Source of the DNA: Erythrobacter sp.
GTDB lineage: Bacteria; Pseudomonadota; Alphaproteobacteria; Sphingomonadales; Sphingomonadaceae
NCBI GenBank assembly: GCA_009993605.1
Contig: JAACTB010000016.1
Span: 1-64,000, forward strand
DNA: 64,000 nucleotides
Direction of reading: 5' to 3'
Part shown: positions 1-64,000 of the stretch, one piece after another
How positions within the stretch are numbered: position 1 is the first letter of the stretch
Layout: the number at the start of each line of letters is the position of its first letter
Program-made: the position numbers and the translations under genes
Notes under the pieces: generated by a model
The model's input: only the letters and a program-made list of their open reading frames with translations
Told to the model about the DNA's origin: nothing
The model's database searches: none

Positions 1-2363
<2,363 letters not shown>

Positions 2364-2556
2364 CGGACCTAGATGGCAGCGGGGCGAGCGGGGCACAACC
2401 GCCTGTCGCGAAAGCCGATCGCTTCGCCGCTGACACGGAGCCCTTCGCCGCGAATTAAACCGGGCTTAACTTTGAAATGGCATGGAAATCGGCCAGAGGC
2501 GCCGCGCTTTCGCGCGCGATGCCGGAAGCTGGGCCACAAACGTGGCGGAGGGACGA

Positions 2557-4173
2557 TTGTTCAGAACGCGCGAGGACGATGCGCCGACACTCGGCGGCGA
2601 GAGCGCTTGCGGTGGCAGAAGCCTGCCCGCCGCGGCCCTCGCGCACGACCAGATCGCGCCTTCCGCGCCCTCCGTCCCGCTTCGCAAGACACCCCATTGG
2701 CGCGATCGCCTGTCGCAGCGCCTCTCCTCGCTGGACCTCGCGCCCGATCTCGGGCAGGGGATCGGCAGTCCGCGCTGGCTGCGCGGCGTCGGCACGCTGA
2801 TCGGGCTGTCGTCCGCCGCGATCGCTTTCTGGCCCACCTTCGGCCCCCTCGAGGCAGCGCCCTTGCGCCTGAGCGAAGCCGAGCGCGATGTCTATCGCAG
2901 CCAGACGATCACACCGCTGGCCCTTGGCGCCGATACCGGCAGCCGCATGGGCGCGACCGCGCTGGCCCGCCCGCTGGCCGCCGCGCCCGAACGCCCGCGC
3001 ATCGAACTGGTCGCGACCTTGGCCGCGGGAGACAGTTTCGAACGGATGCTGCGGCGCGCGGGCGTCGGCGCGGGCGATGCGCAGCGCATCGTCACGCTGG
3101 TGGGCGGGGCCATGCCGCTGTCGGACATCGAAGCGGGCACGCAGGTCGATATCGTCCTCGGGCGGCGCAGCGGCGCGGACAGTCCGCGCCCGCTCGAAGA
3201 ATTGCGCTTCCGCGCGCGCTTCGATCTCGAACTCGCCGTGGGGCGGACAGACGGCAATGCGCTCTCTTTGAGCCGCGAGGCGATCCGCGTCGACGACACG
3301 CCGCTACGCATTCGCGGCACGATCGGATCGAGCCTCTATCGCTCGGCCCGCGCGGCGGGCGCTCCGGCGAGCGCGGTGCAGGCCTATCTCAAGGCCTTGG
3401 GCGAGCAGATCGACGTGACCAGCGATCTCGCCGCGAACGACACATTCGACATCATCGTGTCGCATCGCCGCGCCGCCACGGGCGAGCGTCAGGCGGGCCA
3501 ATTGCTCTATGCCGGGATCGAGCGCGGCGACAAACCGCGCGTCCAGCTGATGCGCTGGGGCTCGGAAGGTCGCTTCTTCGAAGCCAGCGGCGTGGGCGAA
3601 CAGCGCAGCGGCCTCGTCGCCCCGGTGCCCGGCCCGATGAGTTCCAGTTTCGGAATGCGTCGCCATCCGATCCTCGGCTATAAGCGGATGCATTCGGGCG
3701 TCGATTTCCGCGCCCGCAGCGGGACGCCGATCGTGGCGGTCACCGATGGGCAGGTGACGGGTGCGGGCCGGATGGGCGGCTGCGGCCAAGCGGTGCGCCT
3801 GCGCCATGGTGGCGGCATGGACACGCGCTACTGCCATATGAGCCGCATCGCGGTGAGTTCGGGCCAGAGCGTGCGGCGCGGGCAGGTGATCGGCTATGTC
3901 GGGTCGACCGGCCTGTCGACCGGGCCGCATCTGCATTACGAGATGTATCGCAGCGGCCGCGCCATCGATCCGGCGAGCGTGCGCTTCGTCACCCGCGCGC
4001 AACTGGCCGGTGCGGAGCTCGCGCGGTTTCGCGAAACGCTGGCGAAACTGAAGACGGTCGAACCCGGCGCCGCGCTCGCTGCGCTGGAGCCGACCGCAAC
4101 CGAACGCGCCGCCGCAGCTCCGGTGCGCGAGATCGACCGGCTGGAAGCGCCCAAGCCCGCTCAGGCGCCCTGA
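2557..4173 (+). CDS. M23 family metallopeptidase, single-pass membrane protein
   Basis: Predicted peptidoglycan endopeptidase (LytM/M23). I start it at TTG 2557 because GGAGGGA lies at 2547-2553; an ATG at 2482 in the same frame has no clear ribosome binding site. From 2557 the protein is 538 residues. It has a ~74-residue cytoplasmic lead, one hydrophobic span around 75-93, a long periplasmic region with LysM/OapA-like spacing (the segment beginning IELVATLAAGDSFERML), and a C-terminal M23 domain. The zinc and catalytic residues are intact: H379 and D383 in HSGVD, and H458/H460 in HLHYE. It should therefore be an active hydrolase, unlike the EnvC-type protein at 27405. It is divergent from the helicase gene and is followed by hemB after 51 bases. 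Confidence 0.85.
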   Translation: MFRTREDDAPTLGGESACGGRSLPAAALAHDQIAPSAPSVPLRKTPHWRDRLSQRLSSLDLAPDLGQGIGSPRWLRGVGTLIGLSSAAIAFWPTFGPLEAAPLRLSEAERDVYRSQTITPLALGADTGSRMGATALARPLAAAPERPRIELVATLAAGDSFERMLRRAGVGAGDAQRIVTLVGGAMPLSDIEAGTQVDIVLGRRSGADSPRPLEELRFRARFDLELAVGRTDGNALSLSREAIRVDDTPLRIRGTIGSSLYRSARAAGAPASAVQAYLKALGEQIDVTSDLAANDTFDIIVSHRRAATGERQAGQLLYAGIERGDKPRVQLMRWGSEGRFFEASGVGEQRSGLVAPVPGPMSSSFGMRRHPILGYKRMHSGVDFRARSGTPIVAVTDGQVTGAGRMGGCGQAVRLRHGGGMDTRYCHMSRIAVSSGQSVRRGQVIGYVGSTGLSTGPHLHYEMYRSGRAIDPASVRFVTRAQLAGAELARFRETLAKLKTVEPGAALAALEPTATERAAAAPVREIDRLEAPKPAQAP

Positions 4174-4224
4174 ACCGTCCACCGCGATTGCGGCCCCGCC
4201 GCTATTTTGGCAGAGCGCACGGCC

Positions 4225-5220
4225 ATGATCGGCAGTTATCCCAACACCCGCCTTCGCCGCGCCCGCGCCCATGCCTGGAGCCGCGCGATGCACCGCGAAA
4301 CCGCGCTGACCCCGGCGGATCTGATTTGGCCTCTGTTCGTCACGTCGGGCAGGGGGATCGAGGAGCCGATCGGCAGTCTGCCCGGCGTTTCGCGCTGGTC
4401 GGTGGACGGGATCGTGGCGCGCACCAGGGAAGCGATCGATCTCGGCATTCCCTGTATCGCGCTATTCCCCAACACGCCGTCCGATCAGCGCAGCGAGGAC
4501 GGCGCGGCGGCCTACGATCCCGATAATCTGATGTGCCGCGCGATCAAAGCGGTGCGCGATGCCTGCGGGAGCGATATCGGCATCCTCACCGACGTGGCGC
4601 TCGACCCCTATACCAGCCACGGGCAGGACGGGTTGCTCGACGGACAAGGATACGTAACGAATGACGACACGGTCGCGGTGCTCGTCGATCAGGCGCTCAA
4701 TCAGGCGGAGGCGGGCGCGGATATCGTCGCCCCGTCGGACATGATGGATGGGCGGGTGCGCGCGATCCGCATGGCGCTGGAAATGGGCGGGCACGCCAAC
4801 GTCCAGATTATGAGCTATGCCGCCAAATATGCGAGCGCCTTTTACGGCCCGTTCCGTGACGCGGTCGGCTCGGGCGGGCTGCTCAAGGGCGACAAGAAAA
4901 GCTACCAGATGGACCCGGCGAACGGGGACGAGGCGCTGCGCGAAGTCGCGCTGGACATCGCGGAAGGCGCGGACAGCGTGATGGTGAAGCCGGGCCTTGC
5001 CTATCTCGACATCATCTGGCGCGTGAAGGAGCGGTTCGACATTCCCGTTTTCGCCTATCAGGTCAGCGGCGAATACGCGCTGATCGAAGCGGGCGTGGCG
5101 GCGGGCGTGGGCGATCGCGACGCGCTCGTCATGGAGAAGCTGATCGCCTTCAAGCGCGCGGGCTGCACAGGCGTGCTGACTTATTACGCGGCCCATGCGG
5201 CGCGGCTGCTGCATGGCTGA
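4225..5220 (+). CDS. hemB: Delta-aminolevulinic acid dehydratase (porphobilinogen synthase)
   Basis: Condenses two 5-aminolevulinate molecules into porphobilinogen in heme and tetrapyrrole synthesis. The length of 331 residues is normal. Both Schiff-base lysines are visible: K201 in YAAKYAS and K255 in MVKPGL. The metal-site segment reads DVALDPYTSHGQDG, so Asp replaces the Cys cluster of zinc-dependent enzymes; this is the Mg-type HemB known from other proteobacteria. ATG 4225 (MIGSYPN) fits the family N-terminus better than the TTG six codons upstream. The stop overlaps the start of the next gene by 8 bases, suggesting translational coupling to the acetyltransferases. Confidence 0.96.
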   Translation: MIGSYPNTRLRRARAHAWSRAMHRETALTPADLIWPLFVTSGRGIEEPIGSLPGVSRWSVDGIVARTREAIDLGIPCIALFPNTPSDQRSEDGAAAYDPDNLMCRAIKAVRDACGSDIGILTDVALDPYTSHGQDGLLDGQGYVTNDDTVAVLVDQALNQAEAGADIVAPSDMMDGRVRAIRMALEMGGHANVQIMSYAAKYASAFYGPFRDAVGSGGLLKGDKKSYQMDPANGDEALREVALDIAEGADSVMVKPGLAYLDIIWRVKERFDIPVFAYQVSGEYALIEAGVAAGVGDRDALVMEKLIAFKRAGCTGVLTYYAAHAARLLHG

Positions 5221-5770
5221 ATTCGTTCACGAGACCGAACGGCTGATCCTGCGCGACTGGCGCGAGGAGGACTGGGCGCCGTTCTGGGCCGGGACCAACA
5301 CGCCCGCCGTGATGCGCTGGCTTGGCGGAGTCGCGGACGATGACAAGCGCGCGGCGGTCAAGGATCGCCTGCTCGGCTATCGCAAACACCACGGCCACAC
5401 CTTCTGGGTGGTGGAGCGCAAGGATGACGGTGCGCTGCTCGGCTTTTGCGGATTGAAGCGCACCAACCAGAAAGGCGGCCCGCTCGGCGCGATGGAGGTG
5501 GGCTGGCGACTGCGCGAGGACGCCTGGGGAAAGGGCTATGCCAAGGAGGCCGCAACCGCCTCGCTCGATCTGGCGTTCGACCGGTTCGGGGCGGAGGAGG
5601 TGGTGGCGCTGACAGTGACCGGCAATCGGGCGAGCTGGGGCCTGATGGAACGCCTCGATATGCAGCGGCGCGCAGATCTCGATTTCGACAACAGCGAATT
5701 CGATCCCGAGACCGGGCGGATCATCGTCTATTCGATCGCCAAGAGTGACTGGCCGTCCCGCAATGCCTGA
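5213..5770 (+). CDS. GNAT family N-acetyltransferase (RimJ/RimL-like), copy 1
   Basis: A 185-residue GNAT protein starting at ATG 5213, inside the last codons of hemB. It opens with HETERLILRDW, the usual beta1 start of RimJ/RimL-type acetyltransferases. The acetyl-CoA-binding region is EVGWRLREDAWGKGYAKEA (residues ~100-118), followed by TGNRASWGLMERLDM near the C-terminus. It is clearly paralogous to the next gene: both share the LETERL opening, the GW-REDxW block, the GNxxSWxLMER block and a DLDFD-S-F tail. The substrate cannot be told from sequence; RimJ/RimL relatives modify ribosomal N-termini but many others act on small molecules. Confidence 0.85.
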   Translation: MAEFVHETERLILRDWREEDWAPFWAGTNTPAVMRWLGGVADDDKRAAVKDRLLGYRKHHGHTFWVVERKDDGALLGFCGLKRTNQKGGPLGAMEVGWRLREDAWGKGYAKEAATASLDLAFDRFGAEEVVALTVTGNRASWGLMERLDMQRRADLDFDNSEFDPETGRIIVYSIAKSDWPSRNA

Positions 5771-6320
5771 CATCGTGCTCGAGACCGAGCGGTTGGTCCT
5801 GCGCACGATCGGCGAGGGGGATGCCGAAACGCAGTTCCGCGTCCTCAACACGCCAATGGTCATGCGCCATCTGGGCGGATCGCTCGAATTGCACGAAATC
5901 GAAGCCAAGCACGCCAAAACCGCGCAATTGCACGCGCGCGAGGGGTTCTCCTTCCTGTTCGCAATCGAGAAGGCGAGCGGCGATCTGATCGGGCAATGCG
6001 GGCTGAAGCGCGTCGATAGCGAGGGCGCGAAGAATTCCGGCAATATGGAAATCGGCTGGCTGGTGCGCGAGGATCGCTGGCGTCAGGGCTTCGCGCGCGA
6101 AATGGTGGAGTCTGTGCTTGATTGGGCGTTCACGCGCCACGCGGCGCCGCATGTCGTCGCGCTGACGAGCGAAGGCAACGTGCCGAGCTGGCGCCTGATG
6201 GAGCGGATCGGAATGCGCCGCCGCACCGATCTCGATTTCGACGATTCTCGTTTCCCGCCCGATGAGAATCCGACCATCCTCTACAGTCTCTCGCACGAGG
6301 AATGGCGGAGCCGCGCATGA
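5763..6320 (+). CDS. GNAT family N-acetyltransferase (RimJ/RimL-like), copy 2
   Basis: A second 185-residue GNAT protein, exactly the length of the preceding gene and aligned with it end to end. It opens with VLETERLVLRT, carries MEIGWLVREDRWRQGF at the CoA-binding position and GNVPSWRLMERIGM near the end. ATG 5763 overlaps the previous stop by 8 bases, the same arrangement as hemB with copy 1. This supports a tandem duplication that kept its junction. Its stop overlaps the ATG of the next gene as ATGA. Substrate unknown. Confidence 0.85.
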   Translation: MPDIVLETERLVLRTIGEGDAETQFRVLNTPMVMRHLGGSLELHEIEAKHAKTAQLHAREGFSFLFAIEKASGDLIGQCGLKRVDSEGAKNSGNMEIGWLVREDRWRQGFAREMVESVLDWAFTRHAAPHVVALTSEGNVPSWRLMERIGMRRRTDLDFDDSRFPPDENPTILYSLSHEEWRSRA

Positions 6321-8542
6321 TCGCCCGCCCGCTTTTCGTCGCCACCGTGTTGGCGGGGAGTTTCCTGCTCTTCCTCGTCCAGCCGCTGGTCGCGCGCATG
6401 GCCCTGCCGCAATTGGGCGGCGCCCCTGCGGTCTGGAACAGCGCGATGCTGGTCTATCAGGCGCTGTTGCTGGCCGGATATGCCTATGCCCACGCGATCG
6501 CGCGTCTGCCCCTGAAGCGACAGGCTGCGATCCATCTCGCGGTTCTCGCGCTGGCGGGGCTGACCCTTCCCATCGCGCTCGCCGATCTCGCGCCTCCTGC
6601 CTCGCAAGGGTTGGAAGCGCTGTGGGTGCCGCTCCTGTTCGTTCTGACCATCGGCCCTGTCTTCTTCGCCGTGTCGGCGCAGGCGCCGCTGATGCAGCGC
6701 TGGTATGCGGCGGACCCGAATGCGGGCGATCCCTACAGGCTCTACGCCGCGTCCAATCTGGGGAGCTTCGCCGGGCTGCTCGCCTATCCGCTGTTCCTCG
6801 AACCGAACCTGCCGCTGGGATCGCAGAGCTGGGTCTGGAGCATAGGCTATATCCTGCTGATCGGCCTCGTCGCGGCGGCGGCCTGGATGCGGCGCGGTGC
6901 GCCGATTGTCGGTGACGACGCGATTGCGGACAGCGAGGCCGAACCGATCGGGTGGCGGCGTATTGCGCTGTGGCTTGCGCTGGCCGCCGTCCCTTCGGGC
7001 TTGATGCTGTCGACGACGACGCATCTCACCACCGATATCGTCGCGATGCCGCTTTTGTGGGTGATCCCGCTCGGCCTCTATCTGTTGAGCTTCGTCTTCG
7101 CCTTCAACGAGCGCAGCGCGCTCGGCTATACGCTCGCCCGCGTGGCTCCGGTCGTGGTTCTGCTCGCGGGCGGGATGGCGATGGTGAGCCAGAACGCGGC
7201 CAGCCTCTCGATCGGCTTCGCGACCGTGCTGATGCTGTTCGTACTGGCGACCGCGCTCCACCGCCGCCTCTATTTCGAACGGCCGAGCCCGCGCCGCCTC
7301 ACTCTGTTCTATCTCGTCATGAGCGCGGGCGGCGCGCTGGGCGGGGCGTTCACCGCATTGGTCGCGCCGCTGCTGTTCGACTGGGCGTGGGAGCATCCCA
7401 TTCTGGTCCTCGCGGGCGCCGCCCTGTTGCCCGACCGGCCGCTTGTCGCCTGGATGGAGCGGCTGAGGCTTACTGGGCGGCAGAAAAAGATCGCGGTCGC
7501 GACGCTGCTGATCGCCGCGGCGATTATCGCGATCCTGGTCAACCGCTGGGTGATCGCGCAGGACAATACGCTCGTTCTCTTGGGCATGCTCGCCGTGGCG
7601 TTTTGCGGTGCTCTCCTGCTCGGCCACGGACGCGCGATGGTGCTGGTCCTCGCCGCGCTGATGCTGGGGCGCGGCGGCTATCAGACGCTGGCGACATCGT
7701 TCGAAGGATCGCGGGACCGCAGCTATTTCGGCATCTACACGGTCCGCGACCTGCCAGAAGAGCGCAAGCGGTCGCTCGTCAGCGGGACGACCTTGCATGG
7801 GCTCCAGTTCACCGCGCCCGATAGGCGGCGACAGCCGACAACCTATTACGGCCCCGATTCGGGCGTCGGCGCGGCGCTTGGCGAACTGCCCGCCATAGCC
7901 GGGCCCGCCGCGCGCGTCGGCGTGGTCGGCCTGGGGGTCGGCACGCTCGCCTGCTATCGCCAGCCGGGGCAGAAATGGGATTTCTTCGAGATCGACCGCA
8001 CCGTCCTGTCCTATTCGCGCGACGAGACCTTCACTTTTGTTTCCGATTGCGCGCCGGACGCCACCATCCATCTCGGCGATGCGCGCATCATGCTGGACCG
8101 CTATCGCGAAACCATGGGATCGGACGATCGCTTCGATGCGCTGGTGATCGACGCCTTCAGTTCGGACGCGATACCCCTGCACCTCGTCACCGACGAAGCC
8201 TTCGGGATCTATCGCCGCACGCTGGCGGAGGATGGATTGCTGCTGGTGCATATCAGCAACCGCTTCATCGATCTCACTCCGATGATGGCGGCGCTGGCCG
8301 AACGCCACGGGATGATCGCCGTGCTGCGGTCGCATCAGGACCCGCCCTTCGCGGACGGGATTTCGCCCTCGCTCTGGGTGGTAATGGCGCGCGATCCGGC
8401 CAGCCTCGCCAAGCTTCTGTCCGCGCGGCCCGACCTTTCTTGGCATCGCCTGCCGCCCCCCGCCGAGCGCGTCTGGACAGACGATTTCGCCAGCATCCTG
8501 CCTTTCATCCAATGGCAGAATGTGCTGGGTAACGGGTCATGA
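6317..8542 (+). CDS. Multi-pass membrane protein fused to spermidine-synthase-like domain
   Basis: A 741-residue two-part protein. About the first 480 residues contain around a dozen hydrophobic spans. The C-terminal ~230 residues have the class I methyltransferase-like fold of spermidine synthase: glycine loop VVGLGVGTLACY, an acidic residue after beta2 (FFEID), GDARIML, and DAFSSDAIPLHLVT, which matches the aminopropyltransferase gatekeeping segment. Such fusions are widespread in proteobacteria as fused MFS/spermidine synthase proteins, but their substrate is not established. ATG 6317 forms an ATGA overlap with the preceding stop and has GGAG 6 bases upstream; ATG 6302 is the alternative. 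It overlaps the carbonic anhydrase gene by 4 bases. Confidence 0.82.
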   Translation: MIARPLFVATVLAGSFLLFLVQPLVARMALPQLGGAPAVWNSAMLVYQALLLAGYAYAHAIARLPLKRQAAIHLAVLALAGLTLPIALADLAPPASQGLEALWVPLLFVLTIGPVFFAVSAQAPLMQRWYAADPNAGDPYRLYAASNLGSFAGLLAYPLFLEPNLPLGSQSWVWSIGYILLIGLVAAAAWMRRGAPIVGDDAIADSEAEPIGWRRIALWLALAAVPSGLMLSTTTHLTTDIVAMPLLWVIPLGLYLLSFVFAFNERSALGYTLARVAPVVVLLAGGMAMVSQNAASLSIGFATVLMLFVLATALHRRLYFERPSPRRLTLFYLVMSAGGALGGAFTALVAPLLFDWAWEHPILVLAGAALLPDRPLVAWMERLRLTGRQKKIAVATLLIAAAIIAILVNRWVIAQDNTLVLLGMLAVAFCGALLLGHGRAMVLVLAALMLGRGGYQTLATSFEGSRDRSYFGIYTVRDLPEERKRSLVSGTTLHGLQFTAPDRRRQPTTYYGPDSGVGAALGELPAIAGPAARVGVVGLGVGTLACYRQPGQKWDFFEIDRTVLSYSRDETFTFVSDCAPDATIHLGDARIMLDRYRETMGSDDRFDALVIDAFSSDAIPLHLVTDEAFGIYRRTLAEDGLLLVHISNRFIDLTPMMAALAERHGMIAVLRSHQDPPFADGISPSLWVVMARDPASLAKLLSARPDLSWHRLPPPAERVWTDDFASILPFIQWQNVLGNGS

Positions 8543-9108
8543 CACTCGCAAGACCCGGCGTCCGCATTGTGCCCATCCATGGGAAGACACCGAAAATCCA
8601 CGACAGCGCCTTCGTTGCGCCCGGCTGCACGCTGATCGGCGATATCGAGATCGGGGCGGACAGTTCAATCTGGTACAATTGCGTGCTGCGCGCCGATGTC
8701 TTCACGATCCGCATCGGGGAGCGGACGAATGTGCAGGACGGCAGCATCCTCCACTGCGACCCGCCGCGCCCCGGCGATCCCGATGGCAGCCCGTTGGTGA
8801 TCGGGGACGATGTGCTGATCGGCCATATGGCGATGGTCCACGGCTGCACGATCCACGATCGCGGCTTCGTGGGGCTGGGCGCCATCGCGATGAACAAGGC
8901 GGTCATCGGCAGCGATGCGATGCTGGCGGCCGGCGCCATGCTGACCGAGAACAAGGTGATGGGCGAACGCGAATTGTGGGCGGGTCGCCCGGCGAAGAAA
9001 TTGCGCGATCTCGACGATGCGGCGGTCATGGGCATGCGCGCGGGCGTGATGCACTACACCCAGAACGCGAAGGACCACGCGGCGGCGATCGAGGCGGCGG
9101 AAGGCTGA
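8539..9108 (+). CDS. Gamma-class carbonic anhydrase family protein
   Basis: Left-handed beta-helix protein of 189 residues with repeated hexapeptides (for example HDSAFVAPGCTLIGDIEIG). The three histidines expected to bind the catalytic metal are present in SILHCD, IGHMAMV and VHGCTI. The family covers gamma-carbonic anhydrases and related YrdA/PaaY-like proteins, so CO2 hydration is likely but not certain. The start overlaps the preceding gene as ATGA at 8539. It is the last gene of the overlapping chain and converges on the DUF1275 gene with a hairpin between them. Confidence 0.85.
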   Translation: MTLARPGVRIVPIHGKTPKIHDSAFVAPGCTLIGDIEIGADSSIWYNCVLRADVFTIRIGERTNVQDGSILHCDPPRPGDPDGSPLVIGDDVLIGHMAMVHGCTIHDRGFVGLGAIAMNKAVIGSDAMLAAGAMLTENKVMGERELWAGRPAKKLRDLDDAAVMGMRAGVMHYTQNAKDHAAAIEAAEG

Positions 9109-9112
9109 CGCG

Positions 9113-9131
9113 AAGTCGCGCCGCGCGACTT
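9113..9131. terminator. Perfect hairpin between convergent genes
   Basis: Eight-base arms (AAGTCGCG at 9113-9120 and CGCGACTT at 9124-9131) with a three-base loop lie between the carbonic anhydrase stop and the converging DUF1275 gene, whose TAA stop uses the right arm. The position suits a bidirectional terminator. There is no long T run on either side, so intrinsic termination is only moderately supported. Confidence 0.5.
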
Positions 9132-9780
9132 ATCCTTGCACTTTACCGCGCGCTTCGGTCCGCCAGGCGAGCGCCAGCAGCAGCGCATTCGCAGCCACCG
9201 CGACCAGCGGGCCGATCGCGCCGTCGAACGTGTGCAACCACGTCCCCAGCACCGCGCCTGCCAGCAGGCACAGCCATAGCGGCCCGTAACCCGGCTTGAT
9301 CCGGTCATCCCGCTTCATCCAGCGCGCGGCGAAATTCTGCCCGATCCGCACCAGCGCGCCGGTCATATAAGTGACTCCCGCCGCCGAGCTGTCGTCGCGC
9401 AGGAAGACGTTGTTGACGACGCCCATCGCGAAAGCCGCCGGGATCAGGAAGCCGAGCGTGCTGCCCAGCGCATAGGCCCCGGCCGCCGCCGCTATCAGCA
9501 CCAGCGAGACCGCCAGAAGGAGCGTTTTCGGCCAGACCCGGCTCTTCCAGCCGATGGCGGCGCCCGCGCTCACCCCGCCGAGGAAGCAGGCGATCAGTCC
9601 GGCGGGCAGCAGCACCGATCCGATCCCGTCGAGCGCGTTCACCCCCAATTGCGTCGTATTGCCCGACATGAAGCTGACGAAATATCCGTTGGCGATCAGG
9701 AAGCCGGTCGCATCGAGCAGGCCGGCGAGGCCCGACAGGCCGAGCTGGAGCGCGCGAAGCGAGGGGCGGGTCTGCGGCAT
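9130..9780 (-). CDS. YoaK/DUF1275 family membrane protein
   Basis: A 216-residue protein with about six hydrophobic spans. The N-terminal block (GLLDATGFLIANGYFVSFMSGNTT) is diagnostic of the DUF1275/YoaK family, whose function is not known. I start it at ATG 9780 (MPQTRPSL), which has GGCGGGG just upstream; an ATG eight codons further out (9804) would run into the end of the ligase gene. The gene lies 20 bases downstream of the ligase in the same direction and could be cotranscribed. Confidence 0.8.
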   Translation of the reverse strand: MPQTRPSLRALQLGLSGLAGLLDATGFLIANGYFVSFMSGNTTQLGVNALDGIGSVLLPAGLIACFLGGVSAGAAIGWKSRVWPKTLLLAVSLVLIAAAAGAYALGSTLGFLIPAAFAMGVVNNVFLRDDSSAAGVTYMTGALVRIGQNFAARWMKRDDRIKPGYGPLWLCLLAGAVLGTWLHTFDGAIGPLVAVAANALLLALAWRTEARGKVQG

Positions 9781-9800
9781 CGCCCCGCCAGAGCATCCCC

Positions 9801-11408
9801 TCAATCGCGGATCAAGGCCTTGAGCGCCTCTATCCGGTCCGCCTCGTGCACCGGTTTGTCCCAGCGGATACGGTGGATGCGGGGGAAACGCATGGCGAGG
9901 CCGGATTTGTGGCGCTTGCTTTCATGGACGCTATCGAAAGCGACTTCGAAGACGAGCGATTTGTCGGTCTCGCGCACCGGGCCGAAGCGATTGACCGTGT
10001 TCTGGCGCACATGGCGGTCGAGCTTCTTCAGTTCCTCGTCGGTGAAGCCCGAATAGGCCTTGCCGACGGGGAGCAGCTCCGCGCCCTTGTCGGGATCGCC
10101 GTCCCAGCAACCGAAGGTGTAGTCGGAATAGAAGCTCGATCGTTTGCCGCTGCCGCGCTGGGCATACATCAGCACGCAATCGACGAGGAGCGGATCGCGC
10201 TTCCATTTGTACCAATATCTCACGCGCCGCCCGGCGATATAGGGGCTGTCCTTGCGCTTGAGCATCAGGCCTTCGATCGCATCGTCGCGGCTGCCTTCGC
10301 GGATTTCGGCCAAGTGATCGAAATCGCGCGCCTCGACCACGCGGGAGAGGTCGAAATGCGTATCGGGCAGGCGCGCCATCAGCGCTTCTAGTCTCTTGCG
10401 GCGCTCGGTCCAGGGAAGCGCGCGCAGATCCTCGCCGTCGATCAGCAGCGCATCGTAGAGCCGCACGAAGGCGGGTGCTTCGGCCAGCATCTTCTTCGAC
10501 ACGGTCTTGCGCCCGAGCCGCTGCTGCAGGGCGTTGAAGCTGGCGGCGCCCCCTTGCGTGACATCGTTGGCCTCGCCCCCCTGATGCGATCCGCGCACCA
10601 GCAATTCGCCATCCAGGACGGCAGGGAAGGGCAACACGTCGAGCAATTCGGGAAAGGTCGCGGAGATGTCGTCGCCCGAGCGCGAGAACAGCTTCGTTTC
10701 GTCCCCTGCGCGGACCAGTTGCACCCGGATCCCATCCCATTTCCATTCCGCGACATAGTCCGCGAGATCGACCACGGTTTCTTCGAGCGGATGAGCGAGC
10801 ATGAAGGGGCGGAAGGTCGGCAGATTCGCCATGTCGGGCGGCGCCTGCCCCTCGGCAGCCCAGGCGAAGAGTTCGGGAAAGGGCGGGGCAAGGCCGTGCC
10901 AGTATTCCTCGACCTCCTCGACCGAGACGTCGAAGGCCTGGGCGAAGGCAGTCTTGGCGAGCCGGCTCGATACGCCGATCCGCATTCCCCCGGTGGCCAG
11001 TTTCAGCAACGCATAGCGGCCCGATGCATCGAGCCGGTCGAGCAGTTTCGGCAAGTCGACGAACACGCTCTTGCGGTTCATCCCCTCGAGCAGCTCGACT
11101 GCCTCGCCGACGGTGGGAGGAGAGGGCGGATGCTCAGGTGCGGGCCACAACAGGCTCGCCGTTTCCGCAGTGTCGCCCACGAAATCGCGGCTGAGCGTCC
11201 ACAGAACCGGATCGACCCGGTCCTTGAGCAGGTTTCGGATGGTCGATGATTTGACCGCCGGAAAGTCCAGCCCGTCGCTCAACGCCGCCAGCGCCCAGCC
11301 GCGATCGGGATCGGGCGTGGCGCGCAGATATTCGGCGATCAGCCGCAATTTCTCGTTGCGGCTGCGCGTATAGACCAGCGCGTCGATGAGGGCGGCGAAT
11401 TCCTCCAT
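9801..11408 (-). CDS. Cisplatin damage response ATP-dependent DNA ligase
   Basis: A 535-residue ATP-dependent ligase of the bacterial family linked to cisplatin resistance (PP_1105 type). The nucleotidyltransferase motif I is EWKWDG with the adenylated lysine at K223. The motif III-like segment VLDGELL, motif IV EGLMLKRK and motif V WYKWKRDP follow, then an OB-fold region ending at IRWDKP. An N-terminal DNA-binding domain precedes them. ATG 11408 (MEEFAALID) is 4 bases after the exonuclease stop, so the two are cotranscribed. In many bacteria the pair works with an Lhr-type helicase and a phosphoesterase, neither of which is adjacent here. Confidence 0.92.
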   Translation of the reverse strand: MEEFAALIDALVYTRSRNEKLRLIAEYLRATPDPDRGWALAALSDGLDFPAVKSSTIRNLLKDRVDPVLWTLSRDFVGDTAETASLLWPAPEHPPSPPTVGEAVELLEGMNRKSVFVDLPKLLDRLDASGRYALLKLATGGMRIGVSSRLAKTAFAQAFDVSVEEVEEYWHGLAPPFPELFAWAAEGQAPPDMANLPTFRPFMLAHPLEETVVDLADYVAEWKWDGIRVQLVRAGDETKLFSRSGDDISATFPELLDVLPFPAVLDGELLVRGSHQGGEANDVTQGGAASFNALQQRLGRKTVSKKMLAEAPAFVRLYDALLIDGEDLRALPWTERRKRLEALMARLPDTHFDLSRVVEARDFDHLAEIREGSRDDAIEGLMLKRKDSPYIAGRRVRYWYKWKRDPLLVDCVLMYAQRGSGKRSSFYSDYTFGCWDGDPDKGAELLPVGKAYSGFTDEELKKLDRHVRQNTVNRFGPVRETDKSLVFEVAFDSVHESKRHKSGLAMRFPRIHRIRWDKPVHEADRIEALKALIRD

Positions 11409-11412
11409 CGCC

Positions 11413-12444
11413 TCAGTCGTCCTCGTCCTCGTACCCGACCATGGCGAGCGCCCGCGCGCGGCGCTGATGCAGCTGGCACCAGCGCAGCAAGGCATCCTCG
11501 CGCCCGTGGGTGATCCAGGTCTCGACCGGATCGACTTCTTCGATGGTGCGCGTCAGCTCGCCCCAATCGGCGTGGTCCGAGATGATGAGGGGGAGTTCCA
11601 CATTGCGCTGGCGGGCGCGCTGGCGCACCCGCATCCAGCCGCTCGCCATGGCCGTGATCGGTTCGGGCAGGCGGCGGCTCCAGCGATCGTTAAGCGCGCC
11701 GGGCGGCGAAACCACCACGCTGCCGCGCATATCGTCCTTCGTATGGTCGGACACCAGCCGCAACTCGCCCAGATCGACGCCGTGCTCTTCGTACAACCGG
11801 CACATCTTTTCCATCGCGCCGTGGAGATAGATCGGGTCGTGATGCCCGGCGGCGCGCAGTTCCGCGATCACCCGTTGCGCCTTGCCCAGCGCATAGGCGC
11901 CGACGAGCACGCAGCGATCGGGATGCGCGGCCAGCCGGTCGAGCAGCTTCGCCATCTCCTCCGCGATCGGCGGGTGGGTAAACAGCGGCAGGCCGAAGGT
12001 CGCCTCGGTGATGAAGATGTCGCAGGGCACGACTTCGAATTGCGGGCAGGTCGGATCGGCGCGGCGCTTGTAATCGCCGGTGCACACGATCCGCTCGCCC
12101 GCATGCTCCAGGAGAATTTGCGCGCTGCCGAGAACGTGGCCGGCGGGGAAATAGGTCGCCTGCACATCGCCGGGCAGCGTGATGCTCTCGCCATATTCGA
12201 CCGGGACGGCCTTGTGAGGGATTTCGCCCGCTTCGTCCTGCGCCCCGGTGCGATAGCGCAGTTCCATGATCGCCAGCGTTTCGGGCGTGGCGACGGTCTG
12301 TCCATGCCCGCCGCGCGCGTGATCGGCATGGCCGTGGGTGACCAAGGCACGCTCGACCGGGCGGGAGGGATCGACCCAGGCGTCCGCCGGGACGACATGA
12401 ATGCCCCACGGTTCGGGCCTGATCCACGAGAAAGGGGCGGGCAT
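11413..12444 (-). CDS. Ligase-associated DNA exonuclease (metallo-beta-lactamase fold)
   Basis: A 343-residue beta-CASP-like nuclease. The metal-binding motif HGHADH is at residues 37-42. Further conserved histidines and acidic residues appear in PAGHVLGSAQ, CTGDYKRRADP and ISDHADW. This is the nuclease that regularly accompanies the cisplatin-response ligase and is expected to trim DNA ends before ligation. I use ATG 12444 (MPAPFSWI); a TTG nine codons upstream is possible, and neither has a strong ribosome binding site. Its stop lies 4 bases before the ligase start. Confidence 0.9.
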   Translation of the reverse strand: MPAPFSWIRPEPWGIHVVPADAWVDPSRPVERALVTHGHADHARGGHGQTVATPETLAIMELRYRTGAQDEAGEIPHKAVPVEYGESITLPGDVQATYFPAGHVLGSAQILLEHAGERIVCTGDYKRRADPTCPQFEVVPCDIFITEATFGLPLFTHPPIAEEMAKLLDRLAAHPDRCVLVGAYALGKAQRVIAELRAAGHHDPIYLHGAMEKMCRLYEEHGVDLGELRLVSDHTKDDMRGSVVVSPPGALNDRWSRRLPEPITAMASGWMRVRQRARQRNVELPLIISDHADWGELTRTIEEVDPVETWITHGREDALLRWCQLHQRRARALAMVGYEDEDD

Positions 12445-12488
12445 GCCCGATTCAAGCGCGGGCAGGCCCAAGCGTTCCCGTCAGGCGA

Positions 12489-13991
12489 TCACGCAGGCGT
12501 GCTGCGGAAGCGCTCGACGATCTTCTTGAGGCTCGGTTTCTGGCCGGTGGAGAGCAGGCTGGCGCGGAACAGACGGCCGATCAGGACCAGTTCCAGCACG
12601 ATCGTCGCGGCGAGCAGGATGCCCGATCCGACCATCTCCCACCATTCGATTCCCATGCCCAGCCGCGCCATCACCGTGAAGGGCGTCCATAGCGGCACCC
12701 AGGTTAAAACCTGCACCATCCAGCCCGAATTGCCCGCCAGGATCGCCTGGATCAGGAACGTGATCGGGAGCAAAATCAGCAGCAGGACCGGCATCAGATA
12801 GCCCTGCGCCTCGCTCATCGAATCGACCATCGCGCCGATCGCCACGAACAGGGCGGAAATCAGGATATAGCCCGCGATGAAGAAGAACAGGATCGCGGCG
12901 ATGATGCCGGGGCTGGAAACCGGCTCCAGCGCGGGGCGGATCATGTCCGATATGGCACCCTGCGTCGCATAGGCAGCCGCGCCCGCGCACGCACCCCAGA
13001 CGAGGATCATCAACAGACCGACGCTGAGCGAGCCCAGGAGCTTGCCATACATCAGATCCTCGGGACGGATGCAGGCAAGGAGGGATTCGAGCAATTTGTT
13101 CGAACGCTCCTCGACCGAACCCTGCAACATCCAGCTGCCCGACAGCATCAGGCTCATCATCAGGATATAGGCGAGCGCGAGCGGCACGATCGATCGCACC
13201 AACAGCGTCTCGCGCGCGCCGCCGCCGGGGGGAGGGGTGTCGACCGCGATCACCGGGGCCGCGCTCTGCACTGCCGCGGCATTGGCGGGCGAGACGCCCT
13301 GGCTGGCGAGCAGGCGGGCGCGCAGATCGTTCGTCAGGACCTCCTGCATGGTCGATACGAAGCTGCCGCGCGGCTGGTCGGCGGAGAACAGCTGGATGCG
13401 CGGGTCGGCGGGATAGCCCTCGCCGATGAGCACCACGATTTCGGGCGCGGTGTCGTCATCCGCGTCGAACAGCGCGCGCGCGGCCTCGCCGAAGCTGTCG
13501 CCTTGGGCATTCGCGAGTTCGGGCGGGGCGGGCTCGAAGCTGTAATCGGGCATATCGGGCTCGAATTCCGGCACGCCTTCGGGGCGCACCGCGTCGATTT
13601 TCGCGAGCGCCGCGTCGAGCCCGCCGGACGCTTCGAAGGCGGCGATATCGGCGCCGGTATACCAGCGATCGTGCTGCGCCCAGGGCGCCTCGGGATCGGC
13701 GCTTTCGAGATCGTAGCGCTGGACGTAGCGCGAAAGGTCGCGCAGCAGCCATTGCGCGTCCTCGGCAGCGAAGCGCGCTTCGAGCGCCTCGGCGGTCTGC
13801 CCGCCCGAGCGATCCACCACCGCCACCCGCGTCGGCTCGTCATCCTCCAGCGTTTCGGCGAACAGGGGTCCGATCGCGAGCGCCACGGGCAGGATCAGCA
13901 GCGTCAGCCAGAAGCTCTTCATCTTCAGGATCTGGCGGATTTCGCGCGCGGCGACGAGGAGGATGCCGTTCATCGAAGCGGACCGGTTCAT
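12489..13991 (-). CDS. ABC-2 type transporter permease (NatB-like)
   Basis: A 500-residue permease with one transmembrane span near residues 24-43, a large extracytoplasmic domain of ~200 residues, and five further spans in the C-terminal half (for example GLLMILVWGACAGAAAYA). That topology is typical of NatB/ABC-2 sodium or drug exporters. The family segment SVEERSNKLLESLLACIRPEDLMYGK is present just after the second span. The ATG at 13991 overlaps the TGA of the ATPase gene as ATGA, so the two form one transporter. Substrate not determinable. Confidence 0.88.
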   Translation of the reverse strand: MNRSASMNGILLVAAREIRQILKMKSFWLTLLILPVALAIGPLFAETLEDDEPTRVAVVDRSGGQTAEALEARFAAEDAQWLLRDLSRYVQRYDLESADPEAPWAQHDRWYTGADIAAFEASGGLDAALAKIDAVRPEGVPEFEPDMPDYSFEPAPPELANAQGDSFGEAARALFDADDDTAPEIVVLIGEGYPADPRIQLFSADQPRGSFVSTMQEVLTNDLRARLLASQGVSPANAAAVQSAAPVIAVDTPPPGGGARETLLVRSIVPLALAYILMMSLMLSGSWMLQGSVEERSNKLLESLLACIRPEDLMYGKLLGSLSVGLLMILVWGACAGAAAYATQGAISDMIRPALEPVSSPGIIAAILFFFIAGYILISALFVAIGAMVDSMSEAQGYLMPVLLLILLPITFLIQAILAGNSGWMVQVLTWVPLWTPFTVMARLGMGIEWWEMVGSGILLAATIVLELVLIGRLFRASLLSTGQKPSLKKIVERFRSTPA

Positions 13992-14929
13992 GCCGCGATC
14001 TCCTTTTCCGCGCGGGCCGGGGCGGGTTCTTCGCCCACCATCCTTACGAAGACGTCATGCAGGCTGGCCTGGTGTTCGTCCCACCGGCGCAGGGCGATAC
14101 CGTTGGCGGTGCAATATTCGAGAATGTCGGCGGCAGGCACGCCCGGTTCGAGATGCAATGTCCAGTCGTGCCAGCCATCTTCGACACCATCGCCCGAAGC
14201 CGCGCGGGCGACGCCGGGAATGCGCGACAGATCCTCCTTCGCGCTGGCGACGAGCCTTGCGGGCAGAGCGGCGCGCGCCTCTTCCAGCGTGCCTTCGAAC
14301 CGCTTGCTGCCTTTCTTCAGCAGCAGCAGCCGGTCGCACAAGCGTTCGGCGTGCTGCATCACATGGGTCGAGAAGATCACCGCCGCGCCGCGTTCGGATG
14401 CACGCAGGATCTCGTTTTCGAGCAGGCCCTGATTGACCGGATCGAGGCCGGAGAACGGCTCGTCGAGCATCAGCAATTCGGGATCGTTGACCAGAGACGT
14501 TGCGAGCTGGACCTTCTGGGCCATGCCCTTGGACATGTCGCCGATGTCGCTCTTGGCGCGGTCGGCGAGGTCGAAGCGAGTCAGCAAGTCCATCCCGCGG
14601 CGCCGCGCTTCGCCCGCATCCATGCCCTTCAGGCGCCCGAAATAGACGATCGTGTCGATCGCGCTCATCCCGGCATACAGGCCGCGTTCTTCGGGAAGGA
14701 AGCCGATCGCCTGCGCGTTGCGACGGCCCGGCGCGCTGCCGAGCACCTGGATGCTGCCCGATGTCGGGCGGATGATGTCGAGCACCATGCGCAGGGTCGT
14801 GGTCTTGCCCGCGCCGTTTCCGCCGAGAAAGCCGAAGATTTCCCCCGGCGCGACCGAGAAGGACAGATCGTCCACCGCCAGAACGCCGTCGAAGCGTTTG
14901 ACGAGATTCGAGACTTCCAGAACCGACAT
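13988..14929 (-). CDS. ABC transporter ATP-binding protein (NatA-like)
   Basis: A 313-residue ATPase partner of the permease encoded immediately downstream. Walker A is GGNGAGKTTT (about residues 36-45), the ABC signature is a variant, MSKGMAQKVQLA, and Walker B is LLMLDEPFSGLDP. A ~90-residue C-terminal accessory domain follows, as in NatA-type exporters. I start it at ATG 14929 (MSVLEV), preceded by GGGGGTG; an in-frame start 29 codons earlier would add an atypical lead. Gene order is ATPase then permease with a 4-base overlap. Confidence 0.9.
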   Translation of the reverse strand: MSVLEVSNLVKRFDGVLAVDDLSFSVAPGEIFGFLGGNGAGKTTTLRMVLDIIRPTSGSIQVLGSAPGRRNAQAIGFLPEERGLYAGMSAIDTIVYFGRLKGMDAGEARRRGMDLLTRFDLADRAKSDIGDMSKGMAQKVQLATSLVNDPELLMLDEPFSGLDPVNQGLLENEILRASERGAAVIFSTHVMQHAERLCDRLLLLKKGSKRFEGTLEEARAALPARLVASAKEDLSRIPGVARAASGDGVEDGWHDWTLHLEPGVPAADILEYCTANGIALRRWDEHQASLHDVFVRMVGEEPAPARAEKEIAA

Positions 14930-15017
14930 TCGCGCACCCCCAATTGCGTAGCAGGTGCCTAAGACAGCACCGCGCATTGCGCAACCGGACGGTCCGGCAA
15001 ACCCGTTCAAATGCAAA

Positions 15018-15043
15018 CGGGGGCCGACAAACGCCGACCCCCG
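15018..15043 (-). terminator. Rho-independent-type terminator downstream of clpA
   Basis: On the minus-strand transcript, 43-68 bases past the clpA stop, an 11-bp stem (two G-U pairs, the rest Watson-Crick) closes a GTTT loop. A T-rich stretch (TTTGCATTT) follows. It lies between clpA and the ABC transporter operon and would separate the two transcription units. Confidence 0.7.
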
Positions 15044-15085
15044 CTTTGGCCTATCACGCGAACGGTTTGCCGGTCGCTGTGGCGA

Positions 15086-17467
15086 TCAGGCTTCGCTGTC
15101 TCCGCTCTCGTTCGCATCGGCGGCGGGTTTGGCGGAGGCGCCTTTCTTCTTGGCGGATTTCTTCGCCGCCGCCTTCTTCGCCTTGGGCGGAGCGGGCGTC
15201 AGCTCGAAATTGGGCTTGCCGTCCTTGATCGTGACCTGGACCTCGCCCCCATCGGCCAGTTTGCCGAACAGCAATTCCTCGGCCAGCGGCTGCTTGATCT
15301 TGTCCTGGATCAAGCGGCCCATCGGGCGCGCGCCGTAAAGACGGTCATAGCCCTTGTCGGCCAGCCAATCGCGCGAATCCTTGTCGAACTGGATGTCGAC
15401 ATTCTGTTCGGACAATTGCAGTTCGAGCTGGAGGATGAACTTGTCGACCACGCGGCCCACCGTGTCCTTGCCGAGATAGGCGAAGGGCACGATCGCATCG
15501 AGGCGGTTGCGGAATTCGGGCGTGAACATGCGCTTCACCGCCTCCTCGCTCGCATCCTCCTTGCTGACGTCGCCGAAACCGATCCCGCTCCGCGCCATGT
15601 CGGCGGCGCCCGCATTAGTGGTCATGATCAGGACGACATTGCGGAAATCGACCGTCTTGCCGTGATGGTCGGTCAGACGGCCATTATCCATCACCTGCAA
15701 CAGGATGTTGAAGAGGTCGGGGTGCGCCTTCTCGATCTCGTCGAGCAGCAGGACGCAATGCGGGTTCTGATCGACCGCATCGGTCAGGAGGCCGCCCTGA
15801 TCGTAGCCGACATAGCCCGGAGGCGCGCCGATCAGGCGCGACACGCTGTGCCGCTCCATATATTCGGACATGTCGAAGCGCTTCAGCTCGATCCCCATGA
15901 TCGAGGCGAGCTGGCGCGCGACCTCGGTCTTGCCGACGCCGGTGGGGCCGGAGAACAGGAACGAGCCGATCGGCTTGTCGGGATCGCGCAGCCCCGCGCG
16001 GCTCAGCTTCATCGCGGTCGAAAGGCGATGCACCGCCGAATCCTGCCCGAAGACGACATGCTTCAGATCGCGTTCGAGATTTTCGAGCGCCTTCTTGTCG
16101 TCCTTCGAGACCGATTTGGGGGGGATGCGCGCCATCGTCGCGATCACCGCCTCGATCTCGCGGCTCGTGATCTTCTTCTTGCGGCGGCTCGGCGGCACGA
16201 GCATCTGCATCGCGCCGACCTCGTCGATCACGTCGATCGCCTTGTCGGGCAATTTGCGATCGTTGATATAGCGCGCGCTCAGTTCCACCGCTGTCTTCAG
16301 CGCGTCGGCGGTGTAAGTCACCTTGTGGTGATCCTGGAACGCGGTCTTGAGGCCTTTCAGGATCTTGATCGTATCCTCGACCGTGGGCTCGTTCACGTCG
16401 ATCTTCTGGAACCGGCGCAGCAGGGCGCGGTCCTTTTCGAAATGGTTGCGGAATTCCTTGTAGGTGGTCGATCCGATGCAGCGGATCGCACCCGAACTGA
16501 GCGCGGGCTTCAAGAGGTTCGACGCATCCATCGCCCCGCCGCTGGTCGCACCCGCGCCGATGACCGTGTGAATCTCGTCGATGAACAGTATCGCGTGCGG
16601 CATCCCTTCGAGTTCGGTGACGACCTGCTTCAGCCGCTCCTCGAAATCGCCGCGATAGCGCGTGCCCGCGAGCAGCGCACCCATGTCGAGCGAATAGATC
16701 ACGGCTTCCGACAGCACTTCGGGCACTTCGCCTTCCACGATCTTGCGCGCGAGGCCTTCCGCGATCGCAGTCTTGCCGACGCCGGGATCGCCGACATAGA
16801 GCGGGTTGTTCTTGCTGCGGCGGCACAGGATCTGCACCGTCCGATCGACCTCCGGCCCGCGACCGATCAGCGGATCGACCTTGCCGTTTTCCGCCTTCTT
16901 GTTGAGATCGACGGTGAACTGGTCGAGCGCGGTTTCCTTCTTGGCGTCCTTGCCCTTCTCGGCCTCGGCCTCGGGCGCGGCGTCTTCCGCGCTGCCTTGC
17001 GGCGTGCGCGCTTCGCCCGGACGGCCGCCCTTGCCGATGCCGTGGCTGATGAAGCTGACGGCATCCAGCCGGCTCATATCCTGCTGCTGGAGGAAATAGA
17101 CGGCGTAGCTGTCGCGTTCGGAAAACAGCGCGACCAGCACATTGGCGCCGGTGACGGTGTCCTTGCCCGAGGACTGGACGTGCAGGATCGCGCGCTGGAC
17201 CACGCGCTGGAATCCGGCGGTCGGCTGGGGATCGGCATCGTCGTCGTCGCTGCGCAGCGACTGGTATTCCTGTTCGAGATATTGCCGCACCACCGCGGTC
17301 AGTTCGGACAGGTCGACCCCGCAGGCGTTCATCACCTGCGCTGCGTCCTCGTCGTCGATCAGCGCCAGCAGGAGATGTTCGAGCGTGGCGTATTCGTGCC
17401 GCCGCTCGGACGCATCGGCCAGAGCCTGGTGAAGGGTCTTTTCGAGGTTTTGGGCGAAACTGGGCAT
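15086..17467 (-). CDS. clpA: ATP-dependent Clp protease ATP-binding subunit ClpA
   Basis: A 793-residue AAA+ unfoldase that feeds substrates to ClpP. It has an N-terminal Clp_N double repeat (MPSFAQNLEKTL to ~140), a highly charged linker (~145-185), a D1 AAA domain with GDPGVGKTAIAEG near 228, and a D2 AAA domain with GPTGVGKTE near 510. The IGF/IGL-type ClpP-docking loop appears as SGIGFGD. It lacks the middle coiled coil of ClpB, which fixes the identity as ClpA. The last ~35 residues form a Lys/Ala-rich then acidic tail not seen in E. coli ClpA. clpS, often upstream of clpA, is not adjacent. Confidence 0.96.
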   Translation of the reverse strand: MPSFAQNLEKTLHQALADASERRHEYATLEHLLLALIDDEDAAQVMNACGVDLSELTAVVRQYLEQEYQSLRSDDDDADPQPTAGFQRVVQRAILHVQSSGKDTVTGANVLVALFSERDSYAVYFLQQQDMSRLDAVSFISHGIGKGGRPGEARTPQGSAEDAAPEAEAEKGKDAKKETALDQFTVDLNKKAENGKVDPLIGRGPEVDRTVQILCRRSKNNPLYVGDPGVGKTAIAEGLARKIVEGEVPEVLSEAVIYSLDMGALLAGTRYRGDFEERLKQVVTELEGMPHAILFIDEIHTVIGAGATSGGAMDASNLLKPALSSGAIRCIGSTTYKEFRNHFEKDRALLRRFQKIDVNEPTVEDTIKILKGLKTAFQDHHKVTYTADALKTAVELSARYINDRKLPDKAIDVIDEVGAMQMLVPPSRRKKKITSREIEAVIATMARIPPKSVSKDDKKALENLERDLKHVVFGQDSAVHRLSTAMKLSRAGLRDPDKPIGSFLFSGPTGVGKTEVARQLASIMGIELKRFDMSEYMERHSVSRLIGAPPGYVGYDQGGLLTDAVDQNPHCVLLLDEIEKAHPDLFNILLQVMDNGRLTDHHGKTVDFRNVVLIMTTNAGAADMARSGIGFGDVSKEDASEEAVKRMFTPEFRNRLDAIVPFAYLGKDTVGRVVDKFILQLELQLSEQNVDIQFDKDSRDWLADKGYDRLYGARPMGRLIQDKIKQPLAEELLFGKLADGGEVQVTIKDGKPNFELTPAPPKAKKAAAKKSAKKKGASAKPAADANESGDSEA

Positions 17468-17602
17468 TCAGGGGTCTTTCACTGGATTTGCCGCCGTAAT
17501 GGACGGCGAGGACAGTCTACACGGCGCGGATGAGCCGCGGCTGTATCGTGGACCGAATATGGGAAGCATTGCGGCGATTGTGAGGCCCCGCATCGCTCCC
17601 GC

Positions 17603-17803
17603 TCAATCCTTTTTGCCGAACAGCGCGTCGGCGGCGGCGCGATGTGCCTCGGCATGGGCACTGTGGCGGCGCACGCGCGCGATCTCGGCTTCGAGGAGAG
17701 CGATCCGCTCCGCCAGCTCGTCTTGCGAATAGGGCGCGAGATCCTCTTTCGCGAGGAGAGAGGCGGCATCGCCTGTGCGTCGTGGCCGGTCGTCTTCGTC
17801 CAT
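17603..17803 (-). CDS. DUF1192 domain small protein
   Basis: A 66-residue acidic-basic protein. Its core DLAPYSQDELAERIALLEAEI is the DUF1192 signature, a short amphipathic helix likely to form a coiled coil. Function unknown. ATG 17803 (MDEDDRP) is chosen because the family starts with a short polar lead; a longer in-frame extension upstream would overlap the divergent oxidoreductase promoter. It sits 135 bases upstream of clpA on the same strand and diverges from the quinone oxidoreductase, a neighbour relationship I recall from other alphaproteobacteria. Confidence 0.75.
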   Translation of the reverse strand: MDEDDRPRRTGDAASLLAKEDLAPYSQDELAERIALLEAEIARVRRHSAHAEAHRAAADALFGKKD

Positions 17804-17901
17804 TGTCCGCCTTTCTCGCAAGCAAGCCCGGTTGCTGTCAAACGAATCGCGCGATAGACGCAAGACGCCGGGGCGAGAGAATGGCAGGATTGGGGATAGC
17901 A

Positions 17902-18912
17902 ATGGTTGCGAGCCTACCCGAACGGATGACCGCGATCGGGTTCGACGAACCCGGCGGTCCCGACGTGCTGGTGGCGAAGGATTGTCCGGTGCCCGAACCC
18001 GGCGCCAACCAGGTGCTGATCAAGGTCAGTCATGCGGGCGTCAACCGGCCCGACGTGATCCAGCGCCAGGGCCTCTATCCGCCCCCTCCGGGCGCTTCGC
18101 CTCTGCCCGGGCTGGAAGTGTCGGGAGTGGTGGTCGCGATCGGCCAAGGCGCGCCGCCCGAAATGCTGAACCAACCGGTCTGCGCCCTGGTTTCGGGCGG
18201 GGGCTATGCCGAATACTGCCTCGCCCATTCGGGCCATTGCCTCCACGTGCCGGACGCGATGCCGATGGACGAGGCGGCGGCGATCCCCGAAACGCTGTTC
18301 ACCGTGTGGCACAATGTCTTCGAGCGCGGCTGGGCGCGCGATGGGGAGACCTTGCTGGTCCATGGCGGGACCAGCGGGATTGGCACGATGGCGATTATGC
18401 TGGCCAAGGAATTCGGCCTCACCGTGCTGACCACTGCCGGCAGCGACGAAAAATGCGCCGAAGCGCGCGAAGTCGGCGCCGATCTCGCCATCAATTACAA
18501 GACGCAGGATTTCGTCGAGGAGGTGCGCAAGGCCACGGACGGGCGCGGCGCGGACGTGATCCTCGACATGGTGTCGGGCGATTACGTGCAGCGCAATCTC
18601 GATTGCCTCGCCGAAGACGGGCGCCATGTCACGATCGCGGTGCTCGGCGGGATCAAGGCGGAAATCAACATGGCCAAATTGATGAGCCGCCGCCAGACGA
18701 TGACCGGATCGACGCTGCGCCCGCGCTCGGACGAATTCAAGGCGCTGCTCGCGGACGAGATCCACAACCACGCCTGGCCCCTGTTCGAGGACGGCACCAT
18801 CCGCCCGGTGATGGACGAGACCTTCCCGCTCACCCGCGCGGCGGATGCGCACAGGCGGATGGAGGCGGGCGACCACATCGGCAAGATTGTGCTGAAGGTC
18901 GCGGCGGACTGA
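17902..18912 (+). CDS. NAD(P)H-quinone oxidoreductase (PIG3 family)
   Basis: A 336-residue zinc-independent medium-chain dehydrogenase/reductase that reduces quinones with NAD(P)H. The GroES-like half carries AGVNRPDVIQRQG, and the Rossmann half carries the nucleotide loop GGTSGIGTMAI. No zinc-binding cysteine set is seen, as expected for the PIG3/quinone reductase class. ATG 17902 has TGGGGAT upstream; ATG 17881 and ATG 17926 are alternatives. Confidence 0.88.
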   Translation: MVASLPERMTAIGFDEPGGPDVLVAKDCPVPEPGANQVLIKVSHAGVNRPDVIQRQGLYPPPPGASPLPGLEVSGVVVAIGQGAPPEMLNQPVCALVSGGGYAEYCLAHSGHCLHVPDAMPMDEAAAIPETLFTVWHNVFERGWARDGETLLVHGGTSGIGTMAIMLAKEFGLTVLTTAGSDEKCAEAREVGADLAINYKTQDFVEEVRKATDGRGADVILDMVSGDYVQRNLDCLAEDGRHVTIAVLGGIKAEINMAKLMSRRQTMTGSTLRPRSDEFKALLADEIHNHAWPLFEDGTIRPVMDETFPLTRAADAHRRMEAGDHIGKIVLKVAAD

Positions 18913-19009
18913 CGCCAAATCGACGTAATGTCCCCGTTCGGTCACGCGACTGCGCTTCGCGTGTAACATTGCCGCGCTAGGCCTGCTCCCGAATGGTGGG
19001 AGAAGCGCC

Positions 19010-19924
19010 GTGACCGAACTGCCCCGTGAAATCGAGAAATTCGCCGCTTTCGGCGCCAATATCGCCAGTTTTCCGGCGATACAGCCCGCCGTGCCCGAAC
19101 GCGTCATCGGCGAAAGGCGCAAGTTCCGCACGATCTGGATCAGTGACGTCCATCTCGGCACCAAGGGCTGCAATGCGAATCTGCTGATCGATTTCCTCGA
19201 CCATACCGATAGCGAGACCATGTATCTGGTCGGCGACATCATCGACGGGTGGCGGTTGAAGAAAAAGGTCTACTGGCCCGCCTCGCATAACGACATCGTC
19301 TGGCGCATTCTGAAACGCGCCAAGCGCGGAACGCGGATCGTCTATATCCCCGGCAATCATGACGAGATGGTGCGACCGTTTGCTGGCATGAATTTCGGCG
19401 GGGTCGAGATTGCGCGCGCCGCCTTCCACGATACGGCGGACGGGCGGCGGCTGATGGTGCTGCATGGCGACGAATTCGACACCATCATGCTCGCCCACCG
19501 CTGGCTCGCCTTCTTCGGCGACGCGCTCTATCACGCGGCGATGGGCCTGAACCTGTGGGTCAATGCGATCCGCCGCCGCTTCGGCCTGCCCTATTGGTCG
19601 CTCAGCAAGGCGGCCAAGCACAAGGTCAAGAACGCGGTCGAATTCATCTCCAAATACGAGGAGGTGGTGGCCCGCGCCGCGGGCGAGCGGGGCGTGGACG
19701 GCGTGGTCTGCGGCCATATCCACACCGCCGACATGCGCGATTTTCTGCACGAGGGCGAGACCGTCCAATATTACAATGACGGCGACTGGGTCGAAGGGTG
19801 CAACGCGCTGGTCGAACATTTCGACGGGCGGATGGAAATCCTCCACTGGGCCGACGAAGTCGCCAAGCGCGACGCGGCCCCGGCGTCGGAAGAGGAAGCC
19901 GTCGCATCGCGGGAAGCGGCGTGA
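19010..19924 (+). CDS. UDP-2,3-diacylglucosamine diphosphatase-like metallophosphoesterase
   Basis: A 304-residue calcineurin-like phosphoesterase of the LpxH/LpxH2 type. The metal-binding motifs are complete: DVHLG (D46, H48), GDIID (D76), GNHDE (N116, H117), a histidine in LHGDEFD, and GHIHT. LpxH cleaves UDP-diacylglucosamine to lipid X in lipid A synthesis. Many alphaproteobacteria use LpxI for that step, so this may be a paralogue with another phosphoester substrate. GTG 19010 has GGGAGAAG upstream. The stop overlaps the glycosyltransferase start as GTGA, so the two are translationally coupled. Confidence 0.82.
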   Translation: MTELPREIEKFAAFGANIASFPAIQPAVPERVIGERRKFRTIWISDVHLGTKGCNANLLIDFLDHTDSETMYLVGDIIDGWRLKKKVYWPASHNDIVWRILKRAKRGTRIVYIPGNHDEMVRPFAGMNFGGVEIARAAFHDTADGRRLMVLHGDEFDTIMLAHRWLAFFGDALYHAAMGLNLWVNAIRRRFGLPYWSLSKAAKHKVKNAVEFISKYEEVVARAAGERGVDGVVCGHIHTADMRDFLHEGETVQYYNDGDWVEGCNALVEHFDGRMEILHWADEVAKRDAAPASEEEAVASREAA

Positions 19925-21036
19925 ACGCACCCGCGCGCCTGTGGGTGGGGGACGGGATTGGTATCGAGCGGCGCGCTTCATCCGCCGCTCCGAAGGATGC
20001 GCGTAGCTCTGGCCTGCGTCGCATCGCGATCGTCACCGATGCGTGGCTGCCGCAGATGAACGGCGTGGTCCGCACGCTGACCACGACCTGCGACCTGTTG
20101 CGTGCGCAAGGCCACGAGGTCCTGACGATCTCGCCCGACCAGTTCTTGAGCTGGCCCTGCCCGACCTATCCCGAAATCCGCCTGGCTCTCGCCGCGCCGG
20201 GTGCGGTGGCGCGGAGCCTGCGCGCATTCGCACCCGATGCCATCCACATCGCCACCGAAGGCCCGCTGGGGCTTGCCGCGCGGCGCTATTGCGTGGACAG
20301 CGGCACGCGCTTCACCACCGCCTACCACACCCAGTTTCCCGATTACGTGGCCCAGCGCACGCACCTGCCCGCCGCATGGTTCTGGCGCTACATCCGCTGG
20401 TTCCACGCCCCCGCCCAGCGCATCCTGGTCGCGACCGAGAGCATAGCGGAGGAGCTGCGTGCCCACGGGCTCGACCAATTGCACGGATGGAGCCGCGGCG
20501 TCGATCTCGCCTGTTTCACGCCCGATGCGCCGCCCCCGCCGGAATTCGCCGCTTTGGAAGGGCCGATCCAGCTCTATGTCGGGCGAGTCCCGCCGGAGAA
20601 GAATCTCGAAGCGTTTCTCGGCGGCACCTATCCGGGCAGCAAGGTGGTGGTGGGGGACGGGCCCGCGCTCGAAGCCTTGCGCACCCGTTACCCGAACGCG
20701 CATTTCCTCGGTCGGCGCAGCGGGCGCGATCTGGCGGGCTGCTATGCCGGGGCGGATGTCTTCGTCTTTCCCAGCCGCACCGACACGTTCGGTCTCGTCA
20801 TGATCGAAACGCTCGCCTGCGGGACGCCGGTGGCCGCGTTTCCCGTTCCCGGACCGCGCGATATCGTGACCGACGCGGTCGGCGCGCTCGCGGACGATCT
20901 CGATCGGGCCATCTCCGCCGCGCTGTTCTGCGACCGCCGGGATTGCGCGCGCTATGGGGCGGGCTTCAGCTGGGATGCGGCGACCGCGCAATTCCTTGCC
21001 GGGCTGGCGCCGCTCGATCAACCAGCCCCGGCCTGA
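19921..21036 (+). CDS. Glycosyltransferase family 4 (GT1/MgtA-like)
   Basis: A 371-residue GT-B glycosyltransferase. The N-domain begins IAIVTDAWLPQMNGVVRTL, typical of alpha-mannosyltransferase-like GT4 enzymes acting on lipid acceptors. The nucleotide-sugar half has YVGRVPPEKNL and the E-x7-E type region DTFGLVMIETLACGTPVAAF. GTG 19921 overlaps the upstream LpxH-like gene by 4 bases. The pairing suggests joint action on a lipid or envelope glycolipid, but the donor and acceptor are unknown. Confidence 0.82.
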   Translation: MNAPARLWVGDGIGIERRASSAAPKDARSSGLRRIAIVTDAWLPQMNGVVRTLTTTCDLLRAQGHEVLTISPDQFLSWPCPTYPEIRLALAAPGAVARSLRAFAPDAIHIATEGPLGLAARRYCVDSGTRFTTAYHTQFPDYVAQRTHLPAAWFWRYIRWFHAPAQRILVATESIAEELRAHGLDQLHGWSRGVDLACFTPDAPPPPEFAALEGPIQLYVGRVPPEKNLEAFLGGTYPGSKVVVGDGPALEALRTRYPNAHFLGRRSGRDLAGCYAGADVFVFPSRTDTFGLVMIETLACGTPVAAFPVPGPRDIVTDAVGALADDLDRAISAALFCDRRDCARYGAGFSWDAATAQFLAGLAPLDQPAPA

Positions 21037-21109
21037 ACTCCGCTTCCGCTCCCCCGGAACACGCCGCGCTTGCGGACGGGGACGGTTCGGCCTACATGAT
21101 AGGGGCAGT

Positions 21110-21131
21110 GGCCGCTCCGCAAGGGGCGGCC
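21110..21131 (+). terminator. Terminator-like hairpin between glycosyltransferase and trcR
   Basis: A 9-bp stem (one G-U pair) closes a GCAA tetraloop, followed by a pyrimidine-rich stretch to about 21141. It lies 74 bases past the glycosyltransferase stop and 36 bases before trcR. It may end the upstream transcript, or sit in the trcR 5' leader if transcription starts near 21100, where a weak TTGCGG-17-TACATG promoter-like pair is visible. Confidence 0.5.
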
Positions 21132-21166
21132 CTTCCTATTTCAGGTCATCAGAAAAGGCGCCGAAA

Positions 21167-21889
21167 ATGGCCGACCAACCCAAGCCCCTCATGCCGCATG
21201 CGACCGCCACTTGGCTGGTCGACAACACCGGCCTCAGCTTCGAACAGATCGCAGAATTCTGCGGCCTGCACATTCTCGAAGTCCAGGCCATGGCGGACGA
21301 TCTGGCCGGCGCGAAATACACCGGGCGCGATCCGGTCCATGCGGGCGAGTTGACGCAGGGCGAGATCGAGAAGGGCCAGGAGGACAGCAGCTATTCGCTC
21401 AAGATGCAGCGCGCGCCCGTCGCAGTCAGCCGCACCAAGGGTCCGCGCTACACGCCCGTGTCTAAGCGGCAGGACAAGCCGGACGGCATCGCCTGGCTGC
21501 TGCGCAACCACCCGGAAATCTCGGACGCGCAGATCGGCAAGCTGATCGGGACCACCCGCACCACGATCGGCGCGATTCGCGACCGCACGCACTGGAACAT
21601 CCAGAACATCCAGCCCAAGGATCCGGTGACCCTTGGCCTCTGTTCGCAGCGCGAATTGGACGCGGTCGTCGCCAAGGCGGCCAAGAAGGTCGCGAGCGAG
21701 GAAGGGGACGAGGCCGAGACCGTCGCGCCCGCCGCCACCGAAGGCACCAGCGATCGCGAGCGCCTGATCGAGGAGCTGCGTGCCGAACGCGCCGAGGAAC
21801 AGAAGGCCGCCGCCGAAGCCGCGCAGGAAGCGGAAGCTGCCGCCTGGCTCGAAAACAAGCGCGCGAGCGAGGCCGAAGCCGAAGGCTGA
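21167..21889 (+). CDS. trcR: Cell-cycle transcriptional regulator TrcR (DUF1013)
   Basis: A 240-residue protein of the alphaproteobacterial DUF1013/TrcR family, conserved as a single copy and linked to the CtrA cell-cycle network in the family description. The signature block is PHATATWLVDNTGLSFEQIAEFC at the N-terminus. A second helix-turn-helix-like block follows around residues 105-145 (LLRNHPEISDAQIGKLIGTT). The last ~60 residues are a Glu/Ala-rich helical tail. ATG 21167 is preceded by an A-rich AAAAGG. A strong terminator follows the gene, so it may be monocistronic. Confidence 0.88.
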   Translation: MADQPKPLMPHATATWLVDNTGLSFEQIAEFCGLHILEVQAMADDLAGAKYTGRDPVHAGELTQGEIEKGQEDSSYSLKMQRAPVAVSRTKGPRYTPVSKRQDKPDGIAWLLRNHPEISDAQIGKLIGTTRTTIGAIRDRTHWNIQNIQPKDPVTLGLCSQRELDAVVAKAAKKVASEEGDEAETVAPAATEGTSDRERLIEELRAERAEEQKAAAEAAQEAEAAAWLENKRASEAEAEG

Positions 21890-21908
21890 CGCTCACGTCT
21901 CGAAAATT

Positions 21909-21951
21909 GCGAAGGGGCGGAAAGGCGGGCGCGCTTTTCCGCCCTTTTCGC
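21909..21951 (+). terminator. Rho-independent terminator of trcR
   Basis: The core is a perfect 9-bp stem (GGGCGGAAA at 21915-21923 with TTTCCGCCC at 21936-21944) followed directly by TTTT. The flanks (GCGAA and TTCGC) extend the pairing with one bulge. It begins 20 bases after the trcR stop and separates trcR from the acyl-CoA ligase. Confidence 0.72.
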
Positions 21952-21987
21952 TTGTCAGCAGGGCCGCGATTGGGCCATGCTACTGAC

Positions 21988-23673
21988 ATGTCTGTCAATA
22001 AGCGCTACCCGCTCCCCTCCGCCCATTACGGCCACGCGCAGCCCTGGAACAGCGCGATCAACGCCGAACCTCTCCCCGCGATCTTCGAGCGGCAGGCGCA
22101 GGCGATCCCGAATACGGTTCTCGCCGAATTCATGGGCCGCGATTTCACTTATCGCGAACTTTACGCCGAGGCGCGCCGCTTCGCCGCCGGACTGATCGCG
22201 CGCGGGATTGCGCCCAAGGACCGAATCGGTCTGTTCCTGCCCAACGTGCCCGCTTACGTCGCTGCCTATTACGGAGCGATGATGGCGGGCGCGGTGGTGG
22301 TCAATTTCTCGCCGCTCTACACGGCGGAGGAACTTGCCGCGCAGGTCGAGGATTCGGGCACGCGCCTGCTCGTTACGCTCGATTCGCCAATGCTGCTGCC
22401 GACTGCGGTGGACGTGCTCGACCGCTCCTCGCTCGAAACGCTGGTCGTCACGCGCCTCGCCGATGCGCTGCCGAAAGTGAAGAGCCTGGCGCTGCGCACG
22501 CTCGGCCGCAAGCAGATCGCTTCTGTGCCCTCGCGGCCCGATGTCGGCCAATGGAGCGATTGGTTGGGGCGTGACGGGGGCGACTTGCCCGATCTCTCCG
22601 CCGACGATCTTGCTCTGTTGCAATATACCGGCGGTACGACCGGCACGCCCAAGGGCGCGATGCTGAGCCACGCCAATCTTGCGAGCAATGCGATCCAGGT
22701 CGACATGATCGACCCCTTCGATCCGAACGAGCCCGACAGCGTGCTCGGCGCTCTCCCGCTGTTCCACGTCTTCGCCAACACCTGCGTCTTGAACCGCACG
22801 GTGGTGAAGGGCGGGCGGATCGTGATGCTGCCGCGCTTCGATGCGGGGCAGGTCCTGAAAACGATCACGAACAGCCGCCCGCGCGCCTTTCCCGGCGTGC
22901 CGACCATGTTCCAGGCGCTGCTCGACCATCCCGATTTCGCGAAGACCGATTTCTCGTCGCTCCAGATCTGCATTTCGGGCGGCGCGCCGCTGCCCGCCCC
23001 GGTGCGCGAGAAATTCGAGAAGGGGACCGGCGTGCGGCTGGTCGAAGGCTACGGCCTCACCGAAAGCGCGGGCGTCGTCTCGACCAATCCTTATGAAGGA
23101 ATGCGCAAGCCCGGCACGATCGGCCAGCCGATCCCGGCGACGCAGATCCTGTTGCTCGACAAGGAAGACCCGACCCGCCTCGCGCCCGATGGCGAGCCGG
23201 GCGAGTTGGCCGTGCGCGGCCCGCAGGTGATGTGCGGGTACTGGAACAAGCCCGAGACCCAGGCCGACGCCTTCGCGCGCTTCAATGGGGAGGATTGGCT
23301 GCGGACGGGCGATGTCGCCACGATCGACGAAGAGGGCTTCCTCGCCATCGTCGACCGGATCAAGGACATGATCGCGGTGGGCGGCTTCAAGGTCTTCCCG
23401 AGCCAGGTCGAGCACGTGCTGTTGCAGCATCCCGCGATCAAGGAAGTGCTCGTGATCGGCGTGCCCGACGAATATCGCGGCGAAGTGCCCGAAGCCTATG
23501 CGGTCTTGAACGAGGGCGAGAATGCAACGGGCGAGGAGCTCGCCACTTGGCTCAATGGCCGCATCGGCAAGCACGAGCGGGTCAGCCGCGTGGTGCTGCG
23601 CGAGGATCTGCCCAAGACCATGATCGGCAAGCTCGACCGCAAGGCCCTGCGCGCCGAGGTCCTGCCCGGCTGA
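21988..23673 (+). CDS. Long-chain fatty acid--CoA ligase / AMP-binding protein
   Basis: A 561-residue member of the acyl-adenylate-forming family, which activates carboxylic acids with ATP and joins them to CoA. Motifs in order: P-loop-like YTGGTTGTPKGA (~residue 213), VEGYGLTES (~352), WLRTGDVA (~451), and the catalytic lysine region PKTMIGKLDRKALR at the C-terminus. The sequence resembles FadD and PimA-type ligases; chain-length preference is not readable. ATG 21988 opens MSVNKRYPLP. It converges on the bactofilin gene with a hairpin between them. Confidence 0.88.
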   Translation: MSVNKRYPLPSAHYGHAQPWNSAINAEPLPAIFERQAQAIPNTVLAEFMGRDFTYRELYAEARRFAAGLIARGIAPKDRIGLFLPNVPAYVAAYYGAMMAGAVVVNFSPLYTAEELAAQVEDSGTRLLVTLDSPMLLPTAVDVLDRSSLETLVVTRLADALPKVKSLALRTLGRKQIASVPSRPDVGQWSDWLGRDGGDLPDLSADDLALLQYTGGTTGTPKGAMLSHANLASNAIQVDMIDPFDPNEPDSVLGALPLFHVFANTCVLNRTVVKGGRIVMLPRFDAGQVLKTITNSRPRAFPGVPTMFQALLDHPDFAKTDFSSLQICISGGAPLPAPVREKFEKGTGVRLVEGYGLTESAGVVSTNPYEGMRKPGTIGQPIPATQILLLDKEDPTRLAPDGEPGELAVRGPQVMCGYWNKPETQADAFARFNGEDWLRTGDVATIDEEGFLAIVDRIKDMIAVGGFKVFPSQVEHVLLQHPAIKEVLVIGVPDEYRGEVPEAYAVLNEGENATGEELATWLNGRIGKHERVSRVVLREDLPKTMIGKLDRKALRAEVLPG

Positions 23674-23678
23674 CGTAA

Positions 23679-23701
23679 CGAGGGGAGGCCCGCTCCCCTC
23701 G
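23679..23701. terminator. Hairpin between convergent acyl-CoA ligase and bactofilin genes
   Basis: A perfect 9-bp stem (CGAGGGGAG at 23679-23687 and CTCCCCTCG at 23693-23701) with a GCCCG loop fills the 39-base gap between two convergent stops. It is well placed as a bidirectional terminator, although no T run follows on either strand. Confidence 0.55.
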
Positions 23702-23712
23702 CCGGAATCATC

Positions 23713-24099
23713 TCAGTTGGCGACCGCCAGCTTCGGCTCTTCGGTCTTTGCAGGCTTCGCAGCCTTGGTCTCTCCGCGGGGAGCGAAGCGGCCCTGGACC
23801 TGCGCGCCCTGTTCGATCGTCAGCGCATCGTAATGCACGTCGCCATCGATGCGCGCGGTCTTGAGGATCGTGAGTTCGCGCGCGGTGATCGATCCGGTCA
23901 CGCGCCCGGCAAGGCGCGCGGTTTCGGCGGTGACGCCGCCATTGATCGTGCTGCCTTCGCCCTGGACCAGCGCGGAACAGGCGATATCGCCTTCCACATT
24001 GCCATCGACATGAAGATCGGCCGAAGCCGTGATATCGCCCTTCACGGAAATATCCGTGCCGAGCACCGAGAAGGTGGAATTGCCGTTGCGGGGGGTCAT
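23713..24099 (-). CDS. Bactofilin family cytoskeletal protein
   Basis: A 128-residue polymer-forming protein. The central ~90 residues are the DUF583 beta-helix core (SVLGTDISVKGDITASADLHVDGNVEGDI and repeats), flanked by short polar tails. Bactofilins form membrane-associated filaments that position peptidoglycan enzymes. The gene directly follows an M23 peptidase gene, the usual partner of bactofilins. I choose ATG 24099 (MTPRNGN), with GAGAGAG upstream and 10 bases after the peptidase stop; an in-frame ATG at 24156 would overlap the peptidase gene. Confidence 0.9.
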   Translation of the reverse strand: MTPRNGNSTFSVLGTDISVKGDITASADLHVDGNVEGDIACSALVQGEGSTINGGVTAETARLAGRVTGSITARELTILKTARIDGDVHYDALTIEQGAQVQGRFAPRGETKAAKPAKTEEPKLAVAN

Positions 24100-24109
24100 G
24101 GCTCTCTCG

Positions 24110-25285
24110 TTATTGCTGCGCGCTCGGAGCGTCGCTGCGGGCTTTTTCGAGAACATCGGGGGCTCTCTCCAGGAAGGTGCGGGGATTGACGGCGCGCCCG
24201 TTCAGGCGAACCTCGAAATGCAGGTGCGATCCGGTGGAACGCCCGGTGCTGCCCATCGATGCGATGCGATCGCCCGCGCCGACTTCGGCACCGCGCTTCA
24301 CGCCGAAAGCGGACAGGTGGGCGTAGCGGGTGATGAGGCCGTTGCCGTGATCGATCTCGACCACGTTGCCGTAACCCGATTTCACGCCGACGAAGCTGAC
24401 CCGGCCATTGGCGGCGGCCTGGATCGGCGTACCGATCGGCCCGGCGAAATCGAGGCCGCTATGCATCGCGCCGCCGCCGGTGAAGGGATCGCGGCGGGGG
24501 CCGAAGCCGGATGACATGCGCACGACGGAAGCCGGCATCACCTGAGGCACCGAATCGAGCGTCAGTTCGAGCGCGCCCATGCGGGCGAGCGAGAGGCCCA
24601 GGCGCTCGAAGCGCGGATCGATCGGGCCGCCGGTGGCGCTGGCGAATTTCTCGAGCGGACCACCCATCGCCTCACGCTCGGCCTGGCGGAGGACGGTGGC
24701 GGGGTTGAGGCCGAGTTCGCGCAGGGCCGCTTCGGCACGGGCGGAGCGGGCTTCGGCGAAGCGGGTCATCCCATCGACGAAGGCGAGCTGACGCGCCTCG
24801 ATCCGGGCGAGGGCCGCGGCTTCGGGGATCGCGGCGCTGACCTTGCCGACCATGGCCTGCGTTTCGGCGACATCGCTTGCAACCGCCTCGCCGTCCTGAG
24901 CGTTCAGGTCGGATACCTTCACGTCCTCGGGCAGGGCCGCGACCATATCCTCGATGAAGTCCTGGCGGCGTTCGAGATCCTCGGCGACGGTGTCGATATC
25001 ATCGCGATAATTGGCGAGGCGTTCTTCCGAATCGGCGACTTTAGCGGCGCGCGTCATCAGCGCGGCGCGCTCGGCGGAGGCTTCGTATTGGTTATACGCC
25101 ATCGCGCCGACGCCGCCGGTCACGCCGATCAGCGCGGCACCGACCAGGGCGGCAGCGCCGATCTGGAGGCGCGAGGAGATTTTGACGAAACGGACCTGGC
25201 CGTCCGAGCGCATGAAGAATTCGCGTTCGGGAAATAGGGCGCGCAAACGCTCCGACCAACCGCGAGCGGTATCGTTTCTGTTCAA
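24110..25285 (-). CDS. M23 family metallopeptidase, bactofilin-associated
   Basis: A 391-residue single-pass protein: a short cytoplasmic lead, a hydrophobic span around residues 43-65 (GAAALVGAALIGVTGGVGAMAY), a coiled-coil region to ~200, then a LytM/M23 domain. The catalytic residues are intact (H275 and D279 in HSGLD; H354 and H356 in HLHFE), so peptidoglycan endopeptidase activity is expected. The start is TTG 25285 with AGGATGGGA upstream. It is cotranscribed with the bactofilin, fitting localised wall remodelling. Its promoter region is shared with the divergent nadD. Confidence 0.88.
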   Translation of the reverse strand: MNRNDTARGWSERLRALFPEREFFMRSDGQVRFVKISSRLQIGAAALVGAALIGVTGGVGAMAYNQYEASAERAALMTRAAKVADSEERLANYRDDIDTVAEDLERRQDFIEDMVAALPEDVKVSDLNAQDGEAVASDVAETQAMVGKVSAAIPEAAALARIEARQLAFVDGMTRFAEARSARAEAALRELGLNPATVLRQAEREAMGGPLEKFASATGGPIDPRFERLGLSLARMGALELTLDSVPQVMPASVVRMSSGFGPRRDPFTGGGAMHSGLDFAGPIGTPIQAAANGRVSFVGVKSGYGNVVEIDHGNGLITRYAHLSAFGVKRGAEVGAGDRIASMGSTGRSTGSHLHFEVRLNGRAVNPRTFLERAPDVLEKARSDAPSAQQ

Positions 25286-25407
25286 AGCGATCCCATCCTG
25301 TGTAGTCTTTTGTACGATCCGGCGGCGTCCCTAGCGAGCGATCCGTAAGATTGCGAATCGAGGGGGCCGAAAATGGCCGAATCGACAGGTTCGCGGGACG
25401 AAGCGTT

Positions 25408-25445
25408 TTCGTTCCCGAAAAATTTGCGAAAAATGCGGGAACGAA
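25408..25445. promoter_or_regulatory. Inverted repeat in the divergent M23/nadD promoter region
   Basis: A perfect 10-base inverted repeat (TTCGTTCCCG and CGGGAACGAA) with an 18-base A/T-rich spacer lies in the 232-base gap between two divergent genes. A near copy of the right arm, GCGGGACGAA, occurs at 25393-25402. The symmetry and location suit an operator, but no cognate regulator is evident in the window. Confidence 0.35.
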
Positions 25446-25517
25446 TCGTGTTTCCGCGCTTTTGAGGCTCTTCTGTCGCCCCCTGACAGCAACAGGGCCG
25501 GGTGGTAACAGACCCGG

Positions 25518-26237
25518 ATGCTCCCGAACGCTTCCCCCATCGCAGGTCCCCCGCGCCAGGCTCTCCCCCGGATCGGCCTCTTGGGCGGCAGCTTCAATCC
25601 GGCGCATGGCGGCCATCGCCGGATCTCCCTGTTCGCGATGCGCGCTCTGGATCTGGACGAGGTGTGGTGGCTGGTGTCGCCGGGAAATCCGTTGAAACCG
25701 AAAGAGGGAATGGCGCCGCTCGCCGCGCGCTATGCCTCGGCCGTGCGGCAGGCGCGCCGCGCGCCGATCCGCCCCACCGCGATCGAGCGGGAGCTGGGCA
25801 CGCGCTATACCGTCGATACGCTGGCAAAGCTCGTCCGCCGCTATCGCAGACGCGAATTCGTCTGGCTGATGGGGTCGGACAATCTGGCCCAGTTCCACCG
25901 CTGGCGCGACTGGCGCAGGATCGCGCGGACGATGCCGATTGCGGTTATCGCGCGTCCCGGTTATGATGGTGACGCCTTCGCGAGCCCCGCGATGGCCTGG
26001 CTGCGGCGTTATCGCATACCCGCCGCCGGTTTCGCGAACAGGTCCCGATGGAGCGCTCCGGCACTGGTGATCCTGCGTTTCGACCCTGACCATCGTTCGG
26101 CGACGGCGCTTCGCCGCGCCGATCCCGATTGGGCGACGCGTGACGCCAAGGCCGCCGGATACGGCCAGATGCGCGATCGTCTGACCCATCGTCCGATTCC
26201 CGCCGACATTGCTCGCGGGAAGGCCACGCGCCCGTGA
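25518..26237 (+). CDS. nadD: Nicotinate-nucleotide adenylyltransferase
   Basis: Transfers AMP from ATP to nicotinate mononucleotide in NAD synthesis. The 239-residue protein shows the nucleotidyltransferase opening GLLGGSFNPAHGGH (residues 20-33), the NadD segment WWLVSPGNPLK, and MGSDNLAQFHRWRDW near residue 120. The usual ISSTxIR motif is replaced by RSATALRRADPDW. It heads a typical order, nadD-rsfS-rlmH-envC-ctpA. Confidence 0.92.
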   Translation: MLPNASPIAGPPRQALPRIGLLGGSFNPAHGGHRRISLFAMRALDLDEVWWLVSPGNPLKPKEGMAPLAARYASAVRQARRAPIRPTAIERELGTRYTVDTLAKLVRRYRRREFVWLMGSDNLAQFHRWRDWRRIARTMPIAVIARPGYDGDAFASPAMAWLRRYRIPAAGFANRSRWSAPALVILRFDPDHRSATALRRADPDWATRDAKAAGYGQMRDRLTHRPIPADIARGKATRP

Positions 26238-26292
26238 CGCGCCGGTTTCCTTTTTCCGCAATCTCCCATTTCGAGGAATACGACATCCCTTC

Positions 26293-26715
26293 ATGCCGCA
26301 AGTCCAACCCCCTTCCGCGACCGATGCAACCGCAAAGGCCCTTGCGATGAGCGGCGCCGACTCGACCGACAAGAGCGCGCTGCTCGACCTCGTCCTCTCG
26401 CACCTCGACGACGACCAGGCGCAGGATGTCGTCACCATCGATCTCGAGGGCAAAAGCTCGATCGCCGATTACATGGTGATCGCCTCGGGCCGCTCGACGC
26501 GCCAGGTCGCCGCGATCGCCACGAAGCTGGCGGAAAAGGTCAAGCAGGCGGGCTTCGGCCCGGTGAAGCTGGAAGGTCTGCCCGCCGCCGACTGGGTGCT
26601 GCTCGATGCGGGCGACGTGGTGGTGCATCTGTTCCGACCCGAAGTGCGCAGCTTCTATAACCTGGAACGCATGTGGGCCTTCGGCGACGCGCCGCCCGTG
26701 GCGGGAATGGCGTAG
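26293..26715 (+). CDS. rsfS: Ribosome silencing factor RsfS
   Basis: Binds ribosomal protein uL14 and blocks subunit joining when nutrients are scarce. The 140-residue protein carries the family core: DIAQDVV-like DDQAQDVVTIDLEGKSSIADY, IASGRSTRQVAAIA, EGLPAADWVLLDAGDVVVHLF, and FYNLERMW near the C-terminus. ATG 26293 gives a short polar lead; ATG 26347 (MSGADST) is possible. A palindrome-rich gap follows before rlmH. Confidence 0.92.
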   Translation: MPQVQPPSATDATAKALAMSGADSTDKSALLDLVLSHLDDDQAQDVVTIDLEGKSSIADYMVIASGRSTRQVAAIATKLAEKVKQAGFGPVKLEGLPAADWVLLDAGDVVVHLFRPEVRSFYNLERMWAFGDAPPVAGMA

Positions 26716-26734
26716 GTTTTCGAGTTGTGTTTTT

Positions 26735-26948
26735 CGAACTCGCCTCCGCGAGTTCGTCCTCGGTGCTGTTCCTCCCTTCGGTCGGGCACCTGCGGGGCGC
26801 GCGGTCGCGCTTGCGGTCCGCTGGCCGCGGACCGTTCCCGGCCAAACCTGTCAGTGTTGTCGCGGAGCACGGGCCGCAGGCCCGCAAGGGCGACCGCCCG
26901 CCCGCAGCGCCGTAGGCGCGAGGATATCGCACCCGCGGAGGCGGGTGC
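26735..26948. repeat. Cluster of six short hairpins between rsfS and rlmH
   Basis: Within 214 bases there are successive inverted repeats: 8-bp arms at 26735-26742/26749-26756; 5-bp GGTGC/GCACC at 26762-26766/26786-26790 enclosing a CCC/GGG pair; 8-bp at 26814-26821/26827-26834; 6-bp at 26870-26875/26879-26884; 5-bp at 26907-26911/26915-26919; and 8-bp at 26929-26936/26941-26948. Except for the second, loops are only 3-6 bases. It occupies nearly all of the 250-base gap in an otherwise tightly packed operon. It looks like a REP/ERIC-like mosaic repeat or a structured intercistronic RNA. No second copy is seen in the window. Confidence 0.7.
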
Positions 26949-26965
26949 GCAAACAAAGGTTCTCC

Positions 26966-27385
26966 ATGCTCCTACACATCATCGCTCGCGGAAAGATCGC
27001 TCGCTCGCCCGAAGCGGAGCTGGTGGCGCGGTATGAGAAGCGGGTTACTTGGCCGTTCAAAGTAACCGAGCTGCCCGAGACGGGCGGCAGGATCCCCGAC
27101 CCCTTGAGCCCCCATCGCACCGTCCTGCTCGACGAGCGGGGCAGGGACCTCACCTCGCGTGAATTCGCGGGCGTTTTGGAACGCTGGCGCGACGAGGGCG
27201 TGCGCGAGGCGCGTTTCGTTCTGGGTGCGGCGGACGGACATTCGCGCGAGGAGCGTGAGGAGGCCGACCTGCTCGTCGCCTTTGGGAAGGCGACCTGGCC
27301 GCATCTTATGGCGCGCGCCATGCTGGCCGAGCAGCTCTATCGTGCGACCACCATCGTCGCGGGTCACCCCTATCATCGCGACTGA
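26966..27385 (+). CDS. rlmH: 23S rRNA (pseudouridine(1915)-N(3))-methyltransferase RlmH
   Basis: SPOUT-class methyltransferase that modifies pseudouridine 1915 in helix 69. The length of 139 residues is close to the family norm of ~155. The C-terminal trefoil-knot sequence is clear: FVLGAADGHS, then ATWPHLMARAMLAEQLYRA and the terminal GHPYHR. ATG 26966 has AAAGG six bases upstream, right after the hairpin cluster. The open frame extends upstream, but that part is only repeat sequence. Confidence 0.94.
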   Translation: MLLHIIARGKIARSPEAELVARYEKRVTWPFKVTELPETGGRIPDPLSPHRTVLLDERGRDLTSREFAGVLERWRDEGVREARFVLGAADGHSREEREEADLLVAFGKATWPHLMARAMLAEQLYRATTIVAGHPYHRD

Positions 27386-27404
27386 GATTCCGGCATCTGG
27401 CGTC

Positions 27405-28652
27405 ATGATGCGCCGCTGGCTCGCCCTTGCCATATCTCTCGCCGGTCTTGCCGGGACGGTCGGCCTTGCCGTCCTGTCCGGTCCGATCACGGCCCAGAGC
27501 GCGCTCGATCGCCGTTTCGCGGACGCACCCGAAGCGCAGCGCGCGCTGGAGCGGGCCGAGCGCCGTGCGGCCCAAGCGCAGCAACGCGCCGCTTCTTTCG
27601 ACGCCCGCGCCGCCAGCGCCACGCAGGCTTCCGAGAAGGCGCAGGCCGAGGCCGCCGCGCTCGCCGCCCGGGTCCAGCAGGCCGAAGCGCAGATCGGTGT
27701 CGCGGAGGCCGAGCTGGCACTGGTCCAGTCCGAACGGCGCGCGCTCGACCTGCGGCTGGCCAAACGGCGCGAGCCGATCGTGCGGCTGACCGGGGCGCTT
27801 CAGATGCTGGTGCGGCGGCCCCTCTCGCTCAGCGTGCTGGCGCCCGGATCGCTGCGCGATACGGTCTATCTCGGCGCGGTGCTGGACAGCACTGTGCCGC
27901 TCGTGCGCGAAAGCACCGCAGAGCTGCGCGCCGAGCTCGATCGCTCGCTGGCCCTGCAAAACGAGGCGCGAGTGGCCTTGGCGGAGCGTCGCCGTGCGGA
28001 ACGCGGCCTTGCCGAGCGGCGCACCGAACTGATCGCCATGGCGCAGCGCGAACGCCTCGCCGCCGCGCGCGCGCGGGGCGCGGCCGATCGTGAGGAATTG
28101 CGCGCGCTGGCCTTGGGCGAACAGGCGCGCGATCTCGACGGGCTGGTCGAGCGGCTCGACGATATCGGTGCGCTGCGCGACCGGCTCGCGGGCCTGCCGG
28201 GCCCGATCCCGAGACCAACCGATCCCGGCGCGCGGTCTTCGCTCGCGATCCGGGACGCGCCGTCGCCCACCCCGTCGGCCACCGCGCCGCCGTCCGATTA
28301 CCGCCTGCCGACCGACGGGCGGCTCACAACCGCCTTCGGATCGGCGAGCGGCGATGGGGCGCGCGCCAGCGGGCTTTCGCTCGTCCCGCGCGCGGGTGCG
28401 CAGGTGGTTGCGCCGGGCACGGGCCGCGTGGTCTTCGCGGGGCCCTATCGCGGCTTCGGACGGATCGTCATCATCCAGCACGCCAATGGCTGGACCAGCC
28501 TCGTCACCGGGCTTGGCGATCTGGTGACGCGCGTTGGCCAGGATGTGGTCGCGGGATCGCCGCTGGGCCTTGCGGATACGGCCGATCCCACCGTGACGCT
28601 CGAATTGCGGCGCGGCGGCGATCCGGTCAATCCGCTCGATTACATCGGGTGA
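27405..28652 (+). CDS. EnvC-like murein hydrolase activator (degenerate LytM)
   Basis: A 415-residue exported protein: signal-like hydrophobic segment (residues ~4-25, ending ITAQSA), a long Ala/Arg/Glu-rich coiled coil (30-250), and a C-terminal LytM fold. The peptidase residues are lost: the HxxxD position reads ASGLSLV and the HxH position reads VTLELR. That matches EnvC, which activates amidases at the septum without hydrolysing the wall itself. It lies between rlmH and ctpA, the usual EnvC-CtpA pairing. Start ATG 27405; the next codon is also ATG. Confidence 0.85.
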   Translation: MMRRWLALAISLAGLAGTVGLAVLSGPITAQSALDRRFADAPEAQRALERAERRAAQAQQRAASFDARAASATQASEKAQAEAAALAARVQQAEAQIGVAEAELALVQSERRALDLRLAKRREPIVRLTGALQMLVRRPLSLSVLAPGSLRDTVYLGAVLDSTVPLVRESTAELRAELDRSLALQNEARVALAERRRAERGLAERRTELIAMAQRERLAAARARGAADREELRALALGEQARDLDGLVERLDDIGALRDRLAGLPGPIPRPTDPGARSSLAIRDAPSPTPSATAPPSDYRLPTDGRLTTAFGSASGDGARASGLSLVPRAGAQVVAPGTGRVVFAGPYRGFGRIVIIQHANGWTSLVTGLGDLVTRVGQDVVAGSPLGLADTADPTVTLELRRGGDPVNPLDYIG

Positions 28653-28769
28653 GGGCGAAAGATCGGAAAAACAATCGACTTGACGCCTTTCGATCGCGCT
28701 TTCCCTAATCTGGTATTCAGGCCCGGTGCGCGATAGTATGGCCAGCAAACAGGATTGGACCGCGCCCAG

Positions 28770-30131
28770 ATGAAATTCGCCGAACTTGCCCGCAGCGCCG
28801 CGCTCGTCACCGCGCTTGCGCTGATTCCCGCCACCACGGCGGGCCTCGCCCAGGTCGAAGGGCGCGCGGGGCCGGAATTCTCCAAGGTCATCGCGGTCTA
28901 TCAGCGAATCAAGGCGAGCTATGTCGACGAGGTTGACGATCAGACGCTGATCGACGGCATGATCGACGGGATGCTCACCGCGCTCGACCCGCATTCGGCC
29001 TATCTCGACGGGTCCGATCTCCAGCGGCTCGAAACCATGATCGACGGCAATTATTCGGGCCTCGGCCTGTCGGTCATCATGGAGGACGGCGCGGTCAAGA
29101 TCATCTCGCCCTTCCGCGGCAGCCCGGCGGACAAGGCGGGAATCAAGGCAGGCGACTTCATCACCCACCTCGATGGCAAGCTGATCTATGGCGGCGAGCT
29201 GGACGATGCCGTGGCGCAGATGCGCGGGCCCGCGGGCACGGCGATCCGCCTCACCGTCTTCCGTCCCGGGCGCGACGAACCCTTCGACGTCACCGTGACG
29301 CGCGGCGTGATCGAGCTCGAGCCGGTGACGCATGAATTGATGGACGGAAATATCGGCCACATCATGGTCAACGAATTCTCACGCGATGTCGGGGCCGACG
29401 TGCTCGCCTCGTGGGAAGCGTTGCAGCAGGAGGCGAGCGGGCGCGTCAACGGCCTCGTGCTCGACATGCGCTCCAATCCCGGCGGTTCGCTGGACGAGGC
29501 TGTGGCGCTGTCCGACCTGTTCCTCGACGATGGCCGCATCGTGTCGCAGCGCGGCCGCGTGCGGGGCGAGAATATCGTATACAACGCCGAAACCGTGTTC
29601 CGCGGCGATATCGCCAAGGGCGTGCCGATCGTGGTGCTGATCGATGCGGGGTCGGCCTCGGCTTCGGAGATCGTGGCGGGCGCCTTGCAGGATCATCGCC
29701 GCGCGGTGGTCATGGGCGATCGCAGCTTCGGGAAGGGCAGCGTCCAGTCGCTCCTTCCGCTGGGCAGCGATGCGGCGCTGAAGCTGACGACGGCGCGCTA
29801 TTACACCCCCTCGGGCCATTCGGTGCAGGAAGGCGGAATCAAGCCGGATATCGCCGTGCCCCAGCTCTCCGATCCCGATCTCGCCCAGCGGTCGCGCTTC
29901 ATCATGCGCGAATCCGACCTGCGCGGCCATCTGGTCAACGAATTGGGGCTGGAGGATTCCGCGCTGGAGACCGACAAAAGGGACGATCCGCGCTTCAAGC
30001 TCACCGCCGAGGAGTTGAAGGAGCAGGGGATCGAGGATTTCCAGCTGCATTACGCGGTCGATACGCTGCGCCGTGCAAGCCCCAACGCGATGGCGGCGGC
30101 CCCGCGCCAACCCGCAGCGAAGCGAAACTGA
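28770..30131 (+). CDS. ctpA: S41 family C-terminal processing peptidase (CtpA)
   Basis: A 453-residue periplasmic serine protease with a signal peptide (residues 1-29, ending TAGLAQ). A PDZ domain follows (GNYSGLGLSVIMEDG to ~170), then the S41 catalytic core. The Ser-Lys-Gln catalytic set is visible at about S297 (GSASASE), K322 (FGKGSVQ) and Q326. CtpA proteases trim exported proteins and, in other bacteria, regulate peptidoglycan hydrolases. ATG 28770 is preferred; TTG 28755 is possible. It is 117 bases downstream of the EnvC gene. Confidence 0.92.
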   Translation: MKFAELARSAALVTALALIPATTAGLAQVEGRAGPEFSKVIAVYQRIKASYVDEVDDQTLIDGMIDGMLTALDPHSAYLDGSDLQRLETMIDGNYSGLGLSVIMEDGAVKIISPFRGSPADKAGIKAGDFITHLDGKLIYGGELDDAVAQMRGPAGTAIRLTVFRPGRDEPFDVTVTRGVIELEPVTHELMDGNIGHIMVNEFSRDVGADVLASWEALQQEASGRVNGLVLDMRSNPGGSLDEAVALSDLFLDDGRIVSQRGRVRGENIVYNAETVFRGDIAKGVPIVVLIDAGSASASEIVAGALQDHRRAVVMGDRSFGKGSVQSLLPLGSDAALKLTTARYYTPSGHSVQEGGIKPDIAVPQLSDPDLAQRSRFIMRESDLRGHLVNELGLEDSALETDKRDDPRFKLTAEELKEQGIEDFQLHYAVDTLRRASPNAMAAAPRQPAAKRN

Positions 30132-30147
30132 AGGTTTGGCGCCCAGC

Positions 30148-30648
30148 ATGACAGCGCCGATCCGCCCCGTGCCCGGCCGGGTGAAGCTGGCCCAACTGCT
30201 CGCGCTGGCCATCCCGGCGCTGCTTCTGGGCGGGGCCTATATTTCGGAATATGTCTTCGGAATGCATCCGTGCGAAATGTGCTGGTGGCAACGCTGGCCC
30301 CATTTCGCGGCGATCGCGCTGGCATTGTTGTCGTTCGCAGTGCCATTGCGTACGCTTTGCACCGGGCTTGCCGCGCTCGCCATTCTCGTGTCGGGCCTGA
30401 TCGGCCTGTTCCATGCGGGCGTGGAATACAAATGGTGGGACGGGATCACCGGCTGCGCCACCATCGCCGCCAGCGAGGGCACCAGCGCGCTCGACGCGAT
30501 CATGAACGCGCCGATGATCCGCTGCGACGAGGCGCCGTGGGACCTGTTCGGCATCTCGCTTGCCGGTTGGAACTTCCTCGTCTCGACCGCAAGCGCGGTC
30601 GCGATTCTTGTCCTTCTTATCCGGAGCGCACGCAATGCCGCACGATAG
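30148..30648 (+). CDS. dsbB: Disulfide bond formation protein B (DsbB)
   Basis: A 166-residue inner-membrane protein with four hydrophobic spans that re-oxidises DsbA with quinone. The first redox pair is C42/C45 in HPCEMCWWQRW; the second periplasmic loop has two more cysteines (GITGCATIAA and MIRCDEAPW). The 14-base overlap with the following coq7 gene indicates coupling to ubiquinone metabolism in the same operon, which fits DsbB's need for quinone. Confidence 0.9.
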   Translation: MTAPIRPVPGRVKLAQLLALAIPALLLGGAYISEYVFGMHPCEMCWWQRWPHFAAIALALLSFAVPLRTLCTGLAALAILVSGLIGLFHAGVEYKWWDGITGCATIAASEGTSALDAIMNAPMIRCDEAPWDLFGISLAGWNFLVSTASAVAILVLLIRSARNAAR

Positions 30649-31183
30649 ACCGAAGCATCCCCCGCTGCGTCCCGAGATCGCGCGGATGATCCGCGTCGAC
30701 CAGGCGGGCGAATTCGGCGCCACACGCATCTACAAGGGCCAGCTTGCCGTGATGGGCAATCGCGGGCCGGATTCGGCGCAAATCGCCGGAATGGCCGAGC
30801 AGGAAGAGGGGCACCGCGCCCGCTTCGATGCCATGATGGCCGAACGCGGCGTCAGGCCCACCGCGCTGCAACCCTTCTGGTCGATCGCGGGCTATGCGCT
30901 CGGTGCGGGCACGGCGTTGTTGGGTCCCGAAGCCGCCATGGCCTGCACCGCCGCTGTCGAAGAGGAGATCGACCGGCATTATTCCGAACAGCTCGACCGC
31001 TTGGCGGAAACCGGCGACGAGCCTGAACTGACTGCGATGATCGAGGAATTCCGCGAGGACGAACGCGAACACCGCGACGCGGCTCTGGCCGCCGGTGCCG
31101 AGCGGGCGCCCGCCTATCCGGTGCTGTCGGGCCTGATCCGGCTGGGCTGCCGCGCCGCGATCAAGATTTCCGAACGCATCTGA
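30635..31183 (+). CDS. coq7: Demethoxyubiquinone hydroxylase (COQ7 family)
   Basis: Di-iron hydroxylase in late ubiquinone synthesis. The 182-residue protein shows the repeated Glu and ExxH ligands in QAGEFGATRIYKGQ, QEEGHRARFD, VEEEIDRHY and EDEREHRDAAL, and ends with IRLGCRAAIKISERI as the family does. ATG 30635 lies within the end of dsbB and has GGAG upstream. Confidence 0.93.
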   Translation: MPHDRPKHPPLRPEIARMIRVDQAGEFGATRIYKGQLAVMGNRGPDSAQIAGMAEQEEGHRARFDAMMAERGVRPTALQPFWSIAGYALGAGTALLGPEAAMACTAAVEEEIDRHYSEQLDRLAETGDEPELTAMIEEFREDEREHRDAALAAGAERAPAYPVLSGLIRLGCRAAIKISERI

Positions 31184-31275
31184 GCCGGAACCGCGCCGCC
31201 CCTTCGCGCGCTTCATTTAAAGTTCACGGCGCTTCCCCTCTATCGAAGCGCATCTGTTTTGGAGAGACTATCGCC

Positions 31276-31839
31276 ATGATCCGCCGCCTTACCGCAACCC
31301 TGCTGGCCGCCAGTGCCGCCTTCGCCGCGCTGCCCGCCGCCGCTCAGGACGAGGCGGGCGACAAGGTCAACATGGTCATCGTCTATGGCGAGGATGCCGC
31401 GCCCGAACCGGTCGGGGACGAGATCGTCGTCGTCGCGCGCCTGCCCGAAGCGGACCGTTTCCGCATTCCCGAGACGCTGCGCTACAGCGACAATCCGGCG
31501 AACAATTCCTGGGCTTCGCGCGTCGAACGGCTCGATATCGTTGGCGATTTCGGCATCCTGTCCTGCTCCGCCGCCGGGGCCGGCTCGGAAACCGGCTGCA
31601 CCCAGGCGATGATCGAGGCCGCCTATGCGGACCGCGCCAGCGGTTCGTCGGTGCGCTTCGCCCAGCTGATCGAGGCCGCACGCCAGGAAAGGCTCGCCAC
31701 AATCGACGAGGATGCCGCCGCGGAACAGCAGCGGGTCGAAGCGATCGAGGACGCCTATATGGAGCGCCTGCGCCAGGAGCGCGATGCGGAGCTGCCGGAT
31801 GAGGCCACAACCGATACCTCGCTGCCGCAACCGCAATAA
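31276..31839 (+). CDS. Conserved hypothetical exported protein
   Basis: A 187-residue protein with a signal peptide (residues 1-24, ending AAAQD). The mature start carries DEIVVVARLPEADRFRIPETLR, a motif I associate with a sphingomonad-restricted hypothetical family and reminiscent of the EIVVTAR segment at the start of TonB-dependent receptors. Two cysteines (LSCSA and TGCTQ) may form a disulfide. The tail is Glu/Arg-rich. GGAGAG lies upstream of ATG 31276. No known function. Confidence 0.7.
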   Translation: MIRRLTATLLAASAAFAALPAAAQDEAGDKVNMVIVYGEDAAPEPVGDEIVVVARLPEADRFRIPETLRYSDNPANNSWASRVERLDIVGDFGILSCSAAGAGSETGCTQAMIEAAYADRASGSSVRFAQLIEAARQERLATIDEDAAAEQQRVEAIEDAYMERLRQERDAELPDEATTDTSLPQPQ

Positions 31840-31951
31840 CAGGGCGGGGCAGGTCGCTTCACATCTGGGGTCGTGGGCGAACCGCCGCTCCGCTCCGCGC
31901 CGCTCGTAAAGCGCCTCGCCCTCTCATATTTTTGCGCTATAGGCACCGGCC

Positions 31952-33070
31952 ATGGCGTCCAAAATCCTCACCGTCTTCGGCACCCGGCCCGAAGCGATCA
32001 AGCTCTTCCCCCTGATCCACGCGCTGGAGCGTGACGATCGTTTCGTCTCGCGCACCTGCATTTCCGCACAGCATCGCGGAATGCTCGATCAGGTGCTGGC
32101 GATCGCCGATATCGCCCCCGATCACGATCTCGACCTGATGACACCGGGCCAGACGCTCGACGAGTTGACCGCCCGCGCCCTGACCGGCATCGGCCGCGTT
32201 CTCGACGCGGAGAAGCCCGACTGGGTCGTGGTCCAGGGCGATACCACCACGGTGATGGCGGGGGCGCTGGCGGCCTATTACCGCCAGATTCCGGTCTGCC
32301 ATGTCGAGGCGGGCCTGCGGTCGGGTGACATCCACCATCCCTGGCCCGAAGAGGTCAATCGCAAGGTCGTCGGCAGCTTCGCCGCATTGCATTGCGCACC
32401 GACCGAGACGGCGGCGGCGGCGCTCAAGCGCGAGAATGTCGATCCGGCGAGCGTGCACGTCACCGGTAACACGGTGATCGACGCGCTCCATTGGGTGACG
32501 AAGCGCATAGAAAACGAGCCCGCGCTGGCTTCCGGTCTTGCCGATCTCGAAAAGCGCTTCGCTGGCAAGCGCATCATCGGCATGACCAGCCACCGGCGCG
32601 AGAATTTCGGCGAGGGAATGCGCGCCATCGCCGACGCGGTGAAGCGGATCGCCGCGCGGCCCGATGTCGCCGTGATCTTCCCGGTCCATCTGAACCCCAA
32701 TGTCCGCGAGGTCATGAATTCGGAGCTCAAGGGGCTCGACAATGTCGCGCTGATCGAACCGCTCGACTACCCCCACTTCGCGCGGCTGCTGGACATTTCC
32801 TATCTGATGCTCAGCGACAGCGGCGGCGTCCAGGAAGAAGCGCCCGCGCTCGGCAAGCCGGTCCTCGTCATGCGCGAGACGACCGAGCGCCCCGAAGGTG
32901 TCGAGGCGGGCACTGCCGTGCTCGTCGGCACCGATCCCGATCGTATCGTGGCGGAAATCGCGCGCCTTCTCGACGACGAAGCCGCCTACGCCGCCATGGC
33001 CCGCGCCCACAATCCGTTCGGCGATGGCAAGTCGGCGGCGCGCATCTGCGATTTGCTTGCCGCCTCATAG
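31952..33070 (+). CDS. wecB: Non-hydrolysing UDP-GlcNAc 2-epimerase family protein
   Basis: A 372-residue GT-B-fold epimerase. Family signatures are FGTRPEAIK (residues ~9-17), VVQGDTTTVMAGALAAYY, HVEAGLRSGD, and SDSGGVQEEAPALGKPVLVMR. The classical reaction is UDP-GlcNAc to UDP-ManNAc, feeding the WecC dehydrogenase encoded at 58974-60245. Homologues CapG, FnlC and WbvD act instead on 6-deoxy-L-talosaminyl-type intermediates made by CapE-like enzymes, also present here. It is the only plus-strand gene of the locus and converges on the beta-helix gene with just 5 bases between stops. Confidence 0.88.
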   Translation: MASKILTVFGTRPEAIKLFPLIHALERDDRFVSRTCISAQHRGMLDQVLAIADIAPDHDLDLMTPGQTLDELTARALTGIGRVLDAEKPDWVVVQGDTTTVMAGALAAYYRQIPVCHVEAGLRSGDIHHPWPEEVNRKVVGSFAALHCAPTETAAAALKRENVDPASVHVTGNTVIDALHWVTKRIENEPALASGLADLEKRFAGKRIIGMTSHRRENFGEGMRAIADAVKRIAARPDVAVIFPVHLNPNVREVMNSELKGLDNVALIEPLDYPHFARLLDISYLMLSDSGGVQEEAPALGKPVLVMRETTERPEGVEAGTAVLVGTDPDRIVAEIARLLDDEAAYAAMARAHNPFGDGKSAARICDLLAAS

Positions 33071-33075
33071 ATCGC

Positions 33076-34569
33076 TCAGGTGCCGCGACGGAGCCCGTCG
33101 ACCGTTCCGCTCATGTCGATGTCCACACGAAGGGCAGGCGCCACCGGTCGACGGTCATACATGACCTTCGTCGGAACCGGATTTCCGCGCCCGAAAGTCG
33201 AGTCGGCGATGTCGATCCGCAACGCGCGATTGCGGTCTTCGGAAGCGAACAGCGCGGTGCGCAAATTGCATCTTGCGCCGCGGATACGCAGACTGGCCGG
33301 TCCGTATTCTCCCAGACTGCCGGGCAGGAAGAAATACTCGCTCGTCCCTTCATCGACGACATTCTCGATCCGGTAGCTGCGGGCTTCGCGATCCTGCGGA
33401 TTGAATTGCTGCATGGCGATAAGGGCGCGCTTCGGTACTCTTGTGGTGTCGCGAACCGTGATATTCGATACGAGCGCGGCGCCCATGGCGAATCCTGGAG
33501 AGCGAGGGGCATTCGTGCCCAGACCGATGACCTGGGTCGGTCCTGCGTGGGCATTGCCGGAGTAGGACACCATTATATCGGCGATCGTGCCATCACCGTG
33601 CTGGTGAGCGATTTCGACTGCCCCCTGGGAAGGTCCGGCGACGGAGCGTTCCACTTCGATCCGTTGGGTGAGGCCACCACCGCCGGGCGCGAAGATCTTG
33701 ATGGCCCGCCCGGCTGCATTCACGATGTGCCCATCACGGACGATCGGCGCACTGCCGCCTCTTTCCGCGGATTGGAAAACCAAGAGCCCGTCCATGTCGG
33801 CACGGGCTTTCGAACCCACAGGATCGTCACTATCGACCCTTTCGATAGCGAAGCGCTCTATCGTGACGTGGCGCGCACTGGCGGTCGATCCCAATTGGCC
33901 GACTACGGCTATACCGGCGCACCCCTGGGATCCCAATCGGCTTGCACCTGCCGCACGCGTCACATTCGTGGCCGCCACATCCCTCAAGAGGAGGCGGTCG
34001 AAGCCTCCCATTAACATCATTCCGGTGGCGCCATAGGCATTGGTCGCAGACCCATCGATCCGGCTTCGGCCCGCGATCATGCGGGCGTTGCGACAGGTCA
34101 ATCCAGATATCGTGCAATCCCTGCGATCGGAGCTTGAGACGCCTTCGAAGCGGACGAAGAGGGGCATGCAAACCCGATCGGCGCCATCGATTTCGAGAGG
34201 CCCCCTGATCTCGAGCGGCGTGGCGCCGCGCGAAAGCAGGCAGACGGCCCAGTGAAATTGCGGGCCTGCATATCGCAGCTTGCGATTGCCCAACGTCGTC
34301 AGGCTGTAAGAGCGCCCGCGCTCCAGAGAAACGATAAGGGGTCGCTCGATCGTGAAATCTTGATCGATAACCAGTTCCCCGCCCAGGCGGGCCCATTTCT
34401 CGAACGCGGCATGAATGCCCGTCTCAGCCGATGCGAGAATAACCGTGCCGCTCGCGAAGACTGTCGATGGTCGTGCGCCCAGCGTTGCCGTGGTCGCGCA
34501 CAAGACGCCGATCAGGCTTCTTCGCGTAAGAAGCCGAGGCGATGAACGGTCAAGAGAAAGCCGGGGCAT
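33076..34569 (-). CDS. Tat-exported beta-helix-like protein of polysaccharide locus
   Basis: A 497-residue protein with a twin-arginine signal (TRRSLIGVLCATTATLG, residues ~15-31, cleavage near VFASG). The body has many short beta-strand-like turns (ITVRDT, IVRDGHIVNAAGRAIKIF), suggesting a right-handed parallel beta-helix as in pectate lyases and other polysaccharide-active enzymes. I recognise no catalytic motif. As the last minus-strand gene of the cluster it may trim, bind or modify the exported polymer. Fold and role are inferences. Confidence 0.6.
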   Translation of the reverse strand: MPRLSLDRSSPRLLTRRSLIGVLCATTATLGARPSTVFASGTVILASAETGIHAAFEKWARLGGELVIDQDFTIERPLIVSLERGRSYSLTTLGNRKLRYAGPQFHWAVCLLSRGATPLEIRGPLEIDGADRVCMPLFVRFEGVSSSDRRDCTISGLTCRNARMIAGRSRIDGSATNAYGATGMMLMGGFDRLLLRDVAATNVTRAAGASRLGSQGCAGIAVVGQLGSTASARHVTIERFAIERVDSDDPVGSKARADMDGLLVFQSAERGGSAPIVRDGHIVNAAGRAIKIFAPGGGGLTQRIEVERSVAGPSQGAVEIAHQHGDGTIADIMVSYSGNAHAGPTQVIGLGTNAPRSPGFAMGAALVSNITVRDTTRVPKRALIAMQQFNPQDREARSYRIENVVDEGTSEYFFLPGSLGEYGPASLRIRGARCNLRTALFASEDRNRALRIDIADSTFGRGNPVPTKVMYDRRPVAPALRVDIDMSGTVDGLRRGT

Positions 34570-34626
34570 CTCCCCCTTTTAAGCGGATTGGAGCGAACGG
34601 CGCATGAATGTCGAAGACAGGCGAAC

Positions 34627-35622
34627 TTAAAGACCGTGATACTGGCGATACCAGGATACGAAGGCTGGAATGCCCTGCTCGATGGATGTCGTCGGGGAAT
34701 AGCCGAGATCATCCGAGATCGCGTCGATATCCGCGAAGGTGCGCTGCACATCGCCATCCTGCATGGGCAGGAATTGCATATCGGCTTTGCGTCCACACTC
34801 CTGCTCGAGAAGCGCGATGACCTTCATCAGATGTTCGGAACGATGATTGCCGATATTGTACAGAGCGTGCGGCTTGGTGCTTCCCCCGGCCTTGGGCAAA
34901 TCGTCGTTCTTCGGCGGAGCGTCGAGGCACGCGATGATCCCCGATACGATATCGTCGATATAGGTGAAATCGCGATACATATCGCCGTGATTGAACACCG
35001 GGATTTGCTCGCCCGCCAGGATCTTGCGTGTGAATATCCACATCATCATATCGGGGCGGCCCCAGGGGCCGTAGACGGTGAAGAAACGCAGCCCGGTTTG
35101 CGGCAGCCCGTAAAGATGGGCGTAGGTCTCGCTCATCAATTCATCCGCCTTCTTTGTCGCGGCGTAGAGGGACAGGGGGTGATCCACGCGATCTTCGACG
35201 GAAAACGGAAGCTTCGTGTTCCCTCCATAAACGGATGAGGAGCTCGCATAAACGAGATGCTCCACGCCGCGATGACGCGCGATCTCGAGCATGTTGAGAT
35301 GGCCGGCGAGGTTCGACGTCAGATAGGCGTGGGGATTCTCGATCGAATATCGCACCCCCGCCTGGGCCCCGAGATGGATGATACGCTGGAATTCGTGATT
35401 GCGCAGCGCGTTCTCGAGTTCCGCCATTCGGGAGAAGTCTTCTTCGATGAAGCCGAAGCCGTCACCCCTCGCCTGCAATCGGGCAAGCCGGTCGCGTTTG
35501 AGTTCGGCGGAATAATACGCGTTCACATTGTCGATGCCGAGAACCTCGTCCCCGCGGTCCAGCAGACGATGCGCAACTGTGGATCCGATGAATCCTGCTG
35601 CACCGGTTACCAAAACCTTCAT
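34627..35622 (-). CDS. UDP-glucuronate 4-epimerase family protein
   Basis: A 331-residue extended short-chain dehydrogenase/reductase. NAD-binding GAAGFIG starts at residue 7, the catalytic Ser/Tyr/Lys region is ASSSSVYG and YAATKKADE, and the GIDNVNAYY segment with RDRLARL is characteristic of LpsL/Cap1J-type UDP-GlcA C4-epimerases. Expected product: UDP-galacturonate. No UDP-glucose dehydrogenase lies in the window, so UDP-GlcA would come from elsewhere. It is 71 bases downstream of the PglF-like gene. Confidence 0.85.
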   Translation of the reverse strand: MKVLVTGAAGFIGSTVAHRLLDRGDEVLGIDNVNAYYSAELKRDRLARLQARGDGFGFIEEDFSRMAELENALRNHEFQRIIHLGAQAGVRYSIENPHAYLTSNLAGHLNMLEIARHRGVEHLVYASSSSVYGGNTKLPFSVEDRVDHPLSLYAATKKADELMSETYAHLYGLPQTGLRFFTVYGPWGRPDMMMWIFTRKILAGEQIPVFNHGDMYRDFTYIDDIVSGIIACLDAPPKNDDLPKAGGSTKPHALYNIGNHRSEHLMKVIALLEQECGRKADMQFLPMQDGDVQRTFADIDAISDDLGYSPTTSIEQGIPAFVSWYRQYHGL

Positions 35623-35693
35623 GTCATCGCCTTTCTATCACGCGCGCGGCAGACCAGCGTCTTGCCGACCTACAATCGTCGCTAAATTTTGAA

Positions 35694-37592
35694 TCACGCG
35701 CGCTTGGGAGAAGCTTGGCGAGCGACGAATTCGGGAACCAGTTCGCGAAGAACCTCGATCGCGACGGCGCCATCGTCCGTCTGCACGAAGACCTCGGCTG
35801 CCGCCTGGATTTTCTCGAGCGGAAGTCGGTCTTCCAAAGCCATCATGATCCGCGGATGCTTCGTTTCCTGCGGAGAGCCACCGATCAGGAGCTCTTCATA
35901 AAGCTTTTCGCCAGGCCGCAGGCCGACCTCGCATATCTCGATGTCCCCATCCGGGTTTTTGTCGTCCTTTATGGTCAGGCCGGACAAATGCACCATCGTG
36001 CGGGCGAGATCGATGATCTGGACCGATTCCCCCATGTCGAGAACGAACACCTCTCCGCCGCGCGCGAGCCCCGCCGCTTGGATGACGAGCTGGGCGGCCT
36101 CCGGGATCGTCATGAAGAAACGCGTGACGTCGCGATGCGTGATCGTGATGGGGCCGCCGGAAGCAATCTGGGAGCGGAAGAGAGGAACGACGGAGCCGCT
36201 GGAGCCGAGGACGTTCCCGAACCGCACCATCGACAGGCGAATTTCGGGATAGCGCTCCGCGAAGGCCTGGACCACGAGTTCGGATGCGCGCTTGCTGGCG
36301 CCCATCACATTGGTCGGGCGCACCGCCTTGTCCGTGCTGATCAGGATGAAGTCGGCGACGCCGTATTTCACCGCACGTTCGACCAGAGTCAGCGTCCCCA
36401 GAACATTGTTGCGGATACCCTCCAGCGGGTTCGCTTCGACCAGGGGAACATGCTTGTAAGCCGCCGCGTGATAGATCGTGTTCGGCCTGTAGCGCTCGAG
36501 AAGCCGTTCGAGCAGGGTGGCATCCCTGACCGAGCCGAGATGGGCCGAGATGCCGATCCTCGAACCTGTCTGGGCTTTGGTCGCGCGCAGTTCCTTCTCG
36601 ATCGCGTAAAGCGCAAATTCCGACATTTCGAACAGGACGAGATGCTCGGCGCCGATCTTGAGGATCTGGCGGCACAATTCGCTCCCGATCGAACCACCCG
36701 CTCCGGTTACGACGATCGTCTTGCCGACGACGGTCCGACCCAGAAGCAATTCGTTCGGAGCGACCGGCTCGCGGCCGAGCAAATCTTCGACTTCGAGATC
36801 CCGAATATCGCTTAGTGACACGCGCCCGTCGACGATGTCCTTCATCGGCGGCAGCGTCTTCACCCGCAGCTTCAGATTTTCCATGCGCTGCACGATCTTG
36901 TGGCGCTTGGATCGGCTGATGCGAGGCAGGGCGAGAAGCACGTCGGTCACGGCGTAACGTTGCAAGGTGTCCGGCAACGCCTCGCTATGAAAGACCGGCA
37001 GGCCGTCGAGGCGCTGGCCGTGAAGCCGTTCGTCGTCGTCGATATAGCCCAGCAGACGGATGGCAGGGTCGGATCGCATCGCATTCGCCGCCTGTTGCCC
37101 CGCATTGCCGGCACCATAGATCAGCAGAGTCTTGATCTCGCCCTCGAAGCCCAGCTTACCCAACAGATCGATCATCAGATATCGCATCATGAGCCGGGAG
37201 ACGACGACGAGCGATACGAAGATGAGCGGCTGGATCAGGCCGACCGTGCGGGGAATACCTTCGAATATGCCCAGAGCGACTATGGTGCCGAGTACGAGCC
37301 CGTATGCAATACCGGCATACAGGATCGTTCGCATCATACCGCTGCCAGCATACCGAAATATCGCCGAATAGACCCCGTAAGCCGCGAAAATCGGCAGGAA
37401 CAGCGTGCTGCACAGCGCGATCAGCTTCGCAAGCGCAGGGTCCCATATAACCCAGATGCCGATCCGCAGGGAATAAGCGACGATCGCGGCAACGATCGAC
37501 AGCGCGAAGTCCACACCAAGCACGATCCCGCGCTTCGTGGGACGACTCCACCTGCTCGCTCGCCGCAACAGTATTAAATGCTGATCGAACAT
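35694..37592 (-). CDS. Membrane-bound UDP-GlcNAc 4,6-dehydratase (PglF/WbpM/CapD-like)
   Basis: A 632-residue protein with four N-terminal transmembrane spans, a CoA-binding-like middle domain (LLIYGAGNAGQQAANAM), and a C-terminal SDR domain (VTGAGGSIGSEL). The catalytic region reads STDKAVRPTNVMGASK, the TDK plus Met-xxx-Lys arrangement of PglF-type dehydratases. Product: the UDP-4-keto-6-deoxy sugar used by the aminotransferase next door. ATG 37592 (MFDQHLI) is chosen over an in-frame upstream ATG at 37676 that would almost touch the neighbouring gene. Confidence 0.88.
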   Translation of the reverse strand: MFDQHLILLRRASRWSRPTKRGIVLGVDFALSIVAAIVAYSLRIGIWVIWDPALAKLIALCSTLFLPIFAAYGVYSAIFRYAGSGMMRTILYAGIAYGLVLGTIVALGIFEGIPRTVGLIQPLIFVSLVVVSRLMMRYLMIDLLGKLGFEGEIKTLLIYGAGNAGQQAANAMRSDPAIRLLGYIDDDERLHGQRLDGLPVFHSEALPDTLQRYAVTDVLLALPRISRSKRHKIVQRMENLKLRVKTLPPMKDIVDGRVSLSDIRDLEVEDLLGREPVAPNELLLGRTVVGKTIVVTGAGGSIGSELCRQILKIGAEHLVLFEMSEFALYAIEKELRATKAQTGSRIGISAHLGSVRDATLLERLLERYRPNTIYHAAAYKHVPLVEANPLEGIRNNVLGTLTLVERAVKYGVADFILISTDKAVRPTNVMGASKRASELVVQAFAERYPEIRLSMVRFGNVLGSSGSVVPLFRSQIASGGPITITHRDVTRFFMTIPEAAQLVIQAAGLARGGEVFVLDMGESVQIIDLARTMVHLSGLTIKDDKNPDGDIEICEVGLRPGEKLYEELLIGGSPQETKHPRIMMALEDRLPLEKIQAAAEVFVQTDDGAVAIEVLRELVPEFVARQASPKRA

Positions 37593-37684
37593 TGCGCCGT
37601 CTGTTCTCTTCCTGTCGGAGTGGCGGCATGAATCCCGATGAAGCGAAAACCTTGCGCTACCGACCGCCCTTTTCAATCATGACC

Positions 37685-38911
37685 TTACCCGACTAACGCC
37701 GCTTCTTCCAGTATGGCAGCGAATTCCTCAGCCGATTTCGCGACAGTCTCGGGTGTCAGCGACGGATGCACGAGAAAGGCGATGCTGGTGCTTCCCAGTT
37801 CCCGGGCATTAGGGAGTCTCTTTTCGGGCCGCAAACCCTCCGCATCGAAAGCTTTTTCGAGATAGACTTCGCTACACGAGCCTTGCATCACCGGCACGCC
37901 TTTCGACGCTGCTTCGCTGACGATGCGGTCGCGATCCCAACCATCTTTGAGATTATCGGGGCGAACATACGCATAAAGGCGGTAATACGCATGGGTGGAT
38001 CCCTCGGCGTACGATGCCTGCTCCAGGCGCGGCAGCCGAAGGGGGCCGTCGGGAGCGGCATACCGCTCCAGGCGATCGGCAAAGATTTGTGCGTTGGCGG
38101 TGCGGCGGGCGGTCCAATCCGCCATCCTGCCGAGCTGGATACGACCGAGGGCCGCCTGCATTTCCATCATTCGCCAATTCGTCCCGAAACTCTCGTGCAA
38201 CCAGCGAAAACCGGGCGGGTGCTGGCGTTCGTATACCGCTTCCCAGCTCTTGCCATGATCCTTGTAGGACCACATCCGACGCCATAGCGCTCCATCTTGG
38301 CAGGTGACCATTCCGCCTTCGCCGCCAGTGGTCATGATCTTGTCCTGGCAGAACGACCAGGCGCCGACCGCTCCGAACGAACCCACGCTGCGACCGCGAT
38401 AGGCCGCCCCGTGGGCCTGTGCACAATCCTCGACGACAGCTGCATCGCAGCTTTCGGCCAGCTCCAGCATCGGATCCATGTCGCAGGGCCAGCCGCCCAG
38501 ATGGACCGGGACAATCGCCTTGGTCCGCTGAGTGATCACAGGCGCGATGGTCGATGCGTCTATATTCCCGCTGTCCAGATCCACGTCCGCAAATACGGGC
38601 CGTGCGCCAGCGAGGACCACGGACGAAATGGAGGCGATGAAAGTCCGCGGCGTGACGATGACCTCATCGGTCTCGTTCCCACCATTGCGTGCGCCGATTC
38701 CCAAGGCCGCGAAGGCGAGATCGAGCGCGACGGTGCCGTTCGCAAGCGCGATCGCCTTTTCGCTGTCGGCCCAGACGGCGAATTCCTTTTCGAATTCGCG
38801 GGTGCGGGTGCCGGTCCAGTAATTGACCTGGTTCGACCGGATGACGTCGGAAACCGCCTCGGCTTCCTCGTCCGTGAAATTCGGCCAGCGTTCGATCGAT
38901 GTGTCAGTCAT
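37685..38911 (-). CDS. DegT/DnrJ/EryC1 sugar aminotransferase (PglE-like)
   Basis: A 408-residue PLP-dependent aminotransferase. The PLP lysine lies in SFCQDKIMTTGGEGG, preceded by VEDCAQAHGA; both are hallmarks of sugar aminotransferases. Its place between PglD-like and PglF-like genes supports C4 amination of UDP-4-keto-6-deoxy-GlcNAc in bacillosamine synthesis. ATG 38911 (MTDTSIE) overlaps the acetyltransferase stop by 8 bases. Confidence 0.87.
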   Translation of the reverse strand: MTDTSIERWPNFTDEEAEAVSDVIRSNQVNYWTGTRTREFEKEFAVWADSEKAIALANGTVALDLAFAALGIGARNGGNETDEVIVTPRTFIASISSVVLAGARPVFADVDLDSGNIDASTIAPVITQRTKAIVPVHLGGWPCDMDPMLELAESCDAAVVEDCAQAHGAAYRGRSVGSFGAVGAWSFCQDKIMTTGGEGGMVTCQDGALWRRMWSYKDHGKSWEAVYERQHPPGFRWLHESFGTNWRMMEMQAALGRIQLGRMADWTARRTANAQIFADRLERYAAPDGPLRLPRLEQASYAEGSTHAYYRLYAYVRPDNLKDGWDRDRIVSEAASKGVPVMQGSCSEVYLEKAFDAEGLRPEKRLPNARELGSTSIAFLVHPSLTPETVAKSAEEFAAILEEAALVG

Positions 38912-39554
38912 GCTGTCTTCCATAAAGAACGCGGGCAGGGTTGCCGACGACAGTTGTGTGGGGCGCGACATCCTTCGTGACGACGGCTCCCATGCCGACG
39001 ACCGCCCCTTCGCCGATCGTTATGCCCTGCCGGATCACGGCGTTGGACCCGACATAGGCGAAATCCCCGATGACGATATTGCCATTGCATCGGACGCTCG
39101 GAGCAAAGGTCACGTAGTCGCCGATCTCGCAATCGTGCTCCACATAGCTGGCGATATTGGCGTGGAAACACCGCCCGATGCGGATATTCGACGTGATAAC
39201 GACTTGCGGAGAGATGATGGCTCCTTCGCCGATTACCACCTCGTCCATGACGACCGTCTGGGCCGACCAGACATCCTGGAGCGGGATATCGGCATTCCTG
39301 CACTTCTCCGCCAGCGTTTTGCGTATGCGCGTATCGGCTACGGCGAGAGCGATCGATTTTTGGGCCGCCTGAAGCGTGGAAAATCTTTCGAAAGTGACGA
39401 CGGAATGTCCGTTGATCTCGGCATTTCCTTGTCCGGCCGGACCGTCGTCGACGAACACCAATTTCGCGCCAGCCAAATCCGGCATCGATCGGGCGAGCGG
39501 CATGATCCCGCGCCCGGCGCCTCCAGCCCCGAAAATGCCGACCAGTTTCGTCAT
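38904..39554 (-). CDS. NeuD/PglD family sugar O/N-acyltransferase
   Basis: A 216-residue acetyltransferase with an N-terminal nucleotide-sugar-binding Rossmann part (GIFGAGGAGRGI) and a C-terminal left-handed beta-helix of hexapeptide repeats. The catalytic His is in SYVEHDCEIGDY, and VVGMGAVVTKDVAPHTTVVGNPARVL is the acetyl-CoA end. With the adjacent PglE- and PglF-like enzymes it would finish UDP-N,N'-diacetylbacillosamine or a close relative. It overlaps the phosphoglycosyltransferase by 4 bases and the aminotransferase by 8. Confidence 0.85.
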   Translation of the reverse strand: MTKLVGIFGAGGAGRGIMPLARSMPDLAGAKLVFVDDGPAGQGNAEINGHSVVTFERFSTLQAAQKSIALAVADTRIRKTLAEKCRNADIPLQDVWSAQTVVMDEVVIGEGAIISPQVVITSNIRIGRCFHANIASYVEHDCEIGDYVTFAPSVRCNGNIVIGDFAYVGSNAVIRQGITIGEGAVVGMGAVVTKDVAPHTTVVGNPARVLYGRQHD

Positions 39555-40150
39555 CGCGCGTCGTCACCACCGGTAAAACGCGGCATGGTCGCTTCTCCCG
39601 CAGCCGAGATTCCATCGCGACGGATCACCTGAAGGACTGTTTCCACCATAATCCTGACGTCGAGCAGAAACGAGCGGTTGTTCACATACCACACATCGTA
39701 GGCGAATTTCTCGCTCCAGCTCAAAGCATTGCGGCCGCGAACCTGCGCATATCCTGTCAGACCAGGTCGCACTTCGTGCCTGCGAGCCTGCGTGGGGCTA
39801 TACAGAGGCAGATATTCCATCAACAGGGGCCGCGGGCCGACCAGGCTCATCTCGCCCTTCAGGATGTTCCACAGTTCGGGAAGCTCATCGAGACTCGACG
39901 ACCGAAGAAACTGACCGAACGGAGTCATGCGCTCCGCGTCGGGCAGAAGATTGCCGTCCTTGTCACGAGCATCCCGCAAGGTTCGGAATTTGACCAGGCG
40001 AAACGGTTTGCCATTCAAGCCGGGCCGTTCCTGGACGAAGAAAATGGGCCGCCCCAATTTCCACGCGATGGCACAGGCCACGATCCCCATGACGGGTGCC
40101 AGAACGATCAGGGCCGAAGCGGAAACGACGATATCGAAGGTGCGCTTCAT
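39551..40150 (-). CDS. PglC-like phosphoglycosyltransferase (initiating sugar transferase)
   Basis: A 199-residue monotopic sugar-1-phosphate transferase that would load the first sugar onto undecaprenyl phosphate. It has one N-terminal membrane helix with an internal proline (KRTFDIVVSASALIVLAP), the catalytic Asp-Glu pair in SSLDELPELWN, then GPRPLLMEYLPLY and RPGLTGYAQV. The small size without extra membrane spans is PglC-type rather than WcaJ/WbaP-type. ATG 40150 shares one base with the upstream TGA. Confidence 0.9.
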   Translation of the reverse strand: MKRTFDIVVSASALIVLAPVMGIVACAIAWKLGRPIFFVQERPGLNGKPFRLVKFRTLRDARDKDGNLLPDAERMTPFGQFLRSSSLDELPELWNILKGEMSLVGPRPLLMEYLPLYSPTQARRHEVRPGLTGYAQVRGRNALSWSEKFAYDVWYVNNRSFLLDVRIMVETVLQVIRRDGISAAGEATMPRFTGGDDAR

Positions 40151-41367
40151 CACGGTGCGACACTTTCGACACAATCCAGCCAACGCTGCGCCAGCCGATC
40201 GCGATCGAATTCGCGCTCAGCCAGGGCGCGCGCATTCCTCCCCATGGAAATCCGGGCTTCCCGGTCGCTCGCGGCACGCTCGAGAGCGTCTGCGAACGCT
40301 GCTGGATCATCGGGTTCGGCGACGTATCCGCAGCTGTTGGTGGTGACCAGTTCCGCCACCCAGCCTGGATAGTTGTTCAGGACCGGCAGTCCGCTGGCGA
40401 GGTAATCGAAAAACTTGTTGGGCGACGTACCGTAATAGAATGCGGGCACGTTCGCGAGGCATTGGATACCGACGTCGCATGCTGCGAGGGTGCGCGCCAA
40501 TTGGATCTTCGGAAGCGGATCGACGAACCGAACATTCGCCAGGCCCATTTCGTTTGCCGCCTCGACGAGCGCAGGCTTGGTCTTCCCATCGCCGATCATC
40601 GCGATCACGATATCTGTCCGCCCGCGAGCCTGCAATTCTGCGGCTCCGCGCAGGACGGATTGCAGCCCATTGGCCTGACCGTGCGTGCCTGCAAAGACTG
40701 CGAGCAGGGTATCTCGAGGGATGTCTTCCAGGCGGTGCTGATCTTCCGATGGGCCGAAAAGCGCAAGATCGCACCCATTGGGCACCAGTTCGACGCGATC
40801 CGCAGGAAGACCGCCTTCGATCACGCCGGCGGCGATACCGGGGGAAAGCGCGATGACGCGGTCGGCCGAACGGTAAGCGCTCAATTCGAGAAGCTTGAGA
40901 AGCCCCAGCACGACGGGATTAGTCACGACCCCCATAGCCTTGGGCAGCTCGGGCCAAAGATCGCGTACCTCGAAGACGAACGGTTTGCGCCTCAGCCATT
41001 TCGCTGCAATTCCCGGAATGGCCGCCGTGAGAGGAGTGCTGGTGGCGAAACACACGTCGTAAGGTTCGCGCAGCGCCATCAGGACGGACTGCCAGGCAAA
41101 GCGCAAAAATGTTCGCGCGCGCCTGACCAGCCCGTCGGCATTGGAGTAGGCGAGATCGAGTTCGATGACGTCGATGCCCTCGATCTTCCCCCGGCGCTTT
41201 CCGTTGACGAACGGCTCGGTCAAACCCGTATTGCCCTGGCTGTAGCTGCCACAGACCACGGTCACCTCGTGTCCCGCCTCGATCGCGCGGCGGGCGAATT
41301 CATAGGAGCGGGTGCCGGACGACCCTTTCGGGGTCGAGAAATGCTGGTGAAAGTAAATTATACGCAC
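40150..41367 (-). CDS. Glycosyltransferase family 4
   Basis: A 405-residue GT-B transferase. The N-terminal opening MRIIYFHQHFSTPKGSSGTR is typical of GT4 enzymes coded beside PglC-like transferases, suggesting it adds the second sugar. The C-terminal domain has PNGCDLALFGP and the donor-site region GTSPNKFFDYLASGLPVLNNYPG. It overlaps the heparinase-like gene by 10 bases and the PglC-like gene by one. Donor sugar unknown. Confidence 0.85.
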   Translation of the reverse strand: MRIIYFHQHFSTPKGSSGTRSYEFARRAIEAGHEVTVVCGSYSQGNTGLTEPFVNGKRRGKIEGIDVIELDLAYSNADGLVRRARTFLRFAWQSVLMALREPYDVCFATSTPLTAAIPGIAAKWLRRKPFVFEVRDLWPELPKAMGVVTNPVVLGLLKLLELSAYRSADRVIALSPGIAAGVIEGGLPADRVELVPNGCDLALFGPSEDQHRLEDIPRDTLLAVFAGTHGQANGLQSVLRGAAELQARGRTDIVIAMIGDGKTKPALVEAANEMGLANVRFVDPLPKIQLARTLAACDVGIQCLANVPAFYYGTSPNKFFDYLASGLPVLNNYPGWVAELVTTNSCGYVAEPDDPAAFADALERAASDREARISMGRNARALAEREFDRDRLAQRWLDCVESVAP

Positions 41368-43181
41368 GAATGTTTCACCTTGGTGAGGATTTCGCCGGCC
41401 GAAGAGCAGCGTATTTCCAGGACCGGAAGCTCGCTCATCTTGAGATATTCACGCGATTCCTTCCCCGCGGCGAGCGACAGTTCGAACACGGATTGCGGCG
41501 CTTCGACGCTGATCGCTACACCGTCGCTTTCGGCTCCATTTTCGGTCAATATCCAATTGCCCGGTCGTAAGCGCCACCGGATAACGGCTTCGGAGAATGC
41601 TCCCGAGAGGCGATCCCGGCATTCCAGCGTTCCCGGTCGCAGCGTAATGCGACGATGGTGGCCGGCTCCCTGCGCGTCGACATAGCCCGCGGCAGCGGTG
41701 ACGGCATCGTCCGTGTCGGTTACCGGTTCCACGTTCCGACTCTTCAGCCAGCCGCCGAACAGGAAGCGCGACAGGCGCGGCATCTGGTCGCGGCCATCGA
41801 ATTGGGCGGTGTTGTGACTGGCAGTGCCGGTGAAATACGCGTGCTCTTCACTGGCGTAGCTGTAGCTCCCTCCATCGCGCAGGACATTCGAGCCATCGAC
41901 CCAGTAATCGCAGTGCAGCAGGTCGGCCTGACCGGGGCGAAAGCTGAACCTTGGGTAGCGTAGATAGGCAATTGCATGTCCGGCACGCAGAACGTGCAGA
42001 CCGCCGCTATCGAATGTTTCGCTGGTCAGGGGCGGTAGCTCGGCGTCCGGCACCGCGATGTCGAGCCATTCCAGCGGCCTGTTCCAGCTCCCCGATTTTG
42101 CGAATGCGCGGGCGTTGCAGAACAATGCGGCGCCAAGCTGCACGCTCGGGCGAAAGTCCCGGTAGGGCGTGTCGGAAAGCGGGATTAGCAGAGCGCCGTC
42201 GTTCGCACCGAAATTGGGAGCATCCCCCGTGCCGCCATCCGTCATCTGCCGCAACCAATGGGTCGCCAAGCGGGCGCGCTCGATGAATCGAGAAGAAAAC
42301 GCGGGTACGTTCAGCCGTCTTCGCCAGATTTCGGCGAGGGAAAGAGTGTCCAGCATCAATCGATGGTAATTGACCGAATATTGGCTGAAACTGCCGTCGG
42401 ACGCGACCAGTGAGCCAACGCGCTCCTCCAGAGCCTTGCGCCCGCGCTCTGCCCAAGCGCTCGCTCTGCCTCGCCCGTTCGCGGCCAGCAGGCTCCCCCC
42501 GATGAACAGGGCGGCCGCTTCGGATGTGCCGTGATTGTTGTCCTGCCCCAGAGCGTATCCCATCGTCGGAGCGATACGGTCGAGATGTTGCTCGATGAGG
42601 TCGAGGAGCCCCGGCAGGGGAGAATTCTCCTGGCGAAGGATCAGCAGCGCGGCTGCCAGATGCATTACGCGGATCGACGCTTCCTGGCCGCACATCCAGT
42701 TGGGGCCGAAATAGGGCGGGCAGTTCTCCTGCCAATCGGCGATCCAGTCGTTGAGGCGATCGAGTTCGCTGTGTTCGCCAAGCTGCGAGCGCTGGGCCAT
42801 GCTGATGGCCCAATCGAAGCGGGACGCTTCCCAAACCATCTTGATGTCCGCGGCCCCGCTGGAGAAATCGCCGATCTCATGCCAGGCACGGTCAGCGGGA
42901 ATGCTGACATCGGGTTGGAACGGGCTTGAATTCCAATCGGGCACCCCGGTTTGCGGAAACTCGTGCGCCGAAAAAGCGGGCCGGGTCGAACGATATCTCT
43001 CGGGCTTGTGAAGCCCCTTCTCCTCACGCTCAGCCCCGGCGGCGAAGAAAGGTCCCGAGGCAGGACCGGCGGAAATGCGCAGGACCGGGTGCAGGCCGGA
43101 GCGCAAGCCGAGCCGATAAAGCGCAACCCGCGCGACGCTTGGCAATCCTAGCCGGAGATAGGTTTCCACCTTGCGGCGCAT
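41358..43181 (-). CDS. Heparinase II/III family protein in biosynthetic operon
   Basis: A 607-residue protein with an alpha/alpha-toroid N-terminal half and a beta-sandwich C-terminal half, the heparinase II/III layout. Candidate catalytic residues match the family: NNHGTSEAA with H217 and NYHR with Y272/H273. There is no signal peptide at the N-terminus (MRRKVETYLRLG), so it appears cytoplasmic, which is odd for a polysaccharide lyase. The open frame extends 147 codons upstream but only overlaps the neighbouring gene; ATG 43181 is 13 bases after that stop. Such genes occur with bi-domain oxidoreductases in other EPS loci, role unresolved. Confidence 0.82.
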   Translation of the reverse strand: MRRKVETYLRLGLPSVARVALYRLGLRSGLHPVLRISAGPASGPFFAAGAEREEKGLHKPERYRSTRPAFSAHEFPQTGVPDWNSSPFQPDVSIPADRAWHEIGDFSSGAADIKMVWEASRFDWAISMAQRSQLGEHSELDRLNDWIADWQENCPPYFGPNWMCGQEASIRVMHLAAALLILRQENSPLPGLLDLIEQHLDRIAPTMGYALGQDNNHGTSEAAALFIGGSLLAANGRGRASAWAERGRKALEERVGSLVASDGSFSQYSVNYHRLMLDTLSLAEIWRRRLNVPAFSSRFIERARLATHWLRQMTDGGTGDAPNFGANDGALLIPLSDTPYRDFRPSVQLGAALFCNARAFAKSGSWNRPLEWLDIAVPDAELPPLTSETFDSGGLHVLRAGHAIAYLRYPRFSFRPGQADLLHCDYWVDGSNVLRDGGSYSYASEEHAYFTGTASHNTAQFDGRDQMPRLSRFLFGGWLKSRNVEPVTDTDDAVTAAAGYVDAQGAGHHRRITLRPGTLECRDRLSGAFSEAVIRWRLRPGNWILTENGAESDGVAISVEAPQSVFELSLAAGKESREYLKMSELPVLEIRCSSAGEILTKVKHSCV

Positions 43182-43194
43182 CGCATTCCCGCCT

Positions 43195-45324
43195 TCAGGT
43201 CTGGGTGCGCAGCTGCTCGCCGGCATCGATGGTGGCGCGAGCCGTTTCGAACAGTTCCTCAGCGGGGATCGGAGAAGCTCCTCCGTTGCGGATCGTATTG
43301 ACGAACGACGCGGCACAAGCCGCTTGCCCCTTATCCTGACGCCACAGGCGATCGCCTTTGAAACCAGGCCAGCCATATCCCTTGAGGCGGATGAAATTAT
43401 CGAGTTGCAGGGTCCGCCGGCCAGCAAACACCTCGACGCGCTCCTTGGGGAATGCCGAGCTGCCATTGGCGAGATAATGGATCGTGCCGAACGACCCGTC
43501 GGCAAAGCCGAGGACGATGACCGCCTTGTCTTCGGCGATGTCGAGGCTGTCGCTGTTGCCGAGGCGCCGCGCCTGAACCGATATGATCGGGGAACCGACG
43601 AGGAACCGGACGAGATCGACATGGTGGCACGCTTCGCCGATGATGCGACCGCCGCCGATATCGGGATCCTGGGTCCAGTGCGAGACGGGAATCGCTCCAG
43701 CGTTCATCACCGTGATGATCGATTTCGGTTCGGACACGGGTTCCAGAAGGCTTTTCATCTTGACGACATGCGGCGCAAACCGTCGATTGAACCCGACCAT
43801 CAGGATCGCATTGCTCTTGGAATGAGCCTGTTCGATCCGGTCCACGTCGCTGCGGTTCAGGGCGAGCGGTTTCTCGACGAAGACATGTTTGCCCGCATCC
43901 AGCGCTTCGATCGTCAGGCGCGCATGGCTATCGTGGCGCGTGGCGATCGCGACAGCGTCGATTGATTGATCCGCAAGCAGGCCAGAAACGTCGGACGTCG
44001 CCTGTGCGAAGCCATGCTTTTGCCCGTGAAGCGCCGCCGAAGTACCGCCCGACGACGCGATCGCATGAAGGGCCGCGCCGCCATCCCGAAAAGCGGGAAT
44101 GAGCACGCGCGAGGCATAATTTCCGGCGCCGATGAAGGCGATCCGCGGTGCATCGCCCGATCCCGAAGCGACCGTGCGGTCTCCCTCCAATTCCACGGTC
44201 CGGTTATGACGCTGCTCGACATCGTGCGGATATCGCAGAATGATACCCAAGGCTGATTTGTCTTCGCTTACCGTCTCGTAAGCGGAACGCGCGTCGTCGA
44301 AATCGAACCTGTGGGTCACCAGAGCCGAGGTGTCGATCGCACCGGATGCCATCATGTCGAGCACCGCTTCGAAATTTCGCTGTTCGGTCCAGCGGACGAA
44401 GCCGATCGGGTAATCGTTGCCCTTTTCTTCGTATTCCGGATCGTAGCGACCCGGGCCGTAGGAACAGGAAACCTGAAAGCTCAGCTCTTTTTCGTAGAAA
44501 TCGGATCGATCGAGATCGAGACCCGTGACCCCGACCAGCACGATGCGTCCGCGTTTGCGGCACATCTTCGCTGCTTGCGCTACCGGATCGCTCGATTTGG
44601 TCGAAGCGGTGATGATCACGCCATCGACGCCCGCCCCGCGGCTGAGCGCCAATCCTGCGGCAACGGGGTCTTCTCCCTTGCCTGGATTGCATGTTTCGGC
44701 GCCATAGGCGCGCGCGAGTTCGAGCTTGGTCTGATCGAAATCGATCGCCAGCACCCGGCACCCTTGCGCGCGCAGCATCTGTACCGTCAGCAATCCGATC
44801 AGGCCGACGCCCGTCACCACGAACGCTTCGCCCAGAGTCGGCGCCGCCAGGCGGATACCCTGAAGGCCGATACTGGCCACGACGGTGAAGGATGCGGCCT
44901 CGTCGCTCACCCCGTCGGGGATACGCGCGGCCAGATTGCGGGGCACGCTCACCGCGTCGGCATGGGGCCCGTTGGAAACGACCCGGTCGCCTTCGGCAAA
45001 CCCCTCCGCCCTGCTTTCGCGAACGGTGCCGACATTGCTGTAGCCCAAGGGCAGCGGCTGGCCGAGTTTCGACCGAACGGCATCGAACGTGGAGAGCGCG
45101 CCATCGGTTCGAGCCTTCTCGAGCACCTGCTTGACCTTGTCCGGCTGCTGCCGGGCCTTGGCAATCAGGCCGGCCTTCCCGAAATCGACAAGCATCCGTT
45201 CCGTACCGATCGAAATCAGCGACACGCTGGTATCGACAAGAATATGTCCGGCGCGCGCCACCGGTGGCGGGGCCTCGATCATTTCGAGTTCGCCGTTCGC
45301 CAGGTTCTGTAAAATCTGTTTCAT
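43195..45324 (-). CDS. Bi-domain oxidoreductase: alcohol dehydrogenase-like plus Gfo/Idh/MocA
   Basis: A 709-residue natural fusion. Residues 1-370 are a medium-chain dehydrogenase with nucleotide loop VVTGVGLIGLLTVQ near 170. Residues ~385-709 are a Gfo/Idh/MocA oxidoreductase with IAFIGAGNYASRVL near 393 and FVEKPLAL near 480. Two NAD(P) sites in one chain suggest a two-step or redox-neutral change to a sugar, for example oxidation then reduction at different carbons. The substrate is unknown. It overlaps hisF by 4 bases and precedes the heparinase-like gene. Confidence 0.87.
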   Translation of the reverse strand: MKQILQNLANGELEMIEAPPPVARAGHILVDTSVSLISIGTERMLVDFGKAGLIAKARQQPDKVKQVLEKARTDGALSTFDAVRSKLGQPLPLGYSNVGTVRESRAEGFAEGDRVVSNGPHADAVSVPRNLAARIPDGVSDEAASFTVVASIGLQGIRLAAPTLGEAFVVTGVGLIGLLTVQMLRAQGCRVLAIDFDQTKLELARAYGAETCNPGKGEDPVAAGLALSRGAGVDGVIITASTKSSDPVAQAAKMCRKRGRIVLVGVTGLDLDRSDFYEKELSFQVSCSYGPGRYDPEYEEKGNDYPIGFVRWTEQRNFEAVLDMMASGAIDTSALVTHRFDFDDARSAYETVSEDKSALGIILRYPHDVEQRHNRTVELEGDRTVASGSGDAPRIAFIGAGNYASRVLIPAFRDGGAALHAIASSGGTSAALHGQKHGFAQATSDVSGLLADQSIDAVAIATRHDSHARLTIEALDAGKHVFVEKPLALNRSDVDRIEQAHSKSNAILMVGFNRRFAPHVVKMKSLLEPVSEPKSIITVMNAGAIPVSHWTQDPDIGGGRIIGEACHHVDLVRFLVGSPIISVQARRLGNSDSLDIAEDKAVIVLGFADGSFGTIHYLANGSSAFPKERVEVFAGRRTLQLDNFIRLKGYGWPGFKGDRLWRQDKGQAACAASFVNTIRNGGASPIPAEELFETARATIDAGEQLRTQT

Positions 45325-46085
45325 GTCATCTCACGAGCATTGTCCGGGCGATCATAGCTGATCAGGACAGCGCGATAGGGTCCTTTAAATACGAACATGC
45401 TGCCGGCGCCCGCGCCGACCGTCCCGACCGCATCGATCAATTTCGCCATGTCGGCGATGCTTCCCGCACCTCCGACAAAACTGAGGGGCACGTTGACGGT
45501 GTCCCGAACGGCCTTGGCAAATTTGAGGTCGTAACCGTCGGTCATACCGTCCCGGTCGATCGAATTGATGACGATTTCGCCAGCGCCGAGTTCTTCGGCC
45601 CGGGCGGCGAAGTCGATAGCTTTGGCGCTCTGTTTCTTCGTGGCGTTGTGCGTGTAAAGATTGTGGTTGCCCAGAAGACCTTCCTTGCGCACGTCGAGTG
45701 TGACGACCACGCTTTGCCGACCGATCCGCTCTGCCATCTCCGCGATGAGTTCCGGCCGATCGAGGGCCGCCGCGCTGATGGAGACCTTTTCGTATCCGAT
45801 CGACACAAGCCTGGCGGCCTGTTCGGCCGTCGTCACGCCGCCGCCGTAACAAAGCGGCATGCGGCTTTCGACCGCAATCTTCTCGAGCTGCGCGAAATCG
45901 GGTTCGCGGCCCTGGACGGTCGCATCGATGTCGAAGATCGCAAGCTCGTCGACCTGCTTCTCGTTGAAGATCTTCACCGCGTTCATCGGATCGCCGACAT
46001 AGCGGTCTTCGCCGAACCTACGGGTTTTCACCAAGCCTTGATCGCGGATCAGCAGAACGGGAAAGATGCGCGAATGCAGGGTCAT
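45321..46085 (-). CDS. hisF2: HisF-like acetamidino-sugar synthesis subunit (HisF2/WbuZ)
   Basis: A 254-residue TIM-barrel homologue of the HisF cyclase, used outside histidine synthesis. Both catalytic aspartates are retained (FPVLLIRDQG and VTLDVRKEG), as are the phosphate-binding ends (NSIDRDGM, GGAGS). Its place between a HisH homologue and a sugar operon, next to a WbuX-type amidotransferase, matches the P. aeruginosa WbpG-HisH2-HisF2 and E. coli WbuX-Y-Z systems, which turn an N-acetyl into an acetamidino group. ATG 46085 overlaps hisH by 4 bases; the ATG of the next gene overlaps its stop. Confidence 0.87.
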   Translation of the reverse strand: MTLHSRIFPVLLIRDQGLVKTRRFGEDRYVGDPMNAVKIFNEKQVDELAIFDIDATVQGREPDFAQLEKIAVESRMPLCYGGGVTTAEQAARLVSIGYEKVSISAAALDRPELIAEMAERIGRQSVVVTLDVRKEGLLGNHNLYTHNATKKQSAKAIDFAARAEELGAGEIVINSIDRDGMTDGYDLKFAKAVRDTVNVPLSFVGGAGSIADMAKLIDAVGTVGAGAGSMFVFKGPYRAVLISYDRPDNAREMT

Positions 46086-46699
46086 GCGAGCTCCGCGAAA
46101 TTTTGCAGAAGACGTTCGCCGTTTTCGTGGCTTTTTTCCGGGTGGAACTGCACGCCGAATACATTCCCGCGCGTCACCGCGCACGGCAATTCGTCCCCGT
46201 AGCGGACACGCGCCATGACGTGCTCGTCATCGGAAGCGTCGAAAAAGTAGCTATGCAGATAGTAGAATCCGCGATCGCAATCGATCCCGTTCAGCAATGG
46301 GTGTTCCATCTGCGGAAGCAGGCTGTTCCAGCCCATATGCGGCAGCAAAGGCGGCCTGTTGCGCTTGCTTGCGTCGATCTTGCGGACATATCCCGGTACC
46401 CAGCCCAGCCCAGGTCGCGTGCCTTCTTCGCTGCCCTCGGCCAGCAGATGCATGCCGACGCAGATCCCCAGAACCGCCTTGCCCTTGCCGACGACCTCTT
46501 GTTCGAGGGCCGCAAGGATACCCGATTGCAGCAATTGCTCCATCGTGGGATCGAATGCGCCAACGCCGGGCAATATGAAGCGATCAGCCTTCGCCATTTC
46601 CGAAGAGTTGCCGGAAATGAAGAACGGGATGCGTCGCCGCTTGAGCAAGTTGGCGAGGGCGCCGACATTGCCAGAACCGTATTCAACGATACAAATCAC
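46082..46699 (-). CDS. hisH2: HisH-like glutamine amidotransferase (HisH2/WbuY)
   Basis: A 205-residue class I glutaminase that supplies ammonia to its HisF-like partner. The catalytic triad is complete: C80 in GICVGMHLL, H186 and E188 in FHPEKS. The oxyanion region PGVGAF is present. It overlaps hisF by 4 bases and follows the WbuX-like gene by 13, forming a three-gene amidine module. Confidence 0.88.
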   Translation of the reverse strand: MICIVEYGSGNVGALANLLKRRRIPFFISGNSSEMAKADRFILPGVGAFDPTMEQLLQSGILAALEQEVVGKGKAVLGICVGMHLLAEGSEEGTRPGLGWVPGYVRKIDASKRNRPPLLPHMGWNSLLPQMEHPLLNGIDCDRGFYYLHSYFFDASDDEHVMARVRYGDELPCAVTRGNVFGVQFHPEKSHENGERLLQNFAELA

Positions 46700-46712
46700 G
46701 TTACGCTCTACA

Positions 46713-47864
46713 TCATCTCTTGATCGAACGTTCGACGCCGATCGCCTTCAGGACTTTCGCGCCAAAATCGAACATAGCTTCTTGATTGGGGTAATCCCAG
46801 TACCACTTTTTCGGCATCTCATGATAGCTGCGCAATTCGTCGACGGATATGCGAAGCTTGTTCGCAATATATTCGAATTCGTCGTCGATCGTGTTCGGAT
46901 CGTAAGCGGGTTTGGCGAGCTTTGAAAGCGCTTCCTCCCGGGTCATTTGCCCGGTCAGGATCAGGGAAGAATATTGGACCCGCCGCGTGTCATATCCAAA
47001 GCGCGTCGGAAGCCAGTAGCCTTCGTAGAATTTCGTGAACCGGCTTTCGAAATGCTTCTGCGGGTACGCCCTCCAGCCATACTGTTCGGTCAGCGTGTCG
47101 ATCGCCAGTTCGCGCGTATACGGCAGGTTGTTCAGGGGTTTGACCACCTTGACCCCCTTCAGATACCGCAGATAGACCTTGTGAAACAGGACCGAACTGA
47201 AGGGATAGTGCGCCAAGGGGCGGGTGCAGAAGCGACGGCGTATCTCGTTGATCTGCGCCATGTCCGTGCCGTAATACAGCCATTCCTTGGGATTGCGCAC
47301 GCATTCGGTGGAAATGTTGCCACCGTTGATGATGTATTTGATCCCGTGCTTGTTCGCGAAGTGGTAGAGCGTAGCGATGAAAGCGTGATCCTGGGGGATG
47401 TCCAGGTGCGGAACGCCCGACTTGAAGAAGGCGAGCTGGAAATCGCGCATGTCTTCCCAGTTGATGACCTCCGTATAGAGATCGAGCCCAAGCTTATCGA
47501 CCAGCATCTGGATGTTGTTGACCGCCAGATCGGAATTCCATCCGCCATCGACGTGAAAGACGAGCGGCCGCAGGCCCAGCTCCGTCACGATGAGATGCAA
47601 CATATAGCTGCTGTCGAGCCCGCCGCTCATACCCAGAATGCAATCGAAATCCTTGCCTTTTCCGGATTTGCGAATGTCGTTCGCCATACGTTCGAGCTGG
47701 GCGCGCCCCTTCGGCCCGGTTTCCCATTCCGGCAACACGTTTTCCCGGATGTCGCGGCAATGGTCGCAAACGCCATGTTCGTCGAACTGGATCATGGCAT
47801 CGGAGGTATCCATGACGCAATTGGCACAGATCTGGTAGGCGCGGTCGGATCCGGGCTCGCTCAT
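46713..47864 (-). CDS. N-acetyl sugar amidotransferase (WbuX/WbpG/PseA-like)
   Basis: A 383-residue PP-loop ATPase that transfers ammonia onto an N-acetyl group of a sugar to give an acetamidino group. Two CxxC pairs (C13/C16, C33/C36) form an N-terminal zinc ribbon, and the ATP pyrophosphatase loop is SGGLDSS at residues 80-86. The length agrees with the family. Its partner genes for glutamine-derived ammonia follow directly. Confidence 0.9.
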   Translation of the reverse strand: MSEPGSDRAYQICANCVMDTSDAMIQFDEHGVCDHCRDIRENVLPEWETGPKGRAQLERMANDIRKSGKGKDFDCILGMSGGLDSSYMLHLIVTELGLRPLVFHVDGGWNSDLAVNNIQMLVDKLGLDLYTEVINWEDMRDFQLAFFKSGVPHLDIPQDHAFIATLYHFANKHGIKYIINGGNISTECVRNPKEWLYYGTDMAQINEIRRRFCTRPLAHYPFSSVLFHKVYLRYLKGVKVVKPLNNLPYTRELAIDTLTEQYGWRAYPQKHFESRFTKFYEGYWLPTRFGYDTRRVQYSSLILTGQMTREEALSKLAKPAYDPNTIDDEFEYIANKLRISVDELRSYHEMPKKWYWDYPNQEAMFDFGAKVLKAIGVERSIKR

Positions 47865-47984
47865 GTATCTCTCTTTGGGATTGTCACACCGAAGGCGGAT
47901 TGCGCCTTAAGCGTTTCGCGAAAAATGTCGAGTCGGGTCCTGAGATGCGGGCCCCTGGCGCTCGCCATACGAAGCACTCGCAAC

Positions 47985-48872
47985 TCAATCGATGCGCACT
48001 TCGTGCCTGTCGTAGAATTCTCGCAAGCGGTGAAGCATCGACGGCCAATCGGCGGCGGTCGAACTATCGGCACGCTCATGCACGGAGCGAAGCCTCAGAT
48101 CGACGATCGGTCTTTCGATCGCTTCCAGCGTCAGATCGGTTCGGCCCCACTCTCGAATGCAGAGGCGCAGCAATTCGTATTTGCTGATTGCTGGTCCCGG
48201 CAGATGCAAGAGGCCGTGTGGTACGGGATCGCTCGCCATCACTATCTTCGCAAGGAACCGGGCGATTTCCGTCACCGGAAGACCTGTAAACCAATAGTTT
48301 GCGTACCCTTGGACGACGGGGCCGTCAGCGGACAGGATCCACGGCAGCATGCCCACAGGCCGCACGGGAGCGATCCCAATCATCGATGTCCTGATGGTGA
48401 GAGCACGGGGACCGCTTTGTTCGCCCGCAAGCTTGCTCGACGCGTAGGCATCGAGACCTTCACGCATCGGCGCGTCAGTCTCGCCGAACGGCGCGCCGGA
48501 CGTCCCGAGAAAAACCGCATCCGTGCTGAAATGGACCAGGGGCGCATCGATCTCGGCTGTCAGACGACCGAGCGTTGCGGGCAGTTTTACGTTGAGAGCG
48601 TGCAGCCGACTGCCCGGTGCGTCTTCGGTGCCTTTTTTCTCGGCGATGCAGTTGATGACGACGTTCCAACCGCCCCCGCGCAATAACCGCTCCAGCCGGG
48701 TCGCGTTGGCAAGATCGCCTGACTCAACGTAGGAGAGACCTTGCGCCCATCGCTGATCGGATGACGGAATCTCGCGAACGGCCCCGGTGACCTTCGCACC
48801 CGCATCGTGGAGAGTGCGATGGACCGCGAAGCCGAGCATCCCTGTGGCACCCAGAACAAGAACGTGGTTCAT
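47985..48872 (-). CDS. RmlD-like NAD(P)-dependent sugar reductase
   Basis: A 295-residue SDR of the dTDP-4-dehydrorhamnose reductase superfamily: GATGMLG at residues 8-14, FSTDAVF, and the YASSK catalytic Tyr-Lys pair. No dTDP-rhamnose genes (rmlABC) are near, so it more likely reduces a UDP-4-keto-6-deoxy amino sugar, as WbvR or FnlB do after a CapE-type dehydratase. A CapE homologue lies at 52889-53911. Gap to the WbuX-like gene: 120 bases without an evident feature. Confidence 0.8.
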   Translation of the reverse strand: MNHVLVLGATGMLGFAVHRTLHDAGAKVTGAVREIPSSDQRWAQGLSYVESGDLANATRLERLLRGGGWNVVINCIAEKKGTEDAPGSRLHALNVKLPATLGRLTAEIDAPLVHFSTDAVFLGTSGAPFGETDAPMREGLDAYASSKLAGEQSGPRALTIRTSMIGIAPVRPVGMLPWILSADGPVVQGYANYWFTGLPVTEIARFLAKIVMASDPVPHGLLHLPGPAISKYELLRLCIREWGRTDLTLEAIERPIVDLRLRSVHERADSSTAADWPSMLHRLREFYDRHEVRID

Positions 48873-48882
48873 CGGCGGATCG

Positions 48883-50019
48883 CTAGGTCTTTTGCGGGGC
48901 CGTTAGGTCGACGAACACGGCCTGCATGGAATCGTAGACCGAGGCGGATTTGGCCGGGTCATGGAATTTATTCTGGAGATATGACTTCGTCCGCAGGAGG
49001 ACAAAATCCACAACTGCCTTTGCGGTTTTCATGATCACAACTGGCTTGAAGCCCGGCGAGGCCTTGATCTTGGAGATGATGGCCGAAGAATAGACTCTCG
49101 GTTCGAACACCAAAAGCGCGGCATACAAGCGAAGGAAATTGAAGGGCCGATCGGGTTCCAGTCCCGTTCTCTCCGCGACGTTCATTGCCGATTGGGCATA
49201 GATGGTTCGGCCGGACCAGAAACGAGGGATCCGGCTGTCCCAATTGGCGAGATAGGATGCGGGGATATGCGTCTGGCGTTCGATCTCGCCATGATGCTTG
49301 CCGGCGGTGCCCGCGCCTGCGCCACTCTTGGCGGAATGCCCCGATATGACCGTGGCTTCCTCGCTCACGAGCACACGGTCTACATAGCTGCACAGGGCGA
49401 CAGCATTCGCCATGTCGGGCGACGCTCCGGGGAAACAGGTCCCATGGTCGCGAACCATCGCTTCCAGGGCGGAACGCGCGACGAAGCCCTGATAGACCCT
49501 TGGCAATATGCCGAGCCCGGAAGCGGCGCCCTCGCGATAGAGCCTGGCCAAGGCAGCCTTTGTCGAGTGGACACCTTCCTCATGGCTGGACGTGGGGCGA
49601 AACGGGTCGAACCGTCCGCCGTAATTGCCCCAATGCCAGTGCTCCACTCCAGGCCAGCTATAAGTGTGGAGGCCCGGAACGATCGCTTCGAGACCCAGTT
49701 CGATCGCCTTTCGGATCTCGGATATGCTTGCGCTGGGTAGGACGGCATCGTCATCCCCGATGCCGATGACGAACTGCCCTTGCGCCAAGGCGATGGCCCG
49801 GTCGAAATTCTGGTGCATGTTGAGCGTATCGGTCGAATGGAAATAGCGTACGCGCGAATCCGCCAGCGCCTCGATCCTCTGCCCCAGGCGATCGTCGCTC
49901 GAATTGTCATGGACGATGATCTCGAAATCCTGGCTTTGGTCGAGAAGCATGGCCCGGATGACATTCTCCGCTGTATCCTGCCGATCCTTGCTAGGTATGA
50001 CGATGGACAATACGGTCAT
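48883..50019 (-). CDS. Glycosyltransferase family 2
   Basis: A 378-residue GT-A transferase beginning VLSIVIPSKDRQDTAENVI. The nucleotide-sugar Asp motifs are HDNSSDD and the metal-binding GIGDDDAV (about residues 92-99). The C-terminal ~150 residues are more divergent. The start lies 29 bases inside the end of the wzy-like gene, implying coupled translation. Likely adds one residue of the repeat unit; donor unknown. Confidence 0.85.
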   Translation of the reverse strand: MTVLSIVIPSKDRQDTAENVIRAMLLDQSQDFEIIVHDNSSDDRLGQRIEALADSRVRYFHSTDTLNMHQNFDRAIALAQGQFVIGIGDDDAVLPSASISEIRKAIELGLEAIVPGLHTYSWPGVEHWHWGNYGGRFDPFRPTSSHEEGVHSTKAALARLYREGAASGLGILPRVYQGFVARSALEAMVRDHGTCFPGASPDMANAVALCSYVDRVLVSEEATVISGHSAKSGAGAGTAGKHHGEIERQTHIPASYLANWDSRIPRFWSGRTIYAQSAMNVAERTGLEPDRPFNFLRLYAALLVFEPRVYSSAIISKIKASPGFKPVVIMKTAKAVVDFVLLRTKSYLQNKFHDPAKSASVYDSMQAVFVDLTAPQKT

Positions 50020-51319
50020 CGATATGCCTTTCTCGAAAGGGTGCGTTCCCGACCGCGGTCTTCGCTGGCGCCCTGACGGGCCGGTCTGCCGTTCGTTTGA
50101 ATTTGTACCCCAGGATTCCGGCGCAGGTCAGGTAGGTCCAAAACTCAGGGTTGCCCGGAATGCTGCCGGAAGAAAGTGAGAGCACGAGAAGGCAGATCGT
50201 TACCAAGCCGATGGACACGCCTTCGGGCCCCGCAACCCCGCGGACCAATTGCCAGGTGCCCCAGGAGAGATAGACCACGGCGGCAAACATGAGTGCACTG
50301 CCGAACAGGCCGGTAGCCATCAGGCTCTCAAGGAAGACATTGTGGGGCATGTAGGACCCGCGGGTGACGATGTAGCTGCTCCCGAACCACGGGTTGGCAA
50401 GGAAATCACTCCACGCCAGCGCATAGATGAAATCGCGCTCTTCCGTACCGCCGGTCATCCGCTCGTCGATCATCATCCGGAAACGGTCGACAAGCTGGAT
50501 ATCGACGTCCTGAACCTGGACTACCGCGATCACGACCACCAGGATCGCGATGAAATAGAGCCAGCTGCGCAACTGCAATTTAACGCGATCCCGCCAGCGT
50601 GACGCTGCGTAGATCAGAGCCAGAAAAGCCAGGACGAATGCCAGAGCGGGGCCGCGCGATGCGCCCAGCAGCATATTGGCCATGCCCAAACCAATCAGCG
50701 AGAGATGGGCGATCTGGGAACCCGCCGACATCTTTTTCAGCACTGCCACTCGTCCCGCCGCGAAGACTGCCAGCATCGCTCCGGTCAATCCGATGGTTAT
50801 CGGATTGAGAAGCGCTGTGCCTTCGAGCTCTCCATCGACCTGCATTCTTCCGGAGAAGGCGGTGTTCAATGTCACGTCTCCTCCGAGGAAGACATGGAGG
50901 AGCAGCGCGACATTCGCGATCCCCAGCAGCAGGAAGGTGCCCTTGTGTATCAGGCGCAGATCGGTCTTCTCGATCGCGAGATAGCAAACGATGATCGGCA
51001 GAACGGTGAGGCCGAAAAGATAGCCGAACACATATGTCTGGCTTTGCAGGGGCAGGAGGATCCCGAGGACCAACACGTCGTAAAGGACCCGCGCGGAGTA
51101 CACGAGAAAAAACAGGATAAGCGGGACAGCGACGAAATTCCGTCGGCTTTTGATCGAAAACGCAAACAAAAGGGAGAAGAGGAACATCCCCGCAATCGCT
51201 ATCTTCATCGCGACGTTGAAGGCGCTGACGTCCGCACCCAGGGCGAGCATCGTCACTGTCGTGATCGGGTAGCTGAAGCACACCAGCAGCAACGCTACGA
51301 TATATAGTCTTCTACCCAT
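49991..51319 (-). CDS. Wzy-like O-antigen/EPS polymerase
   Basis: A 442-residue integral membrane protein with about ten to twelve hydrophobic spans and a sizeable periplasmic loop near residues 260-330 that contains the O-antigen ligase/polymerase-type segment NPWFGSSYIVTRGSYMPHNVFLESLMATG. It would join repeat units in the periplasm. It sits 2 bases after the flippase gene. Wzy proteins diverge strongly, so the call rests on topology, loop and position. Confidence 0.78.
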   Translation of the reverse strand: MGRRLYIVALLLVCFSYPITTVTMLALGADVSAFNVAMKIAIAGMFLFSLLFAFSIKSRRNFVAVPLILFFLVYSARVLYDVLVLGILLPLQSQTYVFGYLFGLTVLPIIVCYLAIEKTDLRLIHKGTFLLLGIANVALLLHVFLGGDVTLNTAFSGRMQVDGELEGTALLNPITIGLTGAMLAVFAAGRVAVLKKMSAGSQIAHLSLIGLGMANMLLGASRGPALAFVLAFLALIYAASRWRDRVKLQLRSWLYFIAILVVVIAVVQVQDVDIQLVDRFRMMIDERMTGGTEERDFIYALAWSDFLANPWFGSSYIVTRGSYMPHNVFLESLMATGLFGSALMFAAVVYLSWGTWQLVRGVAGPEGVSIGLVTICLLVLSLSSGSIPGNPEFWTYLTCAGILGYKFKRTADRPVRAPAKTAVGNAPFRERHIDDRIVHRHT

Positions 51320-51321
51320 GA

Positions 51322-52875
51322 CTATAGGCTTTCCGGCTGCGCACTGCTTGGAGCGGCGCGTGATGAAGATGCCATGACGTCAGGCACTTCAACGAGATTG
51401 AACTTTGCCGACACCGCGGCGTTCAGGCGAGGAATCAATAGCCATAACGCTCCGATCATAAGGGCGGCGAGCGCACAGCCAAGGAACAGTGTCGCCAGCG
51501 CTCCAAAGTCCAGGGAAGCCGCAATGCGTTGGCCAAGAGCCGTGGTGGAGAGGCCTGCCGCGCCGATCAAGGCTATCGTGGCCAGTGCAAGCCAAACGGA
51601 ACAATAACCGACGCGTGGACCCACTACCCGGATCGAGAGCACGAGGAAATTCAGAATATTGAAGATCAACCAAGGGATGGCGACGGCGGTGATCCCCCAG
51701 ATGCTGGCGCCGATTGCCATCGTCGGCGGACTTAGGATCAGCGTGACGATTCCGATCATCACCGAGGTCTGGTTATGGCCGCAAGCCAGGCCGACATAGA
51801 AGGCAACGGACCCGACTGCGAGGAAGAACCCGCCGGAGACGAGCAATTGCGCCAGCAGGCCTGCGTATTGCGGCAGGTCCACATCGGGAAGCCACAGGGA
51901 GAAGATCTCGTCGGTGTAAAACGCGATTCCAGCTGATGAGAAAGCTGCCAGCGCTCCGACGATTGCAGTCAGCATCAAATAGGATTTCTGCAATTCGCGA
52001 AAGTTCTTGCTCTCGAAAAAGCCCGTCATTCTCGGCAAAGCCGCAATCAGGATGGGGATGACCATGGCGTAGGGAACCAGGCCCAAGGTGGATGCGATCG
52101 TATAAAAGCCAAGGTCCTCGACGCTGAACAGTTTGCTGACGACGAGCTTGTCCAGCTGCGTGTTGACGGAGGCGACGGCCTGGATGGCGAGCATGCCTGC
52201 CGAAAACTGCCATACCGGCAAGAAAAGACGGAAATCGGGCCTGGCGAAAAAGAAAGGGCGCTTCCCGAGCAAGGCCAGCGCCACCGATCGGGTAACCAGA
52301 AGCACGATCAAATTGGCCGCGATCTGCCATAAAAAGAACGTTTCAAGGGACGGAGAGGCGGCAAGCACGGGAAGAACCGCGAAGGAACGCAAGCTGGTCG
52401 CAAAAACCAGAAGCCCGTTTGCGATCACCTGGCGCTGCAATCCCAACAGTGCCGCTGTATAAAGCGGGCTCATCAATTGCGGCACCAGGCATAGACCCAT
52501 CAGCATGACGCTGCGCTCGATCTCGTGTGCTCCCACCTGGCCGCTGGATCCCAGCCATGACTCCGCGATCGGACCGGCAAGTGCGATGACCAGCCAGGCA
52601 GCCAGGCCCAGAGCGACGAGCAGGATTGCTTCCATGGATGCCAGCAAACGCGGCAGGTGCTCTCCCGTCGGCGCGCGCGCGACCTCGCGTGTGAAGGTCG
52701 GCGTGAAGCCGGCATCCATGAGCGCGCCGAAGGTCAGGATGATCGTGTAGAAGGAGATCACGCCGAAGCCGGCCTCGCCGACATACGCGATGTAGAAGGG
52801 TATGACGATGTACCCTGCGGCTATCGTGAACAGGCGCCCCAGGTAGTTCGCAATTATATTATAGGCGAAAGTCAC
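51322..52875 (-). CDS. Wzx-like polysaccharide flippase
   Basis: A 517-residue membrane protein with about 12-14 spans in the MATE/MVF (MviN-like) arrangement. It starts MTFAYNIIANYLGRLF, typical of the oligosaccharide flippase family that moves undecaprenyl-linked repeat units across the inner membrane. GTG 52875 is preceded by GCGGA. It is packed between the CapE-like gene (13 bases) and the polymerase (2 bases). Confidence 0.83.
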   Translation of the reverse strand: MTFAYNIIANYLGRLFTIAAGYIVIPFYIAYVGEAGFGVISFYTIILTFGALMDAGFTPTFTREVARAPTGEHLPRLLASMEAILLVALGLAAWLVIALAGPIAESWLGSSGQVGAHEIERSVMLMGLCLVPQLMSPLYTAALLGLQRQVIANGLLVFATSLRSFAVLPVLAASPSLETFFLWQIAANLIVLLVTRSVALALLGKRPFFFARPDFRLFLPVWQFSAGMLAIQAVASVNTQLDKLVVSKLFSVEDLGFYTIASTLGLVPYAMVIPILIAALPRMTGFFESKNFRELQKSYLMLTAIVGALAAFSSAGIAFYTDEIFSLWLPDVDLPQYAGLLAQLLVSGGFFLAVGSVAFYVGLACGHNQTSVMIGIVTLILSPPTMAIGASIWGITAVAIPWLIFNILNFLVLSIRVVGPRVGYCSVWLALATIALIGAAGLSTTALGQRIAASLDFGALATLFLGCALAALMIGALWLLIPRLNAAVSAKFNLVEVPDVMASSSRAAPSSAQPESL

Positions 52876-52888
52876 TCCGCACGCTCGC

Positions 52889-53911
52889 TCAGACTGGGTC
52901 TAGGTCGAGCTGCCTTCTGACGTAGTCCACGGTCAGCAGCAGCTTCTTCACTTCTTCCACGTCAAGTTGCTCGGTGCTGGCCGAAGTGTAATCTTCCACC
53001 AGATCGGGTGCCGGATCACCTTCGGAAGAATAAATACCGTAATCGAGGCCGCGATGGTCGGAAGGGATCTTGTAATAGCGATCCATCTCGACCGCCTTGG
53101 CCATCTCCTCGCGCGAGATGAGCGTCTCGTGGAGCTTCTCGCCATGCCGGGAGCCGATAACCTCGATCGGGACATCGCTGTTGAATAGCTCTTTGAGAGC
53201 GAGCGCGAGATTTTCGACGCTGCAGGCAGGCGACTTCTGAACGAAAAGATCGCCATGCTCTCCATGTTCAAACGCATGGTAGACCAAATCCACCGAATCC
53301 GCGAGGGTCATGAGAAACCGGGTCATCAACGGGTTGGTCAGGGAGAGCGGCTTGTTCTGCCGGATCTTCTCGATGAAAAGGGGAATGACGGAGCCGCGGG
53401 ACGCCATCACGTTTCCGTATCGGGTGGCGCACAGCACGGTTCCGCTGACCGTGGAATTCCGCCGCGCGCGCGCGAGCAGAACCTTTTCGGCCATGGACTT
53501 GGAAATGCCCATCGCATTGATGGGGTAGACCGCCTTGTCCGTGCTGAGGAGGATGAGTTTCTCGACGCCGGCGTCTTCGGCGGCGTTTATCACGTTGTCC
53601 GTCCCGATCACATTGGTCGCGACCGCTTCCATCGGGAAGAATTCGCAGGAGGGAACCTGCTTCAGCGCGGCCGCGTGATAGACGTAATCGACGCCCTTCA
53701 TCGCCAGCTCGAGCGAGCGCAGGTCGCGCACGTCCCCGATTACGAACCGAACGCGGGGATTCCCCAGCTCGATCCGCATATCTTCCTGCTTCTTCTCGTC
53801 CCGACTGAATACGATGATCTCGCGCACGTCGGTCGAGAGGAACCTGCGCAGGACGGTATTCCCGAACGATCCGGTTCCGCCTGTGATGAGTATGGTCTTG
53901 TCTGTCAGCAT
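52889..53911 (-). CDS. CapE/FnlA/WbjB-like UDP-GlcNAc 4,6-dehydratase (soluble)
   Basis: A 340-residue SDR: ITGGTGSFGNTVL near residue 7, LLSTDKAVYPINAMGISKSMAEK at ~120-142 (TDK plus Met-xxx-Lys instead of Tyr-xxx-Lys). The soluble form with this C-terminus (EKLHETLIS) is the inverting dehydratase that opens UDP-L-FucNAc or UDP-L-QuiNAc synthesis. It is distinct from the membrane-bound PglF-like enzyme also in the locus. ATG 53911 (MLTDKTIL) is chosen over an upstream in-frame start overlapping the methyltransferase gene. Confidence 0.87.
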   Translation of the reverse strand: MLTDKTILITGGTGSFGNTVLRRFLSTDVREIIVFSRDEKKQEDMRIELGNPRVRFVIGDVRDLRSLELAMKGVDYVYHAAALKQVPSCEFFPMEAVATNVIGTDNVINAAEDAGVEKLILLSTDKAVYPINAMGISKSMAEKVLLARARRNSTVSGTVLCATRYGNVMASRGSVIPLFIEKIRQNKPLSLTNPLMTRFLMTLADSVDLVYHAFEHGEHGDLFVQKSPACSVENLALALKELFNSDVPIEVIGSRHGEKLHETLISREEMAKAVEMDRYYKIPSDHRGLDYGIYSSEGDPAPDLVEDYTSASTEQLDVEEVKKLLLTVDYVRRQLDLDPV

Positions 53912-53949
53912 ATCAGAATCCTCGGCAGTTCGCGCCTGTCGATGCAATT

Positions 53950-55110
53950 TCACCATTCACGGTATTCTGGGAGGAGCGTGACGATCTTTTCGTATTTGCC
54001 CCGCAATTTGTCCGCGATCGTCGGGGCGTAATTCCAGGCTAGAATGACGCAACACGATCCGCTCTGGCCCGTATAGGGATTGATCGGCACGTCGGTGCCG
54101 ACGATGTAGCGTCCCTGGCGGAACGAGGAATCGTCGAAAACCTGCCTGAAAGCATCCCCGCCGCCGACCATGTTCACGAACATTTGTGACCGTCCGGCGG
54201 CCCCGTAACCGTCGACCTTGCCGTAGCTATCCCGAAGCTCCTCCGACTGGGCTGCGCACCGCTCGATCGTCCCAGAGAAGCGATCCTCCGCGACGAGTTC
54301 GTCGCGCTGCACGGGTTGGGCCGGCAGGCTGTCCGAGGTCGTGAGCCGTGAGATACACCGGATCCCGCCTCCGTGCATCGGGATGTTGTCGATCCGGACG
54401 ATGTCGAACCCATACCGGGCGAGCAGCCGGGAAATCGTGGAGGCTGTGAAGTAGGTCAGATGCTCGTGATAGATCGTGTCGAATTGCGCTTCTTCGATAA
54501 GGATGCGCCCGTCGTGCACTTCGATTGCGAACAGTCCACCGTCTCGCAACGCCTGTTTTGCTGCAATTACCGCACTGCCGACATCGTGGATGTGTGCGAA
54601 CACGTTCGAGCACGTGACGAGATCGAAGGTTCCGGTCAGTCCTTCGGCCTCGACCAGATCCGGAGAGAAGAAGCCGGAGCGCACGTCCAACCCCTTCTCT
54701 CGCGCAAGATCGGCCACATTGTCCGACGCGTCCACGCCGACGCAGGCAAACCCGCGGCGCGTGAGCTTGTCGAGAAGGACGCCGTCATTGCAGCCGAACT
54801 CCAGCACCTTGGCGGTCGGTTCGAGCAGTTCTTCGATAACCCCGGCATACTCGTCGAAGTGGCGGACGAGATCGGGAACGGTCGAGGACGAATATCGATA
54901 GTCGGCGTGGAAGATCTCTTCGAGCGGCGGCAAATTGGTCACCTGGAGCAAAGCGCAATCGTCACACTGCGTCAGGTCCAGGGGAAATTTCTTGGCCGTC
55001 TCCTGGCTCTCGGGCACGAGGGGGAATTGGCCGGCCAGGGGCTGCGGACCAAAATCGTAAACGAGGGTAAGATTCTCGGAGCCGCACGACCGGCACTGGG
55101 TGGCACGCAT
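53950..55110 (-). CDS. Class I SAM-dependent methyltransferase (sugar C-methyltransferase-like)
   Basis: A 386-residue three-part protein: an N-terminal zinc-binding domain with C6/C9 and C49/C52, a SAM-binding core (VLEFGCNDGVLL near 104), and a C-terminal NDP-sugar-binding-like domain. This is the layout of TylC3-like sugar C-methyltransferases. The general-base region IYHEHLTYF is present. No dedicated branched-sugar pathway is evident, so its acceptor may be one of the 4-keto intermediates made here. ATG 55110 has AGAAGG just upstream; GTG 55116 lacks spacing. Confidence 0.83.
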   Translation of the reverse strand: MRATQCRSCGSENLTLVYDFGPQPLAGQFPLVPESQETAKKFPLDLTQCDDCALLQVTNLPPLEEIFHADYRYSSSTVPDLVRHFDEYAGVIEELLEPTAKVLEFGCNDGVLLDKLTRRGFACVGVDASDNVADLAREKGLDVRSGFFSPDLVEAEGLTGTFDLVTCSNVFAHIHDVGSAVIAAKQALRDGGLFAIEVHDGRILIEEAQFDTIYHEHLTYFTASTISRLLARYGFDIVRIDNIPMHGGGIRCISRLTTSDSLPAQPVQRDELVAEDRFSGTIERCAAQSEELRDSYGKVDGYGAAGRSQMFVNMVGGGDAFRQVFDDSSFRQGRYIVGTDVPINPYTGQSGSCCVILAWNYAPTIADKLRGKYEKIVTLLPEYREW

Positions 55111-55243
55111 GTTCACCTTCTGAGTGAGTCTTCAATGTTGGATAAAACCTGGCCGACCTACGCACTGGAAATCAGGATGTCGAGCCGTGATGTCCGGTGG
55201 CGAGGCAAGCATGGGCGATCATTCCCACGGCGACCCGCTGCCG

Positions 55244-56440
55244 TCAGACCTTTGCGGCGCTGCCGGGCATCCATTCGCGCACCGCCCTGTCGGCTATGGA
55301 GGTGTACGCGAAATGCGCCGGGCCCACCCGCCGCGCCGCGTCCGCGAGGCCTTCCAGCATGGGATTATGCGGGTCGCTCAGCGTGACGAGCAGACCGTCT
55401 AGCGTCTCGTCGTCGGCCCGCTCGATCGTGATGGTGTTGCCCCCCTTGTCGAGGTGATCGATCCCCGGCCAACGGTGAATGACGACGGGCAGCCCGAGCC
55501 CGATCGCCTGCTCCCACAATACGGAGTGCGTGCCGGGGAAGAACGCGACATCGCCGGAAAGCAGCAGACCGGAAATGTCCTTGGCTTCGGCCCAGCCGGT
55601 GCGGTGTATCGCATCGCATCTGGGCACTTCATCCAGCAGACGGGCAGTTTCCTCGTCGGGTTTCCCGAAGATCACGAGATGCGCGTTGCCGAGCTTTCCC
55701 TCATTCTTCAAATGGGAGAAGCGCGTCGCCAGCTTGTGAATGTTCTTCCGCTTGTCGAGCTTGCCACCGGTCACGAAGACGACATCGTTCTCTCCGATCC
55801 CGAGATCGCGACGGATATCCGCCCGCAACCTAGCGCGTTGCGCCGGATCGAGGCCGGTGTCCTCCACGCCGAAGGGCAGGATCTCGATCTTGGCCGGATC
55901 GATCCCGTACATTTCTTGGAGAAAGCTCGCACGCGCCGGCAGGGTTGCCCAGTGACGGGCGATCGCGTGGTCGCTGCTGCGGACGATCCAACGATACAGC
56001 AGGCCATGCAGGAGATGTTTAGACGCGAACCCACGGGCGCTGTTCACATAATCGGTGTGGCAGTCGGCAACCAGGGGAATGTCGTGCGCCTGTGCGTAAC
56101 GCGCCACCTTGCGCAGGTCCCAGAACTGCGTGTCGTGCGTGAAGATCAAATCGGGGCGAAAAGCCTCAAGGCTTGCGGTCACATCTTCGTAGGCGCGCAG
56201 CTTCGGCGCGAGGCGTTTCGGCACCCAACTCGCATAGGCAAGCCTTTTTACGGTGATGCCGTCTTCGTTCACGTAGGTGCGGGGGTCGTCATAGACCCGT
56301 TCCGGGCCACGGTAATTCTCGGTCGACGCGATGACCATCACCTCATGCCCCTGCGCCTTGTGCACGCGCGGCAGGATGTTTTCCTGATAGCCGAAGCCAT
56401 CGATGTAGAATGCGGCGAGGCAGACATGCGCTATGCGCAT
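55244..56440 (-). CDS. Glycosyltransferase family 4
   Basis: A 398-residue GT-B transferase. N-terminal MRIAHVCLAAFYIDGFGYQENILPR is a GT4 opening. The C-terminal half has FVTGGKLDKRKNIHKL and the donor region LWEQAIGLGLPVVIHRWPGIDHL. It overlaps the acetyltransferase by 10 bases. The 133 bases between its stop and the methyltransferase start hold no feature I can name. Confidence 0.82.
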   Translation of the reverse strand: MRIAHVCLAAFYIDGFGYQENILPRVHKAQGHEVMVIASTENYRGPERVYDDPRTYVNEDGITVKRLAYASWVPKRLAPKLRAYEDVTASLEAFRPDLIFTHDTQFWDLRKVARYAQAHDIPLVADCHTDYVNSARGFASKHLLHGLLYRWIVRSSDHAIARHWATLPARASFLQEMYGIDPAKIEILPFGVEDTGLDPAQRARLRADIRRDLGIGENDVVFVTGGKLDKRKNIHKLATRFSHLKNEGKLGNAHLVIFGKPDEETARLLDEVPRCDAIHRTGWAEAKDISGLLLSGDVAFFPGTHSVLWEQAIGLGLPVVIHRWPGIDHLDKGGNTITIERADDETLDGLLVTLSDPHNPMLEGLADAARRVGPAHFAYTSIADRAVREWMPGSAAKV

Positions 56441-57051
56441 TGCTCAAGTTCCTTCAAGAATTCTTCGGGTTGCCTGATCTTGTGAGCGCATCTTTCCAGA
56501 ACGCTGTCGGGTTTTTCCCACCATTCGCTTGCGATTAGGCGTTCGCGCAGGTTTTCGTCGAAGCGATAGCGGATATGTCTGGCGGGGCTTCCACCGCAGA
56601 TGCTGTACGGTTCGACATCCCGCGTAACCACTGCGCCGGCACCGATCACCGCACCGTGGCCGATGGTCACGCCTTGCATCACGATGGCCCGGTAACCGAC
56701 CCAGACGTCCGCGCCAATTGACGTTCGGTCGGGCGCGGGCCGAGGAAATTCCGAGAATTTCTTGGCGACGCTGTCCCGGCCTTCGTAGAAGACCGGCGAC
56801 ATCCCCACCCATTCTACGGGATGGCGGCCCCCACCGATGGCCACGTGGTTGGCTATCGAACAAAACGGCCCGATATCCGCATTGGAAATTTCGCAATCAT
56901 ACCCGCAGAAAGAGTGCCGACCCATCGTCGACGCCACGAAATTCGATCCGGGCTCCACCTTCGCGGTCGGATGGACGCGGCTGCCGGTTATCGCGGCACC
57001 GCGCAGCTTTTTCAGGCCTTTGCTCCAGATATAGGCGAGCTTTCCGCTCAA
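56431..57051 (-). CDS. CatB-type O-acetyltransferase (left-handed beta-helix)
   Basis: A 206-residue hexapeptide-repeat acyltransferase. GRHSFCGYDCEISNADIGPFCSIANHVAIGGG contains the likely catalytic His, and VWVGYRAIVMQGVTIGHGAVIGAGAVVTRDVEPYSICGGSPAR is the CatB/xenobiotic acyltransferase end. Probably O-acetylates the repeat unit. I start it at TTG 57051, which overlaps the AsnB stop as TTGA and has AAGGGGG upstream; an ATG at 57090 would give a 13-residue extension within the asnB gene. Confidence 0.82.
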   Translation of the reverse strand: MSGKLAYIWSKGLKKLRGAAITGSRVHPTAKVEPGSNFVASTMGRHSFCGYDCEISNADIGPFCSIANHVAIGGGRHPVEWVGMSPVFYEGRDSVAKKFSEFPRPAPDRTSIGADVWVGYRAIVMQGVTIGHGAVIGAGAVVTRDVEPYSICGGSPARHIRYRFDENLRERLIASEWWEKPDSVLERCAHKIRQPEEFLKELEQCA

Positions 57052-58964
57052 GGTTTCGCCCCCTTGCCGTCCACGAAGATGCGATACCACAATTCCACGC
57101 TCAACATGCGGAACAGTACCGGACCGTGATCGCGTCTGCCGCTGCGGTGATCTTCTATCAGCGCCTTCAAGCCCGCTTCGTCGAACAATCCGCGTTCCAG
57201 CGCCCTGTCGCTAAGCAGAAGATCGACCGGGCCGTTGCCGTCCAACGCCTTTTCGAACTGACGTCCTATCGGGGTCGTGAAGCCGAGCTTGGTCCGGTTG
57301 TCGATGATCCAGTCGGGAACGAGGCCACGCGCCGCTTCGCGCAGAAGGTATTTCCCTGTCCCGAGCCTGACCTTGAATTCCGATGGCAGCTTCCAGACAT
57401 ATTCGACCAAGCGGTAGTCGAGGAACGGCATCCGCGATTCCAGGCTATGCGCCATGGAAACCGCGTCGCCGTAATGGAGCAGGTTTACCAGCCCTCCGGC
57501 GTGCTGCCGTCGCAGGGCGCGCCTCAGAAACCCTCGTTCCGGCCGGTCTGCATAGGGCGCATAATCCGGCATATGGGGGGCATCGCGCAAATGGGGGCTG
57601 AGAGCCGCGCGAACACCCGATCGACGTTCGTTAAGGCGCGACAGGAACGGGAAGCGGTTGGCTGCCAGCCGCACCATCATCAAAAGGCTGAAGCCCAGCG
57701 TGAAGGTCCGGGAAAATTCGCGGATCGCGCGCCACGCGCTAAGCAGGCGACCCTTGCGAAGCTGATCGCCCACGCTCGCCCAGAAGACGGTCATGATATA
57801 GCCGCCCATAAGCTCGTCCGCGCCTTGGCCTTCGAGGATCACGGTCAACTCGTCGGTGGCCTCTTCGAGCAGTTGCATCAGCGGCAAGACGGCGGGTGAG
57901 CTGTTGCCGCTGTCCATGTGCCAGACGATTTCCGCCACGCGCGAGACGAAATCTCCGTAATCGGTGTCGACGACCCGTGATTCGAGATTGGCCTCGCCAG
58001 CCAGGCGCACGGCCGACACGGATTCGTCGATGACCGCCGCGCCGCCTGCGTAGATATTCGTATCGAGCCTGAGATCGTCCTCCGGTCGAAACCGAGCCGT
58101 GTATGCGTAGTACCGGCGATCGTGGAGCGCATGCATCTGACAGGCGATCGTCGAGGAATCGAGGCCCGAGGACAGCGTCAGCCCAAGGGGAACGTCGCTG
58201 CGCATACGGATTCGCACGGCGTCTTCGAAGAGCCGCGCATACTCCGCTTTCGCGACTTCGAAACCGGGCGCCTGCTTCGGCGCGTCGGGATAGTCCCAGT
58301 ATCGCTCGACTGAAATCTCTGCCCCGCGCACGACGAGGTTACACCCCTGGGGGAGACGACGCACCTTTTCGAACCAGGTGCGTTCGTGCTGCGCCCCAAC
58401 GGATGTGCGCACGAAATTGGCGATCGCGGTCAGGTCAGGCTCGATAAGCTCGGGACGATAACTTACGATGGCCTTGATCTCGGATGCGAAGATCAGCTGA
58501 CCATCGTGGACGGCGTAATTGAAAGGTTTGACGCCAAATCGGTCGCGCGAGCAGAAGACCGAACCGTCCGTGCGGTCCAGGATCGCAAAGGCCCACATCC
58601 CGTTGAACCGCGTGACGCAGTCCCGCCCCCAATAATGAAAGGCGGCGAGCACGACTTCCGTGTCGCCTTCGGTTCGGAACTGCGCGCCTAAAGCGAGTAG
58701 TTCTTCGCGCAGCTCCAGGTAATTGTAGATCTCGCCGTTGAAGACGAGGCTGTATCGATCCGCGTATTCGAAGGGCTGATCGTTGTCGCGCGAAAGATCG
58801 ATGATCGCTAGGCGGCGATGGCCCAGGATCGCTCGCGAACCGTAGCGTTTCACGCCCCAGGCATTCGGCCCGCGATGCTCCATGGTGTGGAGCGCCTGCG
58901 TGAACCGATCTTCAGCGAAGCCACCGCCTTCCTTCAGATCTACGATACCGAATATGCCGCACAT
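57048..58964 (-). CDS. asnB: Asparagine synthase (glutamine-hydrolysing) family amidotransferase
   Basis: A 638-residue two-domain enzyme. The N-terminal Ntn glutaminase begins MCGIFGIVD, so removal of Met exposes catalytic Cys; the synthase domain has the PP-loop LSSGLDSS near residue 255. In polysaccharide loci such proteins (WbpS-like) are thought to amidate uronic acids rather than make asparagine. Two UDP-sugar dehydrogenases lie immediately upstream in the operon, which favours that role. Gap to wecC: 9 bases. Confidence 0.87.
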   Translation of the reverse strand: MCGIFGIVDLKEGGGFAEDRFTQALHTMEHRGPNAWGVKRYGSRAILGHRRLAIIDLSRDNDQPFEYADRYSLVFNGEIYNYLELREELLALGAQFRTEGDTEVVLAAFHYWGRDCVTRFNGMWAFAILDRTDGSVFCSRDRFGVKPFNYAVHDGQLIFASEIKAIVSYRPELIEPDLTAIANFVRTSVGAQHERTWFEKVRRLPQGCNLVVRGAEISVERYWDYPDAPKQAPGFEVAKAEYARLFEDAVRIRMRSDVPLGLTLSSGLDSSTIACQMHALHDRRYYAYTARFRPEDDLRLDTNIYAGGAAVIDESVSAVRLAGEANLESRVVDTDYGDFVSRVAEIVWHMDSGNSSPAVLPLMQLLEEATDELTVILEGQGADELMGGYIMTVFWASVGDQLRKGRLLSAWRAIREFSRTFTLGFSLLMMVRLAANRFPFLSRLNERRSGVRAALSPHLRDAPHMPDYAPYADRPERGFLRRALRRQHAGGLVNLLHYGDAVSMAHSLESRMPFLDYRLVEYVWKLPSEFKVRLGTGKYLLREAARGLVPDWIIDNRTKLGFTTPIGRQFEKALDGNGPVDLLLSDRALERGLFDEAGLKALIEDHRSGRRDHGPVLFRMLSVELWYRIFVDGKGAKP

Positions 58965-58973
58965 GATACCCGC

Positions 58974-60245
58974 CTATTCGCAGGTCTGGCGCCAGATGCC
59001 ACGCATATCGAGAACGTGCCCCCGCGGACACGGCATTGCCTTAAACTCGCGGTGATCGACCAGCAGGAGATGGAGGTCGGCCTCGGCCGCATCTTCGGTA
59101 TCGGTGAGACTGGCCCCTTCCAGTCCGGAGGGCAGCTCTTCGATATTGGGTTCGATGAGCTTGACCGTGCCGGTGTGCGAGCCCGCCAATTGTCGCGCGA
59201 TTGCGAGCGAAGGGCTATCTCTCAGATCGTCGATATCCGGTTTGAAAGCCAAACCATAACACGCGAGCGTCAGGTTCTCTTGCGGCTGCCCGGTCTGTTC
59301 GCTCAGGCCGCGTAGCGCCTCCTCGACCTTTCGCATGACCCAGCCGGGCTTGTCGTCGTTGACGTTGCGCGCGGTCCTGATCAACCGCGCTTCTTCAGGT
59401 GCTGACGATACGATGAACCAGGGGTCGCAGGCGATACAGTGCCCGCCCACGCCCGGCCCGGGCTGGAGCACGTTCACGCGGGGGTGGCGATTGGCCAGTT
59501 CGATCAGTTCCCAGACATCGATGCCCAGTCTGTCGCAGATGATCGACAGTTCGTTGGCGAAAGCGATGTTGACGTCGCGAAAGCTGTTTTCCGTAAGCTT
59601 GCACATTTCCGCCACCCGCGGACTGCTTGCGCGAATGCACGTGCCCGTCACGAACCGGCCATACAAGCGGGCGGCACGTTCGGAACATCGCGCCGTCATG
59701 CCGCCAATCACGCGGTCGTTCTCGATCAACTCCTGCATCACCTTGCCGGGCAAGACGCGTTCGGGGCAGTAGGCTATGTTGATATCGGCGTCATCGTCGG
59801 CATCTTGAGGGAAACTGAGGTCGGGCCGTTCCTCGGCCAGCCAACCGGCCATCTGTTCCGTCGCGCCCACGGGAGAGGTGGATTCCAGGATCACGATATC
59901 GCCCGTCTTGAGCACCTTGGCGATCGAACGCGCCGCCTGTTCGACGAATCGCAGATCGGGTTCGTGATCCGGCCCCTTGAAGGGCGTCGGCACGGCGATG
60001 AGAAACGCCTGCGATGCCTCCGGGGCGGTTGACGCGCGCAGGGCGCCGCTGCTCACCGTCTGCGAAACCACTTCGGCAAGCCCCGGCTCGACGATGTGGA
60101 TCTCGCCGCGATTGACTGTCGCCACGACGTCTTCCTTGACGTCGACGCCGAGGACGCGAGCGCCGCGCGACGCCAGCATGGCTGCGGTCGGAAGGCCGAT
60201 ATAACCGAGGCCGATCACGGCGATCTGTTCGGAATTCTCAGTCAT
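58974..60245 (-). CDS. wecC: UDP-N-acetyl-D-mannosamine dehydrogenase
   Basis: A 423-residue UDP-glucose/GDP-mannose dehydrogenase family member that oxidises C6 of UDP-ManNAc to the uronic acid. N-terminal NAD fold: AVIGLGYIGLP. The catalytic Cys is in GPGVGGHCIACDPWF; the IACDPWFIV variant is the WecC form. The C-terminal UDP-binding domain ends with DMRGIW. It would use UDP-ManNAc from the WecB homologue at 31952. Confidence 0.9.
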   Translation of the reverse strand: MTENSEQIAVIGLGYIGLPTAAMLASRGARVLGVDVKEDVVATVNRGEIHIVEPGLAEVVSQTVSSGALRASTAPEASQAFLIAVPTPFKGPDHEPDLRFVEQAARSIAKVLKTGDIVILESTSPVGATEQMAGWLAEERPDLSFPQDADDDADINIAYCPERVLPGKVMQELIENDRVIGGMTARCSERAARLYGRFVTGTCIRASSPRVAEMCKLTENSFRDVNIAFANELSIICDRLGIDVWELIELANRHPRVNVLQPGPGVGGHCIACDPWFIVSSAPEEARLIRTARNVNDDKPGWVMRKVEEALRGLSEQTGQPQENLTLACYGLAFKPDIDDLRDSPSLAIARQLAGSHTGTVKLIEPNIEELPSGLEGASLTDTEDAAEADLHLLLVDHREFKAMPCPRGHVLDMRGIWRQTCE

Positions 60246-60269
60246 GACTAACGCTCGATACGGTTCCCA

Positions 60270-61580
60270 TCACAGCCGGAGATCGCTTTCGTCCGCCGCG
60301 AACAGATGTTTGAGATCATAAAGGACATGATTGTCCGCACCAAAAGCGCGGACGGCGTCCACGCCCATCGCACGAAATTCTTCGTGTGCCACGGCCAGGA
60401 CGATTCCGTCATAGCGGCCCAGTTCGAGTTCGCTCACAAGCCCGAAGCCATATTCCTCGCGGCAGGTTTCGTCCGAGGCAACGGGATCGTAGACATCGAC
60501 GTCCAGGCCGAATTCCCGCATTTCACCCACGAGATCAGCCACCTTCGTATTGCGCAGATCGGGGCAGTTCTCCTTGAACGTCACCCCTAGAACCAGCACG
60601 TTGGCTCCCTTGACGCGGATGTCGCGGTCTATGAGTGCCTTGACGAGTTGCTGGGCGGCATAGGCGGCCATGCCATCGTTGGTCCGGCGACCGGCGAGGA
60701 TTATTTCGGGGCGGCAGCCGATCGCTTCCGCCTTGTAGGTCAGATAATACGGATCGACGCCGATGCAGTGTCCACCGACCAGGCCGGGGCGGAAGGCGAG
60801 GAAGTTCCACTTCGTCTCTGCGGCCTTCAACACTTCTTCGGTGTCGATGCCGAGGCGATTGAAGATCATCGCCAGCTCGTTGATCAGCGCGATGTTGAGG
60901 TCGCGCTGCGTGTTTTCGATGACCTTCGCGGCTTCGGCTACGCGAATTGAGGATGCGCGATGGGTGCCGGCACGAATGATCGAGGCGTAAAGGTCATCGA
61001 CGAATTCGGCCGCCCCTTCATTCGATCCGGAGGTGATTTTTAGAATGTCCGGAAGCCGTCGGGCGCGATCGCCGGGATTGATGCGTTCGGGCGAATAGCC
61101 CGCGCTGAAATCGCGGTTGAACGCCAGGCCGGATGTCTGCTCGAGGATCGGTACGCAATGCTCTTCGGTCGCGCCTGGATAGACGGTCGATTCGTAGATG
61201 ACGACGTCGCCGCGCTTCAACACCGAGCCCACGGCTTTGGAGGCAGAAGTCAGCGGGGACAGATCCGGGCGTCTCTGATCGTCGAGGGGGGTCGGCACGG
61301 TCACGATGAAGGTGCGGCAATCCTTCAACGCCTCGATATCGCAGGTGAACGACAGGCGCGGCTGAACCGCCGTCAGTTCGGCCTCCGTCAATTCCAGGGT
61401 CGTATCGATGCCGGCGGTCAATTGTTCGACGCGGCGCGGCGAGATGTCGAAACCCACGACATCCATGGAACATGCGAATTCGACCGCAAGGGGCAAGCCC
61501 ACATAACCCAGGCCGATGACGGCGATCCGGGGTTCGGAGATGGGCGGCAGAGTGGGCGACATAGCGGCGGGAGCGTTCAT
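60270..61580 (-). CDS. tviB: TviB/WbpO-like UDP-N-acetylglucosamine C6 dehydrogenase
   Basis: A 436-residue nucleotide-sugar dehydrogenase of the Vi-antigen TviB type. [16 protein letters not shown] near residue 20; catalytic Cys in [32 protein letters not shown] and [15 protein letters not shown] are TviB/WbpO signatures. Product: UDP-GlcNAcA or its 4-epimer. It differs clearly from the adjacent WecC, so the locus makes two HexNAc-uronic acids or channels alternative substrates. Start ATG 61580; ATG 61562 is possible. Confidence 0.88.
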
Positions 61581-61645
61581 GGGTGTCGTCTTATGCTGAA
61601 GCTTGAGAGATCGTGAAGCCGCCCGCTGGTTGGCAGAACTGAGGT

Positions 61646-62875
61646 TCAGAGCGCTTTCGATAATCGCAGATCACCGAGCAGAAGGTCGTTCGAGAGTTGG
61701 CTGTCCCCACCGTCGACGTCAAGGGCCAGCAGGACGGCTTGGCAGTTCGCGGGCACGGCGAAGGACAAGCGCAGTCCCGTCTCACCACCCTGTGTGGTGC
61801 GGCTTTGCGTGAAAGGAAGCGATTGCCCGGTCTCGCTTTGGCCGCCAAGGCAGCCGAGTGTCCATTCGGTGGCATCGAGAAGCTCGGACGCGCCGCCTTG
61901 CACTTTCGCCGAGAACACATAGCGGCCCGGATCGAGGAAGAGGATCTTGGACGCGGCCCTGCCGGCTCTTCCGGGGTTGGCGTAGATCGACATCACCGTG
62001 CCCCCCAGAGGCTGAGCGCCGTAACCGTCGACCTCGGCGAATTGCCAGAGCATGATGTTGCCGCGCCTATCCAGCCAATCGGCCCGAAGCTCGGGCGACA
62101 CGAGAATTTCGGGATCGCCGAGATCGAAGCGGATGAAGACGTTGCGCGCCAGGTCCAGCAGCCCCGCGCTCACCAGCCGCGATGTCAGCCCGTTGTAGAT
62201 TTCGTCACGCCTGGCGAATTGGCGGACGTTTTCGGACCGGATTATGTACTGATAGAGGATGCGGGGGTCCTCGGTCCTCTCCATCGCGAAGAGAAGGAAG
62301 TCGTCTAGCCATGGCGGATTGTCGGCCATGATCTCGCGAAAATCCGGCTCGATACCGGGGATCTCGATGGCGCGGGCAAGATTGGGAAAGAACAGATCCC
62401 ACGATCTCTCGCTGGTCCTGAGCGCCGTATCGTAGGAGCGCAAAACCAGTCCTAGGTCATTGCTTTCGACGCCCTTGCGAATGAGCAGGGCTTGCGTTCC
62501 CAGATCTCGGCGAGAGACTTCGTTGGACAGTTCCACGAGGGCGAAATCGGGATCGCTCTCCAACGTGCCGGTTTTCGATATCGCAAGTAGGCGGAGAGCT
62601 CCGGGGTTGAGCGCCATTACGCGAAGGGAGTTGCGTAGCGGCTCAACTATTTCCGGAGCGCCGAGCTTGTTTTCCAGCGCCCTGCTAGCGACCACGGCTG
62701 CCATCTTCGGCGCGGCGATCGGTTCGTCTGCCTTCAGCATGACGGCGATTTGCGGTCGGAGGCTGCGGAAGGACATGACGGTCGCATGCCATGCGCTGGC
62801 GAACATGAGCACCAAAGCAACGGCAATTACGCTGAGCCGGAATGACCGGCGATTGGCGACAAGCTCCATCGACAT
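61646..62875 (-). CDS. Hypothetical membrane-anchored protein of EPS operon
   Basis: A 409-residue protein I do not recognise. One hydrophobic segment near residues 13-32 ([20 protein letters not shown]) is an anchor or uncleaved signal. Residues ~50-250 look alpha-helical with short repeats similar to TPR-like scaffolds ([15 protein letters not shown]-type turns). The last ~140 residues are beta-rich ([27 protein letters not shown]), possibly a carbohydrate-binding-like sandwich. It lies directly downstream of wzc (15 bases), suggesting a role in assembly or export of the polymer. Confidence 0.6.
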
Positions 62876-62890
62876 TTTTCCGGCGCAGCC

Positions 62891-64000
62891 TTACCGATCC
62901 GCGCGGACGTCTTCGTCCGCCGACGAACCGTATCCGTAGCCGTACCCGTATCCATACCCGTAGCCGGCCTGGCGCTGGTCGAGCTTCGTCAGCACTGCAC
63001 CGAGGATCTTTGCCCGGACATTGCGGAGGCGAGAAATGGCGGATTTGAGCCCGCGAAGCGCGACGCCTCCGGCTTCGATCACCATGATGGACCCTTCGAC
63101 GGAACGTGAGATCAAAGGCGCATCGGCCAGCCCGAGCAAGGGCGGCGCATCGATAACGATGTGATCGTATTCTTCCGAGAGCTGGGCGATAAGGACCGGT
63201 AGACGCTCGGAACTGAGAAGTTCGGCGGCATTGGGCGGCGTCGGCCCTGACGGCATGACGTGGATCGGCAATCGCGCCACGGAGGCGGTAAGGCCGCGCC
63301 AGTCGTCATCGCCCGCCAGATAATTGGCGAATCCCGTGTCGTTCGGGATTTCGACGAGGTCCGCGATCGAGGGCGAGCGCATATCGGCGTCGATCAGGAG
63401 CACCTTCTTGCCGGCCCTTCCCAATACGGATGCCAAAGCGTAGCTCGTCGTCGTCTTGCCCTCGGCTGGTCGGGAGCTTGTGACCATCATCGACCGCGGA
63501 AGGCCGTGAGACGAGGCGAAGGCCAGGTTCGTTCGGATGGACAGGAAGGCTTCGCTGATCTCGGACTTGACGTCCTCGACCTGATGGTAAGCCAGATCGG
63601 GATCCGTTTCAGGCACGCTGCCGAGAAGCGGAATACCCAGCGCCGGTTCCACCTTGCTGGGTTCGCGCAGGCCCTCGTCCATCTGTTCGAGGATGATGGC
63701 TGCGACGGCCGCGAGACCAAGGCCGAGCAAAAGCGCCAGCGCGAGGTTGATCGGGAGGCTGGGCGAGGACGGCCGCTGCGGGATGCGCGCACGGTCGATG
63801 ATCGAGATATTGCTCGCTTCGACGCCGGCGACGCCGATTTCCTTGTAACGCTGAAGCAGCGCTTCATAGAGCTGCCGGTTCGTATCGGCTTCGCGCTTGT
63901 AGATGTTATACTGAATGCTGTCGCGCTCCTGGTCCGACAGTTCTCCGCGCAGCGCGTTGACCTGCTGTTCCAGCTCCTGTTCGCGAGAGACGGCAGCCTG
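62891..64000 (-). CDS. Wzc/ExoP-like polysaccharide co-polymerase and tyrosine autokinase (5' end outside window)
   Basis: The C-terminal 369 residues of a BY-kinase. The visible part starts in a coiled coil with GNVR-domain sequence (RYKEIGVAGVEASN), then the second transmembrane span (NLALALLLGLGLAAVAAII), then the kinase: Walker A SRPAEGKTTT, Walker A' VLLIDADMRSP, Walker B HIVIDAPP. The tail is a (Gly-Tyr)6 cluster, the expected autophosphorylation site. It controls chain length and export together with an outer-membrane Wza not in the window. Frame is open at base 64000. Confidence 0.9.
   Translation of the reverse strand, partial: QAAVSREQELEQQVNALRGELSDQERDSIQYNIYKREADTNRQLYEALLQRYKEIGVAGVEASNISIIDRARIPQRPSSPSLPINLALALLLGLGLAAVAAIILEQMDEGLREPSKVEPALGIPLLGSVPETDPDLAYHQVEDVKSEISEAFLSIRTNLAFASSHGLPRSMMVTSSRPAEGKTTTSYALASVLGRAGKKVLLIDADMRSPSIADLVEIPNDTGFANYLAGDDDWRGLTASVARLPIHVMPSGPTPPNAAELLSSERLPVLIAQLSEEYDHIVIDAPPLLGLADAPLISRSVEGSIMVIEAGGVALRGLKSAISRLRNVRAKILGAVLTKLDQRQAGYGYGYGYGYGYGSSADEDVRADR
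62927..62965 (-). repeat. Six-base tandem repeat encoding (Gly-Tyr)6 in the autokinase tail
   Basis: Thirteen consecutive codons alternate Gly and Tyr (GYGYGYGYGYGYG), built from near-identical 6-base units on the minus strand such as GGGTAC and GGATAC. Changes in unit number would stay in frame and alter how many phosphorylatable tyrosines the kinase tail has. Confidence 0.75.

Follow-up and report, generated by a model that had tools for sequence, protein, structure and literature searches.

A dispersed multi-hairpin repeat behind genes of Erythrobacter and its relatives, with an inverted pair between rsfS and rlmH

Paired hairpin units in the rsfS-rlmH gap

The window (the whole 64,000-nucleotide stretch of Erythrobacter sp. 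DNA analysed here) carries rsfS and rlmH on the same strand, separated by 250 bp between the rsfS stop codon (26713-26715) and the rlmH ATG (26966). At least eight small hairpins can be read in this gap, which bears out the six inverted repeats, most of them with tight loops, of the original prediction, and the 250-nt segment has a predicted minimum free energy of -141.9 kcal/mol vs -115.5 (sd 5.4) for 200 dinucleotide shuffles, none of which was as stable (z -4.9). Two of the hairpins are perfect, with 9 bp each (26735-26756 and 26928-26949), and form the outer ends of two units that together make an inverted pair, unit A in sense (26729-26814) and unit B in antisense (26884-26955). The features are listed below with scores from two covariance models, R1 (built from 36 A-type units) and R2 (built from 99 matches).

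26293-26715, + strand: rsfS, the gene upstream, with 26293 and 26347 as alternative starts; Pfam PF02410 on 26347-26712
26729-26814, + strand: unit A, with T-rich end, hairpins 1-3 and the conserved TCCTCG, CTGCGG and CTTGC; R1 96.0 bits, R2 95.4 bits
26735-26756, + strand: hairpin 1, 9-bp stem with loop CTCC (from sequence and two-sided changes)
26762-26790, + strand: hairpin 2, outer stem GGTGC/GCACC and a small inner stem (from sequence and the 36-unit alignment)
26799-26810, + strand: hairpin 3, GCGC-GGTC-GCGC (from sequence and the 36-unit alignment)
26815-26833, + strand: hairpin 4, 3' of unit A, GGTCCGC/GCGGACC (as read in the sequence)
26834-26870, no strand: spacer between the inverted units, weakly conserved in aligned copies
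26871-26883, - strand: hairpin 5, GGGCC-GCA-GGCCC (as read in the sequence)
26884-26955, - strand: unit B, antisense to rsfS and rlmH; R1 57.9 bits, R2 69.9 bits
26888-26899 and 26907-26919: further small hairpins in unit B (as read in the sequence)
26928-26949, - strand: outer hairpin of unit B, 9-bp stem, + strand loop GGAG (from sequence)
26966-27385, + strand: rlmH, downstream gene; Pfam PF02590

Hairpin 4 is discernible in most of 15 aligned long copies of the element. The window gave no Rfam match above the curated gathering threshold, and no promoter-like match was found at the rsfS-rlmH gap. GC-rich hairpins directly behind stop codons are what an intrinsic (Rho-independent) terminator of rsfS would provide, but the T-run of the units precedes hairpin 1, and on the + strand no terminator-like site was found in 26600-27100, the single match lying on the - strand inside rlmH. 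Because the gap lacks such a + strand match, ordinary intrinsic termination is very unlikely.

A second idea, that the outer loops present a Shine-Dalgarno-like sequence, came out weak. The loop of hairpin 1 reads CTCC in 47 and ATCC in 12 of 67 clear hairpins of one set, and in 57 and 47, respectively, of 117 of the second, so that a match to the Shine-Dalgarno or anti-Shine-Dalgarno sequence is not well conserved; an anti-Shine-Dalgarno loop was rejected on this ground. The GGAG loop lies ~25 nt 5' of the rlmH ATG, beyond the usual distance of a ribosome binding site, and from its sequence AAAGG at 26955-26959 would be better placed to bind ribosomes for rlmH.

Copies, anatomy and spread of the repeat

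The gap segment belongs, with near certainty, to a family of non-coding repeats dispersed over the genome. When used as a BLAST query on the host genome, it gave 60 matches at E<=10, of which 11 span at least 199 bases at 79-100% identity (own copy counted) and a twelfth stands at 73%. In the same genome, R1 detects 35 units at E<=0.1 and R2 detects 36 at E<=0.01. The BLASTN copy count proposed with the original prediction thus finds the segment repeated, and the plainer reading held in reserve there, a stretch unique to this site and without covariation, does not apply: the segment is repeated and its stems covary.

Within the genus, 39 of 41 sampled genomes have a BLAST match at E<=0.001, and all 41 have at least one unit by R2 at E<=0.01 (marginally so in G003 and G018), with 1-36 units per genome at that threshold. 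Across the order, matches at E<=0.001 were seen in 56 of 246 sampled genomes, of which 55 belong to the same family as the window and one, a weak case (G117), to another; this survey scored at most 18 candidates per genome under stricter filters, which makes its absences soft. No paper on this repeat was found in the open-licence literature, searched largely without full texts. The RepRanger paper names Erythrobacter cryptus in a table (PMC12306157), and another study reports REPs inside genes of 'E. lithoralis' (PMC3733652).

A unit measures 70-90 nt, contains three to four hairpins and occurs alone or in inverted pairs. From the outside in, it consists of TTTGTTTT, hairpin 1 (8-9 bp, loop mostly CTCC or ATCC), TCCTCG, hairpin 2, CTGCGG, hairpin 3 (4 bp, loop often GGTC) and CTTGC. 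In long copies, the T-rich ends and outer hairpins of the two sides resemble each other, and whole hairpin variants differ between matching sites. A pattern search returned 77 candidates, from which a set of 36 units (A2) was assembled, after removal of lookalikes in coding regions, of L008 (a unit truncated on its left) and of units whose hairpin 2 is of another kind; an imperfect hairpin 1 was no ground for removal, so that the set is not selected for a perfect hairpin 1. A joint alignment of A and B units (A1), in which the shorter B hairpins were misregistered, was kept out of the counts.

Two further forms were observed. A third type of unit starts with CTCAAGCGC and has the same inner hairpins (L005:444-524, L037:1341-1434 and the L068 junction); the models capture it partly. 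At L029:1439-1529 (G000:C1:449245-449343), hairpin 2 holds an extra palindrome, CCCGGAACAAGTCCGGG, which looks like a nested repeat.

Placement behind genes and sharing of positions

Placement relative to genes was analysed in 100 regions around the best-listed matches from 21 genomes, a non-random sample in which related genomes are not independent; neighbouring genes were called by a simple codon-usage method that had the window as its training set, which leaves start positions and part of the calls approximate. These regions hold 169 units at E<=0.01, ten of which overlap a called gene. A sense gene lies upstream of 114 units, and 62 of these have their first base no more than 15 nt from its stop codon, +3 nt being the commonest distance. 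When the test is confined to the 105 units that have a sense gene upstream, two known neighbours and no overlap with a called gene, this count of 62 compares with 11.9 expected and a maximum of 24 in 2000 random placements within the same gaps. The preference has exceptions: among the 168 units whose upstream neighbour is known, 54 face the start of a gene and not its end. By sequence reading, some units also lie directly behind apparent tRNA 3' ends (CACCATTTTT).

Among the stop codons of genes directly followed by a unit, TAG stops are enriched (28/65 vs 52/255 for other genes at the same loci; odds ~3, Fisher p 3.5e-4, related genes not collapsed) and TAA stops are depleted (6/65 vs 51/255; p 0.046). 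GTAG REPs often supply TAG stops, according to PMC3733652.

The units fall into 110 sites, 42 between convergent genes, 56 between co-directional genes, ten between divergent genes and two with an unknown neighbour. Most sites consist of a single unit (56) or a plus/minus pair (48), the others being one tandem pair and five groups of three units; in all 48 plus/minus pairs the plus unit comes first and the two face inward. Between convergent genes, 8 of 21 doublets lie within 20 nt of both genes, and single units take the orientation of the nearer gene in 15/17 cases. Single units between co-directional genes are in gene sense 17 times and opposite 13 times.

The many sites between convergent genes (42/110) would suit an element that acts as DNA at gene ends, as a cruciform or as a site for gyrase or a nucleoid protein that manages supercoiling behind transcribed genes, a role that PMC3733652 mentions as proposed for E. 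coli REPs. Such an element is also consistent with stem changes that run mostly from Watson-Crick to Watson-Crick pairs with few G-U steps, and with the equal folding of both strands (both described below). The gene orientation kept by single units between convergent genes speaks against such putative binding, and we consider this explanation quite unlikely.

At the rsfS-rlmH junction itself, a unit of the family is present in 25 of the 30 genus loci that were fetched, and in 23 of them there is one in sense (RlmH was found in 40/41 genus genomes, and the loci are the best 30). The five others comprise gaps of 12 bp (G009) and 73 bp (L075) and three others, 113-134 bp long, in which no clear match is seen; with 5/30 loci showing no recognisable unit, the unit is not required at this junction. 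Among named loci that have both genes, 31 of 79 have a junction unit at E<=0.05, the two samples overlapping in strains, and the gap shrinks to 8-29 bp in several named relatives. By RlmH, the closest named relatives are Erythrobacter sp. HI0063 and Qipengyuania species. The statement in the original prediction that these genes are closely spaced in relatives is therefore right for some genomes, down to the 12-bp and 8-29-bp gaps, but not for the 25 genus loci that bear a unit. A truncation of RsfS by the element was rejected for this site: the RsfS C-terminus is alike in relatives with and without a unit.

The recurrence at 25/30 genus loci is an argument for a cis-regulatory RNA specific to rsfS-rlmH, such as a riboswitch or attenuator. 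However, units of the same family lie behind many unrelated genes and the window is without an Rfam match; because its copies are dispersed, a junction-specific RNA is disfavoured to the point of being highly improbable.

Many positions are shared between species. Thirteen of 16 host loci match a unit-bearing fetched locus of G038 and seven match one of G023, which is not a blind rate because these loci were fetched for carrying matches. The unit-bearing stretches of one host locus, L302, are absent in G038, and two others (L311 and L314) match no fetched locus. The 80 gene ends with a unit within 45 nt fall into 52 protein-similarity groups, 17 of which occur in more than one genome, including a DUF3035/CorC-type convergent pair, ribosomal protein L34, a FabA-like protein and RsfS, and several of the groups extend across GTDB genera. 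In the few locus comparisons, whose empty sites were poorly resolved, no target duplication was resolved.

These observations bear on the possibility that the family is non-autonomous selfish DNA, a palindrome spread by an unnamed enzyme and tolerated just outside genes without any function in the transcript. Inverted pairs with like T-rich ends, copy numbers that range from 1 to 36 units per genus genome, variant hairpins at matching sites and the absence of a strand bias in folding all agree with it. On the other side, positions are common to species and some even to genera, units keep gene-sense orientation and a preferred distance from the stop, the few comparisons resolved no target-duplicated insertion, and the search for a mobilising enzyme, which covered Y1 transposases, gave none. 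We regard this reading as possible but doubtful. The proposal of a mosaic mobile repeat of the REP/ERIC kind accordingly survives as to kind (dispersed, in inverse pairs, with variant hairpins) and fares less well as to mobility, most tested host sites being common to a close relative.

Locus L302 (G000:C7:81400-88800) shows several features of its own. It has four element sites in ~4.5 kb, among phage-type portal, capsid and tail-tube genes that we take to be possibly a gene transfer agent, and G065 likewise has a unit behind the capsid gene. At L302:4570-4700, a tandem repeat of ~42-bp units runs in frame, and overlapping matches suggest that it is shorter in G023 and G038 by ~126 bp (three units).

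Stem covariation, known repeat classes and the proposed role

The covariation check proposed with the original prediction gave a strong signal. In the 36 aligned units, two-sided changes occur in 11 of 20 stem pairs, with 88 two-sided cells vs 23 in shuffles (0/500 as high), and the signal is abolished when stem partners are slid against each other. Hairpin 1 has two-sided changes in seven of its nine pairs, and one pair of hairpin 3 is changed on both sides in 18/36 units. Among 94 distinct model-aligned units, two-sided cells number 343 vs 93 in shuffles, in an alignment fitted to the model structure.

The path of these changes was followed in 31 pairs of units matched by site, type and side (rearranged sites left out; three-way comparisons not independent). 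Fifty stem pairs went from one Watson-Crick pair to another and ten changed one-sidedly via G-U, while 31 broke one-sidedly and nine changed on both sides with one form non-Watson-Crick. Divergence is equal in stem bases (13.8%) and unpaired bases (14.1%). Orthologous A units are on average 84% alike (15 pairs) vs 77% for host paralogous ones (18 units), and full concerted evolution was rejected as the whole story because orthologous units exceed paralogous ones in likeness.

Folding of the sense strand was not found to be better than that of the antisense strand: sense was favoured in 97 of 206 cases and antisense in 106, with three ties. Composition-matched shuffles favour sense folding in 156/206 cases, and the minimum free energy folds contain 566 G-U pairs in sense vs 145 in antisense, a difference that composition may explain. 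The model stems thus keep their pairing with no evident G-U tolerance. Since the changes show no preference for G-U steps and the sense strand folds no better, covariation alone is no proof of RNA function; we argue that the lack of strand bias and the scarcity of G-U pairs in these stems speak against strong selection on RNA pairing. We infer instead that stems are renewed at the DNA level, by template switching in a hairpin or by exchange with other copies. Such copying would keep stems matched, so that the covariation would in part be a product of the element's mode of mutation; selection for DNA structure, or for RNA pairing too, may also lie behind the matched stems.

The family works like REP/BIME repeats, with a longer multi-hairpin unit, and stands outside both tagged REP super-families. 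It has the general features of REPs, being intergenic, near ORF 3' ends and often dimeric. Like the present units, CGTC REPs of Alphaproteobacteria have 8-9 bp stems, 4-5 nt loops, inverted dimers and sometimes structured spacers, often lie <20 bp from ORF 3' ends and have no transposase, as described by Di Nocera et al. 2013 (PMC3733652). In S. wittichii and P. entomophila, that closeness of <20 bp is reported for the majority of convergent REPs. CGTC REPs are described there as single 20-40 bp palindromes with tags, whereas the present unit spans 70-90 nt with three conserved hairpins. The combination of an unpaired terminal CGTC tag, stems that open with A-T pairs and a CCA-like tail that marks that class (tag position as worded in the text of PMC3733652) is not found here, where the 5' side is T-rich and not every stem opens with A-T pairs. 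CGTC does occur 3' of hairpin 1, with its CG inside the stem, in 40/67 and 57/117 clear hairpins of the two sets, and two CGTCAT-type patterns gave no match in the window. G-T stem pairs, reported as frequent in REPs by the same paper (PMC3733652), are rare in the present model stems.

GTAG REPs and REPINs resemble the family in forming inverted pairs of intergenic palindromic units, again according to PMC3733652, but the present unit consensus is without a GTAG tag. A link to Y1 (RAYT) transposases was rejected: Y1 was not detected in the host, occurs in two of 41 genus genomes and is missing from the other 39, and the 1.5-kb flanks of the three Y1 loci hold no unit at E<=0.01. With regard to a MITE, the two sides of the element end in comparable T-rich stretches and outer hairpins, and the empty sites were too poorly resolved to show a target duplication. 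E. coli BIMEs and the intergenic mosaic elements of rhizobia are mosaics of hairpin modules behind genes, as are the present units.

Altogether, the hairpin stack near the stop codon, its orientation with the gene and its retention at the same genes point to a structure at the gene end that would terminate or protect transcripts, and here separate rsfS from rlmH, as the likeliest role, to which we assign a probability of roughly 45%. A role of the gap segment in transcript processing or attenuation, as the original prediction had it, is possible. In such a structure, the hairpin stack behind the stop codon would block 3'-to-5' decay of the mRNA and could fix the 3' ends of transcripts that Rho or pausing brings to a stop. 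The rsfS mRNA would then be stabilised and uncoupled from rlmH, and between convergent genes two facing units would serve both genes. Known REPs are equally close to gene ends, without a proven common function (PMC3733652). A more specific account, in which a lineage-specific 3'-end module of Erythrobacter-type bacteria has long been kept close behind the stops of many housekeeping genes, replaces intrinsic terminators, sets mRNA ends and has its stems rematched by hairpin-templated DNA copying, is tentative and rather unlikely to hold in full.

With this family, the REP class gains a longer multi-hairpin unit that has neither the known tags nor a transposase, is tied to stop codons and keeps its positions for long. 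The sites that differ between species make it directly testable whether such repeats act as RNA, as DNA or not at all. Where bacterial repeats covary strongly, templating at the DNA level may be the source, and such covariation is by itself not proof of a functional RNA.
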